This document shows positions 1 to 64,000 of a stretch of 64,000 bases of DNA, one piece after another. Both the position numbers and the translations under genes were made by a program. Under the pieces are notes generated by a model that was not told the DNA's origin, did not search any database, and saw only the letters and a program-made list of their open reading frames with translations. The DNA is from Cystobacter ferrugineus (GTDB lineage: Bacteria > Myxococcota > Myxococcia > Myxococcales > Myxococcaceae): contig NZ_MPIN01000014.1 of NCBI RefSeq assembly GCF_001887355.1, forward strand, positions 1-64,000, given 5' to 3'. How positions within the stretch are numbered: the stretch's first letter is position 1; each line of letters begins with the position of its first letter.

Positions 1-147
1 CCGCATCAGCTCGAACCGCTGGTCCGTTCGGTGCAACAGCGCCAGCCCTCCATCCGACGAGATGTGCTCGCCGTCGAACGCCGCCACCAGTTTCCTCCTT
101 CCCACGCTGTCGAACTCGACCTGCTTCGCGTTACGCTCTGTTTTCAC
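1..147 (-). CDS. IS1380-family transposase, N-terminal 49 residues only
   Basis: The frame starts at a GTG (147-145) with an AAGGAG ribosome binding site seven bases upstream, and runs off the left edge. Its first residues include the pattern FDGEHISSDGGLALL near positions 25-39, followed by a D-x-R motif. This is the typical opening of IS1380-family DDE transposases, which cut and rejoin the element's ends. The catalytic DDE residues lie beyond the window, so activity cannot be judged. It sits inside a broken monooxygenase gene. Confidence 0.75.
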   Translation of the reverse strand, partial: MKTERNAKQVEFDSVGRRKLVAAFDGEHISSDGGLALLHRTDQRFELMR

Positions 148-240
148 CGCGTAGCTCCTTCCGATGGGTGGAAAGCCTTGAGAACTCTCCAGTTATCGGC
201 CGGTCGCTACGCGGTGTTCCCTCCCTTTGTGATCGATCCG
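1..240 (-). mobile_element. End of an IS1380-family insertion sequence (partial, runs off the window)
   Basis: The stretch holds the 5' end of an IS1380-type transposase and about 90 bases of untranslated IS end in front of it. The outer boundary is placed near 228-240 because the reading frame of a flanking FAD monooxygenase is intact from 309 down to about 240 and then stops resembling that family. The exact terminal inverted repeat and target duplication cannot be set because the other end lies outside the window. Confidence 0.7.
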
Positions 241-309
241 GGCTAGCGCCGCCGTCAGACCCCCCAGGCCCCCACCGATGATCAACGCCTTGCGCTTCAC
301 CGTGTGCAT
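238..309 (-). pseudogene. 5' fragment of an FAD-dependent monooxygenase, interrupted by the IS
   Basis: Starting at ATG 309 on the minus strand, 24 codons encode a start followed by IIGGGLGGLTAALA, the classic GxGxxG dinucleotide-binding beta-alpha-beta motif at the N-terminus of PheA/TetX-type FAD monooxygenases. The expected continuation is replaced near 240 by the end of the IS1380 element. The rest of the gene, if still present, lies past the left edge of the window. The short fragment and motif make this a fairly safe reading, but the exact family member cannot be named. Confidence 0.65.
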
Positions 310-382
310 GTCTCGTCCCCCAGCCGGCAGTGATGACGCCCGGCGCTCTCCGGGGTTTTAACGGGAAAGCGCCGCGCGGCCC

Positions 383-793
383 ATGGCGACTCGAGTCCCC
401 GCCTTGATGGAGATGAGCGTCAATCCCTCTCACGTCGATCATCTCGCCCCGCGACTGGGCAGTACCGGCCTCTACGCCTTCGTCGTCGAGCACTCGGACG
501 CGGGCAGCGCGCACATCGCCGCTCGACACTTCCCGGCCGGTATCGGCATCATCGAGGATCCGGCGACCGGTGGCTCCGCCGCGGCCCCCGCTCTGTGGCT
601 CAGGCGGGTGGGGCACCTGGATGGGCTCACGCGCCTGGCCATCTCACAGGGCGACGACATGGGCCGGCCCTGCCGCCTGACCGTCACCGGCTCGGATGAT
701 GACGCAACAGGCTGGCGAGTCGGGGGCCGCGTGGTGCTGGAGTCCCCCCCCGGGCCGCACACCCGGGTCGTGCGGCCACGAGCCCTCACGTAG
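383..793 (+). pseudogene. C-terminal half of a PhzF-family isomerase, 5'-truncated remnant
   Basis: The translation matches the second half of PhzF/YddE-type proteins, a diaminopimelate-epimerase-like fold. It shows ARHFPAG, then GIIEDPATGGSA, then ISQGDDMGRP and a closing GGRVVL. Family members are about 260-300 residues, whereas only about 136 codons remain. The N-terminal domain with the usual catalytic Glu is missing, and an in-frame stop lies at 359-361, just upstream of the first ATG. It is divergent from the broken monooxygenase, so the whole 0-0.8 kb patch looks decayed. No promoter or ribosome binding site was recognised. A functional short protein cannot be excluded but is unlikely. 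Confidence 0.65.
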
Positions 794-804
794 CCGCCAT
801 CTCC

Positions 805-834
805 TTGAAAGAACAGGAAATGATGATTCATACT
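805..834 (+). promoter_or_regulatory. Possible sigma70-type promoter for the crystallin-like lipoprotein gene
   Basis: TTGAAA at 805-810 and CATACT at 829-834 are separated by 18 bases in an unusually AT-rich stretch, about 50 bases before the ATG at 886. The match is moderate and is based on consensus only. Confidence 0.35.
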
Positions 835-885
835 CCGGGTGAACCTGGTGGAATGATCCATCCAGGAGCCCTGGAGTCGAGCCCC

Positions 886-1287
886 ATGAAGACGCTTCGC
901 TTGTCCCTGATGGTGGTGTGCACCCTGTCGCTGGCCGCGTGTGGTGGGAGCGAATCGAACGCCGAGGTGGAGCCCTCCGAGGTGGCTCCCGAGGCGGCTG
1001 AACAGCCGGGAGTGCACGCCATGGTCACGTGCTACGCGTACCTGCTCGATGGCACCAACCTCTCCGGGCCGACGCTCAATCCCTTTCCGGTGACGGGGTC
1101 GGTGGGCCAGTGCATCAACCTTCCGGCGGCCTCTGACAACCTGACGTCCTCCTTCCGTCTCGCCAACTGTGGGGCGTTCTTCTTCGATGGCTCCAACTGC
1201 ACGGGAGCCTCCTTCGCGGCGCCGACCAGCAGCCTCACGATGCCTCCCGGCTTCGACAACGTCACCACCTCGCTGCGCTTCTATTGA
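886..1287 (+). CDS. Secreted lipoprotein with beta-gamma-crystallin-like calcium motifs
   Basis: This 133-residue protein has a type II signal peptide with lipobox LAAC at residues about 17-20, followed by an acidic linker (about 25-42). The remaining 90 residues contain two copies of a pattern fitting the beta-gamma-crystallin clamp N/D-N/D-x-x-S/T-S: DNLTSS and DNVTTS, each followed by F/L-R. That fold binds calcium in bacterial proteins such as Myxococcus protein S. Cysteines flank each half. ATG 886 was chosen over an upstream in-frame start because it opens directly into the signal peptide. It stands alone, after a decayed region. Outer-membrane attachment is likely; the function is unknown, perhaps envelope or stress related. 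Confidence 0.65.
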   Translation: MKTLRLSLMVVCTLSLAACGGSESNAEVEPSEVAPEAAEQPGVHAMVTCYAYLLDGTNLSGPTLNPFPVTGSVGQCINLPAASDNLTSSFRLANCGAFFFDGSNCTGASFAAPTSSLTMPPGFDNVTTSLRFY

Positions 1288-1405
1288 TTCGCGCGGCCAT
1301 CGGCTCCTTCCTGGTCGCTGCCTCGAGCGCCACGCGCGCCTCCTCCGCGCCTCGCGCACCCAGGGTGTAATCTCCTATGCTCCCCGGCCTGGGGGACACC
1401 CATCC

Positions 1406-2107
1406 ATGAGATTGCCGCTGCTCCTGTTGCTCCTCGTTTCGGGACTCGCTCGCGCGGAGCAAACCTGCGCCGCTTCACCCGAGAACCACCAGAAGCTCGC
1501 GTTCATCCAATCGCACCTGAGCGAGGACGCGCGGCGGGCGCGGCTCTGGACGGGCGCGTGGGGCGCGGGCTACGGGGTGTTGACCCTGGGCCAGCTCGCC
1601 GTGGTCCCAGCCGTCCCCGCGGGGGAGCAGGTGGACCTCTACGTGGGAGCACTCTCCTCCGCCGGCGGGCTCGTGGCGCTTCTCGCGCTACCCCTGGACG
1701 TGATGAACGACTCCCTCACGCTCGATACGCTGGCACGCGAACACCCCAGCGAGGTGGACTGCGACGTGCTCGCCGAGGCCGAACGGCTGCTCGTGCGCAG
1801 CGCCGAAGGTGAAGCGCTGGGCCGAAGCTGGCTCATGCATGGCGCGAACATCGTCTACGGCCTCCTCTCCGGACTGGTGCTGGGCGTCTTCTTCGACCGG
1901 TGGGTCTCCGGCGCGGTCACCGCCGTCACCGGCATCCTGATTGGCGAGGCGATGATCCTCACCCAGCCCTTCGGAGCCGAGGAGACGCTCCGGCGCTACC
2001 GCGAGGGAGCGTGGAGCGCGGCGAAAGGCCCCTCCTCCCCCGCGTGGAACCTCCAGGTGGCGGTGGCGCCCTCGCGCATTGGCGTGCAACTGCACGTCTC
2101 GTTCTGA
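1406..2107 (+). CDS. Exported or membrane protein of unknown function
   Basis: This 233-residue protein begins with a clear signal peptide (hydrophobic Leu run, then ARAEQ). Hydrophobic segments follow at about 45-63, 70-90 and 150-195, the last one glycine and valine rich. A Cys lies just after the cleavage site and another near residue 112. No family was recognised. ATG 1406 is preferred to the much longer open frame upstream because it starts the signal peptide. A hairpin follows the stop codon, suggesting a single-gene unit. Confidence 0.55.
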   Translation: MRLPLLLLLLVSGLARAEQTCAASPENHQKLAFIQSHLSEDARRARLWTGAWGAGYGVLTLGQLAVVPAVPAGEQVDLYVGALSSAGGLVALLALPLDVMNDSLTLDTLAREHPSEVDCDVLAEAERLLVRSAEGEALGRSWLMHGANIVYGLLSGLVLGVFFDRWVSGAVTAVTGILIGEAMILTQPFGAEETLRRYREGAWSAAKGPSSPAWNLQVAVAPSRIGVQLHVSF

Positions 2108-2112
2108 GGCGC

Positions 2113-2149
2113 GCGGGCGATTCCAGGGAAGGGCATGCAATCGCCCCGC
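2113..2149 (+). terminator. Hairpin after the exported-protein gene
   Basis: GCGGGCGATT at 2113-2122 pairs with AATCGCCCCGC at 2139-2149 with one bulged base. There is no U-tract, so it is an imperfect terminator or an RNA-stabilising hairpin. Confidence 0.35.
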
Positions 2150-2207
2150 CCTTCTCGCGTAGGCTCCGGGAGGGGCCCGAGCGTCACCGCCCAAGGAGCC
2201 GTTGACC

Positions 2208-3788
2208 ATGAAGAAGCTGCTGGTGTTCGTCGTGCTGCTGGCCGTCGGAGCCGGGGCCGCGTACCACTTCGGCTACCTCGATCGCCTGGGGTCCTGGTGG
2301 CCCCGGACGCGGCTCATCCCCAAGGATCCGGCGCTGCTCACCTACTTCGGGCCGGACACCCGCGAGCTGATGCTCGTGCAGGCCACCGAGCTGGACTTCC
2401 GCCTCTCGGGCGAGTCCCAGGAGAAGTTCGAGCGGGAGGTGAAGGACTTCCAGACGAAGACCGGTATCAACACGCGCCGGGACGTGGACGCGATCGCCTC
2501 GACCCTGGGGCTCGGCATCGTCCGGGGATATTTCGATTGGAAGCGGCTCTCGGTCTGGCTCCAGTCCGAGGGCTACACGCTCACCGAGCTGGGCGGAGTG
2601 CCCGCGGCGGTGAAGCCCCAGTCGGCGGACGTGGCGCTCGATGGGCGCTATCTGCTGATCGGCCCCCGTGGGGAGCTGGAGCGGGCCCTCTCCCGTAAGC
2701 GGGGGGACCAGGGGCTCGGAAACGACAGTCCCCTCGTGCGGGCCTTGGATGAGATTGGCTGGAAGCACGCCGTGGTGGGCGGCATGGTGTCCGGCTCGCC
2801 GGTGCTGGCCCTGCTGGGCGCCGTGGGTCCGCAGATGCACTCCCTCCTCACCACGATCGACCCCACCCCGGAGGGAATCGAGCTGCGCGGTACCGCCGAC
2901 GCCGGAAGCAAGCTCAAGGCGGACGTGCTGCGGGCGGCCCTGGAGGTGATGCGCAAGACCCTCCTGCTGGGAACCACCCTGGACTCGAGTCCCGAGGCGC
3001 GCCCCCTGCGCGACGCCCTCGAGGCGGCCACGCTGGAGAGCGATGACCAGGGACGCGTCCGCGGCACCCTCCGCCTCCCCGCCACGCTGGCGGATGAGGC
3101 CTCCGCGAGCCTCGCCCGCGCCCAGCTCCCGGCGGCGCTCCAGAACCTGGGCCAGCCCTTCAAGAACGAGGACCCCGCCCCCTCCGGGCAACCCTCCACC
3201 TCCCCCCAACCGCCCGCGACCACCCCCGCCCCCACGCCCGTGGCCACCGTCGCGGCGCCCGTCACCCCGGACTGGAAACCTCCGGTGCTCGGGTTGATCC
3301 TGCTGGTGGTCGCGCTGGTGACGATGAGCGCCAAGACGCGCCCGGGCATGTTCAACGTCCTGTTCCACCCCCTGTTCCTGCTGCCCTTCCTCGTCACGAC
3401 GCTGGGCGTGTTCGTGTTCCGGTGGACCGGCCACGCGGGCGGCGCGTTCGACGTGCTCGCCCTGCCCCTGCCCGAGTGGCACCGCTTCGTCTCCTTCCCC
3501 ATCGCCCAGACCCTGGCGCTGAGCGCCGCGGTGCCCCTGGTCTTCGCCCTCCTCTCGGCCCCGGTGAAATGGCTGCGGCGGTTCGCGGCGGGACTGGGGG
3601 TGGGCTTCAGCGCCTGGCTCGCGGTGCAGGCGCTCGCCCACCCGGCCGTGCCGCTGATTCCTCCGGCCTACACGCTGCACTGGTACGCGGGCAACGCCCT
3701 GGTGGCACTGATCCTGGCGCGGCTCACCCTTCCGCCGCGCCGGGCAAGTGGTCGAGCTACGCCCGCCCGCGCGCGGCCAGCAGTTTGA
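2208..3788 (+). CDS. Large membrane-anchored protein of unknown function
   Basis: This 526-residue protein starts with an N-terminal membrane anchor (residues about 3-20). A soluble region of some 300 residues follows, then a Pro/Thr/Ala-rich linker (about 325-360) and at least four membrane helices (about 362-380, 390-410, 430-450, 465-510). The soluble part opens with a phrase about lysine-proline and a YFGPDTRELM segment, vaguely like the lipoprotein at 26.0-27.7 kb. ATG 2208 has AAGGAG at about 2193, whereas the listed upstream TTG has none. Its last 32 bases overlap the tail of the convergent kinase gene. No function is assigned. Confidence 0.6.
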   Translation: MKKLLVFVVLLAVGAGAAYHFGYLDRLGSWWPRTRLIPKDPALLTYFGPDTRELMLVQATELDFRLSGESQEKFEREVKDFQTKTGINTRRDVDAIASTLGLGIVRGYFDWKRLSVWLQSEGYTLTELGGVPAAVKPQSADVALDGRYLLIGPRGELERALSRKRGDQGLGNDSPLVRALDEIGWKHAVVGGMVSGSPVLALLGAVGPQMHSLLTTIDPTPEGIELRGTADAGSKLKADVLRAALEVMRKTLLLGTTLDSSPEARPLRDALEAATLESDDQGRVRGTLRLPATLADEASASLARAQLPAALQNLGQPFKNEDPAPSGQPSTSPQPPATTPAPTPVATVAAPVTPDWKPPVLGLILLVVALVTMSAKTRPGMFNVLFHPLFLLPFLVTTLGVFVFRWTGHAGGAFDVLALPLPEWHRFVSFPIAQTLALSAAVPLVFALLSAPVKWLRRFAAGLGVGFSAWLAVQALAHPAVPLIPPAYTLHWYAGNALVALILARLTLPPRRASGRATPARARPAV

Positions 3789-4779
3789 GCTCACCGCGGA
3801 GCTTCATCCGGCAGTACTGACGGATCGCCATGGCCTTCAGGCCCGTGTAGCCCCGGGGTACCCCCTCGATCAGCATGATCAGACAGAGGTAGGCACGGTA
3901 GAGATTGAGCCGGTGGCGCACCTCCTCCGTGAAGACCAGGGGAGCCCCCGTGGCCGCTTGATAGCCACGCAGGAAGTCCGCCTCCTTCTCCGCGTCCCGG
4001 AAGAGGGCCGTGGATACCAGCTCCGCCAACGGGTCGCCCCAGAAGGCGCGCTCCCCGTCGATGATCGCCTCGATGCGCGCGGCCCCGTCCACGCGGTGCA
4101 CGAAGACGTTGCCCTCCCACAGATCGAAGTGCGTGAGCACCGGCTCCTCGACCTGATCGAGCACCGCCGCGCCCGAGTGGAACAGCGCGAGGAGCTCCCG
4201 GGCCGGCAAAGGCAGGCGCACCGCGAAGCGCTCCGCGTCCTGGATGAGCGCCTCCACCATCGCGAGGAACGCCTCGCGCCACGTGCCCGCCTGGAGGCCC
4301 ACACCCGCCTGGAGATAGCCGAAGAAACTTCCCCGCACGGAGCCCAGCCGCCCCACCCATTCGCCCAACTCCGTCTGGATGCGCGCCAGCTCCTCTGGCG
4401 TGAGCTGCTTCTTCGCCTTGTCCAGCGAGGTGCCCCGCAGCCGCCGCATGAAGAAGACATCCCTGCCAATGCGCGTGTGCGAGAAGTCGTGGGCCAACAC
4501 GCGCGGCACGGAGCAGGTCGTCTCCTTCGCGACGCGCTCGTAGAACTCGACCTCCGTGCGCATGAGTTCCTTCTCATACGTGAGCAACGGGAGGTCCGGA
4601 GGAGGAGCCACCTTCAGGACGACCGGCTCCGCGCCCTCCAGCTCCAGCGCATACGCCGCGTTGAACATCCCGTCCGTGAGTTCCTGGACGGAACGCACGG
4701 CGTTCCTCGAGCCGAGGACGTCGCGCACGAGCAGCTCGATCCGTGCTCGCTCCAGTGCCACCTTCGTGCGGCTGTGCAT
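3757..4779 (-). CDS. Aminoglycoside/choline-kinase-like phosphotransferase (APH fold)
   Basis: This 340-residue protein carries the Brenner motif HFDLWEGN, with H217, D219 and N224, and the downstream metal-binding IIDGE with D241. Both are hallmarks of the APH superfamily, which transfers the ATP gamma-phosphate to small alcohols, sugars or antibiotics. An N-terminal lobe with VVLKV supplies the nucleotide lysine. The substrate cannot be read from the sequence; resistance to a drug is only one option and most genomic members have other roles. The start at ATG 4779 is chosen for family length; in-frame ATGs at 4800 and a farther upstream start exist with weak ribosome binding sites. Confidence 0.75.
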   Translation of the reverse strand: MHSRTKVALERARIELLVRDVLGSRNAVRSVQELTDGMFNAAYALELEGAEPVVLKVAPPPDLPLLTYEKELMRTEVEFYERVAKETTCSVPRVLAHDFSHTRIGRDVFFMRRLRGTSLDKAKKQLTPEELARIQTELGEWVGRLGSVRGSFFGYLQAGVGLQAGTWREAFLAMVEALIQDAERFAVRLPLPARELLALFHSGAAVLDQVEEPVLTHFDLWEGNVFVHRVDGAARIEAIIDGERAFWGDPLAELVSTALFRDAEKEADFLRGYQAATGAPLVFTEEVRHRLNLYRAYLCLIMLIEGVPRGYTGLKAMAIRQYCRMKLRGELKLLAARGRA

Positions 4780-4878
4780 CGTGAACCAGCCCTCAGGCAT
4801 GCGGGCGCCAGGTCCATCCCGCGCCCGCTCGCATGACATTCAACACGCACCGTTGGAGCAAGAAGAAGCGCGCGCGCT

Positions 4879-5865
4879 TCACCACCGCGCATGTACCAGC
4901 GGCCGGATGCGCCGGTCGTACACCGAGCGCACCGCCGCCAGGGTCTGCTCGGACAGGGGAGGAAGATCCGCCGCGGCCGCGTTGGCCTCGGCCTGGGCCG
5001 GATTCCTCGCCCCGGGGATGACGCAGCTCACCGCCTGCTGCATCAGAATCCATCGCAAGGCGAACCGCGCCATGCTCGCCCCCGCTGGCACGAGCGGACG
5101 CAGCTCCTCGACGGCGTCCAGGCCCGTCTCGAAAGGCACGCCGGAGAAGGTCTCGCCCACGTCGAAGGCCTCACCGTGGCGGTTGTACTGGCGGTGGTCG
5201 TCGGCGGCGAAGCGGGTGTCCCGGCGCAGCTTCCCCGTCAGCAGGCCGCTGGCGAGCGGCACCCGGGCGATCACCGCCACGTCGCGCGCCGCCGTCTCGG
5301 CGAACAACGTCTCGGCCGGCTTCTGCCGGAAGATGTTGAAGATGATTTGAATGCTGGCCAGGTGGGGATGTGCCAGCGCCCGCCGGGCCTCCTCCACCGT
5401 CTCGACGCTCACGCCCCAGTGGCGCAGCTTGCCCTGGCGCACCAGCTCATCGAGCGCGGCGAACGTCGCGTCCTGGGAGTAGACGGCGCTCGGTGGACAG
5501 TGGAGTTGCAGCAGATCGATGCGGTCCGTGCCGAGGTTGCGCAACGAGCGCTCGACGAAGCCCGTCAGGTGGGGAGCGTCATAGCCCTCGGCGACGTGGG
5601 GGTTGAGGCGGCGTCCGGCCTTGGTGGCGATGTAGACGCGCTCGCGGCCATGCGCCTTCACCGCTCGCGCCACCAGTTGCTCGCTGCGGCCATCGCCATA
5701 GACGTCCGCCGTGTCGATGAAGTTGATGCCGCGATCCAACGCCGCGCGGACCGTGGCCAGCGCCTCGTCCTCGGTGACCGAGCCCCAATCCGCGCCGAGC
5801 TGCCAGGCACCCAGCGCGATCTCTGAAACCTGCCAGCCAGTACGGCCAAAACGGCGGTAGTGCAT
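4879..5865 (-). CDS. Aldo/keto reductase
   Basis: This 328-residue enzyme shows the complete aldo/keto reductase tetrad: D51 and Y56 in FIDTADVYGDG, K82 in IATKAG and H122 in LLQLHCPP. These enzymes reduce carbonyls with NADPH on a TIM barrel in the cytosol. The C-terminal phosphate-binding region with VIPGARN is present. ATG 5865 follows GGGAGGG at good spacing; the GTG two codons upstream lies inside that site. It stands upstream of, and codirectional with, the APH-like kinase gene, with a 99-base gap. The physiological substrate is unknown. Confidence 0.85.
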   Translation of the reverse strand: MHYRRFGRTGWQVSEIALGAWQLGADWGSVTEDEALATVRAALDRGINFIDTADVYGDGRSEQLVARAVKAHGRERVYIATKAGRRLNPHVAEGYDAPHLTGFVERSLRNLGTDRIDLLQLHCPPSAVYSQDATFAALDELVRQGKLRHWGVSVETVEEARRALAHPHLASIQIIFNIFRQKPAETLFAETAARDVAVIARVPLASGLLTGKLRRDTRFAADDHRQYNRHGEAFDVGETFSGVPFETGLDAVEELRPLVPAGASMARFALRWILMQQAVSCVIPGARNPAQAEANAAAADLPPLSEQTLAAVRSVYDRRIRPLVHARW

Positions 5866-6080
5866 CCTCACCCTCCCGTGTCGATGGTCTTCGGGCCCAC
5901 CTCGGAGGGTGGGGGCGCGGGTCTAGAACGGAGGACATCGACTGAACCAGCCGCATGTGAGGGGGCCGTTCACCAGCATGCAGCCGGGGAGCATGGCTCC
6001 CAAACTCCAAACAACCCGCCCATCCAGGTCACAAAGCCGGTATAGCTCCCGCCGGACGACGAGCGCCGGAGCACACGCCC

Positions 6081-6509
6081 ATGCAGATAACGACCTGGTT
6101 CATCGCGAAAGAAGACGAGGCGGAAGCCATCGCGTCGATCGTCACCACCGAGGAGCACGCTCCCGAGGAGTGGACGTTCATCGAGTTCCCGCTCATCGAG
6201 ATGGAGCTGATGGCGCTCTCCGCCGCCCTCCGGGGCACGGAGAGCGTCTCGGGCCAGTCCACCATGGAGGAGCCCCTCGTCTTCGATGAAGAGGGATTGA
6301 TCGTCGCGCGCGTGGTGGACTCCTTCATCCGGGCGTTGGCCCAGATAACCACCGAGAGCGAGCCCGCGCTCGCCGACGCCTGGGCCGAGAAGATGGACCG
6401 CGACCACCAGGAGCCCGAGCAACTCCGCGAGTACCTCTCGCAGCTCGCGGGCTTCGCGCGGCAGGCGATCGAGCGCCGAAGCCCGGTCCTGTCGCTCGTG
6501 ACGTTCTGA
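6081..6509 (+). CDS. Acidic soluble protein of unknown function
   Basis: This 142-residue acidic protein has no signal peptide or membrane segment. It begins MQITTWFIAKEDEAEAIASI and is rich in Glu, with a predicted mixed alpha/beta start and a helical C-terminal half. No family is recognised. It is divergent from the aldo/keto reductase, with 215 bases between them that hold a small inverted repeat near 5900 but no clear promoter. The codon usage matches neighbouring genes, which supports it being real. Confidence 0.55.
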   Translation: MQITTWFIAKEDEAEAIASIVTTEEHAPEEWTFIEFPLIEMELMALSAALRGTESVSGQSTMEEPLVFDEEGLIVARVVDSFIRALAQITTESEPALADAWAEKMDRDHQEPEQLREYLSQLAGFARQAIERRSPVLSLVTF

Positions 6510-6565
6510 GCCGTCAGGAAGCCCACGTCGGCGGCGTCCGTTCCCCTCCCTCTTTGGAGGCACCC

Positions 6566-7855
6566 ATGACCCGCGACCCGAAGCATTCCGACACCCCGGC
6601 CCGTCCCCGAGGTTATGAGCAGGTGGACCGGCTCTCCGTTCCCCTCCCCCACGGCACCGAGGTCACCACCCGCGTGGAGCGGCTGGCCGGAGAGCGCCGC
6701 ATCCCCCAGGGCGTGGTGGGCCGCGTGGTCCGCGCCCGGGACGGAGGCTTCGACATCCAGATCGTCGGCGTGGGCGAGCTCTGGTACGCCCGGGACGAGC
6801 TGGTGCCACGCAAGCCGGGCCAGCTCCAGTTCGCCCTGCGCCGCGCCGCTACCTGGGACGCCCTGCGCCCCTGCGTGGTGCTGGAGACCGTGGTGGGCTC
6901 CCAGGCGTGGGGCCTCGCCAACGAAGCCTCCGACGTCGACCTGCGCGGCGTCTTCGCCCTCCCCCTGCCCTGGCACTTCGGACTCGCCGACAAGGCGAAG
7001 GACCTGGTCAGCGCGGATGGCAGCCACACCTTCTGGGAAGTCTCCAAGACGGTGGAGCAGGCGCTCCGGGCCGATCCCAACACCCTGGAGACGCTCTTCG
7101 TCCCCAGCGCCCGCGCCACGGACGTGCTGGGCGAGTGGCTGCTCGCCGAGCGCGAGGCCTTCGTGTCCAAGGCGATCTTCGGCAGCTTCGGCCGGTATGC
7201 CATGAGCCAGCTCGACAAGCTCACGCGCAGCCAGCGGCTCGCCGAGCACCGGGATCTCGTCCTCGCGTGGTTGTGTGAGGAGCCCGCGCCCTCGCTCGAC
7301 GAGGTGTCCCGGCGGCTCGCCGCCATCTCTCCGCGCACCGCTCCCTCGCCCGAGGACGCGCTGCTCGCGGCCAAGACGTACCTCAAGCAGCTCTACCGCT
7401 CGCTGTGGGATCAAGGCCTCATCGAGGCCAACGACTTCGCCGCCCTCACCCGCTATGCACGCGGAGGCGGACAGCGGCCCCCCAGCGCGCGCGAGCTGCG
7501 GCCGAAGAACGCCTACAACCTGCTGCGGCTGGTGGTGCTCGCCACCGGGTGGCTCGAGGACGGCGTGCCCACGTTCGAGGTGTCCGGCGCCATGAAAGCG
7601 CGCCTGTTGGAGATCAAATCGGGACAGGTTCCCCTGGAGGACGTGCTGCGAGACGCCGAGGCGCTCGCACCGGAGCTGGAAGAGGCCCACCGCACCAGCC
7701 GCCTGCCCGCGTTCCCCGATTACGGGCGCGCGGACCGGCTGCTGCGGCGCGTGGGTGAGGAGTTGGCGCGGCGCTGGGTCCTGAAGGAGCCCGGGCCGCT
7801 CGGCCGCGATGCCCCCACGCCTCCGGCCGTCACGGACAGGGAGGACGAGACATGA
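6566..7855 (+). CDS. Predicted nucleotidyltransferase (COG3541/RlaP-like) with N-terminal barrel domain
   Basis: This 429-residue protein has a pol-beta-superfamily active site: G111-S112 followed by D123 and D125 in SDVDLRG, the helix-turn with two metal-binding aspartates. This spacing is typical of the COG3541 group (YcgL/RlaP), some of which have been linked to RNA ligase repair systems. Residues about 25-82 form an extra small beta-rich region, with HGTEV at its start and GVGELWYARDEL at its end, resembling an SH3-like barrel. ATG 6566 is preceded by TTTGGAGG. Its stop overlaps the start of a second, shorter nucleotidyltransferase by four bases, so the two are translationally coupled. 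The substrate is unknown. Confidence 0.7.
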   Translation: MTRDPKHSDTPARPRGYEQVDRLSVPLPHGTEVTTRVERLAGERRIPQGVVGRVVRARDGGFDIQIVGVGELWYARDELVPRKPGQLQFALRRAATWDALRPCVVLETVVGSQAWGLANEASDVDLRGVFALPLPWHFGLADKAKDLVSADGSHTFWEVSKTVEQALRADPNTLETLFVPSARATDVLGEWLLAEREAFVSKAIFGSFGRYAMSQLDKLTRSQRLAEHRDLVLAWLCEEPAPSLDEVSRRLAAISPRTAPSPEDALLAAKTYLKQLYRSLWDQGLIEANDFAALTRYARGGGQRPPSARELRPKNAYNLLRLVVLATGWLEDGVPTFEVSGAMKARLLEIKSGQVPLEDVLRDAEALAPELEEAHRTSRLPAFPDYGRADRLLRRVGEELARRWVLKEPGPLGRDAPTPPAVTDREDET

Positions 7856-8634
7856 CGCAGGACTTGCTGACAGAGCACCAGGCGCGCGTGGCCTCGCGCG
7901 TGCTCGACGAGGAAGCCGCGCACCGGTGGCACCTCGTCGTGAGCCTCTCGGGGGCCCATGCGTATGGCTTCCCCTCGCCCGACAGCGACCTGGACCTCAA
8001 GTGCGTCCACGTCACGCCCACCTCGCACCTGCTCCGCCTGGAGCCGCGCCCTTCCCCGCCCACCGAGCGCCTGGAGATCGTGGAGGGCGTCGAGGTGGAC
8101 TACTCCTCCAACGAGCTGGGCGCCGTGCTGGCCGGCGTGCTCCAGGGCAATGGCAACTACCTGGAGCGGCTGCTCGGCGCCCATCCCCTCCGGGGCTCCA
8201 GCGAGCTGGAGGCCCTGCGCCCCCTGGTGCGAGGCGTCCTGTCGCGGCGCCTCCACCGGCACTACCGCGGCTTCGCCCAGAGCCAGTTGCGCGAGTGGGA
8301 GAAGACGGGCTTCCGCTCCGCCAAGAAGCTCCTCTACGTGCTGCGCACGGCGCTCACCGGCACCCATGCGCTGCTCACCGGAGAGGTGGAAGCGGACCTC
8401 ACCGCGCTGATGGACCGCCATGGCTTCGCCGAAGCGGGAGAGCTCGTCCTCTGGAAACGGCGCGGCGAGCGCAGCGAGCTGTCCGAGGCGCTCTCCCAGA
8501 GCTGGCGCGACAAGGTCGGCCGGGCCCTCGAGCAACTCGACGCGGCGCGTGAGCGCTCCGTTCTTCCAGAAGAGCCCCGGGAGAGTGGTGCGCTGGAGGC
8601 ATGGCTGCTCGAGCTGCGGCGCTCACGGTGGTGA
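7852..8634 (+). CDS. Second COG3541-type nucleotidyltransferase
   Basis: This 260-residue partner of the preceding protein keeps the same catalytic pattern: S33-G34, then D46 and D48 in SDLDLKC. It lacks the N-terminal barrel domain. Both aspartates are intact, so both proteins could be active, perhaps as a heteromer. The start overlaps the previous stop as ATGA. The C-terminal half is helical and Leu/Arg/Glu rich. Having two non-identical members side by side suggests division of labour, but the target (tRNA, protein or small molecule) cannot be told. Confidence 0.7.
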   Translation: MTQDLLTEHQARVASRVLDEEAAHRWHLVVSLSGAHAYGFPSPDSDLDLKCVHVTPTSHLLRLEPRPSPPTERLEIVEGVEVDYSSNELGAVLAGVLQGNGNYLERLLGAHPLRGSSELEALRPLVRGVLSRRLHRHYRGFAQSQLREWEKTGFRSAKKLLYVLRTALTGTHALLTGEVEADLTALMDRHGFAEAGELVLWKRRGERSELSEALSQSWRDKVGRALEQLDAARERSVLPEEPRESGALEAWLLELRRSRW

Positions 8635-8647
8635 GGGGTCACTGGCA

Positions 8648-9685
8648 GTGAAGTGGAGCACGGCGCTAGGCTCGCGCGCCGTGCCCCTCGATCCCCTCGA
8701 CCTCGCCGCTACCCCCGAGCGCCTCCACGCGCTCGCGGAGGCCGGCGTCCTGTCTCCCGAGGCCCTGGAGCGGGCCTCGCGGCTCGCCGTGGCCACTCCC
8801 GGCCCGGCCGCCTGGCGGCGATTCCTGTCCACCACGCTGCTCGGCTTCGGCTCGCTGCTGGTGCTCTCCGGCGTCATCTACTTCTTCGCCTTCAACTGGC
8901 AGGCCCTCCACCGCTTCGGGAAGCTGGGGCTGGTGCTGGCCGCCGTCACCGGGGCGTGCATCGCCGCGTGGCGGCTGGGCGAGGGGCTCGCGGGACAGTT
9001 CGCCCTGCTCTTCGCCGCGGTGCTCGTGGGTCCCCTGCTCGCCATCTATGGACAGGCCTACCAGACGGGCGCGGACCCCTACGGCCTGTTCCTCGGGTGG
9101 GCCGTGCTCATCTTGCCCTGGGTGGTACTCGCGCGCTTCAGCCCCTTGTGGCTGTGGCTGTTGCTGCTCGTGGACACGGCGCTCATCCTCTATTGGGACC
9201 AGGTCGTCGACAGGGACGGCCCCTCGCTCTTCCTCACGCTGGCGGGAATCAATGGCGTGGCCTGGGCCGCGACCGAGGAGTTCTCGAGGCGAGGTGTCGC
9301 CTGGCTCCAGGGACGCTGGTTGCCGCGAGTCCTCGCGATGATGACGGTGCTGCCCCTGCTCGGCCCGTCGGTGATGCTGGCGGCCTCGCCCAAGGACGCG
9401 GACACCGAGGGCGTCGTGGCGCTCTGCCTGCTCGTCGGGCTCATGGGCGCGGTGTACCTCTTCCACCGCCGGGTCCGTCCGGAGCTCTTCCTGCTCACCT
9501 TGTGCGCCCTGTGCGCGGTGACGCTGATCACCACCTTCGGGGGATACCTGCTGTTCAAGCAGTTCAGGAGCGCGGACCTCGAGCTCCTGGGCGCCTACTT
9601 CGCGCTCGGACTGCTCGTCATCGCGCAGATGGGGCTCGCGGTCTGGTGGTTGCGCGCCGAGGCACGTGACGAGGAGGAGGCATAG
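8648..9685 (+). CDS. DUF2157 family membrane protein
   Basis: This protein has about 345 residues. A short cytosolic N-terminus (LHALAEAGVLSPEALE), typical of DUF2157, is followed by some nine or ten membrane helices from about residue 60 on. GTG 8648 follows GAGGGG at nine bases; GTG 8681 is an alternative start. It is the first of three genes (DUF2157, DUF4401, GDYXXLXY) that often travel together in bacteria. All are membrane proteins of undefined role. The 13-base gap from the nucleotidyltransferase gene suggests one transcript. Confidence 0.75.
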   Translation: MKWSTALGSRAVPLDPLDLAATPERLHALAEAGVLSPEALERASRLAVATPGPAAWRRFLSTTLLGFGSLLVLSGVIYFFAFNWQALHRFGKLGLVLAAVTGACIAAWRLGEGLAGQFALLFAAVLVGPLLAIYGQAYQTGADPYGLFLGWAVLILPWVVLARFSPLWLWLLLLVDTALILYWDQVVDRDGPSLFLTLAGINGVAWAATEEFSRRGVAWLQGRWLPRVLAMMTVLPLLGPSVMLAASPKDADTEGVVALCLLVGLMGAVYLFHRRVRPELFLLTLCALCAVTLITTFGGYLLFKQFRSADLELLGAYFALGLLVIAQMGLAVWWLRAEARDEEEA

Positions 9686-9687
9686 CC

Positions 9688-10761
9688 ATGGCCTTCAAAC
9701 CCTCGCTTCGAGCGGTCCTGCCCCCCGAGGCCCAGCAGCCAGCCCGTGACGTGCTCCTGTCGCTCCCCGAGGCCCAGCGCGGCACGCCCTGGTTCGTCAA
9801 CGTCCTGAGCGGGCTGGGCGCGTGGGTGGCCTCCGTGTTCCTGGTGATCTTCCTCGCGCTGTTCCTCCTGGACGACAGCAAGACAGGCGCGATCGTCACG
9901 GGGCTCCTCATCACCGCGGGTGCGGTGGTGCTGCGCCGCGCGAGTTCCCATGTCTTCATCACCCAGCTCGCCCTGTCCGCCGGGCTGGCCGGCCAGGGGT
10001 TCTTCCTCGTGGGAGTGGGAAGCCTCTGGAGGAGTGAGGCGACCATCGCCCTCGCCGCGCTCGTGCTCCAGCTCGTGCTCCTCGTCGTCTACCCGGACAC
10101 CCTCCAGCGATTCCTGTCCACGCTGTTCGCGGGACTCTCCCTGCTGTACCTGCTGCGAGTCCACGCGCCCGCGGTGGTGGCGGACGTGGCCCTGGTGGGG
10201 ATCACCGCGCTCGCCCACGTGCTCCTGCTCCAGCAGGGCAGGCTCCAGAGCCGAGTCAGGGTCGCGCCGTTGGTGACGCCCGCGGCCTTCGGGCTCATCA
10301 CCACCCTCTTCTGGGTGCTGCTCATGCGCACCTGGTTCCAGGGCTTCTATCAGTACTTCTTCCGCAAGGGCGGGGAGCTGCCCGCGGGCGTGCTGACGCT
10401 GGGACTCGCCGCGGTGACGCTGTACTCGGCCTGGCGGGTGATGGAGGAGACCCGGGCCGGGCCGGGAGGCGCCGCGGGCGTGACGGCCTTCGCCGCGCTG
10501 GCCCTCACGGCGCTGCTCACGTTGAACACCCCCGGCGTCATCGCCGCGCTGGGCGTGCTGATGCTGGGCTTCCACCGGCGCAACGCCGTGCTGCTCGGCC
10601 TGGCCGTGCTCTTCATCCTCGTGTTCGGCGTGAGCTACTACTACGACCTGAAGATGTCGCTGCTCGCCAAGTCGCTCGCACTGCTGGGCAGTGGCCTGCT
10701 CATGCTCGGCCTGCGGCTCTTCATCGCCCGCCGCTTTCCCGTGGCCGGGGAGGCCCCATGA
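9688..10761 (+). CDS. DUF4401 family membrane protein
   Basis: This 357-residue protein consists almost entirely of membrane helices, about ten of them, with a short hydrophilic start. Its position directly after DUF2157 and before the GDYXXLXY gene, plus the conserved GFHRRN and YYYDLKMSLL region near residues 295-325, identify it as DUF4401. The start lies two bases after the previous stop and its end overlaps the next start by four bases (ATGA), so the three genes are made together. A complex of the three products in the inner membrane is plausible but untested. Confidence 0.75.
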   Translation: MAFKPSLRAVLPPEAQQPARDVLLSLPEAQRGTPWFVNVLSGLGAWVASVFLVIFLALFLLDDSKTGAIVTGLLITAGAVVLRRASSHVFITQLALSAGLAGQGFFLVGVGSLWRSEATIALAALVLQLVLLVVYPDTLQRFLSTLFAGLSLLYLLRVHAPAVVADVALVGITALAHVLLLQQGRLQSRVRVAPLVTPAAFGLITTLFWVLLMRTWFQGFYQYFFRKGGELPAGVLTLGLAAVTLYSAWRVMEETRAGPGGAAGVTAFAALALTALLTLNTPGVIAALGVLMLGFHRRNAVLLGLAVLFILVFGVSYYYDLKMSLLAKSLALLGSGLLMLGLRLFIARRFPVAGEAP

Positions 10762-11273
10762 AGCGCACCCACGTCATCTTCGGTGGACTCGCCCTGGTGG
10801 TGGTGGCCCTGGTGGCGCTCGTCACCGGCAAGGAGCGGCTGCTCGCGCGCGGCACGCCCCTGTATCTGGAGCTCGTCCCAGTGGATCCCCGCTCGCTCAT
10901 CCAGGGCGATTACATGGTGCTCGACTACGCCGTCAGCCGGGAGGCCCGCCTCTCCGAGGACAAGCCGGTGGCGGACGGGCGGCTCGTCATCCGCAGGGAC
11001 GAGCGGGGCGTGGGCCACTACGTCCGGAGCGGGGAGTCGCAGCCCCCCGGGCCCGGGGAGATGTGGCTGCGCTTCAAGGTGCGCCGGAGCCGCGTCCGTC
11101 TGGGTGCGGAGTCCTTCTTCTTCCAGGAGGGCCACGCCGAGCGCTACGCCCAGGCGAAGTATGGCGAGCTGAGGGTGGCCGAGGACGGCTCCAGCGTCCT
11201 CGTGGGCCTGAGGGACGCCAACCTGAGCCCCCTGGGAGGGGGTCCCCTTTCCGCGGGCCCGGACGCCCCGTGA
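10758..11273 (+). CDS. GDYXXLXY-motif membrane-anchored protein
   Basis: This 171-residue protein has one N-terminal membrane segment (residues about 6-23) and the diagnostic motif GDYMVLDY at 50-57, which names the family. The rest is a small periplasmic beta-rich domain. The family accompanies DUF2157/DUF4401 proteins and probably forms the extracytoplasmic subunit. It ends one base before the convergent methyltransferase stop, so the two transcripts must overlap at their 3' ends. Confidence 0.8.
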   Translation: MKRTHVIFGGLALVVVALVALVTGKERLLARGTPLYLELVPVDPRSLIQGDYMVLDYAVSREARLSEDKPVADGRLVIRRDERGVGHYVRSGESQPPGPGEMWLRFKVRRSRVRLGAESFFFQEGHAERYAQAKYGELRVAEDGSSVLVGLRDANLSPLGGGPLSAGPDAP

Positions 11274-11274
11274 C

Positions 11275-12084
11275 TCACTCGCGCGGAGCCGGCTCCGCCG
11301 CCTCGCCGGGAGCCAGGACGAAGATGCTGTCGAGCCGGATGTCCCTCGGGGCGCGCGGCGCGTCCACCTGGTAGTGGAAGTCGAACACCGCCCGCACCTG
11401 GAGCCCGGCCGCCCGGAACAACCGCCGCGCCTGCGCGAGGTCATACGTGCGGAAGTGCCAGTGCGTCTCGATGAGCAGATCCTTGCCGGGCCCGGTGATG
11501 CGCAGCCGGTTGCGCATGGCCGAGCGCCGCAGCTTCCGGTCCGGCAGCCCCTCGTGGGTGTTGCACACCACCGTGTCCTCGCCGAGCCGCTCCACCCAGC
11601 GCTCGTGCTCGGCCTTGTCGCGCTCGTAGTCGGTGAGGTGGAAGCCCAGCACGTACAGCCCCCCGGGCTCGAGCAGCCGCCGCGTGCCCTTGAGGTGCGC
11701 GAGCGCCGCCTTCTCGCTGTCGAGGTAGCGGAACGTGGACACGAGGTTGAACGCCAGGTCCACCCGCCCCTCCAGCTCCGGCTGGAAGAAGTCCTCCATG
11801 CGAGAGAGGTGCAGCCGCACGCGCCGGCGCAGGGCCGGGGACAGGCGGGCGCGGGCATGGGCCAGCATCTTCTCGGAGATGTCGTAGCCCACCACCTGGA
11901 AGCCCCGGCTCGCGGCCTCGGCCACCAGGCGTCCCGCGCCGCACGCGGGCTCCAGCCAGCGCTTGCCTCCCGTGCCGTAGCGGCGGCTCACCTCCGCGAG
12001 GAAGTCCACCTCGCGCGCCGTGTCGGTGCCGAAGATGGCCTCGTAGTACTCGGGATGGTCATACCAGTCGGACAGTCGTTGCAT
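11275..12084 (-). CDS. Class I SAM-dependent methyltransferase
   Basis: This 269-residue protein has SAM-binding motif I (LEPACGAGRL, residues 44-53), an acidic loop (VVGYDIS) and an FNLVSTF segment at motif IV. The N-terminal SDWYDHPEYYE resembles many small-molecule methyltransferases in myxobacteria. The substrate is unknown. The start at ATG 12084 lies three bases past the stop of the upstream ZIP gene, so the two are cotranscribed. A cytosolic location is expected. Confidence 0.75.
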   Translation of the reverse strand: MQRLSDWYDHPEYYEAIFGTDTAREVDFLAEVSRRYGTGGKRWLEPACGAGRLVAEAASRGFQVVGYDISEKMLAHARARLSPALRRRVRLHLSRMEDFFQPELEGRVDLAFNLVSTFRYLDSEKAALAHLKGTRRLLEPGGLYVLGFHLTDYERDKAEHERWVERLGEDTVVCNTHEGLPDRKLRRSAMRNRLRITGPGKDLLIETHWHFRTYDLAQARRLFRAAGLQVRAVFDFHYQVDAPRAPRDIRLDSIFVLAPGEAAEPAPRE

Positions 12085-12087
12085 GGC

Positions 12088-12843
12088 TCAATGCCCCGGG
12101 AACTCCGCCACCCGCGCCAGCGCGAGCATCAACAACAGCCCCGTCACCAGCGCCACCAGGTTGCGCGCCTTGTTGTCCTTGCCGTGCCGGTTCACGTGCG
12201 GCAGCAGATCCGTCACCGCCACGTAGAGGAAGGTGCCCGCCGAGAAGGCCAGGGCCCGGGGGGCGAGCGACTCGAAGCGCAGCACCGCGTCGAAGGCGAA
12301 GTACAGCACCGCGCCCAGCGGCACCATCAGCCCGTAGAGCACCGCGAAGAGGAGGATTCTCGAGGTGCTCTTGCCCTCGGCCTTGAGGATGGAGGCGAGT
12401 GACAGGGACGAGGGCACCTTGTGCGAGGTGATGGCCATCAGTGCCATCAACCCCACCCCCTCCTTCACCGCCGAGCCCAGGGCGATCCCATCGAACAGCG
12501 TGTGCGTCGACAGGCCGAGGAAGGCCGTCAGGCCCAGCGTGTGCCCGTGCACGTGCTCCTTGCAATCGGCCGGCTCCTCGCACGCGTGCGTCAGCACGTA
12601 GCGCTCCAGCACCATCAGGAAGACGAAGCCCGCAGGCACCAGCGCGAACGCCCAGAAGCCTCCGCCGACATAGGCCTCGGGGAGCATGTGGAAGAACGCC
12701 GCCCCGAACATCACCCCCGCGGCGAACGCCAGGAACGTCACCAGACGCTTGGGCGTCCGGGTGAGCACCACCGCCAGCGCCCCCACGAGGGCGCCCACCA
12801 GGATGATCAGCGAATAGAGGGCGAGGGATACCGCGAGGGGCAT
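12088..12843 (-). CDS. ZIP-family divalent metal transporter
   Basis: This 251-residue protein has eight predicted membrane helices. Metal-site motifs of ZIP carriers are visible: FFHMLPEA in helix 2, HTLFDGIALG in helix 4, and SHKVPSSLSL in helix 5, where the usual HExPxE is changed to HKxPxS. A HVHGH cluster sits in the loop before helix 4. ZIP proteins move zinc or iron into the cytosol. The lost acidic residues in helix 5 suggest a mononuclear site or altered metal preference. ATG 12843 is chosen over a GTG seven codons upstream because it directly precedes the first helix. Confidence 0.8.
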   Translation of the reverse strand: MPLAVSLALYSLIILVGALVGALAVVLTRTPKRLVTFLAFAAGVMFGAAFFHMLPEAYVGGGFWAFALVPAGFVFLMVLERYVLTHACEEPADCKEHVHGHTLGLTAFLGLSTHTLFDGIALGSAVKEGVGLMALMAITSHKVPSSLSLASILKAEGKSTSRILLFAVLYGLMVPLGAVLYFAFDAVLRFESLAPRALAFSAGTFLYVAVTDLLPHVNRHGKDNKARNLVALVTGLLLMLALARVAEFPGH

Positions 12844-12938
12844 GGGGGAGCCGACACCTAGCACAGATCGGCGCCACCGGAAGTCATGTGCCTCCGGATG
12901 GTATGCGCTCCCCGTGCCGCCCTTGCTTCACCGCGGGT

Positions 12939-14582
12939 TCAAGAGCGAGCCGGCTCGGGCGAGGCGGGCCGCGCCGGTTCCTCGGCAGGCTTCGGCGCGG
13001 GCGGAGCAGGCAGGGCACGCGCCTCGGTGCGGGTGAAGGGCAGCCACTCCGGCCGCCCACGCAGGAACTGAATCAACTTCTCGCGCACCAGGGCGCGCGC
13101 ATCGAAGAGGACGCTCGGGTTGGCGCTCACCAGCACGCGCACCTGCATCGTGCGGTCCAACACATCCTCCACCACCACGGTGGCCACCCTGCCATCCCAC
13201 AGCTCCTTGGCCTCGTTCGCCAGAATGCGCTGGAGCTCGGCGCGCAGCGCGTCCATGTCCGTGGCGAAGTCCACCATCAGCCGCACCACGCCCAGCATGC
13301 TCGAGCCCCCCTTGCTCCAGTTCTGGAAGGGCTTGTCGAGGAACTGGGAGATGGGAATCACCAGCCGCCGCTCGTCCCACACCTTCACCACCACGTAGGT
13401 GAGGGAGATCTCCTCCACCGTGCCGAACTCGTTCTCCACCACCACCTGGTCGCCAATGCGGATGGGCTGGGTGATGGACATCTGGATGCCGGCGAGCAGC
13501 GAGGAAATGGACTTCTGCGCCGCCAGACCGATGACGATACCGGCGATTCCCGCCGAGGCGAGCAGCGACACGCCCACGTTGCGCACCATCTCGAACTGCA
13601 TGAGCAGGAGCGCGGCGGCGATGACGTAGGTGGCCGCCTCGAACACGGAGCGCAACACCGCGAGCTGGGTGCGCAGCCCACGTGCCCGCACGGCGTCCTT
13701 GGAGTTGTTGGCCACCGTCTCCTGGACGTACTGCGCCGTCACCCGGAGGAAGCGCAGCAGGTACCAGGCCACCGCGATGATGAGCAGGGAGATGAACAGG
13801 TGGCCAGTGATGCTGCGCGCCGTGGGCGGCAACAGCAGCGCCGACATGCCCAGCGCCCCGAGTATCGCGAAGCTCAAGAGCTTCAGCGGCCCCCGGGCCG
13901 CCGGCACCAGCGCGTCATCCCAGGTGATGCGCGTCCACTTCGCCAGCCGTCCCATCACCTTGAGCGACACGCGTTCAATCACCACCCCGAGCAGGGCCGC
14001 CCCCACCAGCGTCAGGAACACCCCCAGCCACTGCCACGGCTCCAACCCCAACACCGACCGCGCGAAGAGCCCCGCCGGCAATTCCTCACCCAGCAACACC
14101 GGGCCGTACGTCGCGTAGAGCGGCTCGATGGCCTTCACCGTCGCCTCGCTGAAGACCCACACCCGACCACCTCCGGGGACAGACAGGCGATTGAGTCGGA
14201 TGGGGTAGAGCTCATCCCCCACGGGGATGGCGTCGATCTGATCGAAGCGGCTGTTCTCCGGGTCGCCCTCGGGCTCCTTGCTCAGGTTGGCCAGGGAGGA
14301 GGGCGACAGCTTGTGGTCCAGGACGAACTTGAGCTGGCGCGCCAGGCGAGCGCCCTTCTCCTTCTGCTCGGCGGGGGGGAGGAAGTCGAGGTCCAGGTAG
14401 TGCGAGGCCAGGGCGTAGTCGCCCCGGTGGACCGCGTCGGAGAAGCCATTGGCGGCGGCATAGGGCGTCTGCCGGTTCACCGTGGAGGGCGGCTCCCCCA
14501 GACCGGTGTTGTTGAGCGCCCAAGCATTCCACGACAGCAGCACGGACAAGCACAGGCTCAGAGCAGTCAAGGCGCGGGACAT
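12939..14582 (-). CDS. MscS-type mechanosensitive channel, large form
   Basis: This 547-residue protein starts with a signal peptide (ALSLCLSVLLSWNAWA). A periplasmic region of about 180 residues follows, then four to five membrane helices (from about 200). The MscS pore helix and beta domain contain GIAGIVIGLAAQKSISSLLAG and the adjacent IRIGDQV-V. A Glu/Pro/Ala-rich tail closes it. Such channels release solutes on membrane stretch. ATG 14582 begins the signal peptide; a longer upstream frame exists but has no good ribosome binding site. It is divergent from the receiver gene. Confidence 0.85.
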   Translation of the reverse strand: MSRALTALSLCLSVLLSWNAWALNNTGLGEPPSTVNRQTPYAAANGFSDAVHRGDYALASHYLDLDFLPPAEQKEKGARLARQLKFVLDHKLSPSSLANLSKEPEGDPENSRFDQIDAIPVGDELYPIRLNRLSVPGGGRVWVFSEATVKAIEPLYATYGPVLLGEELPAGLFARSVLGLEPWQWLGVFLTLVGAALLGVVIERVSLKVMGRLAKWTRITWDDALVPAARGPLKLLSFAILGALGMSALLLPPTARSITGHLFISLLIIAVAWYLLRFLRVTAQYVQETVANNSKDAVRARGLRTQLAVLRSVFEAATYVIAAALLLMQFEMVRNVGVSLLASAGIAGIVIGLAAQKSISSLLAGIQMSITQPIRIGDQVVVENEFGTVEEISLTYVVVKVWDERRLVIPISQFLDKPFQNWSKGGSSMLGVVRLMVDFATDMDALRAELQRILANEAKELWDGRVATVVVEDVLDRTMQVRVLVSANPSVLFDARALVREKLIQFLRGRPEWLPFTRTEARALPAPPAPKPAEEPARPASPEPARS

Positions 14583-14760
14583 GGCGGTCTGTTTGCGACA
14601 CACCTCGTTGAGGGGCAACCCCAATGTGCTGACGGGCTGCTTGCCGTCCGGGCTAGTGGACGAACCACCCCAATGCTTCTCGTGCTTCTCCTTACCAGTG
14701 GGAAAACCGTGGAGCCCTCGGAAGGGGTAGGATAGAAGGGCCCCCCAGGAAGAGGCCGCC

Positions 14761-15144
14761 GTGCAAGAGAAGCGAAAGATCCTCCTCATCGACGACAGCG
14801 AGATCACGCTCGCCATGGAGAAGGCCGTGCTGGAGGCGCGCGGCTACGAAGTCATCGCCACGTCCTCGCTGGTGGAGTTCGAGAAGACGCTCCAGGCGTG
14901 GAAGCCGGACCTCATCCTGACGGACATCCACATGCCCGAGGCCAAGGGCACCGACATCTGCCGCACGTTGAAGAACGAGTACGGGACGCAGGACATCCCC
15001 ATCATCCTCTTCTCCAGCCTGCCGGATGACGAGCTGGCCAACCTGGCCGAACAGGTCGGTGCCGACGGCAGCCTGTCCAAGGGCAACGGCCTGGAGGCGA
15101 TGGGTGAGAAGATCGACGAGCTGGTGCAGAGCATCATCTGGTGA
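14761..15144 (+). CDS. Single-domain response regulator receiver
   Basis: This 127-residue protein is only a CheY-like receiver. It has acidic pocket D11-D12, phosphoacceptor D55 in ILTDIHMP, S85 and K107, all at canonical places. GTG 14761 follows AGGAAGAGG. It lacks an output domain, so it must pass its signal by protein contact or act in a phosphorelay. No kinase lies next to it. The cytochrome-like lipoprotein gene begins four bases after its stop, which suggests cotranscription. Confidence 0.85.
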   Translation: MQEKRKILLIDDSEITLAMEKAVLEARGYEVIATSSLVEFEKTLQAWKPDLILTDIHMPEAKGTDICRTLKNEYGTQDIPIILFSSLPDDELANLAEQVGADGSLSKGNGLEAMGEKIDELVQSIIW

Positions 15145-15148
15145 CGCG

Positions 15149-16711
15149 GTGAGACGGCTGGTCCCCGCGCTGGTGTTGTTGGCGGTCCTCGGCGCGTGCT
15201 GGCGCAAGGCCCAGTCCCCCGAGCCCCCCGCGAGCACCGCGAAGCAGACCCCCAGGGAGAGTCCCCAGGAGAGCCCCCAGGACGCCAACGCGCCCGGCGC
15301 CGTGCTCTTCCTCTCCGCGGACCTGCGCGGCTACCTGGGCCCCTGCGGCTGCAGCGAGAACATGCGCGGCGGCATCGCGCGCGCGGCCTTCCAGGTGCGC
15401 GAGGCGGGCAAGGGTCCCCTGCCGGTGCTGTACGTGGACGGAGGCGAGAGCCTCTTCGGCGCCCCCACGCTCAAGCCGGAGCAGGTGCCCCAGGAAGAGC
15501 GCAAGGCGCGCGCGCTCGCCGAGGTCTTCAAGAGCATGGGCCTGGCGGTGCGCGCGGTGAGCGAGCTGGACAACGTGCGCGGCGCGGCCTTCCGTCAGGG
15601 GCTGGGACTGCCGGAGCTGCCCACCGATGGAGTGAAGGTGCTGGCCGCCGGAGCGCGCAAGGTGGGCGTGGTGAGCGCCACGGACGCCGCCGGGCTGAAG
15701 CGCGGTGACGTCCAGGCGCGTGCCCAGGGCGCCTCGTTCGTGGTGGGCCTCTTCCAGGGCACCCTGCCCGAGGCCCAGAGCGCCGTGGCCTCCGCCGAGC
15801 CCGGCGTGGACCTGGTCGTGGCCACCCACACCGCCTCCGAGTTCGACGGCGAGCAGAACACCCTCACCCGGGACGCGGTGCCGGTGGTGGGCCTGCAGAG
15901 CAAGGGCCGCTCGCTCCTGCGCGTGGACCTGGCCTATGGCGCGACGCCGGGCCGCTTCACCCAGCAGCGCTCCGCGCAGGAGGCCGAGAAGGAGGTGGCC
16001 TCCATCGACCGGCGCCTGGCGCTGCTGGACGCGGAGATCAACCTGCCCGGCGTGGACCCCCAGCTCAAGCAGCTCAAGCAGAGCAAGCTCGCGGAGCTGG
16101 TGGAGCGCCGCCAGGCCCTGCTCACCGCGCCCGTGGCCACCGGAGGAGACAGCGACACCTTCACCGTGCGCTTCGTCCCCCTGGAGTCCACCCTGCCCTC
16201 GGACCCGGCCGCCGAGACGGTGGTGAAGGCCTACGACGCGGACGTGGGGAAGATGAACCTGGAGTGGGCGCGCGTGCACGGCCAGGACTGCCCGGCGCCC
16301 GCCCAGGGTGAGGCCGGCTTCGTGGGCAACGCCTCCTGCGCCTCGTGCCACGAGGAGTCCTTCCCGGTGTGGGAGGCCTCCAAGCACCGCCAGGCCTGGA
16401 AGACGCTGGAGGACGTGGGCAAGCAGCACCACCTCAATTGCACCGGCTGCCACGTGACGGGCTGGGAGCGCCCCGGGGGCGTGTGCCGCCTGGACAAGGT
16501 GGCCGGCCGCGAGAACGTGGGCTGCGAGAGCTGCCACGGCCCGGGCTCGCGCCACGCCGAGGACCCCTCCCCCGACAACATCATCTCCCGGCCGGGCGAG
16601 GCGGTGTGCGTCACCTGTCACAACCGCGAGAACTCGCCCCACTTCGACTTCGCCACCTACCTGCCCCGCGTGCTCGGCCCCGGACATGGGGCCTCACGGG
16701 AAGTGAAGTGA
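15149..16711 (+). CDS. Tetrahaem cytochrome c554-like lipoprotein with nucleotidase-like N-terminal domain
   Basis: This 520-residue protein starts at GTG 15149 with a lipoprotein signal (LGAC lipobox, Cys near residue 17). Residues about 50-330 resemble the UshA/5'-nucleotidase-like metallophosphatase fold seen in other multihaem proteins, with GYLGPCGC-SENMRGG and VDGGES but no clear full metal-ligand set. The C-terminal 130 residues hold four haem motifs CxxCH at C397, C431, C459 and C487, as in cytochrome c554-type domains. A coiled-coil stretch lies between (about 275-320). It is probably an envelope electron carrier. A hairpin follows the stop. Confidence 0.75.
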   Translation: MRRLVPALVLLAVLGACWRKAQSPEPPASTAKQTPRESPQESPQDANAPGAVLFLSADLRGYLGPCGCSENMRGGIARAAFQVREAGKGPLPVLYVDGGESLFGAPTLKPEQVPQEERKARALAEVFKSMGLAVRAVSELDNVRGAAFRQGLGLPELPTDGVKVLAAGARKVGVVSATDAAGLKRGDVQARAQGASFVVGLFQGTLPEAQSAVASAEPGVDLVVATHTASEFDGEQNTLTRDAVPVVGLQSKGRSLLRVDLAYGATPGRFTQQRSAQEAEKEVASIDRRLALLDAEINLPGVDPQLKQLKQSKLAELVERRQALLTAPVATGGDSDTFTVRFVPLESTLPSDPAAETVVKAYDADVGKMNLEWARVHGQDCPAPAQGEAGFVGNASCASCHEESFPVWEASKHRQAWKTLEDVGKQHHLNCTGCHVTGWERPGGVCRLDKVAGRENVGCESCHGPGSRHAEDPSPDNIISRPGEAVCVTCHNRENSPHFDFATYLPRVLGPGHGASREVK

Positions 16712-16713
16712 TG

Positions 16714-16745
16714 ACCGCCCCCACACACCCGGGCGGTGCGTTTCT
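16714..16745 (+). terminator. Terminator after the tetrahaem lipoprotein gene
   Basis: ACCGCCC at 16714-16720 pairs with GGGCGGT at 16731-16737, followed by GCG and TTTCTT. This is a reasonable intrinsic terminator starting three bases after the stop codon. Confidence 0.6.
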
Positions 16746-16755
16746 TCCCGTCCCG

Positions 16756-16789
16756 AGCATCCAGGGCGAGAATGGCCTGTCTGGATGCT
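16756..16789. repeat. Nine-base inverted repeat in the gap before the lytic transglycosylase gene
   Basis: AGCATCCAG at 16756-16764 and CTGGATGCT at 16781-16789 are perfect inverted copies 16 bases apart. It lies 80 bases before the next start and could be an operator or a leader hairpin. Confidence 0.4.
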
Positions 16790-16868
16790 TGTTGGAGTAC
16801 CACGAGAAGCATCGAATTCTTGAGACCCCAATCAACCGGCCCTCCCGGTAGCCGGCATCCTGGTGCCC

Positions 16869-18797
16869 ATGCAGTCCTTCAGCCTGTTCCTCCTGGTCCT
16901 CTCCGCGGTCCCGCAGCCGCCGAGTGATTCCCCGCCGCAGACGCCTCCCGCCGCGGAGGCACGGCCGGCCGACCCCGAAGACAAGCCGGTGCTCGCGGGC
17001 CCCGCCCAGGACAGCGATCCCTCCGTGGCCGAGGACGCCGAGGGGCTGGAGGACGAGTCGCTGGAGCTCGAGGAGATGCGCGCCCTGGAAGGCGCCACGT
17101 TGGATCCGGGGGCGCGGCCCGACGCCGAGGTGCTCCAGTCGCTGCGCCGCCTGGGAGTGGCCAACCCGCTGCGCCTGCGCATGCTGGATGCGCTGGAGGA
17201 GCCCACCTTCCGCGAGGACGAGGCGAACAACGCGGAGCTGCCGCGCATCACCGACCTGTCCACCTTCGACGTGTCGCTCGTGCAGGGGCGCTACGACATC
17301 CCGGTGGAGATGCAGCCGCTGGTGGCCCAGTACATCCAGTTCTTCCAGGGGCCGGGCCGCAAGTGGTTCCGCAAGTGGGTGAGCCGCTCCACGCGCTACC
17401 TGCCGGTGATGCAGCCCATCCTCGAGGCCCAGGGGATGCCGCGCGACACGGTGTACCTGGCGATGATCGAAAGTGGCTTCTCGCCCAGCGCCTACTCGTG
17501 GGCGCATGCCGCGGGCCCCTGGCAGTTCATCGCCAGCACCGGCCGCCAGTACGGCCTGCACCAGGACTTCTGGGTGGACGAGCGCAAGGATCCCATCAAG
17601 GCCACGTACGCCGCGGCGCGCTACCTCAAGGATTTGCACGCGGAGCTGGGCCACTGGTACCTCGCGTGGGCGGGCTACAACACGGGCAGCGGCCGGGTGC
17701 GCCGGCTCATGGAGCGCCACGGCACGTCCGACTTCTGGGTCATCTCCGCGGAGAAGGGCCTGGCGACGGAGACCAAGCACTACGTGCCCAAGCTCATCGC
17801 CGCGGCGCTCATCGCCAAGCACCCCGCCGCCTTCGGCTTCGCCGAGGAGGAGTTCGTCTACGAGCCGCCGCTGGCCTTCGACGAGGTGAAGCTCACGGAG
17901 GCGGCGGACCTGGACGTGATTGCCCGCGCGGCGGGCGCGAGCGTGATGGAGGTGCAGGAGCTCAACCCCGAGCTGCGGCGCTGGTGCACCCCGCCCGCGA
18001 GCGCGAAGAACCCCTACACCCTGCGCCTGCCCCAGGGCACGCGGCAGCGCTTCACGGAGAACTTCGCCCAGCTCGCGGCCAAGGATCGGCTGGCCTTCCG
18101 GGTCCACCGGGTGAAGCGCGGGGACACGCTGTCGCAGATCGCCCTCAACTACGGCACGGCGGCCGAGGCCATCCTGCAGATGAACCAGCTCAAGAGCCTG
18201 CGCACGCTGCGGGTGAACTCCGAGCTGGTCATCCCGGTGCCCGTGGGCCGCCCGAGCAAGGAGAGCACCCGCGAGAGCGCCCTGGCGCGCAAGGTGGCGC
18301 AGGCGCGGCGCAGCGGCGTGACGGTGCCCCGCCCCGAGGACGAGATTCCCGCGGGCACGCCCCGGGGTCCCGTGGCCGCCGGCCCCGTCAAGACGGAGAT
18401 GATCGGCGGGCGCAAGCGCATCACCTACGGCGTGCAGTCCGGCGACAGCCTGTGGGCCATCGCCCAGCGCTTCCAGGTGTCGGTGGATGACGTGCGCAAG
18501 TGGAACAACCTCTCCGTGCGCGCGAGCAAGCGCGCCCTGAAGGTGGGCTCGCTGCTGTACGTCTGGCCGAGCAACACCCCCGCCCCGGTGGTGGAGCGCG
18601 CGGGCACCGTCGTCGCCGCCCAGAAGGCCCCCACCCCGGGCCGCACCGGCACCGTGCACTCGCTCGCCGCCGGCGAGTCCGTGTGGAGCGTGGCCCAGCG
18701 CTACGGCATCACCGTCGAGGACATCAAGCGCTGGAACCACATCACCGACACCAGCCGCCTGCCCACCGGCCTCAAGCTCACGGTGAGCGCGCCGTAA
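16869..18797 (+). CDS. MltD-like lytic transglycosylase with three LysM repeats
   Basis: This 642-residue protein has a short signal-like start, an acidic Pro/Glu-rich segment (to about 70) and an SLT domain at about 185-330 with catalytic E201 in AMIESGFSP. Further SLT hallmarks are GPWQFI and WYLAWAGYNTG. LysM peptidoglycan-binding repeats follow at about 412-458, 518-568 and 594-642. It cleaves glycan strands to anhydro-muropeptides in the periplasm. The architecture matches MltD, with an extra LysM. Chosen start ATG 16869 (a GTG lies two codons upstream). Two hairpins follow its stop. Confidence 0.85.
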   Translation: MQSFSLFLLVLSAVPQPPSDSPPQTPPAAEARPADPEDKPVLAGPAQDSDPSVAEDAEGLEDESLELEEMRALEGATLDPGARPDAEVLQSLRRLGVANPLRLRMLDALEEPTFREDEANNAELPRITDLSTFDVSLVQGRYDIPVEMQPLVAQYIQFFQGPGRKWFRKWVSRSTRYLPVMQPILEAQGMPRDTVYLAMIESGFSPSAYSWAHAAGPWQFIASTGRQYGLHQDFWVDERKDPIKATYAAARYLKDLHAELGHWYLAWAGYNTGSGRVRRLMERHGTSDFWVISAEKGLATETKHYVPKLIAAALIAKHPAAFGFAEEEFVYEPPLAFDEVKLTEAADLDVIARAAGASVMEVQELNPELRRWCTPPASAKNPYTLRLPQGTRQRFTENFAQLAAKDRLAFRVHRVKRGDTLSQIALNYGTAAEAILQMNQLKSLRTLRVNSELVIPVPVGRPSKESTRESALARKVAQARRSGVTVPRPEDEIPAGTPRGPVAAGPVKTEMIGGRKRITYGVQSGDSLWAIAQRFQVSVDDVRKWNNLSVRASKRALKVGSLLYVWPSNTPAPVVERAGTVVAAQKAPTPGRTGTVHSLAAGESVWSVAQRYGITVEDIKRWNHITDTSRLPTGLKLTVSAP

Positions 18798-18807
18798 CAC
18801 CCCGCGA

Positions 18808-18828
18808 GCCACCTCGAGCGGAGGTGGC
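18808..18828 (+). terminator. Short hairpin after the transglycosylase gene
   Basis: GCCACCT at 18808-18814 pairs with AGGTGGC at 18822-18828 around a seven-base loop, directly after the stop. It lacks a U-tract. Confidence 0.4.
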
Positions 18829-18838
18829 ACCCGGGGCC

Positions 18839-18860
18839 CGCGGGGGGTTGTCCCCCCGCG
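18839..18860. terminator. Symmetric hairpin between convergent genes
   Basis: A perfect nine-base stem (CGCGGGGGG with CCCCCCGCG) encloses the tetraloop TTGT. It sits between the convergent transglycosylase and AAA+ genes and could end both transcripts. Confidence 0.55.
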
Positions 18861-18867
18861 CCGGGAC

Positions 18868-20622
18868 TCACCCCTGCTCGAGCAGGTTCTTGAGCTCGCG
18901 CACCCGGCGGGTGATGTGGTCGCGGTCCAGGCGGCGGAAGCTCTCCGGGAGCAGCTCGCGGCTGGTGCACTCCTGCACCGCCACCAGGTTCTGCAGCTCG
19001 ATCTCCAGCGGGTAGCTGGGCGGCACGAAGTCCTCGAAGACGGCCTTCAAGTCCTCCACGGTGGCCTGCTCCCTGCCTTGCGCGAGCGCCCGGAAGCGCG
19101 TGCGCACGAGCACCGCCTCCATGTCCGCGCCGCTGAGCTGGCGCGTGCCCGTGGGAATCAGCTCGGAGATGGAGGGCACCTCCAGCTTCAGGCCCGTCTT
19201 CTTCTGCATCACCTTGAAGAGCTCCTCCCGCTCGGCTTCCGTCTCCGGATAGAAGAGCGCGAGGTGCTCCTCGGCGCGGCCCTGGCGCTTCAAGTCGATG
19301 GGCAACAGGTCCGGCCGCGCCGTCATCAGGAACCAGACGATCTTCCCGCGGTACACCGTGTTGCCCATGAACGAGGCGATGGAGCCGAACACGCGGCTGC
19401 TCGTGCCCGAGTCCCCGCCCGAGTCGCGGTTGCCCAGGAACGTGTCCGCCTCGTCCACCATCACCGCCACCGGCCAGAGCGCCTTGAGCAGGTTGAAGAT
19501 CTTCTCCAGGTTGCTCTCGGTGACGCCCTGCCACTGGCTGCGGAAGTTGAGGAACTTCACCACCGGAATGCCAATCTCCCCGGCGAAGCACGACACGAGG
19601 AACGTCTTGCCCGTGCCCACCGGGCCGCTCACGAGGTAGCCCATGGGCATCACCTCCATGCGGCCCTTCTTCAGGGCATTGGCCGCCCCGCGCAGCATCT
19701 CCTTGGCCTTGGCGTGGCCCGCCACCGCGTCCAGCGAGTTCACCGGCTCGATGAACTCGAGCAGTCCGTGGCACTCGGCCTGGATGAGCTCCTTCTTCTT
19801 CTCCTTGAGCTGCTCGGTGGTGATGCGCACCCCGCGCTCGAGCGCCTCGGTGAGCACCCGGTCCAGGTTGATGCGCGACAGGCCCGCCGTCATCTTCGCC
19901 AGGGCGGCCAGCGGCACGTCCGACACCGCCGCGAGCTTCTTGCCCTCGAGCTTGTAGCGCACGTACTCCAGGCGCTCCTCCTCCATGGGCAGGGGCAGCT
20001 CCAGGGGCGCCACGTAGGGGTTGCGCGACAGGCGCGGGGAGATGTCCGCCAGGTTCTCCGCCAGCAGCACCACCGACACGTCGCCCGCGAGGAACTGCGG
20101 ATCGTGCGCCCACTTCTCCAGCGTGGCCAGCACGAACCGGTCCTCGGCCGACAGGTGGCTCATCTCCCCACCGGGCACCAGCGTCTCGGCGAAGTCGATG
20201 ATGAGCGCGAGCGAGCGGCCCTCGCTCAGGCGCATGCGCAGGAAGTTCTCGAGGATTTGCAGCGCCCGGGCCGGATCCCTCGGCAGGCTCTTGGCGTAGT
20301 CGGTGCCATAGAGCGCGTCGTAGCTGGCCATGGTGCGCTGCAGCTCCTTCTGCGTGTCCGGCGAGGAGGAGCGGATGCCCGAGGAGCGGTCATAGAAGAG
20401 GACGTGGTCGCGCCCGCCGAAGAGCTCCTCGGCGAGGAACGTGCGCAGGGTGCCGAAGCCCCGGCTGCCATCCTCCTGGGTGAGCGGCTGCAGGTCCCTC
20501 ACCGCCCCGTAGAGCAGGAAGGTGTTGACGGTCTTCGTGTAGTACTTCTGGGCGAGCTTGCGCGCCCAACCGGGCAGCTCCGCGAGCGGATCCGCCGCGT
20601 CCCCCTTGCGTGCCTTGGTCAC
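18868..20622 (-). CDS. AAA+ ATPase with degenerate N-terminal module
   Basis: This 584-residue protein has a canonical AAA+ domain in its second half: Walker A GPVGTGKT (about 333-340), Walker B VAVMVDEAD (about 385-393) and an R-rich sensor region around MTARPDLLP and GRAEEH. The first 250 residues look like a second, ATP-site-less module, with an isolated Walker-B-like LALIIDFAET but no P-loop. GTG 20622 follows GGAGAGG. It lies 81 bases downstream of a Ser/Thr kinase gene and may be cotranscribed. The substrate and process are unknown; no protease domain is fused. Confidence 0.75.
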   Translation of the reverse strand: MTKARKGDAADPLAELPGWARKLAQKYYTKTVNTFLLYGAVRDLQPLTQEDGSRGFGTLRTFLAEELFGGRDHVLFYDRSSGIRSSSPDTQKELQRTMASYDALYGTDYAKSLPRDPARALQILENFLRMRLSEGRSLALIIDFAETLVPGGEMSHLSAEDRFVLATLEKWAHDPQFLAGDVSVVLLAENLADISPRLSRNPYVAPLELPLPMEEERLEYVRYKLEGKKLAAVSDVPLAALAKMTAGLSRINLDRVLTEALERGVRITTEQLKEKKKELIQAECHGLLEFIEPVNSLDAVAGHAKAKEMLRGAANALKKGRMEVMPMGYLVSGPVGTGKTFLVSCFAGEIGIPVVKFLNFRSQWQGVTESNLEKIFNLLKALWPVAVMVDEADTFLGNRDSGGDSGTSSRVFGSIASFMGNTVYRGKIVWFLMTARPDLLPIDLKRQGRAEEHLALFYPETEAEREELFKVMQKKTGLKLEVPSISELIPTGTRQLSGADMEAVLVRTRFRALAQGREQATVEDLKAVFEDFVPPSYPLEIELQNLVAVQECTSRELLPESFRRLDRDHITRRVRELKNLLEQG

Positions 20623-20703
20623 GGACTTTGCCTCTCCGGCCCCTCATGGGGGCACTCGCGCCCTCCCACGAGGGGAAGGGCGCCTGTGTTCTGGTGGCGA
20701 GGA

Positions 20704-23169
20704 CTACCTACAACCGCGCTGCTTCTTCAGCCGCTCGTTCACCCGGTTGCTCTTGGGCGCCACGCGCACGTCCACGTCGTCGTAGCAGCGCAGCTTGAGG
20801 CTCACCTGCGTCACACCGGACGGCAGGCGCACCAGCGCGGGGGTCTGGCCCAGCTCCTTGCCTCCGGCGACGATGGTGGCGCCGGACGGGGAGGACTGCA
20901 CATCGACCTCGAAGGTGTCGGGCTCCAGCCGCAGCTGCACCTGGGTGGGCTTGCCGTCCGCGCCCAGGCGGACGTTCTGCCGGGCCGTCTTGAAGCCGGG
21001 GGCACTCGCCTCCACCACCACATCCGTGTCCGCCGGCGCCTCCCCCACGTAGATGGAGGAGGAGCCCTTGGGGCGCACCACCTTGCCATCCACCTTCAGC
21101 TCCGCGTCCGCGGGCTGGGTGACGACGAGCATCTGGGCCGTGCGCGCCTCGCGCTCCAGTTCCGCCGATACCGTCGTGGCCGCCGTGCCCTCGGCGATCT
21201 CCACGCTGCGCGTGAAGGGCCGGTAGCCCTCGGCGCTCACCATGAGCACGGCGGGACCGGCGGGCACCTGATGGAACACAGGACCCTGCTTGGGTACCTC
21301 CAGATCCTTGCCGTTGAAGCTCACGCGCGCCTTGCCCTGCACACCCGCGGGCAGTTCCATCATGAGGTAGCCCGTGGGGGCCGGCCGCAGCACCAGGTAG
21401 CCCACCACGAGCAGCACCACGAGCCCCACGGAGGCCAGGATCGCCACGAGCGGCAGGCGGTTGGCGGGAGGAGCCGCCTTGTCCACGTTGCGCGCGGCAG
21501 CGGCGGGTGACGGCTTCGGCACGGCGGCCGGGCGCGCGGGAGCCGTGGGCACGGAGTCCCCAGGCGGAGCGGTCAGCAGCAGCTCATCCGTCCGGTCCTC
21601 GGGAGGAGGCTGCGCCACCGGAGGCGGCGGCCGGGAGGTCACCGCGGGCATGGCGGCCAGCGAGGCCCGGGGCGGCACGGCCGGCTCATCGGTCCGGCTC
21701 ACGCGCGGCAGGCCATCCATCGTGTTGCGCGCCTGGCGGGCCACGGTGGTGCTCTCCGCGGCGGAGGGCGCGAGCGACGGAGCCGACCGCGCGGGAGGAG
21801 GGATGCTCGCCGTGAGCCGCGGCAGCGACGGGCGCTGCAAGGGTTGCTCGGTGATGACGGGCGCGCGCGGCACCTCGACGGGCGTCACCGTACGGCCCGG
21901 CCCCACCAGCCCGGGCTGCGTGTTCGGCTCGTCGTCGTCCTCGGAGTCGGGGCTCACCACCTGCGTCGCCCCGGACTCCTCGCGCGGATTGAACGGCACG
22001 GCCGCGGGGGCCGCCGTCAACTTCGGCATGGAGGCCAGCGTGGGCGAGCGGCGCACCGCTCCCGAATGAGGCCCCCCAGAGGGCGGCGCGGCCTGAGGCA
22101 CCGGCGGCAGACTGGCCTGCACCGGCGCGGACGGCGCCGGCGACGAGCTCCCCTCGATCGCGCTCAGCATGCTCTCGGGGGGGGAGATCTCCGCGTACTC
22201 CTGCAGCCGCTGCTTCTCGCGCTCCACGTCCTCCGCGAAGGTGGACTTCATGTACTGCATGAGGTCCTTGCGGCTGAAGATGGACTCCGAGGTGATGAGG
22301 AAGCGCTGGAGGTCATCCCCCAGCTCGTTGGCGTACTGGTAGCGCTCGTCCACGTCGCGCGCGAGCGCCTTGAGGACGATCTTCTCCAGCGACTCGGGGA
22401 TGCGGCGGTTGTAGGCGCTGGGCGGCACGACCTCGGCCTTGCGCACCTTCTCCAGGACGCTGAAGTCGCTGTCGCCCACGAAGAGCCGCTCGCCGGTGAG
22501 CATCTCGTAGAGGCACACGCCGATGGCGAAGATGTCCGAGCGCCGATCCAGCGGCAGGCCGCGGATCTGCTCCGGGCTCATGTAGCCGAACTTGCCCTTG
22601 AGGATGCCCGCCTGCGTCTTGGTCGCCTTGCCCGCCGCCTTGGCGATGCCGAAGTCGATGACCTTCACCTCCCCCTCGAAGGAGATGAGGATGTTCTGCG
22701 GCGAGATGTCGCGGTGGACGATGTTCATGTCCCGCCCCATCCCGTCCTTCTTGCGATGGGCGTAGTCCAGGCCCTCGCACATCTTGGACACCACGTAGGC
22801 CACCAGCGGCACCGGCGCCGGCTCGCTCTTCTTGCGGCACCGGTCGAAGATGGCCCGCATGTCCTTGCCGGGGATGTACTCCATCGCGATGAAGAAGTTG
22901 TTCGCGATCTGCCCCAGCTCCTCGATCTTCGCGATGTTGGCGTGATTCAGCTGCACGCTGATCTTCGCCTCGTCGATGAACATCGAGATGAACTCGTCAT
23001 CCTCGGCGATGTTGGGGAGGATGCGCTTGATGGCGACGAGGCGCTCGAAGCCGCCCGCGCCAAACATCTTCCCGCGCCACACCTCCGCCATGCCGCCGAT
23101 GTTGATTCGGTCAAGGAGGAGGTATTTCCCAAACGGGATGGGTTGCCGCTTCGGTTGAGTGGTCGTCAC
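20704..23169 (-). CDS. Ser/Thr protein kinase with C-terminal PEGA domains
   Basis: This 821-residue membrane protein has a full Hanks kinase domain (about 13-280). It shows VAIK K48, HRDISPQN with D154 and N159, and DFG at 172-174. The glycine loop is weak (IGGMAE), as common in myxobacterial kinases. A long Pro/Ala/Thr-rich linker (about 320-575) leads to one membrane helix (about 590-610, ILASVGLVVLLVVGYLVL). Two or three PEGA-type beta repeats on the outer side follow. It likely senses an envelope signal and phosphorylates cytosolic targets, perhaps the downstream AAA+ protein. GTG 23169 was chosen; longer upstream starts exist. Confidence 0.85.
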   Translation of the reverse strand: MTTTQPKRQPIPFGKYLLLDRINIGGMAEVWRGKMFGAGGFERLVAIKRILPNIAEDDEFISMFIDEAKISVQLNHANIAKIEELGQIANNFFIAMEYIPGKDMRAIFDRCRKKSEPAPVPLVAYVVSKMCEGLDYAHRKKDGMGRDMNIVHRDISPQNILISFEGEVKVIDFGIAKAAGKATKTQAGILKGKFGYMSPEQIRGLPLDRRSDIFAIGVCLYEMLTGERLFVGDSDFSVLEKVRKAEVVPPSAYNRRIPESLEKIVLKALARDVDERYQYANELGDDLQRFLITSESIFSRKDLMQYMKSTFAEDVEREKQRLQEYAEISPPESMLSAIEGSSSPAPSAPVQASLPPVPQAAPPSGGPHSGAVRRSPTLASMPKLTAAPAAVPFNPREESGATQVVSPDSEDDDEPNTQPGLVGPGRTVTPVEVPRAPVITEQPLQRPSLPRLTASIPPPARSAPSLAPSAAESTTVARQARNTMDGLPRVSRTDEPAVPPRASLAAMPAVTSRPPPPVAQPPPEDRTDELLLTAPPGDSVPTAPARPAAVPKPSPAAAARNVDKAAPPANRLPLVAILASVGLVVLLVVGYLVLRPAPTGYLMMELPAGVQGKARVSFNGKDLEVPKQGPVFHQVPAGPAVLMVSAEGYRPFTRSVEIAEGTAATTVSAELEREARTAQMLVVTQPADAELKVDGKVVRPKGSSSIYVGEAPADTDVVVEASAPGFKTARQNVRLGADGKPTQVQLRLEPDTFEVDVQSSPSGATIVAGGKELGQTPALVRLPSGVTQVSLKLRCYDDVDVRVAPKSNRVNERLKKQRGCR

Positions 23170-23268
23170 GGGCGCACGAGGCTCGGGGGGTTCAGGACTG
23201 GAGCCTATCGACCGCCCATCCACAGGGTCAACCGCGCGTGACGTCCCCCCGCCCCGCGGCACCACGCG

Positions 23269-24075
23269 TCACGGTGTGGGTACGGGCTCCCGCTCCCCCA
23301 GGTCGGGCGTCTCCGGCCCGCCCGGCGGCGTCCGGCCCCCGGGCACCTCCCCGAAGGGCACCTGCGCTCCGGGAGGCGCTGGCTCCTCCTCCTCCGGGGG
23401 CACGGGCTGGATGAGCGCGAAGGAGGGATGCCCCTCCGACGACAGCACCTCGGGGAGGCCAAAGCGCTTGCCGGCCGGGAGAGCGACCAGGGAGACCCAG
23501 GCCCGGTCCGCGCCGGGGGCCACGCAGTAGATGAAGGTCCCCACCTCCAGGCCGGGCGCCTGCTCGACCGGCCCCTGACACCCCTGGCGCACCTGGAGGG
23601 ACCAGGCGGCCGCGCGCACGCCGCGCACCAGGTACGGTGGCTGGCCCATCTCCTCGACCACCGGGCGCAGTACCTCGGGAGAGGTGGGGACCCTGCCCTG
23701 GCGCACCAACGGCTCGACCTGCTCCCGGAAGCGCCCCAGGGACATGAAGGCCACGTCCTCGGAGCGCAGGGGCATCTGGTTCTCGGAGAGCACCAGGTCG
23801 AAGAAGAGCGCGGTCACCAGGACGATGGGCAGCAGCCGGTAGCCCTTGAAGCCCTCGCCCCGGCCATGTGTCAGTCCCCACACCCCCACCCCAAGTGCTC
23901 CGAGCATCACGCCCAGCACCACCGCGGGCCAGACGAGAGGAGGTGGCGCGAGGAAGGCGGACACCTCGGCGCTCCGGGCGCGTACGGCGTCCAGCAGATC
24001 CCCCCCATAGAGCCAGCAGAGGACGAGCAGGCACAGGAGGTTGGTGAGGAGCGTCTGGCGCGAGGGGATCGTCAT
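23269..24075 (-). CDS. Membrane protein, last gene of the ABC operon
   Basis: This 268-residue protein has three hydrophobic segments (about 8-24, 45-67, 80-97), a soluble domain (about 100-215) and a Pro/Glu-rich tail. The soluble part contains two Cys residues (QGCQ and FIYCV) that could pair in the periplasm. No family was recognised. Its start overlaps the permease stop by four bases (ATGA), so it belongs to the ABC operon and may be an accessory subunit. Confidence 0.6.
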   Translation of the reverse strand: MTIPSRQTLLTNLLCLLVLCWLYGGDLLDAVRARSAEVSAFLAPPPLVWPAVVLGVMLGALGVGVWGLTHGRGEGFKGYRLLPIVLVTALFFDLVLSENQMPLRSEDVAFMSLGRFREQVEPLVRQGRVPTSPEVLRPVVEEMGQPPYLVRGVRAAAWSLQVRQGCQGPVEQAPGLEVGTFIYCVAPGADRAWVSLVALPAGKRFGLPEVLSSEGHPSFALIQPVPPEEEEPAPPGAQVPFGEVPGGRTPPGGPETPDLGEREPVPTP

Positions 24076-25355
24076 CCGGCGAGCGTGCGTGCGGGGTCCG
24101 TGGCGGCGGCGCGATGGCTGGGGAACCAGGCTCCCGCCACCGCGGCGAGCAACCCGAGCCCCACCCCACCCACCACCACCGTCCAGGGGAAGGAGAAGAA
24201 GCTGTCGGGCTTGAAGGGGAACTGGGGCAGCCAGGAGGCGGCGAGCCGATCGATGAGCAGGGCCAGCAGGAGCGCGGCGAGGGTGCCCAGCACGCCGCCC
24301 GCGAGGCCCACCACGCCCGCCTCGGCCAGGACGATGTTGCGCACGTCCGCGCGCGAGGCGCCCACCGCCTGCATGACGCCGATCTCCTTGGCCCGCGCGC
24401 GCACGGACGCGCTCAGCGCGTGGGCGATGTTCACCGCCGCGAGCACGCAGATGAGGATGGACAGGAGCGCCAGGGCGGACGTGACGAGCGTCACCGCCGC
24501 GCCCACGTTCTCCGCGAGCCGCCGCTCCTGGTCGTCGATCTCCAGCCCCATGTCCCGCACGGCCGCCACCAGCTCCGGCACCCGGCCGGGGCTCGTGGCC
24601 ACCAGGGTGACGCCCGAGTACGTCTCCGTGTCCTGGCCCATCTCGCGGTTGAGGCGCACGGCCACGTCCAGCGGCAGGGTGATGCCCGCGAGCAGCGCCC
24701 GATCCGAGGTGCCCACCACCTGCGCCTGGGTGGAGATGACGGGCGCGTTGGGCAGCGGCGCGGAGACATAGGAGCGGTTGATGTCCACCGGCAGCAGGAA
24801 GCCCTGAAGCATCTGCGGCGAGAGCCTCGGCAGTCCGCGGGCCGGGGCGAAGGTGTTGTTGTAGATCTCCAGCAGGCGGTTGGACACGAGCACCGGCAGC
24901 GGCTGGCCTGGCCCCGGATCCACGAACTTCTCGCGCGGCACGTCGCCCTCGACGAGCCCGGGATCCACCCCCACCACGAGCAGGTCCACGCCCATGCGCA
25001 GCCGACGGCCGAAGAAGTCCCCGTTGTAGAGGCTCGCCGCGGGGGCGCGCACGTTCATCTTCCGGTAGACCTTCTCCACGCCGGGCAGCGCCTGGAGCCG
25101 CTCCACCATCACCGTGTCCAGCCGGCCCCCGCCCAGCAGCGAGCCGAGCGACACCGTGGGCGGCACCACGTCCACCAGCCGCGCGTCGGAGGGGAAGACG
25201 CGCTCGCGGATGACGCGGCCCACGCCCAGGCCCAGCCCCACGAAGAAGACGAGCGCCCCCACGCCCATGGCCACGCCGAAGGCCGAGAAGAACGCACCCC
25301 GCCGCTCGCGCGCCAGGCTCAGCCGCACCAGTCGAGACAGCGCCGCGAGCCTCAT
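24072..25355 (-). CDS. ABC transporter permease of the MacB/LolE (FtsX) type
   Basis: This 427-residue protein has one membrane helix near the start (about 22-45), a periplasmic domain of about 230 residues and three further helices (about 280-425). This is the FtsX/MacB layout. The conserved phrase RAKEIGVMQAVGAS lies between helices two and three, as in LolC/E and MacB permeases, which act by mechanotransmission rather than classic transport. It overlaps the ATPase gene by four bases upstream and the small membrane protein downstream. Confidence 0.8.
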   Translation of the reverse strand: MRLAALSRLVRLSLARERRGAFFSAFGVAMGVGALVFFVGLGLGVGRVIRERVFPSDARLVDVVPPTVSLGSLLGGGRLDTVMVERLQALPGVEKVYRKMNVRAPAASLYNGDFFGRRLRMGVDLLVVGVDPGLVEGDVPREKFVDPGPGQPLPVLVSNRLLEIYNNTFAPARGLPRLSPQMLQGFLLPVDINRSYVSAPLPNAPVISTQAQVVGTSDRALLAGITLPLDVAVRLNREMGQDTETYSGVTLVATSPGRVPELVAAVRDMGLEIDDQERRLAENVGAAVTLVTSALALLSILICVLAAVNIAHALSASVRARAKEIGVMQAVGASRADVRNIVLAEAGVVGLAGGVLGTLAALLLALLIDRLAASWLPQFPFKPDSFFSFPWTVVVGGVGLGLLAAVAGAWFPSHRAAATDPARTLAG

Positions 25356-26047
25356 GACACCCCTCCCGCCAGCACCGGCCGCGCTTCCTCCACCAGCCGG
25401 CCCTCCTTGAGCCGCAGCACGCGCCGCGCCGCCGAACTCATCCGATCCTCGTGCGTGACGGCGAGCAGCGTGAGGCCCTCGCGGTGCAGCTCCTGGAAGA
25501 GCGAGATGACACCCGCGCCCGTGGCGGCGTCGAGGTTGCCGGTGGGCTCGTCACACAGCAGCAGCTTGGGGCCCGTGAAGAGCGCCCGGGCGATGGCCAC
25601 GCGCTGGCGCTCGCCTCCGGACAGCCGCACCGGCGTGCGATCCTTCTTCGCCAGGAGGCCCACCCGGTCGAGCAGCTCCTCGGCGCGCTTGCGGGCGTCG
25701 ACGGGCGCGGCGCCGAAGTGCGAGGGCATGAGCACGTTCTCCACCGCGGACAGGTTGGGGATGAGGTGGAAGGACTGGAAGACGAAGCCCACGTGCTGGT
25801 TGCGGAAGCGCGCGAGCGCCGGCTCCTTCAGGCCGGTGAGCTTCACGCCCGCCACCTCCACCTCGCCCTGGTAGTGCACGTCCAGGCCGCCGAGCAGGTG
25901 CAGCAGCGTGGACTTGCCACTGCCGGACGGGCCCACCACCGCCACGAAGTCCCCCTGCTCCATCTCCAGCGACAGGCCATCGAGCACGCGAACCTCGCCG
26001 CCCTCCCCGTCCTGGTAGCGTTTGACGATGTCGTGCGCGCGAATCAC
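25352..26047 (-). CDS. ABC transporter ATP-binding protein, LolD/MacB type
   Basis: This 231-residue ATPase has Walker A GPSGSGKST (39-47), signature LSGGERQR, Walker B LLLCDEPTG and the switch histidine in AVTHE. Residues FVFQSFHLIPNLSAVEN form the Q-loop region typical of the LolD/MacB subfamily. It starts at GTG 26047, overlapping the lipoprotein stop by four bases. It pairs with the FtsX-type permease immediately downstream. Confidence 0.85.
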   Translation of the reverse strand: MIRAHDIVKRYQDGEGGEVRVLDGLSLEMEQGDFVAVVGPSGSGKSTLLHLLGGLDVHYQGEVEVAGVKLTGLKEPALARFRNQHVGFVFQSFHLIPNLSAVENVLMPSHFGAAPVDARKRAEELLDRVGLLAKKDRTPVRLSGGERQRVAIARALFTGPKLLLCDEPTGNLDAATGAGVISLFQELHREGLTLLAVTHEDRMSSAARRVLRLKEGRLVEEARPVLAGGVS

Positions 26048-27654
26048 GGGCGGGCCGCCAGCCAGAGGGTGAGTTCCGCCTGCAGGGCCTTGTCCTTGCT
26101 GGACACGCCCAGCGTCACCGCGCGCAGGTCATCCGTGGCGTCCAGGAAGCGCACCGTGGTCGCCTTGATGGCGAAGCCGCCAATCCCCCACGCCTCGGAG
26201 GGCAGCGCCTTCACCGCCTCGGCGAGCTTGCGCAGGTCCAACACCGCGCCCAACGCCGGCTCCTGGAGCGCGCCACGCAGCTCCTCCGCCACGGGCGGCG
26301 CGCCGGGAGCCGCCGCGAGCCGGGGCAGCATCGACTCCAGCCGGGCCCGCGGCGCCGCGAGCACCACCTTGTCCCCCACCGAGGCCAGGTGCGCCCCCTC
26401 GCCCCGCGCGTACGTGGTGAGGTAGACGCGCTGGCCATTCACGTCCGAGGGTTGGATCTCGGCGCCGAAGCGCTTGGCGACGGGGGGAAGCTTCTCCAGC
26501 AGCGAGGCGAGGCCCGCCGCGTCCTTGCCATCCCCCACCGCCACGAGCTGCACGTAGCGGAAGGGATTGGTGCGCCGCGGATCCAACGAGGGCAGGCCCG
26601 CGCCCAACTGCACCGTGGGCGACAGGGACACGCCCGCCACGCTGCCGGGCTCGAGCCGCTCCAACAGCTCGCCCTTCACGTCGAAGCCGCTGTCCTGCAC
26701 CGCCCGGGCGACGACGGAGCCCGCCAGGTAGGGCCACAAGTCATTGAGCCGCGTGGCGTCGCCCTGGTAGCGCAGCACGAGGAAGCTGTCCTCGGGCAGG
26801 TAGCCGAGGAGCTCCGCCGCCTTCTGGGGAGAGAACGCGGCGAGCGTGTCCTGGGCCCCGGGCCACGGCGTGTCCAGGCGCACGGTGATGGCGCGCTCGC
26901 TCAACGAGCCCACCAGCGTCACGGCCTGGGTGGTGCCCGCCGGAACGAGGAACCCCGCCCCGCCGGGAAGGAAGGCATAGAAGTCGCGCTCGGCGGGCAG
27001 CCGCTTGAGCGAGTCGGACAGGAGCGGCTCCCCTTCGAGCGACTGCTCCGGAGGGAGCGTGGCGAAGCCGGACAGCCGGGGCACCACCTCACCCGGTCCC
27101 ACCAGGGCGTAGCCGTCGGTGAGCAGCAGGCCCAGGGAGGGCGCGCTCGCGGTGGGACGGCTGAAGGTGAGCAGCGTGCCGCCGGGGACCTTCTGCTCCG
27201 CGCGCTCGGAGGCGCCCAGGCGATCCCGGGCGAGCCGGGCGAAGGTCTCCGTCAACTGCTTCTCGTCCTTCATGCCCAGCACGGAGAAGGCCTGCTGGCC
27301 GCCCAGCAGGGCCACGCCCGCGCCGCGCGAGGGATCGATGCCCGCGGCCTCCATGGCCTGGCGGTTGCGCAGGTCCACGCCCACCTGGCGCATGATGCTG
27401 GAGACGAGCGCCTCGGCGGACTGGGCGTTCTGGAGCTGCGCGAGGAAGTTGGCCAGCTTGAGGTTCTGCAAGCGCCCGAGCTTCTCGCCGAGCACGCCGA
27501 GGTCCGGCACGACGAGTGACGCCTGGGCGTCGCGGGGCAGGAAACGGGCGGGGCTGAGCGTCTTCACGCCGCCCTGCTTGTTGTCACCGCAGCGGGAGCA
27601 ACCGGCGAACACGAGCAGCACGAGCAGGAGCCAGGATGAGGCGCGGCGGAGCAT
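26044..27654 (-). CDS. Large lipoprotein heading the ABC operon (DUF3352-like)
   Basis: This 536-residue lipoprotein has lipobox FAGC (Cys near residue 19). The mature part is a repetitive alpha/beta protein beginning with [20 protein letters not shown], reminiscent of DUF3352 proteins of unknown role. No membrane helix follows. It is the first gene of a four-gene coupled unit: lipoprotein, ATPase, permease, membrane protein. As the only exported soluble component, it may be the cargo or partner of the mechanotransmission-type ABC complex. The protein at 2.2-3.8 kb is vaguely similar. Confidence 0.65.
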
Positions 27655-27774
27655 AGAAGCGGGAGTGCAGACGGCCTCGGCCCCGGAGTCAAATTCTTCG
27701 TGCGGGCTTCAGGGGCCCCCGTCCAGGAACCAACCGGCCAGCGGGCACACCGGAGCCTCGCCTGGAGGTCAACC

Positions 27775-27791
27775 CCCCCGCCCGAAGGGGG
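27775..27791 (-). terminator. Possible terminator of the PspA operon
   Basis: On the minus strand CCCCC (27791-27787) pairs with GGGGG (27779-27775) around a seven-base loop, followed by GG and TT. It lies about 20 bases past the last gene of the operon. The weak U-tract makes the call tentative. Confidence 0.35.
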
Positions 27792-27807
27792 CCTGGAGCA
27801 CGGGGCC

Positions 27808-28617
27808 CTAGCGGACGCGCGTGCCGTGGGGCAGCGGCGCCGAGGTCTCCTCGCTGAACTCCATGAAGCGCTCCATCTCCCGCACCGTCTCGTCCGTGGC
27901 GCTCGCCCCGGCGCTCAGCGCGTCGAGCTGCCGCGACACGCTCTCCGGATCCCGGATGGCGATGGACTGCTCGTGCGTGAGCCGCATCAGGTCCTCGATG
28001 CTCGCGAGCTGGTGGCTCACCACCTCGCGGCTCTCTCCCGCCAGCTCGAAGCGCGCGAGCCGGCGCTTGAGGATCTCCAGGCGCTTCTCCTTCACGTCCT
28101 TGATGCGCGCGTTGGTCTCCTGCGCCAGCTCCGCCTCCAGCGCGCGCACGTCCTTCTCCAGCGACTGCCGCTCCGCCGGGTTGAGGTACGCGCGGTACTG
28201 GTTGAGCGCCACGATGAGCCGCAGGAAGGAGGTGAGCAGGGTGTCCAGCCGCTCCTCGCTGCTGCTGGCCAGCACCCGGCCTCCCGGCAGCCGCGCGTAG
28301 TTGGCGAGGATCTTCTCCTTGAGCCCCACGAGCTGCTGGTAGTGCTCGCGCTGCGAGGGCGCCAGGTCCTTGAGCAGCGTCTCCACCTGCTGCCGCGCGG
28401 CCTCCGCGTCCTGCGCGTCGGGCCCGCGCGAGCGCACCGCCCGCCTGAAGCGCGAGGAAGAGACCGCCCCCACGAGGTACATCCCCTCGACGCCGAGCGC
28501 CACCAGCGCGGGCAGCGGCTCGCCGGTGAGCGCCGCGGACGCCCCGGCGGTCAACAATCCCACCAGGTTGGCGGGCATCAGGAAGGCGGCCTTCAGGAAG
28601 TTCGGAGTGCGGGCCAC
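27808..28617 (-). CDS. Membrane protein with cytosolic coiled coil, last gene of PspA operon
   Basis: This 269-residue protein starts at GTG 28617. Two hydrophobic stretches near the N-terminus (about 10-30 and 34-52) form a hairpin or anchor. The remaining 200 residues are charged and helical with coiled-coil heptads (about 68-230). No family was recognised. Its position 39 bases after a substrate-binding-like protein and PspA suggests a role in membrane stress, where coiled coils could contact PspA. Confidence 0.55.
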
Positions 28618-28656
28618 GTCAGTTCTCGCCAGCGAGGCGCCTCGCGGACAGGGGCC

Positions 28657-29844
28657 TCAGGGCCCTCGCGCCTCGGACACGTATTTCAGCGCGCCGAGAT
28701 CGCGAGTGTCCTCGGCTGGCGGTGCCTTCGCCGTGCGCCTGATCTTCTGATAGAGCGCCGAGGCGCTCTGGAAGAGCTCGTCATAGGTGACGGGCGCCTC
28801 GCCGGAAAGCCCGAAGAAGGCACGATTGTCGGCCAGTGTCGCCGGGGGAGCGCTGCGGATGGCCTCGGACGGGTCTCCCAGGTAGGGGGCCACCTCGCCG
28901 AGCAGCCGCGCCGCGGGCGCCGGCTCCTTCGCCACGCTCTGCCCCGCGTCCAGCAGGCCGCGGATGATGCGCCGCATGGCGTCCGGGTAGCGCGCGGCGT
29001 AGTCGCCCCGGGCCACCAGCACCGAGGCCACCAGGTGCGGCGCGTCCGCCGTGGTGGCCAGCACCTGACCACCCCTATCCCTCGCGGCCAGCTCCACGTC
29101 GCCCCACAGGCCCGCCACCGCGTCCGCCCGGCCCTCGCGCAGCGCCCGGCCCGCGTCCAGCGTGGTGGGCAGGTCCACCCACCGCACGTCCGACATGCGC
29201 AGGCCCGCGCGCGAGAGCACCCACAGCGCGAAATAGGAGGAGGAGCCCGAGGGGTACACGCCCAGGCGCTTGCCGCGCAGTTGCGCGAGCTCCGTCACGC
29301 CCACCGCCGCCAGCGCCTCCTGCCCGCGGCTGCGTCCCACCAGCAACACCGTGCGCGGCGCCGCGTCCCGGAGCGCGGGCAGCCACGCCGCCAGCCGGTC
29401 CACCGAGAGCACCGCCAGGTCCACCCCGCCGTGCTCCGCGCCCACCGAGAGCGCCTGCCGTAGCTCGTCCTCGTTGGCGAAGACGACGGCGCGCGCGTCC
29501 ATGGCATAGGCCGTCTTGAGCACGCCCTGCGCCGCGCCCGGAGGAGGCGCGGGATTGTCCAGCGTCGAGGCGCCGCCCGTGGCCAGCAGCAGCGCCGCCG
29601 CCGAGCCGCGCGCGGTGAAGCCGATGAGGGTGGGCCGCAGCGGCACCGAGGCCAGGTCCGCCATGGGCGCCGTCACCCCCGCGGGGAAGTCCCCCGGAGA
29701 CAGGCGCACGGCATCCTTGGCGGCCGGGAAGAAGCGCGCCTGGAGCCGATCCAGATACCCCAGGGGCGAGGCCAGGAGCCAGGCGGCCCCCAGCGCGCAC
29801 AGCACCAGGAACGGAATGAGGCCGGGTCCGCGTCGCAGCGCCAT
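28657..29844 (-). CDS. Membrane-anchored NMT1/SsuA-like substrate-binding protein
   Basis: This 395-residue protein has one N-terminal membrane segment (about 9-28) and no clear cleavage site. It then has a type 2 periplasmic-binding fold typical of the SsuA/NMT1 family: [39 protein letters not shown] and [19 protein letters not shown]. No ABC permease or ATPase for this class is nearby. Instead it lies between PspA and a coiled-coil protein. It may bind a small ligand as a sensor. ATG 29844 was preferred to a GTG-type start six codons earlier. Confidence 0.7.
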
Positions 29845-29869
29845 CAGAGCGGCCTCCTCCACCCCGCCA

Positions 29870-30604
29870 CTACTTGATCTCCACCTTCTTGCCGATGGTC
29901 TTCTCCGGACCGGCGCTCACGTCGGACACCGGCGCGGGGCTGTCCAGGCCCATCTCCATCTTCATCTGCTTCACGAGGTCCATCGCCTGCAGGTGCTCGG
30001 CGTCCTCCTCGATCTGCACGGCCTGGTGGTCCACCGAGTCGAGCGCCATCTGCATGCGCGCCTCGTTGACGGCCGCCTTCTCCTGCACCTTGCGCAGCAT
30101 CTCGCCGTGCGTCTGGTCGATGCCCGCGACGGTGAAGGACTCCATGGCGTCGGCCACCTTGGACTGCCACTGGGCGCGGCGCGCGTCGCGGATGGCCGTC
30201 ATGGCCTCCTGCGTCTTGCGCTCCTTCTCGCGCATGAAGGCCTTCTTCAGGCTGAGCGACTTCTCGTACGCCTGCTTGGCCGTGTCCAGCTGCTGCTGGT
30301 TGCGCTCCAGGGCGCCCTTCTCGATCTGCAGCTTGCTCGCGTACTGGGCCGCCAGATCGTCACGCCCCGCCTGGATGGCCGCCTTCACCTTGGCCGTCAG
30401 GTCGCGGATGTCCTGCTGGTACTTGGCGTTCTCCTTCTCCAGGAGCGTCAGGTTGGCCCGCACCATCGCGATGGACTCGTTCATCTTCGGCACCTGATCG
30501 TTCAGGTCCCGGATGTTCTGCTCGAGGATGAGCTCCGGATCCTCGATGGAGGAGACGAAGAAGCCAGCGAAGCTGCGCATTGCCCTCTTGAACCGTTGCC
30601 ACAT
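29870..30604 (-). CDS. pspA: PspA/IM30 family membrane-protecting protein
   Basis: This 244-residue protein is an almost entirely helical, charged coiled coil. The amphipathic N-terminus ([16 protein letters not shown]) and [20 protein letters not shown] fit the PspA/Vipp1 (ESCRT-III-like) family, which forms rings and filaments that protect damaged inner membranes. The size fits PspA rather than the longer Vipp1. It is the first gene of a three-gene unit. No PspF-like activator gene is in the window. Confidence 0.85.
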
Positions 30605-30729
30605 GGCGGGTGTCGACCTCCTCCACTGCGAGTCCTTGGGGGACTACCTTACACCAGCCCACCCAGCTTACCACGCGTGCCAATCTCCCGCGTTTCTACG
30701 CTCCGCGCACGGGATTCATTGCCACCAGG

Positions 30730-30747
30730 CCACCAGGGCCCTGGTGG
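30730..30747. repeat. Perfect 18-base palindrome upstream of pspA
   Basis: CCACCAGGG and CCCTGGTGG abut to form a perfect 18-base palindrome in the 190-base gap between the amidohydrolase gene and pspA. It could be an operator for a dimeric regulator or part of a 3' end structure. Confidence 0.4.
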
Positions 30748-30772
30748 GTCCGCCCGGGGTGCGAGCGGACCC
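30746..30772 (-). terminator. Hairpin after the amidohydrolase gene
   Basis: GGGTCCGC (30746-30753) and GCGGACCC (30765-30772) form a perfect eight-base stem with an 11-base loop, about 25 bases past the amidohydrolase stop on the minus strand. No U-tract is seen. Confidence 0.4.
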
Positions 30773-30795
30773 GGCCTCCGGGAGACAGGGCGCCC

Positions 30796-32187
30796 TCAGC
30801 GGGCGCGGGCCGTGGGACGGGCGCGGGACGGGGGCCGGGCACGCGCGGTGAGGCGAGCGGAGTGGTGACGGGCGTTGGCGGCCACGGCGGCGGCGTCCAG
30901 GGTGAGCAGCGTCCGGTCCTTGAGCACGAGCCGCCCATCGATGACCACGTGCACCACGTCGGAAGCGCGCGCGGCGTAGACGAGCGGCGAGAGCACGTCG
31001 GCCGGGTCGGACGGCAGGGCGTGCAGGCCGGACAGGTCCACCACGGTGACGTCGGCGCGCTTGCCCACCTCCAGCGAGCCCAGCTCGGCCTCCAGGCCCA
31101 GGGCGCGGGCGCCCCCGAGCGTGGCCATCTCCAGGACGCGCTCGGCGGGCATGCCCCGGGGGCCCACCCGCGGCTTGTGCAGCAGCGCCGCCAGCCGCAT
31201 CTCCACGAACATGTCCAGGTTGTTGTTGCACGCGGCGCCGTCCGCCCCGAGGCACACCGACACGCCCTCGTCGAGCAGCTCCGGCACCGGGGCGATGCCC
31301 GAGGCGAGCTTGAGGTTGGAGCCCGGGCAGTGACACACCACCGTGCCCGTGTCCCGCAGCAGGCGGCGCTCGGCGTCGGACAGCCACACGCAGTGGGCGA
31401 GCGTCACGTGAGGCCCGGTGATGCCCACCTCGTGGAACCACTCCACGTTGTCCCGGCCGGTGAGCTGGCGCACCACGTCGCACTCGGTGCGGTTCTCGCT
31501 CGCGTGGGTGTGGATGCGCACGCCCTTGTCGCGCGAGAGCCGTCCCACCTCGCGCAAGAGCTTCTCCGTGCAGGAGAGCACGAAGCGCGGGGTGAGGGCG
31601 TATCGCAGCCGGCCCCCGTGGGTGTCGTGCCAGCGCTCCAGCAGCGCGAGGCTCTCGGCCAGCGAGTCCTCGGTGGATTCGGCGAGGCCCGGGGGCACGT
31701 CGGGCGCGTCCATCATCGCCTTGCCGCCGGTGAGCCGGAAGCCGCAGTCCCGGGCGGACTCGAAGACGGAGTCGTAGTGGCGCACCGAGCCCATGTCGAG
31801 CGCCGCCGTGGAGCCCGAGCGGATGAGCTCCGCGAAGGTGAGATCCGCCGAGGCGCGCATGGAGTCCGGGTCGTGCGCGGCCTCGAAGGGCCAGATGCGC
31901 TCGCGCAGCCAGTCGAGTAGCTCCAGGCCATCCGCCCGGTTGCGGAAGAGCGTCTGACAGGCGTGCAGGTGGCCGTGGACGAAGCCGGGCAGCACCACCT
32001 GGCCCCTCACGTCCAACACGCGGAGTCTCGCCCCCCGCGGGCGCGGGCCGCGCCCTACGCGGGCGATGCGGCCATCCTGGATGAGGACGTCGGCCTCCGC
32101 GAGCACCTCGCGCTCGCGGTTCATCGTCACGACGGTGCCGTTGGTGAGGAGGATGTCCACGGTCCGAGGGGTATTACCACGGTTCAC
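30796..32187 (-). CDS. Amidohydrolase / S-adenosylhomocysteine- or methylthioadenosine-deaminase-like protein
   Basis: This 463-residue metal-dependent hydrolase has the amidohydrolase barrel motifs HGHLH (metal HxH), HTHASE, a later HC and the deaminase aspartate in [11 protein letters not shown] composite beta sandwich frames the barrel. The closest functional group is the MTA/SAH and related aminopurine/guanine deaminases (COG0402). The final Arg/Ala/Pro-rich tail is unusual and may be a read-on extension. GTG 32187 with GGAG at five bases is preferred over GTG 32208. Its product may feed purine salvage, but the substrate is not fixed by sequence. Confidence 0.75.
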
Positions 32188-32214
32188 GCCCGCTCCAGCC
32201 AAAGACACTCGCCC

Positions 32215-32748
32215 TCAGCAGGATTGACCACACACCCGGGTCGTCCCGTTGGGGCACACCGTGGCGTTGCTCCCCCCCTCCCGGCAGGTGACGTTGCAGT
32301 TGCCGGTGCCCTGGCAATCCACCCGGCAGGAGCCCGTACAGGTGACGTTGCAATTGCCCACGCGCTCGCAGCTCACCTCGCTGGCGGGCCCCACGGTGAA
32401 CGCGCAGTTGGACGCATCCGAGCAGCGCTGCCGGCAGTTCGCCCCGCACTGGGACTCGCAGGAGCTGACCCGGGCGCAGGCCAGGTCGCAATCCGTCTCA
32501 CAGGTGGTGGTGCAGTTGTTGCCCCCGGTACAGCGGTGCTGACAGCCATCACCGCAGCGCACATCGCAGTCCGGGCCGTCCGCGCACGCCAGCGAACAGC
32601 CCGGCTCCAGACACTCGCCCGTGCACCGGGGCTCGGGCTTGCACGTGCACGTGTCTCCCGCGCAGTCCACCTGACCGCCCTCGAAGAGACGGGCACAGCC
32701 AGGAGCCAGTGACAGCAGCAGGAGGAGGGGAACGAGGTGTTGGCGCAT
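32215..32748 (-). CDS. Cysteine-rich lipoprotein
   Basis: This 177-residue protein has lipobox APGC and 31 cysteines in total, mostly spaced every 3-6 residues, with short Gly/Asn/Asp/Thr turns between them (patterns such as GNCNVTC occur twice). Disulfide knots rather than a hydrophobic core probably hold it. Such tracts occur in secreted myxobacterial surface proteins but no named domain was recognised. It stands alone, 27 bases upstream of the amidohydrolase, on the same strand. Confidence 0.65.
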   Translation of the reverse strand: MRQHLVPLLLLLSLAPGCARLFEGGQVDCAGDTCTCKPEPRCTGECLEPGCSLACADGPDCDVRCGDGCQHRCTGGNNCTTTCETDCDLACARVSSCESQCGANCRQRCSDASNCAFTVGPASEVSCERVGNCNVTCTGSCRVDCQGTGNCNVTCREGGSNATVCPNGTTRVCGQSC

Positions 32749-32831
32749 GGCCGCGCATCCTAGGGAGGCTCCCCTCCCCCCGCGACGGGCACCGTCCAGT
32801 ACTCAACGCCTCGCGAGGGCCTCGAGGGAAG

Positions 32832-35234
32832 TCAGCGCGGGACGGCGGGAGACGTGCGCCCCACGGCCCGCTGGCGCCACTCCACGAGCAGCGCGAGTCC
32901 GAGCAGGCCCAGCGTCACCAGGGTGAGGGTCGCTCCGAGCCGCTGGCCGGGAGCGCGGAACGAGAAGGTGACCTGGTGGGAGCCCGCCGTCAGCCGCACG
33001 CCCCGCACCGCCACGTTGGCCGGCAGGATGGGGGCGGGCCGCCCATCCACCGTCGCGCTCCAGCCCGAGTAATAGGCGTCGTTGAGCACCAGCACGGCGG
33101 GCTGGGTGGCCTCCACCTCCAGCACGACCTCCTCTGGCGCGTAGCGCACGAAGCGCACCTGGCCGAGCGCTCCGGGATCCTTGGGGGCCTCGACATGCTC
33201 CGGGCCGGGAGGGCACTCCAGGGCCACCTGCTGGCCGGGCGTGAAGGAGCGGGAGAAGAGCAGGGCCCTGGCCGCGTCTTGATCCGGCACACACACCGGC
33301 GTGGCCAGGTAGGCGCGCGGCAGCGCCTGGGGATTGCGCAACAGCAGTTCGTCGAAGCGCGGAATCTCGGCGACGATGACGTCGGGCTTGCCGTTGATCC
33401 GCCGGTACTCCCGCGCGCTCACCGTGACGTACTTCACGTGGAAGAGTTCCAGGATCCGGCTCGGCGGAAGACCGAGGCGCTCCTGCTGTATTCCCAGCAG
33501 GCTCATGGCCCGCCAGGAGACGACGGGAAGATAGGGCTTGGCGCTCTCCAGCCGCCAGAGCGCGGGGGTGTCCGCCCAGAGGGAGTCGAGGGTGTTGATG
33601 GACTGGATGTCGATGGGAGCGATGCCCTCGATGGTCTCGTGCTCCTGGATTTCCGGCGCCGCGCCATAGACGCGGGGCCGGCCGGCGCCGCTGTCCTGCT
33701 CGGCCTCCAGGATGGTCGCCACCATCTGGGAGGGATGCTCCAGAAACTCCGGAAGGGTCACCTGGTACACGTCCCCGTTGGCCAGGTAGAGGATGACGAG
33801 TTGGAGCGAGACGACGGCCCACGCCAGGGTGGCGGGCGCTCGCACCCGGAGCAGCACGGCCCCCATCACCCCGAGCGACACCCCCGCGACCACGGACGCG
33901 AGCAGGACGTTGCCGTGGAGGATGTCCTGGATGTCGGGCTGCGGCTTCTCCCAGAGGGCACCGATCACCCCGGAGGAGAACACCCGCCCCTGCCACTCCG
34001 CCAGCGCGAACAGGCCACAGAGCGACGCGAGCACGAACGCGGCCTGGCCCACCCTCCGCGACAGGATGGGCTCGCGCAGCACGGCCTCCAGCCCCGCGCC
34101 CGCGCCCAGGGCACAGGCGAACATGAAGTAGGGCAGCAACTTCTCCGGAAAGCGGAAGGAGTTCCAGACGGGCATCCACTGGTACAGCCAGCCATACAGG
34201 GGCAGGTGCCGTCCCATCGACAGCGCCAGCACGAGCAGCGCCATGGCCGCCACCGCCCACGCCAGGGCCCGGCGGCGGTGGGCCCAGAGCGCCGCACCCA
34301 CCAGGAGGAGCGCGGGCGCGCCCACGTGCACCGAGTTGACCCAGAAGGAATGCACCCCGGAATGGAACACCTCATCGGCCAGCCTGAACGAGGCCACCGT
34401 GTCCGTCTCGGGATTGAGGAAGATGGGGCCGAGCACGAACTCGAGCATCCGCAGGGGATGGAACGAGAAGTAGGTGGCCAGATCCAAGGTCGGCGAGGTG
34501 GGCCTCGCCTCCCCGCGGAGGCTGAGCACGGGAGCGATCTGCACCGCGGCCAGCAGGGCGGTGAGCACGACGAGCAGCACGGCCCGGGACGCCGCGCGCG
34601 GCAGGGGGGCTCGCTCCGGACGCAGCAGCACGAGCACGAGCACCAGGGCACAACACAGCGCGAAGCTCTGCGGCTCGCCGCTCAGGAGGATCAGACACAG
34701 CAGGAGCGCGGCGGCGGCGGCACGGCGGGCCGAGGGCTGGCGCAGGAAGCGCTCGGCGCCCCACAGGGCCCAGGGGAACGTGGCGGCCGCCATGAGGTAG
34801 AGCAGGTTGTTGCTGATGCCCACCAGGTAGCCACCCAACGCGTAGGTGATGCCCGCCAGCAACGCGGACTTCCGCTCCAGGCCCCACTCCCGGGCGAAGC
34901 GGTAGGTGCCGCCCAGCGCCGACACATAGGAGCCGAGCGCGATGAGCTTGAGCGCCACCCCGAGCGGCAACAGCAGGTAGAGCACGTTGGTGGGGTGGAA
35001 GACGCCGGAGATGAGCATGCCCGCGAAGGGCTGACCCAACCCGTTGTAGGGATACCAGGCCGGAAACTCCCCTTGGGACACGCGCTCGGCCCAGTACTGC
35101 TTGAGCGGGTAGTAGACGAGCAGGATGTCGCGCGCGATGAAGACGTCCGAACTGAACGTCGCCCGGTGGAAGTAGAGCAGCGGCAGGGCGAGGGTGGCGG
35201 CCACCATCGCCAGCCGCGACCGAATCCGTGACAT
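32832..35234 (-). CDS. YfhO-family multi-pass membrane protein
   Basis: This 800-residue protein has a dozen or more membrane helices in the first two-thirds, and a C-terminal periplasmic domain with a final helix near 765-785. YfhO-type features include NGLGQPFAGMLISGVFHPTN near the first outer loop and the SGWSATVDGRPAPILPAN segment near the end. The family is thought to act in glycosyl transfer to lipids or wall polymers (GT-C-like). ATG 35234 overlaps the cytidine deaminase stop by one base, so it is coupled to the nucleoside genes, an odd pairing. Confidence 0.75.
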   Translation of the reverse strand: MSRIRSRLAMVAATLALPLLYFHRATFSSDVFIARDILLVYYPLKQYWAERVSQGEFPAWYPYNGLGQPFAGMLISGVFHPTNVLYLLLPLGVALKLIALGSYVSALGGTYRFAREWGLERKSALLAGITYALGGYLVGISNNLLYLMAAATFPWALWGAERFLRQPSARRAAAAALLLCLILLSGEPQSFALCCALVLVLVLLRPERAPLPRAASRAVLLVVLTALLAAVQIAPVLSLRGEARPTSPTLDLATYFSFHPLRMLEFVLGPIFLNPETDTVASFRLADEVFHSGVHSFWVNSVHVGAPALLLVGAALWAHRRRALAWAVAAMALLVLALSMGRHLPLYGWLYQWMPVWNSFRFPEKLLPYFMFACALGAGAGLEAVLREPILSRRVGQAAFVLASLCGLFALAEWQGRVFSSGVIGALWEKPQPDIQDILHGNVLLASVVAGVSLGVMGAVLLRVRAPATLAWAVVSLQLVILYLANGDVYQVTLPEFLEHPSQMVATILEAEQDSGAGRPRVYGAAPEIQEHETIEGIAPIDIQSINTLDSLWADTPALWRLESAKPYLPVVSWRAMSLLGIQQERLGLPPSRILELFHVKYVTVSAREYRRINGKPDVIVAEIPRFDELLLRNPQALPRAYLATPVCVPDQDAARALLFSRSFTPGQQVALECPPGPEHVEAPKDPGALGQVRFVRYAPEEVVLEVEATQPAVLVLNDAYYSGWSATVDGRPAPILPANVAVRGVRLTAGSHQVTFSFRAPGQRLGATLTLVTLGLLGLALLVEWRQRAVGRTSPAVPR

Positions 35235-35638
35235 CAGAGGAAGTCGCTGGTGAAGGCGTGGGGAAGCAGTTCCCCGAGCGAGTAGCGAGCCTCGTCTCCC
35301 TTGAGGTTGCGGCTGCGCACGGGCATTTCCCTCGGAGCGAACTCCATCATCACCTGCCGGCACATGCCGCACGGCGGACACGGCGTGGGCGTGTCCACGA
35401 CGATGGCCACCGCCACCGGACGGCCGCGGCCCTGGGCCACTCCCGCCGCCAGCGCGCTGCGCTCGGCGCAGGCGGACAGGCCATAGGAGGAGTTCTCCAC
35501 GTTGCAGCCCGCCACCACCGACCCATCCGCGTACAGCACCGCCGCCCCCACCGGGAAGCGCGAGTAGGGCACATGCGCGCGCTCACGCACCTTCGCCGCC
35601 GCCTCGAAGAGATTGTCCCAGGGAATGTCCGTGCTCAT
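35234..35638 (-). CDS. cdd: Cytidine deaminase
   Basis: This 134-residue enzyme has the zinc site of homotetrameric cytidine deaminases: C57-A-E59 and P-C90-x-x-C93, plus the FPVGAA and NVENSSY substrate loops. It converts (deoxy)cytidine to (deoxy)uridine in the cytosol, the step before phosphorolysis. Its start overlaps the PilZ gene by four bases, and its stop overlaps the YfhO start. It belongs to the operon deoA-like, pilZ, cdd, yfhO. Confidence 0.9.
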   Translation of the reverse strand: MSTDIPWDNLFEAAAKVRERAHVPYSRFPVGAAVLYADGSVVAGCNVENSSYGLSACAERSALAAGVAQGRGRPVAVAIVVDTPTPCPPCGMCRQVMMEFAPREMPVRSRNLKGDEARYSLGELLPHAFTSDFL

Positions 35639-35994
35639 GAGCCACCTCGTTGGTTGGACTCCGCCTGCTCTACTTCCTCCAGATACTGGGCGATGCGCCG
35701 CTCCACCTCGTCCGGCAGGTCCAGGAAGCGCACGTGCGCGGAGGTGCCGCGCGCGCCGTAGCTCACGTTGAGCACCTGTCCCCGGACCTGGAGCTCCTCG
35801 CTCGTGCCGGGCAACATGAAGCGCGCCTCCACCTGGGTCCCCACCGACAGGGCCGCGCCGTGCCAGGCGAAGCCCCCTATCGAGATGTTACCCTCCCGGG
35901 AGTCGAACGGGTCCGAGCTATCCGCCTTCCGGATCCGAAAGCGCATCGACACCCGGAGCGAGGCCCGCCGCTCATCTCCGGACGATGCACTCAT
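35635..35994 (-). CDS. PilZ-domain protein, predicted c-di-GMP binder
   Basis: This 119-residue single-domain protein has an N-terminal RRxxxR-like motif (RRASLRVSMRFR, residues 9-20) and the second c-di-GMP element, here N-x-S-x-x-G (GNISIGGF), where the usual Asp is Asn. Most ligand residues are therefore kept. It overlaps the thymidine phosphorylase stop and the cdd start by four bases each. A second-messenger receptor between two nucleoside enzymes is unusual and may tune that pathway or the YfhO protein. Confidence 0.75.
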   Translation of the reverse strand: MSASSGDERRASLRVSMRFRIRKADSSDPFDSREGNISIGGFAWHGAALSVGTQVEARFMLPGTSEELQVRGQVLNVSYGARGTSAHVRFLDLPDEVERRIAQYLEEVEQAESNQRGGS

Positions 35995-37295
35995 CCTAAT
36001 CGCTCCAGGATCAACGGCTGGGGCTCGGGTGCCCGAGGCCCACAGGAATAGGCCGCCAACAGCCGCGCCCGCACATCCTCCACCGGCGCCGGGTCATTAT
36101 AGTGGATGCGCACCAGCGGGTCTCCCTTCTTCACCGGCTCGCCCACCTTGCGCAGCAGGGTGAAGCCCACGGCGGGATCGATGCGGCTGTCCACCCGCTG
36201 ACGTCCGGCCCCCAGCGCCACCGCCGCCAGGCCCACCGCCTCCGTCTGGATGCCGGTGACGAAGCCCTCCTCCGTCGCCAGCACGTCCACCTGCGAGCGC
36301 GCCTGGGGCAGCCGGGAGTAGTCGTCGATGGCCCCCGGGTCTCCCCCCTGCGCCTCAACGATCTCCTGGAGCTTGCGCACCGCGCTGCCATCCCGCACCG
36401 CCCGCTCCAGCTTCTGACGCGCCTCGGCGAGCGAGCCCGCCCGGCCCCCCAGCACCAGCATCTCCGCGGTGAGCGCCAGCGTCACCTCGGTGTAGTCGGC
36501 CGGGGCACGGCCGCGCAGCATCTCCACGGCCTCCACCACCTCCAGCGCGTTGCCCACCGCGCGCCCCAGCGGCTGGTTCATGTCCGTGAGCAGCGCCGTC
36601 ACCTTGCGGCCCATCTCCGCGCCCACGCCGATCATCGTCCGGGCCAGCAGCCGCGCGTCCTCCACCGTCTTCATGAAGGCACCGCTGCCCACCTTCACGT
36701 CCAGCACCAGCGCGTCGATGCCCTCCGCGAGCTTCTTGCTCATGATGGAGCTGCAGATGAGCGGGATGCAGTCCACCGTGGCCGTCACGTCACGCAGTGC
36801 GTAGAGCTTCTTGTCCGCGGGCGCCACCGAGGCCGTCTGGCCGATGAGGCAGCAGCCCACCTCGCGCACCAGGCGGCGGTAGTCGCTCACCGGCAGGTCC
36901 ACCTTGAAGCCGGGAATGGACTCCAGCTTGTCCAGCGTCCCCCCCGTGTGCCCCAGGCCCCGCCCGGAGATCATCGGCACGGGTACCCCGCAGGCGGCCG
37001 CCAGCGGCGCCAGGCTCAAGGACACCTTGTCCCCCACCCCACCCGTGGAGTGTTTGTCCACCTTCACTCCGGGCACGTCCCCGAGGTCCAGCACCTCCCC
37101 GGACTCGAGCATCGCCCGCGTCCAGGCGCCCAGCTCCACCGCGTCCAGTCCCCGGAAGAAGACCGCCATGCACAGGGCGGACATCTGGTAGTCCGGCACG
37201 TCGCCCGAGGTATACGCCTCGATGAACGCCCGGATGTCGCCGGGTTCCAACCGCTTCCCGTCCCGCTTGGCCTTGATGAGCTCGTAGGGTCTCAC
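35991..37295 (-). CDS. deoA: Thymidine / pyrimidine-nucleoside phosphorylase
   Basis: This 434-residue enzyme has the signature KHSTGGVGDK at 81-90, phosphate-binding SGRGLGHTGGT and the C-terminal lipoyl-like domain ending in VRIHYND. It splits thymidine, deoxyuridine or uridine with phosphate to base and (deoxy)ribose-1-phosphate. The symbol is tentative because deoA and pdp forms look alike. GTG 37295 gives MRPYELIKAKRDGK, the usual N-terminus; a longer upstream frame is a shadow. It is the first gene of its operon and divergent from the ABC transporter. Confidence 0.85.
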   Translation of the reverse strand: MRPYELIKAKRDGKRLEPGDIRAFIEAYTSGDVPDYQMSALCMAVFFRGLDAVELGAWTRAMLESGEVLDLGDVPGVKVDKHSTGGVGDKVSLSLAPLAAACGVPVPMISGRGLGHTGGTLDKLESIPGFKVDLPVSDYRRLVREVGCCLIGQTASVAPADKKLYALRDVTATVDCIPLICSSIMSKKLAEGIDALVLDVKVGSGAFMKTVEDARLLARTMIGVGAEMGRKVTALLTDMNQPLGRAVGNALEVVEAVEMLRGRAPADYTEVTLALTAEMLVLGGRAGSLAEARQKLERAVRDGSAVRKLQEIVEAQGGDPGAIDDYSRLPQARSQVDVLATEEGFVTGIQTEAVGLAAVALGAGRQRVDSRIDPAVGFTLLRKVGEPVKKGDPLVRIHYNDPAPVEDVRARLLAAYSCGPRAPEPQPLILERLG

Positions 37296-37407
37296 GAGAG
37301 AAGGCCATAGCAGGAAGGAGCGCGGGCATGCATCCGGAAGAAAAGCCCGCAGTCCCCCATCCACCAACCGGGACCCCTCCGCCATCTGATGATAAAGGGG
37401 AGAGGTC
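37296..37407. promoter_or_regulatory. Divergent control region between deoA-type and nucleoside ABC operons
   Basis: This 112-base gap separates two oppositely oriented nucleoside operons. A strong ribosome binding site (AAGGGGAGAGG, about 37395-37405) precedes the transporter's TTG. No clear -35/-10 pair or operator palindrome was found, so promoters are inferred from layout only. Confidence 0.4.
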
Positions 37408-38931
37408 TTGATCTCCCTCCGGCACATCCACAAGCGCTTTGGCGCCGTGACCGCCCTGGACGACGTGTCGCTGGACATCGGCACCGGGGAAGTGCTCGCC
37501 CTGGTGGGCGAGAACGGCGCGGGCAAGTCCACCCTCATGAACGTCCTCTACGGGCTCTACCACGCGGATGCGGGGGAGGTGCTCGTGGGAGGCCAGCCCG
37601 TGCGCCTGAAGAGTCCCCGGGACGCCATCGCCCGGGGCATCGGCATGGTGCACCAGCACTTCATGCTCGTGCCCACCCTCACGGTGGCGGAGAACGTGGT
37701 GCTCGGCCGCGAGCCCACGCGCTTCGGACGCCTGGACCAGGAGCGGGCGTGCCAGGAAGTGGCCGCCACGTGCGAGCGCTTCGGCTTCAAGTTGGACCCG
37801 CGCGCCCGCGTGGACACGCTCAGCGTGGGCTCGCAGCAGAAGGTGGAGATCGTCAAGGCGCTGCACCGCGGCGCGCAGGTGCTCATCCTCGACGAGCCCA
37901 CCGCCGTGCTCACCCCCCAGGAGTCGGATGACCTGTTCCGGGTGGCGCGGGGGCTCGCGGCGGGGGGGCGCACGGTCGTCTTCATCAGCCACAAGCTGCG
38001 CGAGGTGCTCAGCGTGGCCGAGCGCGTGGTGGTGATGCGGCGGGGCCGGCGCGTGGCCGAGGTGCGCGCCGCGCAGACGCGCCCCGAGGAACTGGCGGCG
38101 CTGATGGTGGGCGAGTCGCGCGTGCCCACCTCCGAGGCGCAGGCGTACCACCCCCCCACGGGCGAGCGGCTCTTGGAGACGCGCGAGCTGACGGCCCTGG
38201 GCGAGGACGACCGGCCCGTGCTCCGGGGCGTGTCGCTGGAGGTCCACGCGGGGGAGATCGTCGGCATCGCCGGAGTGGACGGCAACGGGCAGCGCGAGTT
38301 CGCCGAGGTGCTCACGGGCCTGCGGAAGATGGACTCGGGCAGCGGCACGCTCCTGGGCGGACCGCTCGAGGGCCTGACGCCCGCGGAGGCCCGGCGCCGG
38401 GGCGTGGGCCACGTGCCCGAGGATCGGCTGTGGCGCGCGGTGGTGAAGGCCATGAGCGTGGAGGAGAACGTGGCGCTGGGGCGGCAGGCCCAGGAGCCCT
38501 TCGCGCGGGGGCCCCGGGTGGACTTCGAGGGCCGCCGGGAGCGCACCCAGACGCTGCTGAAGGCCTATGACGTGCGGCCGCCGGATCCGCGGCTGCCCCT
38601 GCAAGCGCTCTCCGGCGGCAACCAGCAGAAGGTGGTGGTGGCGCGCGAGCTGGATGCCTCGCCCCGGTTGCTCGTGGTGGTGCAGCCCACGCGCGGCCTG
38701 GACATCGGCGCGGTGGCGCAGGTGCAGGCGAAGCTGCGCGAGGCGCGGGACAGGGGCGCCGGCGTGGTGCTCGTCTCGTTGGATCTGGAGGAGGTACTCG
38801 CCCTGGCTGATCGCGTCTATGTCTTCTTCGAGGGCCGTGTGAGCGGCACCTTCACCCGGCCCGAGTTCGACGAGCGGGAGATCGGCCGGCGGATGCTCGG
38901 CACCGGACAGCAGGAGGTGGCGCATGGGTGA
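37408..38931 (+). CDS. Nucleoside-type ABC transporter ATPase (double cassette)
   Basis: This 507-residue protein contains two ABC cassettes in tandem. The first has Walker A GENGAGKST, signature LSVGSQQKVEI and Walker B LILDEPTA. The second keeps LSGGNQQKVVVARE but has IAGVDGNGQRE as a degenerate Walker A, as usual in the RbsA/NupA-like family. Double cassettes with two permeases of this type serve the BmpA-dependent purine/deoxynucleoside importers (NupO-like). The start is TTG 37408, supported by the strong ribosome binding site. No BmpA-like binding protein gene is in the window. Confidence 0.8.
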   Translation: MISLRHIHKRFGAVTALDDVSLDIGTGEVLALVGENGAGKSTLMNVLYGLYHADAGEVLVGGQPVRLKSPRDAIARGIGMVHQHFMLVPTLTVAENVVLGREPTRFGRLDQERACQEVAATCERFGFKLDPRARVDTLSVGSQQKVEIVKALHRGAQVLILDEPTAVLTPQESDDLFRVARGLAAGGRTVVFISHKLREVLSVAERVVVMRRGRRVAEVRAAQTRPEELAALMVGESRVPTSEAQAYHPPTGERLLETRELTALGEDDRPVLRGVSLEVHAGEIVGIAGVDGNGQREFAEVLTGLRKMDSGSGTLLGGPLEGLTPAEARRRGVGHVPEDRLWRAVVKAMSVEENVALGRQAQEPFARGPRVDFEGRRERTQTLLKAYDVRPPDPRLPLQALSGGNQQKVVVARELDASPRLLVVVQPTRGLDIGAVAQVQAKLREARDRGAGVVLVSLDLEEVLALADRVYVFFEGRVSGTFTRPEFDEREIGRRMLGTGQQEVAHG

Positions 38932-40063
38932 GCGGCTGCGCGCGGTGCTGCCCTCGGTCTTCTCCGTGTTCCTCGCGCTCGCGGTGTGCTGGTGCTTCAT
39001 CGCCCTCACGCGCGACGCGCGGACGGCCACCGACGCCTACTTCCAGATGCTGCGCGGGGGGCTCGGCGACTGGCCGGCCTACCTCGACGGGGGACGCGTG
39101 GCGCTGCTCACCCGGCCCCTGGGCGAGGCCGCCATCAAGGCCTCCATCCTGCTGCTCACCGGCCTGTCGGTGGCGGTGGCCTTCAAGGTGGGCCTGTTCA
39201 ACATCGGCGCCCAGGGGCAGATGCTCATGGGCGCGCTGGTGGCGGCGCTGGTGGGCGCGTGGTGGGAGCTGCCCGCGCCCCTGCACGTGCTCGCGGCGCT
39301 GCTCATGGCGGGGCTCGCCGGGGGCGCGTGGGCGCTCATCGCCGCCTGGCTCAAGCTCGCCCGGGGCGTGCACGAGGTCATCTCCACCATCATGCTCAAC
39401 TGGGTGGCGGTGAGTCTGGTGGACAACTGGCTCGTGGTGGGCCCGTTGCGCGCCGGAGCGGGCACCACTCTGTCCACCACGGGCACCCCGGAGATCCTCC
39501 CCAGCGCGCACCTGCCGCGGCTGCTCGGGGAGATCTCCCGGCTGCACCTGGGCTTCCCCCTGGCGCTGGCGGTGGCGCTGGCGCTCTGGGTGTGGCTGTC
39601 CTGGCTGCGCACGGGCTTCGAGACGCGCGCGGTGGGACTGGGCGCCGAGGCGGCCCGGGCGGCGGGCATTCCCGTCACCCGGCGCACCGCGGAGGCCATG
39701 GGACTGGCCGGAGGGCTCGCGGGCCTGGCGGGCGCGGTGCTCGTGCTGGGCACCGAGCTGCGCTACCCCGGCACGCTGGGCGCACCCTACGGCTTCGACG
39801 GCATCGCCATCTCCCTCATCGGCAACAGCCACCCGCTCGGGGTGACGCTCTCGGCGCTCTTCTTCGGGGCGCTGCGCGCGGGCGGCACGCGCATGCAGCT
39901 GCTCGGCGTGCACAAGAGCTACCCCGAGCTCATCCAGGGCCTGGCCCTGCTCTTCGTCGCGGGCCGGCAGGTGTGGCTCGCCCTGATGCGCCCCCGGCGG
40001 CGCGCGCCCCAGGTGTCCGCCGAGGCGGCACCCGCTCCAGGTCCGGAGGTGCCACGTGCTTGA
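38924..40063 (+). CDS. Nucleoside-type ABC transporter permease 1
   Basis: This 379-residue protein has about ten membrane helices and matches the NupP/YufP branch of the BPD_transp_2 family: LLTGLSVAVAFKVGLFNIGAQGQ and the later LGTELRYPGTLGAPYGFDGIAI. The C-terminus is a short basic/Pro-rich tail. It overlaps the ATPase by eight bases and the next permease by eight bases. Together they form an inner-membrane importer whose likely substrates are nucleosides, given the neighbours. Confidence 0.8.
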   Translation: MGERLRAVLPSVFSVFLALAVCWCFIALTRDARTATDAYFQMLRGGLGDWPAYLDGGRVALLTRPLGEAAIKASILLLTGLSVAVAFKVGLFNIGAQGQMLMGALVAALVGAWWELPAPLHVLAALLMAGLAGGAWALIAAWLKLARGVHEVISTIMLNWVAVSLVDNWLVVGPLRAGAGTTLSTTGTPEILPSAHLPRLLGEISRLHLGFPLALAVALALWVWLSWLRTGFETRAVGLGAEAARAAGIPVTRRTAEAMGLAGGLAGLAGAVLVLGTELRYPGTLGAPYGFDGIAISLIGNSHPLGVTLSALFFGALRAGGTRMQLLGVHKSYPELIQGLALLFVAGRQVWLALMRPRRRAPQVSAEAAPAPGPEVPRA

Positions 40064-40985
40064 GGTGTTGGAAGCGCTCCTGTCCTCCACGCTGGAGTAC
40101 TTCCCGGCGCTGGTCTTCGCCACCCTGGGCGCCACGCTCTGCGAGCGCTCGGGCGTCGTCAACGTGGGCATCGAGGGGATGATGCGCGCGGGAGCCTTCT
40201 GCGCCGCGGTGGCCGCCCTCTCCATGCCCACGCCCGTGGGGGTGATGGTGGGCATGCTCGCGGGCGCGGGGGTGGCGGCGGTGCATGGCGCCCTGTGCAT
40301 CCACTGGCGCTCGGACCAGGTGGTGTCCGGCATGGCCCTCAACCTCGTGGCGACCGCCGGCGGCACCTACCTCCTGGAGTCCCTCTACGGGCCCAATGGC
40401 ACGCCCCCCATCCAGCAGCTCTCGCGCTGGCACGTGCCGGGACTGGACGGGGTGCCGCTCCTGCGCGTCTTCTCCGGGCACTCGGCGCTCACCTGGCTCG
40501 CCCTGGTGCTGCCCTTCGTCTTCCACGCCCTCTTCTACCGCACCCCCTTCGGCCTGCGGCTGCGCGCCGTGGGCGACAAGCCCCACGCCGTGGCCACGCT
40601 CGGCCTGTCCGTGCCCGGCCTGCGCTGGCTCGCCGTGCTCGGCTGCGGGCTGCTCGCGGGCCTCGGCGGGGCCACGCTGTCCACCGCCGTGCTCGACCGC
40701 TTCGAGCAGCACACCCCCGCGGGCCTGGGCTTCATGGCCCTGGCCGCCATGGTGTTCGGCCGGTGGACCCCCCTGGGCGCCCTGCTCGCCGCGCTCTTCT
40801 TCTCCGCCGGCAACGCGCTGCGCATCGGCCTGGCCTCCAGCGCCCCCGGCCTCCTGGAGGTCATCCCCCAGGGCTTCCTGCTCGCCCTGCCCTACCTCCT
40901 GACGCTCCTCCTGCTCGGCTTCCAGGGCCGCCGCACCCACGCCCCCGCCGCCCTGGGCACCCCCTACGAGCAGGAGTCGCGCTGA
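40056..40985 (+). CDS. Nucleoside-type ABC transporter permease 2
   Basis: This 309-residue protein has about nine membrane helices and fits the NupQ/YufQ branch. It starts at GTG 40056 and shows FATLGATLCERSGVVNVGIEG near the beginning and YRTPFGLRLRAVGDKPHAV in the middle. It partners the first permease. A strong intrinsic terminator begins 21 bases after its stop, closing the transporter operon. Confidence 0.8.
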   Translation: MLEVLEALLSSTLEYFPALVFATLGATLCERSGVVNVGIEGMMRAGAFCAAVAALSMPTPVGVMVGMLAGAGVAAVHGALCIHWRSDQVVSGMALNLVATAGGTYLLESLYGPNGTPPIQQLSRWHVPGLDGVPLLRVFSGHSALTWLALVLPFVFHALFYRTPFGLRLRAVGDKPHAVATLGLSVPGLRWLAVLGCGLLAGLGGATLSTAVLDRFEQHTPAGLGFMALAAMVFGRWTPLGALLAALFFSAGNALRIGLASSAPGLLEVIPQGFLLALPYLLTLLLLGFQGRRTHAPAALGTPYEQESR

Positions 40986-41005
40986 ACCCAGGTGACAGCC
41001 GCACC

Positions 41006-41049
41006 CCCTCCGGCCTGGAATCCCTTCCAGACCGTGAGGGCGGTTTTTT
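41006..41049 (+). terminator. Strong intrinsic terminator after the transporter operon
   Basis: A long stem forms from CCCTC, CGG and CTGGAA on the left arm (41006-41020) with TTCCAG, CCG and GAGGG on the right (41025-41040), around a TCCC loop. It is followed by CGG and a run of six T (41044-41049). Confidence 0.8.
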
Positions 41050-41178
41050 ACAGTATGGGTCAGGGCAACCCTGGGTCATTTCGGACCGAGAATCACTCTG
41101 GACCCTCCCATCTGACAGATAGGGTCGATGAAAGCGGAACACGCCATCGTCTGGACAACGCGACAAAGTCGCGTTTTT
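41050..41178 (+). ncRNA. Candidate small RNA between two terminators (tentative)
   Basis: This 129-base stretch in a 460-base gene-poor gap lies between the transporter terminator and a second perfect terminator hairpin at 41158-41178 that no annotated gene needs. A second terminator without a gene in front suggests a separately made short transcript, or a leader attenuated before the ATPase-fold gene at 41446. No convincing promoter is visible and the whole gap shares open frames on the plus strand, so a small protein is also possible. Confidence 0.3.
41158..41178 (+). terminator. Perfect intrinsic terminator in the gene-poor gap
   Basis: ACGCGAC (41158-41164) and GTCGCGT (41168-41174) form a perfect seven-base stem with an AAA loop. 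It merges into a T run (41174-41178). It could end a short RNA or attenuate transcription toward 41446. Confidence 0.65.
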
Positions 41179-41445
41179 CAAGGATGCGCTGCTTCGCTGT
41201 CTCTGTCCAGACAGAGTGGAAAAGGGGAAAAGGCAGCGGCATGGGGATCGCATCTAATAGGCCTCGTGCGCTCGGGCACATTCGCGGAGGAGAGGGGGGG
41301 CCGCGAAGGCCAGGGCGGGCAGGCTGGAACCAGACGTAGGGGCGGTATCGGGCGGGGTGGGGAAAGGAAGGGGGCCGGCGTCCTGGGGTATTCGAGGGGG
41401 GGCCGACGTGAACGACGAACAGAAGATGACGGGTGGGGTGACGTG
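41179..41445 (+). other. Gene-poor leader with G-rich tracts and a short leader-peptide frame
   Basis: This stretch contains a hairpin CTCTGT-CCAG-ACAGAG near 41199 and long G-rich runs on the plus strand (about 41285-41410). At 41408-41446 lies a 12-codon frame that starts at GTG behind a G-rich ribosome binding site. Its stop TGA overlaps the ATG of the next gene by one base (TGATG). The layout suggests translational coupling. Nothing else was recognised. Confidence 0.35.
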
Positions 41446-42009
41446 ATGAGTGCGGTGGCGACGGCCTGTTGGCCGCAACAAATGCTCGTGACGGGTGGGG
41501 AGGGCCGAGGTCGGCTGGCGAGTGTGAGCGCCCGGGAGGGCGGCGACGAGCAGCACCTGGATCTGTGCACGCTGGCACGCGAAGCGGTCTCGCTGCTGCG
41601 CTCCGCCGGACACGTGGAACCCACCGAGCTGCAGTTGGAGCTGCCGGACGAGCCGGTGTTCGCGCGGGTGAACCCGTGGCGCATGGCGCAGGTGCTGTTC
41701 CACCTCATCGCGGACGCCGTGGGCGCGCGCCGGGGAGCGCCGAGCGCCAGCAGCACGCGGGCCGTGCGCTTGAGCGTGGAGCCGCAGGACGACTTCGGGG
41801 ACTACGGCCCCACCATCCAGATGCGCTACATGGGGCAGGGCGGCCCGGTGCAGCCCTCGCGAGAGGCGACCAGCCCGGAGGGACTCGAGGTGGCGCGCGA
41901 GCTCGTGAAGGCCCAGGGCGGACACCTCGCGGTGAAGCACCACGGGAACACGGGCACCACGGTCACCGTCACCGTGGAGCTGCCGGACCAGGGCACCGCG
42001 AGCTGGTAG
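41446..42009 (+). CDS. Stand-alone GHKL histidine-kinase-like ATPase protein
   Basis: This 187-residue protein resembles the C-terminal half of a sensor kinase. It has an N-box-like helix (NPWRMAQVLFHLIADAVGAR) and an ending of GLEVARELVKAQGGHLAVKHHGNTGTTVTVTVEL. No HisKA dimerisation domain or phosphoacceptor His is present, and the G1/G2 glycine motifs are weak, so ATP binding is uncertain. The first 45 residues are of low complexity. ATG 41446 is coupled to a tiny upstream frame. It may act as an anti-sigma or partner-switching protein. Confidence 0.6.
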   Translation: MSAVATACWPQQMLVTGGEGRGRLASVSAREGGDEQHLDLCTLAREAVSLLRSAGHVEPTELQLELPDEPVFARVNPWRMAQVLFHLIADAVGARRGAPSASSTRAVRLSVEPQDDFGDYGPTIQMRYMGQGGPVQPSREATSPEGLEVARELVKAQGGHLAVKHHGNTGTTVTVTVELPDQGTASW

Positions 42010-42078
42010 CCACGGGGCCCCGTGGAGCCGCCGTGAGCCGGGGGCGAGCCCCCGGGCTCCGGACGACGGACCCACGAA

Positions 42079-42747
42079 CTACAGGTGGAAGGCGACGCCG
42101 AACGTGGCATCCAGCGTGAAGCGCGCGTCGCCCCGGCCGTAGTAGCCGTAGTAGGGGCCGATGGACGGACCCATGCGCACGTTGAAGTTGATGGCGAGGT
42201 TGCGGGCCACGAAGTACTCCAGTCCGGCGCCCACCAGCAGCGGGAAGACAGGGCCGCCGCCCGCGCCGAAGAGGACGTAGAAGGGCACGTCCACGCCGAA
42301 GTTGAGCATCAGCGCGCTGCCCACCGGCAGTCCCAGCGTGAGGGACAACGGCAGGGCCAGGCCCACGTCGGTGAAGTTGTCGTAGAAGTAGAAGAGGGGC
42401 CCGGGCGCGAAGCTCAGCCCCAGGTTCACCTGCGACGTCTGCACCAGCATCAACCGCATCCAGGCCTGGAGCTTGATGCCCGGCACCACGCTGGTGACGA
42501 TGCCCTCGCGGCCGTAGTTGAAGGTGAACTTGCCGCCGATGTCGAAGCGCGACGTGGCCCCGTGCAACAGGCCCAGCGACACACCCGGCCAGCCGAGCTG
42601 GCCATTCAACACGGTGGCGCCCTGCCCCACCGTCTGCCCCGAGAGCACGGACCAGCCCTGGCCCCGGCCGTAGCCCTCCTGCGCCATGGCGGCTCCCGAC
42701 ACGAGGAGCATGCCCACCACGAAACCACTCACGATGCCGCGTTTCAC
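42079..42747 (-). CDS. Small outer-membrane beta-barrel-like protein
   Basis: This 222-residue protein starts at GTG 42747 with a clear signal peptide ending in GAAMA. The mature part alternates hydrophobic and aromatic/Gly residues in strand-like runs and ends with a terminal aromatic/hydrophobic strand (GVAFHL), as in small outer-membrane barrels. No named family was recognised. The start overlaps the phosphomutase stop by four bases (GTGA), so they are coupled. It could be a pore for nucleosides, by analogy of context with Tsx, but there is no sequence support for that. Confidence 0.6.
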   Translation of the reverse strand: MKRGIVSGFVVGMLLVSGAAMAQEGYGRGQGWSVLSGQTVGQGATVLNGQLGWPGVSLGLLHGATSRFDIGGKFTFNYGREGIVTSVVPGIKLQAWMRLMLVQTSQVNLGLSFAPGPLFYFYDNFTDVGLALPLSLTLGLPVGSALMLNFGVDVPFYVLFGAGGGPVFPLLVGAGLEYFVARNLAINFNVRMGPSIGPYYGYYGRGDARFTLDATFGVAFHL

Positions 42748-44486
42748 GCTGTGACCTCCGGCTGCCCCCGCTCGCGCGCCAGCGCGAGGAAGGCGTCGAT
42801 GAACTGTTGGAGCTGGGCCTCCGCCCGGGCGCGCGCGGCGGACACCGGCTCGCCCGGACCGGGCGTCTCCTTCAGCTCGAAGTAGTATTTGATCTTCGGC
42901 TCCGTCCCCGAGGGCCGTGCCGTCACCCGTCCCCCACCCTCCAACTCGAAGGCGAGCACGTTGGAGGGTGGCAGCTTCTCGCCCTTCTTGTAGTCCGTCA
43001 CCGCCCGCACCGTGCGCGAGCCCACGCGCGCGGGAGGCGAGGCACGCAGGCCCTCCATGATGCGCGCGATGACCTGCGCGCCCTGGGCTCCCGGGAAGGT
43101 GAAGTTGCGCTGGGCGCTCACGTAGAGGCCGAAGCGGCGCTGGATCTCCTCCAGGTAGCCGGCCACCGTCGTACCCCGCGACTCGCACCAGGCGGCCAGG
43201 TCCGCGAACACGAGCGCCGCGCCCACCCCGTCCTTGTCCCGCGTCACCGTGCCCACGCAGTAGCCGAGCGCCTCCTCGTAGCCGAAGACGAAGCGGGTGC
43301 CCTCGGCGCGCTCGCGCTCGAGAGAACGGTTGGCGATCCACTTGAAGCCGGTGAGCACCTCGTCGTACGCGGCGCCCAGCTCGCGCGCCATGTCGCCAAG
43401 CTGCGTGGAGGACACGATGGTGGTGACGACGTGCGGCGTGGCGCCGGCGGCCTGCTTCGCCCCCCGCGCGAGCACGTAGTGGCCCAGGAGCACGCCCACC
43501 TCGTTGCCGGTGAGCATGCGCAGCGCGCCGTCCTGCCCACGAATCATCACCGCGAGGCGATCCGCGTCCGGGTCATTGGCGAGCACCAGGTCCGCGTTCA
43601 CGCGCCGCGCGGTGGCGAGCGACAGATCCATGGCCCCCGGCTCCTCGGGGTTGGGAAAGCGCACGGTGGGAAAGGTGCCATCCGGCTGATGCTGCTCGGC
43701 CACCACGTGGACGTGGCGGAAGCCCGCGCGCGCCAGGGCCCGCTCCATCCACACGCCGCCCACTCCGTGCATCGCGGTGTAGACGATGCGCAGCGAGTCC
43801 GAGCCACGTCCATGCACGCGCAGCCGGAGGATGGCCTCCAGGTACTCCTCGCCGAGCGAGTCCGGCAGCGCGTTCCACAGCCCCCGGGCGCGCGCCTCGT
43901 CCACCGGGAGCAGCCGCACCTGGTTGGCGGGCTCCACGCGGGCGATCTCCGCGGCAATGCCCTTGTCGTGGGGAGGGATGATCTGCGCGCCGTTGCCCCA
44001 GTAGACCTTGAAGCCGTTGTACTCGGGCGGGTTGTGGCTCGCGGTGACCATGACGCCCGCGGCGGCGTTGAGGTGCAGGGTGGCGAAGGCGGCGAGCGGC
44101 GTGGGCACCAGCGAGGGGAAGACGTGGGCGGGAATGCCCTCGGCGGCGAGCACGCGCGCGGTGTCCTCGGCGAGCTCCGCGCTCAAGCGCCGGCCGTCGC
44201 GCCCCACCACCACGCCGCGGCGGGCGACATCCGGGACGGTGGCCTTGAGGTAGCGCGCCAGGCCCGCGGTGGTCCGGCGCACCACCGCGCGGTTCATCCG
44301 GTTGGGTCCCGCGCCCATGACGCCCCGCAGGCCCGCGGTGCCGAACTCCAGGTCGCCCGCGAACCGGTCCGCCAGGTCCGCCACGTCCCCGCGCGCGAGC
44401 ACCTCGCGCAGCTCCGCCACGGTGGCCGGGTCCGGATCCGCCCGCAGCCATGTCTCCGCCTTGTCCTTCAGCTCTGTCGCGTCCAT
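42744..44486 (-). CDS. Phosphohexo-/phosphopentomutase, PGM2-type
   Basis: This 580-residue alpha-D-phosphohexomutase has catalytic serine S150 in TASHNPPEYNG, metal loop DPDADR at 305-310, and a C-terminal phosphate loop RPSGTEPKIK. The N-terminal LEFGTAGLRGVMGAGPNRMN and the length match the PGM2/PgcA branch, whose human member PGM2 is mainly a phosphopentomutase. Given the DeoC and phosphorylase genes nearby, ribose- or deoxyribose-1-phosphate is a likely substrate, though glucose-1-phosphate cannot be excluded. ATG 44486 with AAGGAGG seven bases upstream beats the GTG two codons earlier. Confidence 0.85.
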   Translation of the reverse strand: MDATELKDKAETWLRADPDPATVAELREVLARGDVADLADRFAGDLEFGTAGLRGVMGAGPNRMNRAVVRRTTAGLARYLKATVPDVARRGVVVGRDGRRLSAELAEDTARVLAAEGIPAHVFPSLVPTPLAAFATLHLNAAAGVMVTASHNPPEYNGFKVYWGNGAQIIPPHDKGIAAEIARVEPANQVRLLPVDEARARGLWNALPDSLGEEYLEAILRLRVHGRGSDSLRIVYTAMHGVGGVWMERALARAGFRHVHVVAEQHQPDGTFPTVRFPNPEEPGAMDLSLATARRVNADLVLANDPDADRLAVMIRGQDGALRMLTGNEVGVLLGHYVLARGAKQAAGATPHVVTTIVSSTQLGDMARELGAAYDEVLTGFKWIANRSLERERAEGTRFVFGYEEALGYCVGTVTRDKDGVGAALVFADLAAWCESRGTTVAGYLEEIQRRFGLYVSAQRNFTFPGAQGAQVIARIMEGLRASPPARVGSRTVRAVTDYKKGEKLPPSNVLAFELEGGGRVTARPSGTEPKIKYYFELKETPGPGEPVSAARARAEAQLQQFIDAFLALARERGQPEVTA

Positions 44487-44575
44487 CTCCACCCCTCCTT
44501 AAGCGGTTGTCCCGTCGCCGACGTGGCCGGCCTTCTGCGTCTGTTCAGCGATGGTCAACCGGCTCCCGCCTGGTG

Positions 44576-44968
44576 TCAGGTGTAGTCGGTGAGCTTCTTG
44601 CGGGTCGGCCCGCCCTTGGGCGCGTCCTTCTGCCCCTGGCAGTTCACGCAGAACTCCACATAGGGCACGGCCTCCAGCCGGCCCAGGGGAATCTCGTCCC
44701 CACACTCCTCGCACTCGCCGAAGGAGTCCGGATCCTGGCGCAGCTTGCCCAGCGCCTTGAGCACGCGCTGCAACACGACGTCCGAGTTGCGGTTGCGGTT
44801 GGAGGCGATGGCCTGGAGCATCTCGTTGAGCGGCTGCTCGTCCTCGTCGCCCCCCACGCGCCCCTCGTCGGTGCGGTTGGGCTCGATGCGCGCGGGCGTC
44901 TTGCCCGTCAGCTCCGCGTGCAGCTCCAGCAGCTTCTGCATGAACTTCTCGCGCTGTGCGTCGGTCAC
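44576..44968 (-). CDS. TraR/DksA-family zinc-finger protein
   Basis: This 130-residue protein has an N-terminal helical region and a C4 zinc finger with C86, C89, C107 and C110, typical of DksA/TraR proteins that bind the RNA polymerase secondary channel. The DksA coiled-coil acidic tip (DxxDxA) is not clearly present. GTG 44968 follows GGGAGAGAGG. It lies between deoC and the phosphomutase gene in one operon. It may tune transcription of this operon or have a general role. Confidence 0.75.
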   Translation of the reverse strand: MTDAQREKFMQKLLELHAELTGKTPARIEPNRTDEGRVGGDEDEQPLNEMLQAIASNRNRNSDVVLQRVLKALGKLRQDPDSFGECEECGDEIPLGRLEAVPYVEFCVNCQGQKDAPKGGPTRKKLTDYT

Positions 44969-45000
44969 GGCCTCTCTCCCTTGGTGGGCCAGGTAGGGGG

Positions 45001-45834
45001 CTAGTACTTCGCGGCGGAAGACTGGCCGGAGACGATGGCCACCGAGGCCGAGGCCCCCAGCCGGTTGGCCCCTGCCTGAATCATGCGCAGGGCGTCCTCG
45101 GCCGAGCGGATGCCGCCGGAGGCCTTCACGCCCACCTGGTCGCCCACCACGCGGCGCATGAGGGCCACGTCCTCCACGGTGGCCCCCCCGGGGCCGAAGC
45201 CCGTGGACGTCTTCACGAACGCGGCGCCCGCGGCCCGGGCCAGCACGCAGGCGGCGATCTTCTCGTCGCCGGTGAGCAGCCCCGTCTCCAGGATGACCTT
45301 CACCGGGAAGGGCCGGCTGGCCTCCACCACCTGGGCGATGTCCTGGAGCACGAGCGCGTAGTCGCGCGACTTGAGCGCGCCCACGTTGAGCACCATGTCG
45401 ATTTCCCGGGCCCCCTCGCGCACGGCCTCGCGCGCCTCGTGGGCCTTGGCGCTCGTGAGCGCCGCGCCCAGCGGAAAGCCCACCACGGCGATGGGCACGC
45501 TGGAGGAGCCCGCCAGGATGCCCGCCACCGTGGCCACGTGGCTCGAGTTCACGCACACCGTGGCGAAGCCATGACGCACCGCCTCGTGGGCCACGCGCGT
45601 GATGTCGTCGCGCGTGGCCTCCGGCTTGAGCAGCGTGTGGTCGATGAACGGGGCCAGGTCCGCGGGGCCCTTGACCGTACCGGGGGGCACGGGCGCGCTA
45701 CCCACGACGCGGGGCGTGCTGGCGGACGCGGGGGACGAGGGCGGAGCGTTGCCCGCCGGAACACCAGGCGAGCTCTTGCGGAAGAAGTCGGCGAGCTCCT
45801 CGACGACGCGCTGGATGTGCTGGGCCTCGGTCAT
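45001..45834 (-). CDS. deoC: Deoxyribose-phosphate aldolase with N-terminal extension
   Basis: This 277-residue protein has a Pro/Ser/Ala-rich extension of about 55 residues before the TIM-barrel core. Catalytic residues are visible: Schiff-base K208 in FVKTSTGF, D146 in EIDMVLNVG and K237 in GVKASGG. It splits 2-deoxyribose-5-phosphate into acetaldehyde and glyceraldehyde-3-phosphate. It heads the operon with the DksA-like, phosphomutase and outer-membrane genes. ATG 45834 has a following [11 protein letters not shown] helix; the extension is not usual for DeoC and may mediate an interaction. Confidence 0.85.
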
Positions 45835-45903
45835 GGCGCGCGGTCTAGCCCAAGTCCGGGCCGCTCGGGAAGCGTCGGCACATGGGATAGAGTCCTGAGC
45901 GAC

Positions 45904-47061
45904 ATGGCATTCGCGCGGCACCTCTTCGCATTGATCCTCCTGCTCGCCGCCTGCTCGGGCCGGGCCGCCCCCCTCAAACCCCTCTCCGTCTACTTCTTCG
46001 ACGTGGGCCAGGGGGACGCGGCGCTCATCGTCTCGCCCAATGGGAAGACGGTGCTCATCGACGCGGGCCCCCCCGAGGCCGATGAGCGGCTGGTGCCCCG
46101 CGTGCGCGAGCTCGTCCAGGGGCCGTTGGATCTCGTCATCCTCACCCACCCCCACCTGGACCACCTGGGCGGCATGGCGCGGGTCATCCAGACGGTGGGG
46201 GCCAAGGTCTTCATGGATCCGGGCTTCAACCACCCGAGCGAGGCCTACCTCAAGCTGCTGAAGGTGGTGGGCAAGAACGTGGAAAAACTGAGGACGCCCA
46301 TTCCCAATCTGGACAACCCGGAGGCGCCGCTGACCATCAATCTGGGCGAGGGCGCGTCGCTCAGCATCTTCTGGCCGCGCGTGCCCCAGCAGCCATTCCT
46401 GAAGGACACCCGCTCGGACGCCAACTCCAACTCCATCGTCGCCCGGTTGAACCATGGCGCCACGTCGTTCCTCTTCACGGGGGACGCCGAGCCGGAGACC
46501 GAGACGGCCCTGCTGGCCAGGCCGGTGGACCTGCGCGCCACGGTCCTGAAGGTGGCGCACCACGGAGGCCGCTACTCCTCCACCGCGCCCTTCCTCGCGG
46601 CGGTGCGGCCCCAGGCGGCCATCATCTCCTGCGGCGCGGGCAATGAGTATGGGCACCCGACCGCGGAGGCCCTCCAGCGCCTCGGGGCCCAAGGGGCACG
46701 CGTACTGCGCACGGACCGCGACGGCGAGGTGCTCGCGGTGAGCGACGGCGACCGGGTGACCTTCACGACCCGTAAGGGTAGCGCCCCACCCCTCGTCATC
46801 TCCGGGGGACCGGCGGGCCCCTCCGCCCCCCTCCCCGTGCCCGTGGACGTCTCCCCGCGCGAGGGCCCCTCGAAGACGGAGCTCGCGGCGCCCCCCCCCA
46901 CCGCGGGCCCGACGCGCTACGTGGGCCTCAAGGGCAGCAAGGTCTTCCACCGCGAGGACTGCGCCACCCTGCGGCGATCGAAAACGCAGGGGCGCACGGT
47001 ATACACGGATCGCGACTCCGCCCTGCGCGAGCGCCGCCCCTCCGAGGATTGCAAGCCATGA
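45904..47061 (+). CDS. Exported ComEC-type metallo-beta-lactamase lipoprotein 1
   Basis: This 385-residue protein has lipobox LAAC (Cys17) and a metallo-beta-lactamase fold of the ComEC/Rec2 branch. It shows DVGQGDA, metal motif HPHLDH (H82, H84, D86, H87), TGDAE and AHHGG. The C-terminal 50 residues form a small Cys/His motif (VFHREDC ... PSEDC) like the Ada-type tail attached to exported nucleases. ComEC metallo-beta-lactamase domains are linked to DNA strand degradation during uptake, so a surface nuclease is plausible. It is divergent from deoC and overlaps the next, related gene by four bases. Confidence 0.75.
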
Positions 47062-48407
47062 GCCGCCCCGTACGGACCTTCATCACCCTGTTGGGCCTGT
47101 GGCTCCTCGGAGCCTGCGAGAAACCCCCCGCGCCACCCGCCCCCGCGGCCAAGGCGGCCCAGGCCTCCCCGTTGCGCTACTTCGGCCGGCCGGCCGACGG
47201 AAAGCTCCACGTCTACTTCCTCGACGTGGATCAGGGAGACGCCACGCTCATCGTCTCGCCCACCGGGCGCACGGTGCTCGTCGACGCCGGCCCGCCCTCC
47301 GCGGGGGCCCACCTGGCCAACCGGCTGCCCGAGCTGCTCACCGGAAAGCTGGACCTGGTCATCCTCACCCACCCCCACGTGGACCACTACGGGGGACTGT
47401 CGGCGGCCCTGGGCGCGGTGGGCGCACAGCGCCTGCTCGAGCCGCAACTGCCGGGCACGCCCGCGGACTACGACGCGCTGCTGGGCGCGATCGGCACCAG
47501 CGGCATGGAGGTGTTCTCCCCGGCGCCCCCGGCCAACTCCGAGCCGCTGCGCCTGCCCCTGGGCGGTGGCGCGGAGCTGACCGTGCTCTGGCCGCGCGCG
47601 CCCACCGAGAAGCTGTTGACCGGAGACAATCCCCAGGAGCTCAACTCCATCGTCCTGCGGCTCACCTACCAGGACACCAGCGTGCTGCTGCCGGGTGACG
47701 CCCTGGAGAAGACGGAGCACTTCCTGCTCGCCCGCGGGGCGCCGCTCCAATCCACGTTGCTCAAGGTGGGAGCCCATGGCGCCGCCACGGCCAGCAGTCC
47801 CGTGTTCCTCGACGCGGTCCGGCCCCGGGCCGCCCTGGTGTCCACCGGCGCGGGCAGCCCGGAGCTCGCTCCGTCCCGGAACGTGCTCGGGCGCCTGGAG
47901 GCGATGAAGGCGCGCGTCTTCCGCACCGACCGGGATGGCGAGGTGCACGCCGTGAGCGACGGTCAGCGCTTCACCCTCACCCCCCAGCGGCACTCCGCGG
48001 GCAGCGGGCCGGGGGAGTCCGAGAGCTTCGAGGGGAAGACGGACGTGGCCTTGGCGGAGACGGATGATGCCGGCACGCCCGCCAAGGACGCGGGAACGGC
48101 GCCTCCGGGCAGGTCCGAGCTGGCGGCCGCGCCCGGAGCACAGACCCGCGGAGGCCCGGCGAGCAGCCAGGGTGTGGACATCGAGCTGGACAAGGCCCCC
48201 GCGCCCAAGCCGGTCCGGGAGGAGCGTGCCCCGCCTCCGGCCAACGGCAAGACGCGCTACGTCGCCAGCCGCAAGAGCGATGTCTTCCACCTGCCGGACT
48301 GCCCCGTCGTCAAACGCATCAAGGACGAGAACCTGATCACCTTCACCACCCGCGAGCAGGCGGCCGACGGCAACACCCGGCGGCCCGCCAAGGACTGCCA
48401 CCCATGA
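47058..48407 (+). CDS. Exported ComEC-type metallo-beta-lactamase lipoprotein 2
   Basis: This 449-residue paralogue of the previous protein has lipobox LGAC (Cys20), DVDQGDA, HPHVDH and PGDAL. The later histidine pair AHHG is changed to GAHG, so one candidate metal ligand is lost. A linker of about 90 residues, Ala/Gly/Asp-rich, separates the fold from the same Cys/His tail (VFHLPDC ... PAKDC). The tandem pair arose by duplication with divergence; this copy may be weaker, or act on another substrate. The start overlaps the previous stop (ATGA). Confidence 0.7.
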
Positions 48408-48664
48408 AGCGACGAGTACCCCCCAAGTCCAGGGTCACCGTGGATCGCATCGAGGAGGACGTGGCCGTGCTCGAGGTGGACGGACGCGAGGTACTCCGTG
48501 CGCTCGCGGAGCTTCCCCCCGGTGTGCGCGAGGGCGACGTGCTGGACCTGGAGACGATGACGGTGGACACCGCCGCCACCGAGCGCCTGCGCGACGAGGT
48601 GCGCCAGGCCCGGGAGCGCGCCATGAAGAAGAAGGCGGCCCCTCCCGGGGACTTCGACCTGTAG
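48404..48664 (+). CDS. DUF3006 family small protein
   Basis: This 86-residue protein has a strand-rich first half (VTVDRIEEDVAVLEVDGREV) and a basic helical C-terminus. This is the DUF3006 pattern, which commonly sits next to ComEC-type metallo-beta-lactamase genes. It has no signal peptide. Its start overlaps the previous stop by four bases, closing a three-gene unit. Function unknown; a regulatory or assembly role is plausible from conserved linkage. Confidence 0.75.
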   Translation: MKRRVPPKSRVTVDRIEEDVAVLEVDGREVLRALAELPPGVREGDVLDLETMTVDTAATERLRDEVRQARERAMKKKAAPPGDFDL

Positions 48665-48667
48665 GCC

Positions 48668-50401
48668 CTAGCCGGACCTCGAGAGCACGAGCCGGATTTC
48701 CACCTCGACGTCCGCCCCCGAGAACGGGGGGAACACCATGCGCTGGGCGCGCTCGATGAAGCACTCGGCCGAGGGCGAGCTGCCGATATCGGGGCGATCC
48801 ATGGCCACCCTCGTCACCTCGCCCGAGTGGGTCACCGTGGTGGTGAGCAGCAGCTTGCCATTGCGCAGCCGGGGGTTCTTGCGCAGCGCCTGGGCGATGC
48901 ACGTCTTGAACGAGGCGCGTGAGCGCTCCACCACGCGCTCGATTTCCTCCTTGGGAGGACCGGACGTGGGCGCGGGCGGGGTCGGTTGGAGCGGAGCCAC
49001 CTCGATGTCGTCCGTCCCCTCGGCGGCGGGAGCGGAGGGGGTCTCGCTCCCGGCGATGGTGGTGCCCGCGTCCGTGGGCGCCTCGCCCGGAGCCTGGGCG
49101 GTGCCTTCCGGCTCCGTGGGCGCCGGAGCCGGCTCATCCCCCGCGGACGGCTCGGCGGCGGGTGTCTCCGCGGCGGGCGCCTCGGCCGTGGGAGTCTCCG
49201 CGGCAGGCGCCTCGGCGGCGGGTACCTCGGCCTGCGGCTCCGGAGCGGGAGGTGGTGCGGGAGGCTGGCTCGGCTGGCCCATCAAGACGTTGCGCAGCTC
49301 CTCGAGCCCCTCGGGGGTGAAGACGGACACGGTCTGCGGCACCGCGTTGCCCTCGGCGTCCACGCGGTAGACGCGCAGCGGCACCACCTGCAGCTCGGTG
49401 AGGGCGATCACCGCCCCCACGGAGAGCAACACCAGCAGCAGCAGGACGAGCACCACCTTCGCGCCCACACCGCGTCCCCCGGCCCGCTTCGCCTGCGCCT
49501 TCTTCTTCTCGGGCTTGCTCGGGGGCGGGGGCTCGTCCTCCAGCACCGGGTTGACCGGGGTGTGCTCGTCATCGACCCCGGCGAAGCCCCCGCGCGCGTC
49601 GTAGCCACCACCGCGCGGCTGCTCGGAAGCGGGAAGGTCCAGGTCGGAAAACAGCTCCCCGAGGGGCGCGGCGGCGGCCTGGGCATCGGCGACGGCCATG
49701 GGTCCGGTGTCGTCGGCCTCCGGCTCCCACGGCGTGGAGTGCTGGGCACGGGGTGAGGGAGCGGGAGCCGGCTCGGGCTCGGGCTCGGGTTCGGGCTCGG
49801 TGCGCCAGCTCGTCTGCGAGTCGGGAGGCGGCTCGGGCTGCCACGAGGTGGAGGAGCGCGCCACGGCGGGCTCGGGCGGCGGAATGGGCTCGGAGGGGGG
49901 CGGCGGATCCTCGGCCAGGAAGAGGCCCTCGAGCGCGGAGATGTCCTGGCCCCGCTTCCAGTCCGCCATGCCCTGCTGCCAGAAGTAGCTCCGGGCGGTG
50001 ACGGCGCCTTGCGCCACGAGCTCGCGCAGGGCCCCATCCTCCAGCGGCCCCTCCTGCTTGCCCTTGACCATCACGAACCAGGGCGCGGCGGCATCGCCCA
50101 CCGGCATGGCGCGAGTGGGCTCGTCCTCCCAGGACGTCGCTGACACGGCCTGGGCCTGGGCCTGGGCCGCTTCTTCCTCGGCGAGCGTGCGGTCCTGCTC
50201 ACGCAGCCGCTCCACGTCCGCCAGCGACACGACGCGCGTGCTTTCCTCCATCTCGGCGGGAGGGCCCTCCACCGAGATGACGTTCTGGCAGTTCTTGCAC
50301 CGCACCTTGACGGTCTTGCCGCGAACCTTGTCGTCCGCAATGGAGTACCGCCGCTGACAATTGTTACAAGAGAAGTTCAAAGGGGTTGTCCGCGCACGCA
50401 C
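48668..50401 (-). CDS. GltJ/AgmX-like protein (zinc ribbon, GYF, membrane helix, TonB-type C-terminus)
   Basis: This 577-residue protein has an N-terminal zinc ribbon (C12, C15, C35, C38), an acidic/Gln-rich linker and a GYF_2-like domain (about 107-165, PWFVMVKGKQEGPL). Pro/Glu-rich repeats follow, then one membrane helix (about 313-335), an Ala/Pro/Glu-rich periplasmic spacer, and a TonB-like C-terminal domain (about 480-577). This is the layout of GltJ (AgmX) of the gliding motility machine. No glt genes are nearby, so it may be a paralogue. Start is GTG 50401; TTG 50380 would also match the family. Confidence 0.75.
   Translation of the reverse strand: MRARTTPLNFSCNNCQRRYSIADDKVRGKTVKVRCKNCQNVISVEGPPAEMEESTRVVSLADVERLREQDRTLAEEEAAQAQAQAVSATSWEDEPTRAMPVGDAAAPWFVMVKGKQEGPLEDGALRELVAQGAVTARSYFWQQGMADWKRGQDISALEGLFLAEDPPPPSEPIPPPEPAVARSSTSWQPEPPPDSQTSWRTEPEPEPEPEPAPAPSPRAQHSTPWEPEADDTGPMAVADAQAAAAPLGELFSDLDLPASEQPRGGGYDARGGFAGVDDEHTPVNPVLEDEPPPPSKPEKKKAQAKRAGGRGVGAKVVLVLLLLVLLSVGAVIALTELQVVPLRVYRVDAEGNAVPQTVSVFTPEGLEELRNVLMGQPSQPPAPPPAPEPQAEVPAAEAPAAETPTAEAPAAETPAAEPSAGDEPAPAPTEPEGTAQAPGEAPTDAGTTIAGSETPSAPAAEGTDDIEVAPLQPTPPAPTSGPPKEEIERVVERSRASFKTCIAQALRKNPRLRNGKLLLTTTVTHSGEVTRVAMDRPDIGSSPSAECFIERAQRMVFPPFSGADVEVEIRLVLSRSG
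49140..49250 (-). repeat. Low-complexity tandem repeats in the GltJ-like gene
   Basis: Near-identical short units encode repeated Ala-Ala-Glu-Thr/Ala-Pro segments in the periplasmic spacer. A second short tandem tract (GGCTCG-like hexamers, about 49768-49800) encodes Glu-Pro repeats in the cytosolic linker. Such tracts can change length by slippage. Confidence 0.6.
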
Positions 50402-50526
50402 ACTTGGGCGAGCGTGGGGAATGCTAACCCCACGGCGGTGGAGTGCAAACCACCGGGTTGACTCCGCCTGTCAGCCCAACTAAGAGCCGCCTCCCCTACC
50501 CTCTTGACACAGATAGAAGGTGGCGC

Positions 50527-50814
50527 ATGCCCGCGAAGGATCTCGGGACCAAGCACGTCTGCTTCAAATGCAGCACGAAGTTCTACGACATGAAGAAGCC
50601 GGATCCCCTGTGCCCGAAGTGCGGCGCGGATCAGCGTGAGAGCCCCGCCCTCAAGGCTCCCGCCGAGGGGGGACGCAGGGGCCGGCTGTCCGCGGCGCCC
50701 AAGATCATCGAGCCCGCCGAGCCCGAGGAAGCCGAGATCGGCGACGAGGAGGAGGTGGCGGACTTCGAGGACGAGGACGCCGAGAGTCCGGCGGAGGAGG
50801 ACGACGACATCTGA
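50527..50814 (+). CDS. FYDLN-acid domain protein (TIGR02300)
   Basis: This 95-residue protein has a small N-terminal zinc ribbon with Cys at 12, 15, 29 and 32 around KFYDM, the FYDLN signature, followed by a strongly acidic C-terminal half. The TIGR02300 family has no known function and is found in proteobacteria. ATG 50527 follows GAAGG and is divergent from the GltJ-like gene, with a 125-base gap. A hairpin follows the stop. Confidence 0.8.
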   Translation: MPAKDLGTKHVCFKCSTKFYDMKKPDPLCPKCGADQRESPALKAPAEGGRRGRLSAAPKIIEPAEPEEAEIGDEEEVADFEDEDAESPAEEDDDI

Positions 50815-50823
50815 GCCGTACGC

Positions 50824-50857
50824 GGGGGCTCTCTCTCCGCCGAGGGGAGAGGCCCCA
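50824..50857. terminator. Hairpin between convergent FYDLN and small-protein genes
   Basis: GGGGCTCTC-type left arm (from 50825) pairs with GAGAGGCCCC (to 50856) with one mismatch in the CT-rich middle. It lies between two convergent genes and may serve both. Confidence 0.55.
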
Positions 50858-50863
50858 GCAGCC

Positions 50864-51037
50864 TCACGCCTGGTCGCGCTGCTGGGCGACGGCCATCTGG
50901 TGCAGGGTCTGGCGCAACTGCTCGTAGCGCAGCGGCCCCAGGGTCTGCACGCCCACGGGACGGCGCGGACCCTTTCCGGTGACCCGCGGCCGGCGCCTCG
51001 GTGTACGGCTGGAAGTGGGTCGCTTCTTGGGCTGCAT
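50864..51037 (-). CDS. Small basic protein, 57 residues
   Basis: An open frame from ATG 51037 to TGA 50864 encodes a basic N-terminal half (Lys/Arg/Pro/Ser rich) followed by LGPLRYEQLRQTLHQMA, a likely amphipathic helix. GGGGGAT lies 6-12 bases upstream of the start. No family was recognised. It is flanked by a shared hairpin at its 3' side. It might bind nucleic acid, but that is only composition. Larger alternative frames on this strand look like shadows. Confidence 0.45.
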   Translation of the reverse strand: MQPKKRPTSSRTPRRRPRVTGKGPRRPVGVQTLGPLRYEQLRQTLHQMAVAQQRDQA

Positions 51038-51308
51038 GGGTCATCCCCCAGATGGTTCGCCCCCCTGTAGCAGGTTTTCCATCTCCATCACAACTTTCTG
51101 ATGAGGGTGCGCCAACCTCCTCGCCTGTCCAGCGAGCTGGAGGGCGGGCGAGGCGCCTGGGCAAAGGGGGGCGCGGTGGGTACGCCTTGCCAATGAGCCC
51201 GCGCGGAGGGATGAGGAAGGGACGATTTGGGCGTTGGACCCTTCAAACCCTTGTTGGTAGAAGGTGCCGGGCCCCGGGGTAGGGCCCCCATTGTTGGAGG
51301 CAGGGAAT

Positions 51309-52037
51309 TTGCGGGAGAAACTGAAGGCTCTGGCGGAGCTGCAGAAGGTAGACCTCGAGGTCGCCTCGCTCCGGAAGGCCGCGGACGTGCATCCCCGTCA
51401 GTTGGCGGAGTTGGAGCGCGAGTTGGGCACCGCGCGCAGCGCCATCGAGGCGGAGCGCAACCGCGTGATGGACATCGAGCGGCAGAAGACGACGCTCGAG
51501 CAGAACATCACGGACGAGAAGGACAAGGTGAAGAAGTGGGAGGCGCGGCTGGCCGAGCAGCGCTCCACCCGCGAGTACTCCGCCCTCGCCCGCGAAATCG
51601 ACATCGCCAAGAAGGCCAACCAGACGATGGCCGACGAGCTCGTGGAGCTGAGCAAGACGCTCGGCGCGGCGCGCGAGGCGGTCAAGGCCAAGGAAGCCGA
51701 GTTCGCCGCCCGCCAGGAGCAGCTCTCGGCCCGCATGGCGGAGCTGCGCTCCAGGCAGAGCCAGGCCGAGGGCCAGGTGAAGGAGCTCGAGAACAAGCGC
51801 GCCACGGTGTCCTCGGGCGTGGACGCCACCCTGCTGCGCCGCTACGAGACGATCCGCAAGAAGCGCATGCCGGCGATGGTGGGCGTGGTGCTCGGGGGCA
51901 CGTGCCTGGGCTGCCGGATGAACGTGCCGCCGCAGCTCTACAACAACCTGCGCGTGTCGCTGGGCACCGACGTGTGCCCCTCCTGCAACCGCATCATCTA
52001 CGCCGTCGAGGCGCTCGAAACCCCGGCCGAGAAGTAG
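51309..52037 (+). CDS. Coiled-coil zinc-ribbon protein (CdsZ/CT398-like)
   Basis: This 242-residue protein is a long antiparallel coiled coil (about 5-185) followed by a C4 zinc ribbon with CLGC and CPSC near the end. The layout matches the zinc-ribbon CT398/CdsZ-like family found across bacteria, of uncertain function, sometimes tied to secretion or RNA. TTG 51309 with GGAGG eight bases upstream is preferred over GTG 51264 or TTG 51291. It is followed after two bases by a small gene. Confidence 0.75.
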   Translation: MREKLKALAELQKVDLEVASLRKAADVHPRQLAELERELGTARSAIEAERNRVMDIERQKTTLEQNITDEKDKVKKWEARLAEQRSTREYSALAREIDIAKKANQTMADELVELSKTLGAAREAVKAKEAEFAARQEQLSARMAELRSRQSQAEGQVKELENKRATVSSGVDATLLRRYETIRKKRMPAMVGVVLGGTCLGCRMNVPPQLYNNLRVSLGTDVCPSCNRIIYAVEALETPAEK

Positions 52038-52039
52038 CG

Positions 52040-52261
52040 TTGAATCAGACGCTCCCCCCCACCCTCGTCGAGATTCTCCGCCACATCGCGCGCGAGGAGC
52101 CGCTCACGGGGACGGTGCGGGCCTTTCCCGGGATGACCCGCGAGGACATGGGCCGCCTGCTCGAAGCCGCGGCCGAGCACCTCACTGCCCGCCCTCCGGC
52201 GGAGTCCCCGCCCCCGCCTCCCCCGCCCGGGGTCCGGCGCCCCCGGCGTCCGCCCCGCTGA
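52040..52261 (+). CDS. Small hypothetical protein, 73 residues
   Basis: The frame opens at TTG 52040, two bases past the previous stop, and encodes a helical part (LPPTLVEILRHIAREEP ... LLEAAAEHL) and a Pro/Arg-rich end. No family is recognised. Tight spacing after the zinc-ribbon gene and a typical codon usage argue that it is translated. The rnpB gene follows about 50 bases later. Confidence 0.5.
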   Translation: MNQTLPPTLVEILRHIAREEPLTGTVRAFPGMTREDMGRLLEAAAEHLTARPPAESPPPPPPPGVRRPRRPPR

Positions 52262-52311
52262 GCCCACGCGACGCCATGTGATTCGCCGCCCCGCTCCGTG
52301 TTATGAGACTC

Positions 52312-52706
<395 letters not shown>

Positions 52707-52709
<3 letters not shown>

Positions 52710-52713
52710 TTTT
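52707..52713 (+). terminator. T run ending rnpB
   Basis: The seven-T run directly follows the 3' arm of P1, which serves as the terminator stem. Confidence 0.7.
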
Positions 52714-52770
52714 CCCTCGCCTTCCGGCCATCGCCCAGCGGTTCGTATATTGATGCGGAAGGGGTGTCCC

Positions 52771-52956
52771 ATGGAGAGAACGGCGAGCGACAACACCGAG
52801 TTTCCCCCCGAGCGCCGGAGCAAGTGCGCCGAGGAGTCGCGGCGATTCGCCGAGGCCCGTACCGCCCACCTCTCTCCCGAGGAGAAGGAAAAGCGGCTCC
52901 GGGAGTTCAACGTGGGCATCGTGGACCTCGTCCGATCGGGTCGGCTTCAAAAATGA
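52771..52956 (+). CDS. Small charged protein paired with a nucleotidyltransferase
   Basis: This 61-residue helical protein is rich in Glu, Arg and Lys, with LSPEEKEKRLREFNVGIVDL near the end. ATG 52771 is preceded by AAGGGG. Its stop overlaps the next start (ATGA). No family is recognised. A small helical protein in front of a nucleotidyltransferase fits a toxin-antitoxin-like or accessory pair, but that is inference. It lies just after rnpB. Confidence 0.5.
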   Translation: MERTASDNTEFPPERRSKCAEESRRFAEARTAHLSPEEKEKRLREFNVGIVDLVRSGRLQK

Positions 52957-53479
52957 CGCCGTATGAAGCGGCCGCGGCACTTGCCGAGCAGGTCCTGGTC
53001 GTTCTGAGCCTATTGTCATCGGCGGCGTTGCACTCGCGGCGCACAACTACCCAAGAGCGACTGACGACCTGGACCTTGGCGTCAATGCAACACTCCCTCT
53101 GCTGCGCGCGGTTCGTGATGAACTCAGGCGCCAGAACTACCGTGTGGAGCTTCGAGAACCGGACGGCGACGACCCACTGGGCGGAACAATCGACGTTGAG
53201 GACGAGTCCGGTGGTTTCGTACAGATCGTCAACTTCGACAACAGCCCAAGCAGTGGGTTTCCCAGGGTCATCCGTGACGCGCTCCAAGCACTTGGGCCGT
53301 CCACTGGCGGGCTACGCGTCGTCCCGCTGCCCTACCTCGTGGCGATGAAGCTATACGCGGGCGGAGAGAAGTCCCGGCGGGACATCCAGGCGCTGGTCCA
53401 GAACAACCCGAACGAGGACTGGGGAGCCATCCGAGCGCTGTGTAAGCGCTACAACATGGACAGCCACGGACTGTTCTGA
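52953..53479 (+). pseudogene. Nucleotidyltransferase-fold gene with a -1 frameshift near 53006
   Basis: The gene opens at ATG 52953 (MTPYEAAAALAEQVLVVL) and then the protein similarity continues in the -1 frame as EPIVIGGVALAAHNYPRATDDLDLGV. This is the GG...R.T.D.D.D motif of AbiEii-like and related transferases. Continuity needs one extra G after CTG at 53004-53006. The rest, to 53479, reads normally as a domain with VPLPYLVAMKLYAGGEKSRRDIQAL. No slippery heptamer is seen, so it is a pseudogene or a sequencing error. Codon use is less GC-rich than neighbours, suggesting transfer. Confidence 0.65.
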
Positions 53480-53485
53480 CCGATT

Positions 53486-53516
53486 GGGGGCCTCGAACCG
53501 CCTCTTCCCCGCCCCC
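53486..53516. terminator. Hairpin between convergent genes
   Basis: GGGGGC (53486-53491) pairs with GCCCCC (53511-53516) in the 41-base gap between the nucleotidyltransferase remnant and the convergent lipoprotein gene. Confidence 0.4.
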
Positions 53517-53520
53517 TGAA

Positions 53521-54075
53521 TCAGCGCGTCACGGGAATCTGCATGAGCAGGATGCGGCTGCGCCCGTCATTGCGCACCGCCTCCGGATTCTTGAGCTGCA
53601 GGCGCCCGTCCGTCTTGGGCTCCCAGAAGCCCATCCACACGTTGATCGACTGCGCGGACGCGCCGGGCGGAAGCGCGATCGTGAACTCGTCCTTCACCGT
53701 CTCGCCCACCTTCCACTGGGTGGTGGGGTAGAGGCCCCCCGCGGGCTTGTGGTCCACGTTGATGCGCTCCATGCGGCCCTCCGCGTCCTCCACGTGGACG
53801 AAGATGGTGTAGTCCTCGTCCAGGGACTTGAGCACCTTGAAGTAGGCGGTGACGCGCGCGGAGTCGCCCGGGGACAGGCGGCCCGGCTGGAGGTTGGCGC
53901 CCACCAGCTCCACCTTGTCCTCGAAGTTGGCGCCGCCCCGCGTGGAGAGCGTGGGCACCTGGGTCACCACGGACTGGCGCCGCTCGTTGGGGCTGGCCCC
54001 TCCAGGCGCCTCGACGATGCAGGCACCGAGCAGGAACACGGGAACGAGGAGGGCGGGGAGCACGGGGCGTCGCAT
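53521..54075 (-). CDS. Exported lipoprotein of unknown function
   Basis: This 184-residue protein has a signal peptide with lipobox LGAC (Cys near residue 19). The mature part looks like an all-beta domain with LVGANLQPGRLSPGDSARVTAYFKV and FVHVEDAEGR, resembling periplasmic Ig-like folds. No family was named. ATG 54075 is chosen because it directly starts the signal sequence. It is divergent from ftsY. Confidence 0.65.
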   Translation of the reverse strand: MRRPVLPALLVPVFLLGACIVEAPGGASPNERRQSVVTQVPTLSTRGGANFEDKVELVGANLQPGRLSPGDSARVTAYFKVLKSLDEDYTIFVHVEDAEGRMERINVDHKPAGGLYPTTQWKVGETVKDEFTIALPPGASAQSINVWMGFWEPKTDGRLQLKNPEAVRNDGRSRILLMQIPVTR

Positions 54076-54197
54076 GGCGGGAGCGTTTCTAGCGGCTTCC
54101 CTCCACGGCATCCACCTGCCCGTGGTGGACAGAGGACGGGCGCGCGCCGAAGACGGTGTAGGACTCCCAGCGCATCTTGCGATATGCGGTGCGCGCC

Positions 54198-55751
54198 ATG
54201 CAGACGCCCACCGCCCTTCCCTTCCTCCTCGCGCAGGCGCCCTCCCCCCAGCCCCCCGCCACGCAGCCCGGCGTGCCGGAGACGGGCACGCCCCCGCCCC
54301 CGCCCGGCGGCAGCACGGTGGATACCGTGGTCGGCGTCGGCGTCGCGGTGCTGTTCGTGGCGCTCCTGGTGGCCGCGGCGCGCAAGCTCTTCTTCAAGCG
54401 CCGCCCCGAGCTGCCCGGCAAGCCGGCCGCGCCGGAAGCCAGGCCCACCCTGCCCGCGGAGAGCCCCGAGCTGCGCGTGCAACTGCCGCCCACCGAGGCG
54501 GAGCTCGCCCGGCGCCGCGAGGCGGAGGAGATTCATGCCCGGGCCGAGGCCCTCACCCGACAGCGCGAGGAGGCCGCGCGCGCCGCCAGGACCGCCACCA
54601 GCGCCGAGGAGCGCTCCCGGCTGGAAGCCGAGGTGCGCGCCCTCAAGGAGCGCGAGGAGGAGGAGAAGCGCGCCGAGTACCGCGCGAAGAAGGCGGCGGA
54701 GGACGAGGCTCGCGAGCGCCGCAAGCGTGAGCGCGAGGAGGCCGAGCGGCTCGCGCGCGAGGAGAAGGAGCGCGCCCAGGCGGCGGTCGAGGAGGCCCGG
54801 CGCGCCGAGGAGGCGGCGGCCCGCGCCAAGGTGGAGGCCGAGGCGGGCCGCACGCTCGCGCAGGGGTTGGATCGCACGCGCAACCAGGGCTTCATGGCGC
54901 GGCTCAATGGCCTGTTCGGCGCCAACCGCCAGGTGGACGAGTCCGTGCTCGCGGAGATGGAGGAAATCCTCTTCACGGCGGACATCGGCGTGCGCACCGC
55001 GAGCAACCTCGTGGAGGTGGCGCGCGAGAAGCTCAAGCGCAACGAGCTGAGCGACGCGAGCCGCATCAAGTCGCTCATCCGCGAGGAGGTGACGCGCATC
55101 GTGGATCTGCCCGTGCCGCGCACGCTGGAGGGAGGCGGCCCGCCGCACGTGGTGATGGTGGTGGGCGTCAACGGCGCGGGGAAGACGACCACCATCGGCA
55201 AGCTGTCCGCGCAGCTCACCGGCCAGGGCAAGAAGGTGGTGCTGGCCGCGGGCGACACGTTCCGCGCCGCCGCCGCCGAGCAGCTCGACGTGTGGGCGGA
55301 CCGGGCCAAGGCCGAGCTCATCAAGGGCAGCGAGGGCGCGGACCCGGGCTCCGTCATCTTCGAGGCCATCAAGAAGGCGCAGGCGTCGGGCGCGGACGTG
55401 GTCATCGCGGACACGGCGGGCCGGCTGCACACCAAGGTGAACCTCATGGACGAGCTGAAGAAGGTGAAGCGCGTCATCGACAAGGCGCTCCCCGGGGCTC
55501 CCCACGAGGTGCTGCTGGTGCTCGACTCCACCAACGGTCAGAACGCCATCCAGCAGGCGCGGCAGTTCCACGACGCGGTGGGCGTCACGGCGCTCGCGCT
55601 CACCAAGCTGGACGGTACCGCCAAGGGCGGCGTCATCATCGGCATCTGCGACGAGCTGAAGCTGCCCGTGGTGTGGGTGGGCGTCGGCGAGAAGGTCGCC
55701 GACCTGCGCCGCTTCGAGCCCCGCGAGTTCGTCCAGGCACTGTTCGACTGA
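54198..55751 (+). CDS. ftsY: Signal recognition particle receptor FtsY with a membrane-anchored N-terminus
   Basis: This 517-residue protein ends with the NG domain of SRP GTPases: GVNGAGKTTTIGK (G1), DTAGR, TKLDG and a helical N domain near 235-290. In front lie a Pro-rich start, one membrane helix (about 38-58) and a long Glu/Arg/Ala-rich helical A domain (about 90-225). FtsY docks SRP-bound ribosomes at the membrane and hydrolyses GTP with Ffh. The built-in membrane helix replaces the amphipathic anchor of E. coli FtsY. ATG 54198 chosen; an upstream start would add seven residues. Confidence 0.9.
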   Translation: MQTPTALPFLLAQAPSPQPPATQPGVPETGTPPPPPGGSTVDTVVGVGVAVLFVALLVAAARKLFFKRRPELPGKPAAPEARPTLPAESPELRVQLPPTEAELARRREAEEIHARAEALTRQREEAARAARTATSAEERSRLEAEVRALKEREEEEKRAEYRAKKAAEDEARERRKREREEAERLAREEKERAQAAVEEARRAEEAAARAKVEAEAGRTLAQGLDRTRNQGFMARLNGLFGANRQVDESVLAEMEEILFTADIGVRTASNLVEVAREKLKRNELSDASRIKSLIREEVTRIVDLPVPRTLEGGGPPHVVMVVGVNGAGKTTTIGKLSAQLTGQGKKVVLAAGDTFRAAAAEQLDVWADRAKAELIKGSEGADPGSVIFEAIKKAQASGADVVIADTAGRLHTKVNLMDELKKVKRVIDKALPGAPHEVLLVLDSTNGQNAIQQARQFHDAVGVTALALTKLDGTAKGGVIIGICDELKLPVVWVGVGEKVADLRRFEPREFVQALFD

Positions 55752-55765
55752 TGCTCGACTGACGC

Positions 55766-57550
55766 CTACGGCTGCAGCCCCTTCATCAGGCCCGGCATCA
55801 GCTCCTCCATGAGCTTGAGCGTCTCCGGGTCCATCTGGCCCCCGCCGCCCATCAGCGCCCCCAGGCTGGGCTCGCCAAGGTCCTCGTCCCCGTGGGCCTC
55901 CTTCCACCAGCGCACGCGCAGGCGCTCCAGCTCCCGGGCATTCGCGGGGCTCGCCTTCGCGAGCTCCTGGGTGAAGCACTCCCCGCACGTCCACTTGAAG
56001 CGGTACGTGTCCACGTAGGAGCGCATGCCCTTGAAGAAGGCCTCGTCCCCGATGAGCTTGCGCGAGTAGTGGTGCAACAGCGGCGCCTTGCCGTACACCA
56101 GCGCGCCGTACTGCAACGGGTCCTCGAAGCCCGAGGTGGGCCGGTCCGCCGGCGCGTCCTTGCCGCCGGACAGCCGAAGCATGTGGTAGGCCGACACGAG
56201 CGCCTCCTGCCGCATCTGCTCGGCCACCGCGCGCCCGTGCTTCCACTCCATGTAGAGCAGCGCCGTGTACTGGGCGAGTGACTCGTCCACCACCGGCGCG
56301 TTGATGGGATCCGAGCCCACCAGCCCCGCGAAGTACTGGTGCGCCACCTCGTGGGCCACGGTGAACTCGAGCGTGCGCTCCAGCACCTTGCCCAACTGCC
56401 CGAGCGGCGCCGCGTCCCCCCCCATGGCCTCCAGCAGGCCCTGCATCTGCCCCATCCCCGGCAGCCCCTCGAGCGCGCCCGCCGGATCCGCCGCCCCCCG
56501 GTAGAGCGACGTGCCCACCGTGACGAGGCCCGGAAACTCCATGCCACCCGCTCCCCCCGACAACGGGGCCTCCACCACCCGGAAGTTCTTGAAGGGCAAG
56601 GGCCCCAGGCGCCGCTCGAACTCGCTGAGCGCGTCGCTCGCGTACTTGAGCACGCGCCTGCCCACCTGGGCGTCCCGGGCCGCGAAGTGACTCTCCACGC
56701 TGACGCCATTCACCGTCGCCGTGGCGCTCTCGTAGCCGCGCGAGGCGAACACGGGAAAGTCGCGCACCGCGCCCGCCGCGAAGCTGTAGCGCACACGCCC
56801 ATTCTTCTGGGGCACCTCACCTATCGCCACCCCCGTGACGTGCGCCTTCCAGCCCGACGGAACGATGACATTGGCGAGCACATTGGCGGGCTCGTACAGC
56901 GCCAGGTCGCCCACGCCGGTGGGACCGCCCCAGGGCGTGCCGCTCGCGTCGAGCGGAGGCACCCGGGGCACCACGCCCACCAGGCTCATGAAATCCTCCG
57001 TCGCGGAGAAGGCCCCATAGTCACCGGCCTCGCTATTGCCTCCACCCGAGGCCCCGAGCGCCCCCAACAGCGACGCCGTGCCCGGCTGCGCGCGAGGCAC
57101 CCGGCCCTCCAGGTCCAGCTCCACCACCACCGAGCTCCCCGGGGCGAGCGGCTCGGCCAGCGGCAACAGGTAGAGGCCATCCTCGGGGCGCTGCGGCTTC
57201 ACGGGCTTGCCGTTCACCGTCACCTCGGAGAGGGACATCCGGGGCGCGAAGGCATTGGGGGTGAGGCGCAGGGGGATGGCGTCGAGCGGACGGCCGCGCA
57301 CGCTCCACTCCACCCGGAGGTGGCCCTTCACCGCGCGCGCGTCCGGCTCCACCTCGAGCTGCACCAGGTAGCGGGGAAGCTGCTCCAGCGGCCCGAGCGC
57401 ACGCGCCGCGCGCGCCCGCTCCTCCGTCTTGAGGTGCTGCAGCGAGAACTGCACCTCGGGCGGGACGAAGTCGCCGGCGGCGGCGATCCCAGGAGCGAAC
57501 AACAGGGCGAGCAGCGGCCAGTGACGCGGATGGGCGAGCATGGGGGACAT
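55766..57550 (-). CDS. M1-type zinc metallopeptidase, exported
   Basis: This 594-residue protein has a signal peptide (ALLFAPGIAAAG) and the gluzincin motif HEVAH (H400, E401, H404) followed by the third ligand E423 at the expected distance of 18 residues. GGMEFPGL precedes it as the substrate-recognition GxMEN-like loop. An N-terminal beta domain (about 30-250) and a helical C-terminus complete the M1 layout. It probably trims peptides in the periplasm or outside the cell. A Gly/Met-rich tail is unusual. Starts at ATG 57550 or ATG 57541 are near-equal. Confidence 0.85.
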   Translation of the reverse strand: MSPMLAHPRHWPLLALLFAPGIAAAGDFVPPEVQFSLQHLKTEERARAARALGPLEQLPRYLVQLEVEPDARAVKGHLRVEWSVRGRPLDAIPLRLTPNAFAPRMSLSEVTVNGKPVKPQRPEDGLYLLPLAEPLAPGSSVVVELDLEGRVPRAQPGTASLLGALGASGGGNSEAGDYGAFSATEDFMSLVGVVPRVPPLDASGTPWGGPTGVGDLALYEPANVLANVIVPSGWKAHVTGVAIGEVPQKNGRVRYSFAAGAVRDFPVFASRGYESATATVNGVSVESHFAARDAQVGRRVLKYASDALSEFERRLGPLPFKNFRVVEAPLSGGAGGMEFPGLVTVGTSLYRGAADPAGALEGLPGMGQMQGLLEAMGGDAAPLGQLGKVLERTLEFTVAHEVAHQYFAGLVGSDPINAPVVDESLAQYTALLYMEWKHGRAVAEQMRQEALVSAYHMLRLSGGKDAPADRPTSGFEDPLQYGALVYGKAPLLHHYSRKLIGDEAFFKGMRSYVDTYRFKWTCGECFTQELAKASPANARELERLRVRWWKEAHGDEDLGEPSLGALMGGGGQMDPETLKLMEELMPGLMKGLQP

Positions 57551-57615
57551 GGTACATCCCAGCCACATCCACTTCCCGCGCCCACGCCCCTTTCGCCTCT
57601 CCTATTGAGCACCGG

Positions 57616-58338
57616 ATGACCTCTCCCACCGATCCCCACGGCGCCCCACCCTCCCCCGGGCCCGAGCGCCCCCCGCCCCCGCCGTTCTTGCCGCGCGCGC
57701 GCATGCACCGCCCTCCACCGGTGTGCGCGGCCGTCATCGGTGGCTCGGTGGCCCTGTTCGTCGTGGATGCCGTGCTGAGCCAGGGCGCGACCCTGCGCGG
57801 CGGCCTGGGGCCGATCTTCCAGTGGCTCGCCCTCTATGGGCCCCTCGTCCAGGAGGGCCAATACTGGCGGGTGCTCGGCTGCATCCTCACCCACGGAGGC
57901 CCGCTCCACCTGGCCTTCAACATGTGGGTGGCCTACTCGCTCGGCACGGCCTTCGAGCGCGCCATCGGCAGCGGACGCTTCCTGCTGCTGTCCCTCATCG
58001 CCGCGCTGGGCTCGTCCGCCTTCGCCCTGCTGTTCAACTTCGAGGCGGTCACCGTCGGGGCCTCGGGGATGATCCTCGGCTACGGGGGCGCCATGCTCGT
58101 CACCGCCACGCGCGAGTTCCGCCGCGACATCATCTTCTGGCTCGTGCAGGTGGCGGTGCTCAGCCTGATTCCCGGCGTGAGCTGGGCGGGGCACCTCGGC
58201 GGCTTCCTCTTCGGCCTGCCCGTGGGCGTCGCCCTGCGCTTCGGGCCCCGCGTGTTCGCGCGCGCCGCGCCCCTGCTGCTCGCCATCGCGGGGGCGGTGG
58301 TCTACATCACCGCGCACCCGGAGCGCTTCCGCGGCTAG
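57616..58338 (+). CDS. Rhomboid-family intramembrane serine protease
   Basis: This 240-residue protein has a Pro-rich cytosolic start (to about 33) and six or so membrane helices. Catalytic serine S150 in GASGM and histidine H193 in SWAGHLGG form the rhomboid dyad, with HLAFNM at 98-103 lining the site. It cleaves membrane proteins within the bilayer. It is divergent from the M1 peptidase gene with 65 bases between. Substrate unknown. Confidence 0.9.
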   Translation: MTSPTDPHGAPPSPGPERPPPPPFLPRARMHRPPPVCAAVIGGSVALFVVDAVLSQGATLRGGLGPIFQWLALYGPLVQEGQYWRVLGCILTHGGPLHLAFNMWVAYSLGTAFERAIGSGRFLLLSLIAALGSSAFALLFNFEAVTVGASGMILGYGGAMLVTATREFRRDIIFWLVQVAVLSLIPGVSWAGHLGGFLFGLPVGVALRFGPRVFARAAPLLLAIAGAVVYITAHPERFRG

Positions 58339-58356
58339 ACGCCCCGGGCACGAGCG

Positions 58357-59301
58357 TCAGAAGCGCAATCCCCCGGCCGAGGCACCCCGGGGATTGTTGA
58401 TGACGCCATCACACACGCCGCCGCAGACGGCGTCCGGATTGAGCGGCTGCGAGGTCGCCACCACCGTGCCCACGGCCGCGGCGGCCACCACCGCCGCACC
58501 CACGCCCGCCCAGAAGTACCAGCGCTGGGTGAGGGGCTTGCTCGGAGCGACCTCCGGCGGCGGCTGGGTGAACGGCGAGGGCTCGGCCACGGCATTGGGC
58601 GTGAGCACCGGAGCCCGGGGCTCGTCCGCCTTCGCGAGCGCCCCCGGACGCAGGTTGAAGTTGACGGTGTACTCCTTGCCGGCGCGCACCGCGATGCGCT
58701 GCGACTCGGGGCGGAAGCCCTCCTGCTCGACGACGATCTCGTGCGAGCCGGCCGACAGCAGGAGGTCATCGAGTGGGGTGCGGCCCCGCTCCTCGCCATC
58801 CACGAGCACCCGGGCGCCCGCGATGTCCGCCTTCACCGACACGAAGCCCGCCGTGGCCTCGAGCGACACGGCCACCTCGGTGCGCTCTCCCTCCTTGAAG
58901 GTGAGGCGCCGCGAGAAGTCCCGGTAGCCCAGCTTGCGCACGACCACGGTGTGCTCGCCCTCGTCCACCTCGACGGGGTTCTTCGAGACCGGACCCATGT
59001 CCTTGTCATCCACGAGCAGGCGCGTGCCCCGGGTGCCGCCGTTGAACTTCACGAGCAGCTCGGTCTTCTTCACCAGGGGCGCGAGCAGATCGCTCTCGTC
59101 GCCCTCCTCCACCTCGGCCGCCTTGCCGGGCTTCTTGCCCTTGGTGGCCTTGGCGGGCTTCTTGGCCTTGGTCGTCTTGCCCTTGGTGACCGGAGCCGAG
59201 GGCGTCAACGGCGCGAGGAGATCATCATCCCCCTGGGCGAAGGCGCGGGGCGCGATGAGACAAAAAACCAACGCGATCAAATGGACGCGGCGCGAGAGCA
59301 T
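58357..59301 (-). CDS. PEGA-domain exported protein
   Basis: This 314-residue protein has a signal peptide (LIAPRAFAQ) and a Lys/Ala/Gly-rich segment (about 38-62). Two PEGA-like beta repeats follow (about 78-145 and 150-220), then a Pro/Ala-rich linker and one membrane helix near 255-275, ending with a short Cys-containing tail. PEGA repeats are found at the envelope of myxobacteria and planctomycetes, perhaps as adhesion or scaffold modules. It is convergent with the rhomboid gene. Confidence 0.7.
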   Translation of the reverse strand: MLSRRVHLIALVFCLIAPRAFAQGDDDLLAPLTPSAPVTKGKTTKAKKPAKATKGKKPGKAAEVEEGDESDLLAPLVKKTELLVKFNGGTRGTRLLVDDKDMGPVSKNPVEVDEGEHTVVVRKLGYRDFSRRLTFKEGERTEVAVSLEATAGFVSVKADIAGARVLVDGEERGRTPLDDLLLSAGSHEIVVEQEGFRPESQRIAVRAGKEYTVNFNLRPGALAKADEPRAPVLTPNAVAEPSPFTQPPPEVAPSKPLTQRWYFWAGVGAAVVAAAAVGTVVATSQPLNPDAVCGGVCDGVINNPRGASAGGLRF

Positions 59302-59340
59302 TCGTCGAGAGGTTAGAGAGTCGCGCGGGAGGAATCAAAC

Positions 59341-59913
59341 ATGAGTGAAGGATGTCACCGCATGTCACGCACACGCTTGTGGATCGCCGCGGGGGGGCTC
59401 GCCACCGCCCTCACGGCCTGTCCGACCCGAACCCCCGCCCCGCCTCCAGCCGTCCCCTCCATCCAGGTGCCCCCCGGGTGCGAGCGGAACCAGACGGGGG
59501 AGTACCAGCACGCGGACAATCCGAGCTTCCGCTACCAGGGAGCGGATGATGGAAGCACGCTCACACTTTCAGTGACACGCGCCTGGCAGGAGGCCCCCAC
59601 CACCCCGGACGGGGGCACGGCGGTGAGCATCGTCCTGGAGCGCACGCCCGAGGGCTTCGTGGGGGAGACGCGGGCCACGGCCTTCACCGCGGCGGGCACC
59701 GCCTGTCCGGTGAGCTTCCCCACGCGGGCGGTGGGCTGCGATGACCAGGGCCTCACGTTGCACTCGGTGAGCGCGATGGCGCTGGACGAGGACTGCCGCC
59801 CGGCGACGCATGGGCCTCCACCCGAGTGGAAGGAACAGCGGCTGCTCAAGCGGGAGGCCCAGGCCCAGCCCGTGCCGGACGCTGGGACTCCCTTGGGAGA
59901 CGGAGGGGTCTGA
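59341..59913 (+). CDS. Exported lipoprotein of unknown function
   Basis: This 190-residue protein has a lipobox LTAC and a Pro-rich start of the mature part. The remaining domain contains four more Cys residues (PPGCER, TACPVSF, RAVGCDD, EDCRPA). No family was recognised. ATG 59341 follows GGAGG at eight bases; ATG 59362 is an alternative that would begin directly with the signal peptide. It is divergent from the PEGA protein and convergent with the glycosyltransferase. Confidence 0.6.
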   Translation: MSEGCHRMSRTRLWIAAGGLATALTACPTRTPAPPPAVPSIQVPPGCERNQTGEYQHADNPSFRYQGADDGSTLTLSVTRAWQEAPTTPDGGTAVSIVLERTPEGFVGETRATAFTAAGTACPVSFPTRAVGCDDQGLTLHSVSAMALDEDCRPATHGPPPEWKEQRLLKREAQAQPVPDAGTPLGDGGV

Positions 59914-59939
59914 GCCCGTCTCCAGCCCCCGCGCGACCC

Positions 59940-61454
59940 TCAGGCCGCGCGGCGGGTCTGCTCCTCGGCGACCACGGCCGCCGGAGCCGACTCGCTGAAG
60001 CGCAGGCGGCCCTGCAACAGGCTGGACATGCCGACGTAGAGGAAGCCGAGCTGGAACAGCAGGATGAAGGGCACCGAGGAGTAGATGCGCTTCTCGAAGG
60101 CGAACCAGAGCGCGCCGGTGAAGTAGAGCGCGAAGGTGAGCTCCAGGATGGGCATCAGCGTCTTGTCGCCGCGGTAGCTCTTCTTGATGACGGCGACCTT
60201 CTTGCCCTCGGCGCCGGTCTTCGGCGTGCGGGTGAAGCCGGACTGCTGACCCAGCAGCGCCTCGAGCACCGCCCGGGCGTTGTTGATGGCCAGGCCGATG
60301 CCCAGGCTCATCAGGAAGGGCAGGTACTTGAAGCGCTCCCAGCCCTTGGCGCCGCGCTCGCGCTGGGCGGCCACGTAGAAGACGCACACGCTGGCGGTGG
60401 CGCTGATGAAGAAGGGCAGGTCCAGGAAGAGCGTGCCGTAGAGCCCGTGCTGGAAGCGCACCACCATGGACAGCGGCATGAGCGCGCTGAGCACCACCAT
60501 CAACAGGTAGGCCACGTTGTTGGTGAGGTGGAAGAAGGCCTCGCGCTTGACGGCGAAGGGCAGGTCGCTCTTGAGGATCATCGGCAACAGCTTGCGCGCC
60601 GTCTGGATGGAGCCCTTGGCCCAGCGGTGCTGCTGGCTCTTGAAGGCGTTCATGTCCACCGGCACCTCGGCCGGGGAGATGACGTCGGGCAGGAAGATGA
60701 ACTGCCAGCCCTTCACCTGCGCGCGGTAGCTCAGGTCCAGGTCCTCGGTGAGCGTGTCGTGCTGCCAGCCGCCCGCGTCCGAGATCGTCACGCGCCGCCA
60801 GATGCCGGCCGTGCCGTTGAAGTTGAAGAAGCAGCCCGAGCGGTTGCGCGCGGTGTGCTCGATGATGAAGTGCCCATCCAGGAAGATGCTCTGCGCCTGG
60901 GTGAGGATGGAGAAGTCCCGGTTGAGGTGGCCCCAGCGCACCTGCACCATGCCCACCTGGCTGTCGGCGAAGAACGGCACCGTGCGGTGCAGGAAGTCCG
61001 GCCCCGGCACGAAGTCCGCGTCGAACACCGCGATGAACTCGCCCTTGGCCGTCAACAGGCCGTTCTCCAGCGCGCCCGCCTTGTAACCCTGGCGGTTGGT
61101 GCGGTGCACGTAGACGATGTCGTGCCCCTTCTGCCGCTGGCGCTCCACACACGCCCGGGCAATCGCGCACGTCTCGTCCGTGGAGTCGTCCAGGACCTGG
61201 ATCTCCAACAGCTCGCGCGGGTAGTCGATGCGGCACACCGCCTCGACCAGGCGCTCCACCACGTACATCTCATTGAAGATGGGCAGCTGGATGGTGACGC
61301 GCGGCAGCTCCGCCAACACGCCCCGGGGCGTCGGCAGCTTGAACTTGTGACGGTAGTACAGGTACGCCATCCGGTAGCGGTGCGACCCGTAAACCGCCAG
61401 CACACAGAGGACGCTGAAGTACACGCCCAAGAAGAGGATCTCGACGGTGGTCAT
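59940..61454 (-). CDS. Membrane glycosyltransferase family 2 (cellulose-synthase-like)
   Basis: This 504-residue protein has one N-terminal membrane helix, a GT2 catalytic domain (about 50-300) and four to five helices after it. Processive-type motifs are visible: QVLDDSTD, FDADF, TEDLDLSYR and QQHRWAKGS, corresponding to D, DxD, TED and Q-x-x-RW of cellulose-synthase-like enzymes. It likely polymerises or moves a sugar at the inner membrane, possibly an exopolysaccharide. It has a clear upstream promoter and a 160-base leader. Product unknown. Confidence 0.85.
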   Translation of the reverse strand: MTTVEILFLGVYFSVLCVLAVYGSHRYRMAYLYYRHKFKLPTPRGVLAELPRVTIQLPIFNEMYVVERLVEAVCRIDYPRELLEIQVLDDSTDETCAIARACVERQRQKGHDIVYVHRTNRQGYKAGALENGLLTAKGEFIAVFDADFVPGPDFLHRTVPFFADSQVGMVQVRWGHLNRDFSILTQAQSIFLDGHFIIEHTARNRSGCFFNFNGTAGIWRRVTISDAGGWQHDTLTEDLDLSYRAQVKGWQFIFLPDVISPAEVPVDMNAFKSQQHRWAKGSIQTARKLLPMILKSDLPFAVKREAFFHLTNNVAYLLMVVLSALMPLSMVVRFQHGLYGTLFLDLPFFISATASVCVFYVAAQRERGAKGWERFKYLPFLMSLGIGLAINNARAVLEALLGQQSGFTRTPKTGAEGKKVAVIKKSYRGDKTLMPILELTFALYFTGALWFAFEKRIYSSVPFILLFQLGFLYVGMSSLLQGRLRFSESAPAAVVAEEQTRRAA

Positions 61455-61575
61455 CTGACCTGGCCCCTCCCGCGGGTGAAGTCGCCGCGGTCATCAACCC
61501 TACACGGCGGAGTGAAAGACCGACCCACACCGACCGCCGCACTCGGTCGAGCGGAGGCCCCCCGCCTCGTATGTG

Positions 61576-61606
61576 CCCGGAATGACAAGGTTTTGTCATC
61601 CCCGGG
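61576..61606 (-). promoter_or_regulatory. Hairpin early in the glycosyltransferase leader
   Basis: ATGACAA and TTGTCAT (61582-61598) are perfect inverted copies around GGTT, extended by CCCGG/CCGGG arms. It begins roughly ten bases after the predicted transcription start, so it may act as an operator or as an RNA hairpin in the leader. Confidence 0.45.
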
Positions 61607-61622
61607 ACGTCACGAGCGCCGG

Positions 61623-61651
61623 ACAATAGGGACGCGTCTGGTGGCTGTCAA
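61623..61651 (-). promoter_or_regulatory. sigma70-type promoter for the glycosyltransferase gene
   Basis: On the minus strand TTGACA (61651-61646) and TATTGT (61628-61623) are separated by exactly 17 bases. This is the best consensus promoter seen in the window. The predicted start near 61616 leaves a leader of about 160 bases. Confidence 0.65.
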
Positions 61652-61685
61652 ATGCTTGTCGGGATGGGAAGGTTTTCCAGGGACA

Positions 61686-62666
61686 TCAACCCGCCACCCG
61701 CCTGACCTCTCCAGTAGGCTCCGCCGCGCAAAGCGCGGGCATTCCGGCCACCTCCACCTCGTCGCGCGCGGCGAGCCCCAGGATGCGCTCCATCAGCGCG
61801 GGGAAGTCCAGCCCCCGCGCGGCGGCGATCTTCGGCAACAGGCTCGTGGGCGTCATCCCCGGCAGGGTGTTCACCTCGAGGATGACGTCGTTCTCCTCGT
61901 CCGAGCAGATGAGGTCCACCCGGCCATAACCGCGGCAGCCCAGGGCCCGGTAGGCCGCGAGCGCCAGCGACTCCACGTTCTTCTGGCGCGTGGGCGACAG
62001 GCGCGCGGGGAGGAAGTAGCTCGAGCCCCCCTTGTACTTGGCGTCGTAGTCGAAGCCCTCGCGCGGGGTGGCGATCTCACACGTGCCCAGCACCTCCTCG
62101 CCGAGGATGCCCACCGTCACCTCGCGGCCGAGCACCCGGCGCTCCACCAGGGCCTCGCCCCCGAAGCGGCACGCCAGCGCCACCGCGGCCCCAAGTGCCT
62201 CGGCGTCGCGCACCAGGGAGAGCCCCACCGACGAGCCCCCGAACGCGGGCTTCACCACGCAGGGAAACCCCAGGTCCCCATGCAACTGCGCCGCCCGGTG
62301 CGCCTCCGCGCGGCTCACGCTGTAGCCCGAGGGGATGGGCAGGTTGTGCAACCGGAAAAGTTGCTTGGCCATGGGCTTGTTCATGGCCAGCGCGGAGGCC
62401 AGCACCCCCGAGCCCGTATAAGGCAAACCCATCAACTCCAGCAGACCCTGTACCTTGCCGTCCTCGCCCATGCGCCCATGGAGGGCCAGCACGGCCACAT
62501 CGAGCTCGGCCTGGCGCAGCGCCCGATCCAACCCGGGGCCGGCGAAGACGCGGACCACCTCATGGCCACGGGACTCGAGGGCCGCCACCATGGCCTCCCC
62601 CGTCTTCAAGGAAATCTCCCGCTCCTCGCCCCAGCCCCCCATCAGGACACCCACGCGCTTGCTCAT
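61686..62666 (-). CDS. ddl: D-alanine-D-alanine ligase
   Basis: This 326-residue ATP-grasp enzyme has GVLMGGWGEEREISLKTG at the start, VVKPAFGGSSVG for ATP, the DYDAKY loop and EVNTLPGMTPTSLLPK near the end, the full Ddl set. It joins two D-alanines for peptidoglycan precursors. The first histidine-type substrate residue of DdlB (H in the GGxSxEH phrase) appears here as GGWGEERE, a variation worth noting. ATG 62666 is chosen because it directly starts the conserved fold; AAGGAGG lies about a dozen bases upstream. The C-terminus ends with an extra Glu/Val-rich stretch. Confidence 0.85.
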   Translation of the reverse strand: MSKRVGVLMGGWGEEREISLKTGEAMVAALESRGHEVVRVFAGPGLDRALRQAELDVAVLALHGRMGEDGKVQGLLELMGLPYTGSGVLASALAMNKPMAKQLFRLHNLPIPSGYSVSRAEAHRAAQLHGDLGFPCVVKPAFGGSSVGLSLVRDAEALGAAVALACRFGGEALVERRVLGREVTVGILGEEVLGTCEIATPREGFDYDAKYKGGSSYFLPARLSPTRQKNVESLALAAYRALGCRGYGRVDLICSDEENDVILEVNTLPGMTPTSLLPKIAAARGLDFPALMERILGLAARDEVEVAGMPALCAAEPTGEVRRVAG

Positions 62667-62844
62667 GACTTGGAAACCCTCCTTGAACACCGGGCCAGAG
62701 CACACAGGATGCCAGCGCGAGTCCGGCACGCCAGATTCTGGACACCGAGGGGGATTCACGAGGTGTGGCGCCCGGACCCACACCGCGCGAGCGTGTCCCG
62801 CCAACCACGCCGTGTCCGCCCGGCCACGTCCGTCCCCTCCCCCT

Positions 62845-63696
62845 TCACCCGAACCAGCGTCCCGACTCGGGGGCGAAGATGCGCAGTTTGTCCCGCAACG
62901 GCTCGGGCACCTGTGCCCGGAGGACGGCGTGCACCTCGGCGGGGCTGTAGGCCTGGCTGAAGTGCATCAACACCAGGGACTCGTTCTGGAAGCGCTCCGC
63001 CCGCGCGCGAATTTCCTCGAAGTGGATGTGCGAGCGCTCCTGGGCATCCCCCACCGTGCGCTTGCCGTCGAGGAACGTGCACTCGAGGATGAGCACCCGG
63101 CTGTCGAGCACCTCGGGAGACGTCTCCAGCACCCGCGAGAGCGTGTCGGTGGCGTAGGCCAGCTCCAGCCGCTCCACCTCGTGGAACAGGTCCGCGCCCG
63201 CCTTGCGCCCCCGGGCGATCTCCTCCGGGGGCAGGTGCTGGTGCTCGGGCTTGAGCTTCGAGACGCGGCGGAAGAACTGATAGCCGAGCGAGGGCACCGG
63301 ATGGTGCGTGCGGAAGGCGCGCACCCACAGGCCATGTCCCAAGTGAGCCGTGTCCCCCGGGAGCATCGGCACGGTCTCCACGTCCAGGGGGGCGCGCAGC
63401 AGCCGGCCCTGCACCGCGAGCGTCTCGCGCAGGGGCGCTTCGATCTCCGCGGGGAGGAACACGCGCGGGGGCGAGTCCTTGCCGATGAGACAGCGGATAC
63501 CGAGCAGCGAGCCCAGGGCACTCGCGTGGTCGGAGTGACCATGGCTCAGGAAGATGCGATCCGTGCCCGCGAAGGAGCGGATGGGCACCCCCGCGTCGAG
63601 CACCACGCCCAGCTCCGGCACCTGCAGCGACGTGTACACGCCGCCCACGGAGATGCCTCGAATCGTGTAGGGCCCCGCGCTGACCTCGGTGAGCAT
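62845..63696 (-). CDS. RNase Z-like metallo-beta-lactamase hydrolase
   Basis: This 283-residue protein has the metal motif HGHSDH, a later HHPVPSLGY, YATDT and HFSQAYSP, a pattern close to RNase Z/ElaC-like proteins. The exosite arm typical of tRNase Z is not evident. It might cut tRNA 3' trailers, but other small phosphodiesters are possible. ATG 63696 begins the conserved fold. The partial gene at the right edge lies 54 bases upstream on the same strand and may be cotranscribed. Confidence 0.7.
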   Translation of the reverse strand: MLTEVSAGPYTIRGISVGGVYTSLQVPELGVVLDAGVPIRSFAGTDRIFLSHGHSDHASALGSLLGIRCLIGKDSPPRVFLPAEIEAPLRETLAVQGRLLRAPLDVETVPMLPGDTAHLGHGLWVRAFRTHHPVPSLGYQFFRRVSKLKPEHQHLPPEEIARGRKAGADLFHEVERLELAYATDTLSRVLETSPEVLDSRVLILECTFLDGKRTVGDAQERSHIHFEEIRARAERFQNESLVLMHFSQAYSPAEVHAVLRAQVPEPLRDKLRIFAPESGRWFG

Positions 63697-63750
63697 TCCC
63701 GGCAGGTTAACCGAGCCCCAACCGTCCACGGAACTGGAGCAAGCCCCGTG

Positions 63751-64000
63751 TCAGCGCGAGCCCATGTGCCGGGCGATGAGCGCCTCCGCCTCGGCGGGGT
63801 GGCGCTTGCACTCGAGCAGCGCGCGGAGCACGAGCGGCACGACGATCGTCGCATCCGACTCGATGACGAACATGGGCGTGGTCTCGGTGAGCTTGTCCCA
63901 GGTGATCTTCTCGTTGGGCGTGGCGCCGGAGTACGAGCCGTACGAGGTCGTCGAGTCGCTGATCTGGCAGAAGTACGCCCACGGCTTCACCGGCTGGGCG
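63751..64000 (-). CDS. Deoxyhypusine-synthase-like protein, C-terminal part
   Basis: Only the last 80 or so residues are in the window. They contain WAYFCQISDSTTSYGSYSGA, then the catalytic-lysine region NEKITWDK and ESDATIVVPLVLRALL, matching the C-terminus of deoxyhypusine-synthase-family enzymes. In bacteria such proteins have been linked to polyamine (homospermidine-type) chemistry rather than eIF5A. The lysine of the WxK motif is kept, so it may be active. The start lies beyond the right edge. Confidence 0.7.
   Translation of the reverse strand, partial: AQPVKPWAYFCQISDSTTSYGSYSGATPNEKITWDKLTETTPMFVIESDATIVVPLVLRALLECKRHPAEAEALIARHMGSR

Follow-up and report, generated by a model that had tools for sequence, protein, structure and literature searches.

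The stretch of DNA under study, referred to below as the window, comprises 64,000 nucleotides of a contig of Cystobacter ferrugineus (NZ_MPIN01000014.1). Its ORF coordinates place three overlapping genes head-to-tail on the + strand, which we designate A, B and, after the family of its product, the DUF3006 gene (Table 1). Family models assigned Lactamase_B to both A and B. The TIGR00361 ComEC_Rec2 model also matched both proteins, at 124.5 bits (A) and 95.9 bits (B), each under its cut-off of 190.05, and the DUF3006 match of the third gene was above the gathering cut-off of 32.3. No PF03772 Competence channel domain was found in A or B with family models at E-values up to 1, so neither qualifies as a full ComEC/Rec2 protein; a separate full ComEC with PF03772, DUF4131 and MBL domains is encoded in the same genome. 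A preliminary description of the window had reported tandem overlapping paralogues followed by DUF3006, with an HxHxDH motif and a Cys/His C-terminal tail in both copies. These points held in full, as the coordinates were exact, THPHxDH was present in both window proteins and each ended in FHxxxC...DCxP.

Table 1. Genes, motifs and candidate functional residues of the A/B locus, with positions in the window
Feature	Position	Strand	Details
deoC (DeoC/LacD family aldolase)	45001..45834	-	PF01791 56.5 bits; divergent from A
Gene A, ComEC-type MBL protein	45904..47061	+	385 aa; ORF; PF00753 73.1 bits
A signal peptide region	45904..45972	+	LAAC residues 14-17 a possible lipobox, absent in most orthologues
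A motif HPHLDH, residues 82-87	46147..46164	+	Metal ligands by homology; HxHxDH in 74/74 A
A D194, GD motif	46483..46485	+	Bridging metal ligand by homology; 74/74 A
A HH of AHHG, residues 219-220	46558..46563	+	First His corresponds to Moorella ComEC H725; 74/74 A
A H251 of YGHP	46654..46656	+	Kept in 73/74 A
A tail FHREDC...EDC, Ada-like, H349-C383	46948..47052	+	Tail His 70/74 A, 4 gaps
ATGA, overlap of A stop and B start	47058..47061	+	A stop within ATGA in 56/58 pairs
Gene B, MBL paralogue without catalytic residues	47058..48407	+	449 aa; ORF; PF00753 57.2 bits
B lipobox Cys20 (LLGAC)	47115..47117	+	Lipobox pattern in 57/59 B
B motif HPHVDH, intact in window	47370..47387	+	HxHxDH in 31/59 B
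B Asp of GD motif, intact in window	47697..47699	+	43/59 B
B Ala239 (GAHG), His lost	47772..47774	+	His in 0/59 B
B tail FHLPDC...KDC, H411-C447	48288..48398	+	Tail His and each Cys 57/59 B, 2 gaps
DUF3006 gene	48404..48664	+	86 aa; PF11213 54.9 bits; ATGA overlap with B

AlphaFold2 models of A and B had mean pLDDT values of 87.3 and 80.5, respectively. The best PDB fold match for both was the nuclease domain of Moorella ComEC/Rec2 (9ic4; target TM 0.86 each), which was also the best or second-best sequence match among solved structures. As judged from sequence and predicted fold, A and B are ComEC-type MBL domains. A shares HxHxDH, GD, KVxHHG and GHP with the Moorella domain. Both proteins differ from Moorella ComEC/Rec2 in the absence of a channel domain, the presence of their own export signal and the added Cys/His tail, and B differs additionally in the absence of catalytic residues. 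Pce/CbpE (1wra, 2bib), a teichoic acid phosphorylcholine esterase with choline-binding repeats, was the second-best fold match for both models, but neither A nor B had a repeat family among its listed matches. The fold matches further included INTS11, CPSF73 and RNase J structures. A further ComEC-type MBL protein of 652 aa is encoded in the same genome (contig 11, 331-2286); it combines MBL and lamin-tail domains, has a signal-peptide-like start and a sub-cut-off fibronectin III match, and retains HHG and YGHP intact.

Conservation of the pair was assessed across the order, in which the query P0002 matched 136 of 145 genomes at E <= 1e-10, many of the matches being weak, in long frames and probably ComEC. 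The working set comprised 75 loci from 74 genomes, window included, with 74 A sequences (73 genomes), 59 B sequences and both genes in 58 loci. Two short or partial rows below 150 bits were left out, one in G043 and one in G124; the latter, which scored 57.8 bits and lies where its contig ends, is possibly a truncated B. A-B pairs in G097, G113 and G114 were among the matches but lie outside the counts. Corallococcus belongs to the family, G062 being identical to a Corallococcus llansteffanensis contig over the compared stretch (91/91 60-mers). When a B profile was run against 195 genomes of the phylum, matches above 500 bits fell only in this myxobacterial family, among the matches listed.

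Six metal-ligand positions were checked, and the full complement was present in 74/74 A sequences and 0/59 B sequences. The first His of HHG was kept by every A and by no B, and the YGHP His by 73/74 A and 0/59 B. The HxHxDH motif was intact in all A sequences, whereas it was broken in 28/59 B sequences, where the single-position replacements included Lys for Asp (14 sequences) and Gln for the first His (10 sequences). The GD Asp was likewise universal in A and missing from some B sequences (present in 43/59). Residues D53, H87, K216, T270, D271 and G274 (A numbering) were kept in 59/59 B sequences, so that B retains the fold while lacking the catalytic cluster. The His change first noticed in the window is thus neither random nor private to one strain.

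Within the window itself, A reads KVAHHGG where B reads KVGAHGA. B also lacks the YGHP His (it reads ELAP) and the Asn matching N174 of A. The replacement of AHHG by GAHG given in the preliminary description is real, but as a description of the changed metal site it was incomplete, since these two further residues are gone as well. The first HHG His of A lies 25 residues beyond the GD Asp, as do His 725 and Asp 700 of Moorella ComEC in the alignment to 9ic4. A ComEC model of 2016 has B. subtilis His693 among its zinc-binding positions (PMC5031224, available text), in agreement with the earlier suggestion that a possible metal ligand had been lost. The ligands inferred in a study of 2021 were three His, four Asp and one Asn, the Asn standing in place of the motif III His (PMC8579336, in excerpt); the third His of that set presumably corresponds to the first HHG His of A. 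The 2025 structure paper, in its accessible portion, describes the same position as having been tested as a putative DNA-binding residue (PMC12455585). According to excerpts of the last two papers, the ComEC nuclease domain is a metal-dependent DNase, and changes to its metal ligands abolish or reduce activity, about 5-fold for one Asp (PMC12455585; PMC8579336). Whether the position is taken as part of the zinc site (PMC5031224), as a ligand (PMC8579336) or as a DNA-binding position (PMC12455585), loss of the first HHG His should be harmful to catalysis on any of the three readings as excerpted. For the motif III Asn, the candidates are N174, present in 74/74 A and 0/59 B sequences, and N176, present in 59/59 B sequences; N174 of A may be a metal ligand.

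The two proteins also differ in their N-termini. A lipobox matching the PROSITE pattern preceded the MBL domain in 57/59 B sequences compared with 3/74 A sequences, window A being one of the three. Start codons were chosen by script, and the B count rose from 52/59 to 57/59 when five overlong starts (G076-G079, G104) were re-read. A looser pattern, consisting of a hydrophobic stretch with a signal-peptidase-like end, was found in 70/74 A sequences. The lipobox Cys expected of a bacterial lipoprotein is therefore a feature of the B family and not of the A family. Both copies had been called lipoproteins initially; the term fits B but is weak for A, and the claim for both copies is not supported.

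At the opposite end of the protein, the region from the MBL domain onwards contained two Cys and no more in 56/59 B sequences, and these were the tail Cys wherever the tail was present. The two residues would be compatible with either a disulfide or a metal knuckle. The Ada-type Zn domain PF02805 matched B at 13.6 bits, below its cut-off of 23, and A was without a match. Three of four tail ligand positions were occupied in the myxobacterial tails shown, and all four in several relatives elsewhere. In G043, the A tail was apparently in a different frame from the MBL domain, which may reflect a frameshift or an error in the assembly.

Phylogenetic analysis separated A from B on one branch of an unrooted tree of 133 rows (support 100/98). 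In a tree of 75 rows that included 29 outside relatives, B formed one clade (100/100) within a family-level A+B clade (100/98), though the order of the first branches of the A+B clade was less sure (93/85). As the B clade remained nested in the A+B clade with outside relatives included, these trees place the duplication inside this myxobacterial family, as an old event. HxHxDH would have been lost five times within B if never regained, and the Fitch count was four. Over 1597 genome pairs with dS of 0.05 to 1, median NG86 omega, a rough measure at ~70% G+C, was 0.35 for A and 0.50 for B. The value for B exceeded that for A in 1445/1597 pairs, yet it reached a maximum of 0.89 and was below 1 in every counted pair; by this measure B is under purifying selection. 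Given its origin as a single clade from a duplication, this selection and the residue losses, 'conserved pseudoenzyme' is the best description of B. The locus had been described as a possible pair of one active and one modified member, and a complete A beside an altered B bears this out in outline, but 'modified' understates the state of B: with several catalytic positions lost, B is probably no longer an enzyme, even a modified one, but a pseudoenzyme.

Carriage of the two genes was largely but not strictly joint. Six family members (G042, G043, G044, G046, G047 and G092) had no B next to A, indicating that A can manage without it; the G115 contig ends shortly after A. The G088 genome, which is 78% complete, had B next to deoC, and no A was found on the contig. 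The G088 B was also without the lipobox pattern. Where both genes were present, the A stop codon fell within an ATGA in 56/58 pairs, compared with 13/56 for the stop codon of B (two further B genes were cut off), and A and B are probably co-translated. In most loci of the family, DUF3006 came after the single MBL gene or the pair.

Relatives outside the family were fetched with the patterns HPH[LA]DH[LI]G[GS] and [FL]DVGQGDA, and the best 80 of 540 were kept. The resulting set leans towards intact motifs by construction, although the HHG position lies outside both patterns. It held 79 relatives from 78 other loci, of which 59 were stand-alone proteins, 15 ComEC and five unclear. Stand-alone ComEC-type MBL domains had been considered unusual, a view that this proportion, among the best 80 of 540, contradicts, and we discarded rarity as a distinguishing feature of the locus. 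A hydrophobic N-terminal stretch preceded the domain in 56/59 of the stand-alone relatives in this best 80 of 540. Within the same selection, DUF3006 lay directly downstream in 22/59 and the tail was present in 11/59, counts that are probably too low as the profiles were built from myxobacteria. The stand-alone proteins of Bacillota, Chloroflexota, Acidobacteriota and others resemble A and B in having a single MBL domain, often beside DUF3006. They differ from B at the HHG His, which was kept by 78/79 relatives with one alignment gap and replaced in none (best 80 of 540).

The reading that we favour, and to which as a whole we give slightly better than an even chance, is that of a live exported A with a dead lipid-anchored partner B. 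One duplication in this myxobacterial family would have produced both genes. A would be exported and would belong with the ComEC nuclease domain as a binuclear-metal phosphodiesterase, DNase activity in or beyond the envelope being its likeliest function. The catalytic metal site of B would have disappeared early, and selection would have maintained B as a partner without catalysis, whether tether, DNA guide or regulator, its most likely job being to hold A and/or the DNA substrate at the membrane. Gene order, overlaps, the single origin of B and its losses, conservation of A, purifying selection, the B lipobox and the signal-peptide-like start of A can all be seen in the sequences; from these we infer that A is an active nuclease, that B is inactive, that the two form a complex and that they serve to break down DNA. 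Five of the six B-less A copies show no lipobox of their own, which argues against tethering as a general requirement, and a B tether would be redundant in the window species, where A has a possible lipobox. With HPHVDH and GD both retained, window B might still bind one metal. Only tentatively do we go further and suggest that the two are subunits of one exported nuclease, in which the dead, lipidated MBL subunit would anchor the secreted live subunit and activate or aim it.

Retention of a dead copy suggests that B either serves A or binds DNA itself. The second option would make B a pseudoenzyme acting alone, a lipid-anchored receptor or guide for DNA in uptake, biofilm or prey, with no A complex. 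The lipobox in 57/59 sequences and the retained fold and non-catalytic conserved positions would suit such a role, and in pneumococcal ComEC a DNA-guiding role has been proposed for the MBL domain, which may be dead (PMC8579336, excerpt); however, the overlap with A in 56/58 pairs suggests coupled synthesis, and we regard a solitary B as rather unlikely. It seems improbable that B is still an enzyme, working on a different substrate with an altered or mononuclear metal site. The 31 sequences with HxHxDH, window B included, and the 43 with the GD Asp speak for it, but the motif is broken in the other 28, with Lys for Asp and Gln for the first His as described above, His occurs at 219 or 251 in no B copy, and no new conserved ligand was noticed in passing. 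We consider it very improbable that B is a decaying duplicate heading for loss. Its protein sequence changes faster than that of A, as the omega comparison indicates, and it is missing beside A in the six genomes named above; against this, omega is below 1 in every counted pair, there were no internal stops among the B matches listed, and the family as a whole has conserved the lipobox, the tail and the structural residues of B.

Pairs of an active MBL nuclease and a weakly active or inactive paralogue are known from INTS11/INTS9, CPSF73/CPSF100 and RNase J1/J2, which carry beta-CASP domains and act on RNA in the cytoplasm or nucleus. A and B resemble them in joining a complete MBL protein to a degenerate paralogue, and the holding role proposed for B would parallel that of their dead subunits. 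The putative A-B complex differs in being exported and in having no beta-CASP family listed for either protein. If the two-subunit reading is true, A and B would be an extracytoplasmic, DNA-directed counterpart of these enzymes that evolved independently in myxobacteria. The pairing of live and dead MBL proteins is itself known; here the pair would be an exported one. A literature search for a bacterial MBL pseudoenzyme nuclease gave only Integrator work, and the titles and abstract openings among the matches listed for stand-alone, lipoprotein or Myxococcus ComEC contained no such pair. MBL nucleases in phage defence form part of the background (PMC12799240, in excerpt). Two published proteins were set aside: archaeal Hvo_1477, considered as a ComEC-type MBL, is a thermonuclease according to the available text of PMC3929857, and MXAN_1394, an MBL protein enriched in the vesicles of M. 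xanthus, has no tie to A or B established from the portion available of PMC4158809. Stand-alone ComEC-type MBL proteins were common in the fetched set (59/79, best 80 of 540), yet their partner DUF3006 had no mention in the literature searched. A tandem live/dead pair across a family of predatory, biofilm-forming bacteria offers a direct genetic handle on the function of these proteins, because each member can be deleted separately. The B copies additionally provide a natural series of progressive metal-site losses, with about five breakdowns of HxHxDH, if none were regained, accounting for the 28/59 broken motifs.

Examination of the flanking genes showed that deoC, which we take to encode deoxyribose-phosphate aldolase, was divergent from and adjacent to A in 49/54 A loci that had 700 or more bases of upstream sequence; G024 was scored as non-adjacent despite a deoC within its locus. 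We did not accept this neighbour as strong evidence for DNA catabolism, because further genes on both sides recur too and the block resembles old gene order. On the - strand of the window (42744-45834), deoC is accompanied by a DksA/TraR zinc-finger gene and a phosphoglucomutase/phosphomannomutase gene, and this block recurs beside A in the family. The DUF3006 gene is followed (48668-52037) by genes for GYF/zinc-ribbon, FYDLN_acid and coiled-coil zinc-ribbon proteins, the order of which partly recurs in relatives.
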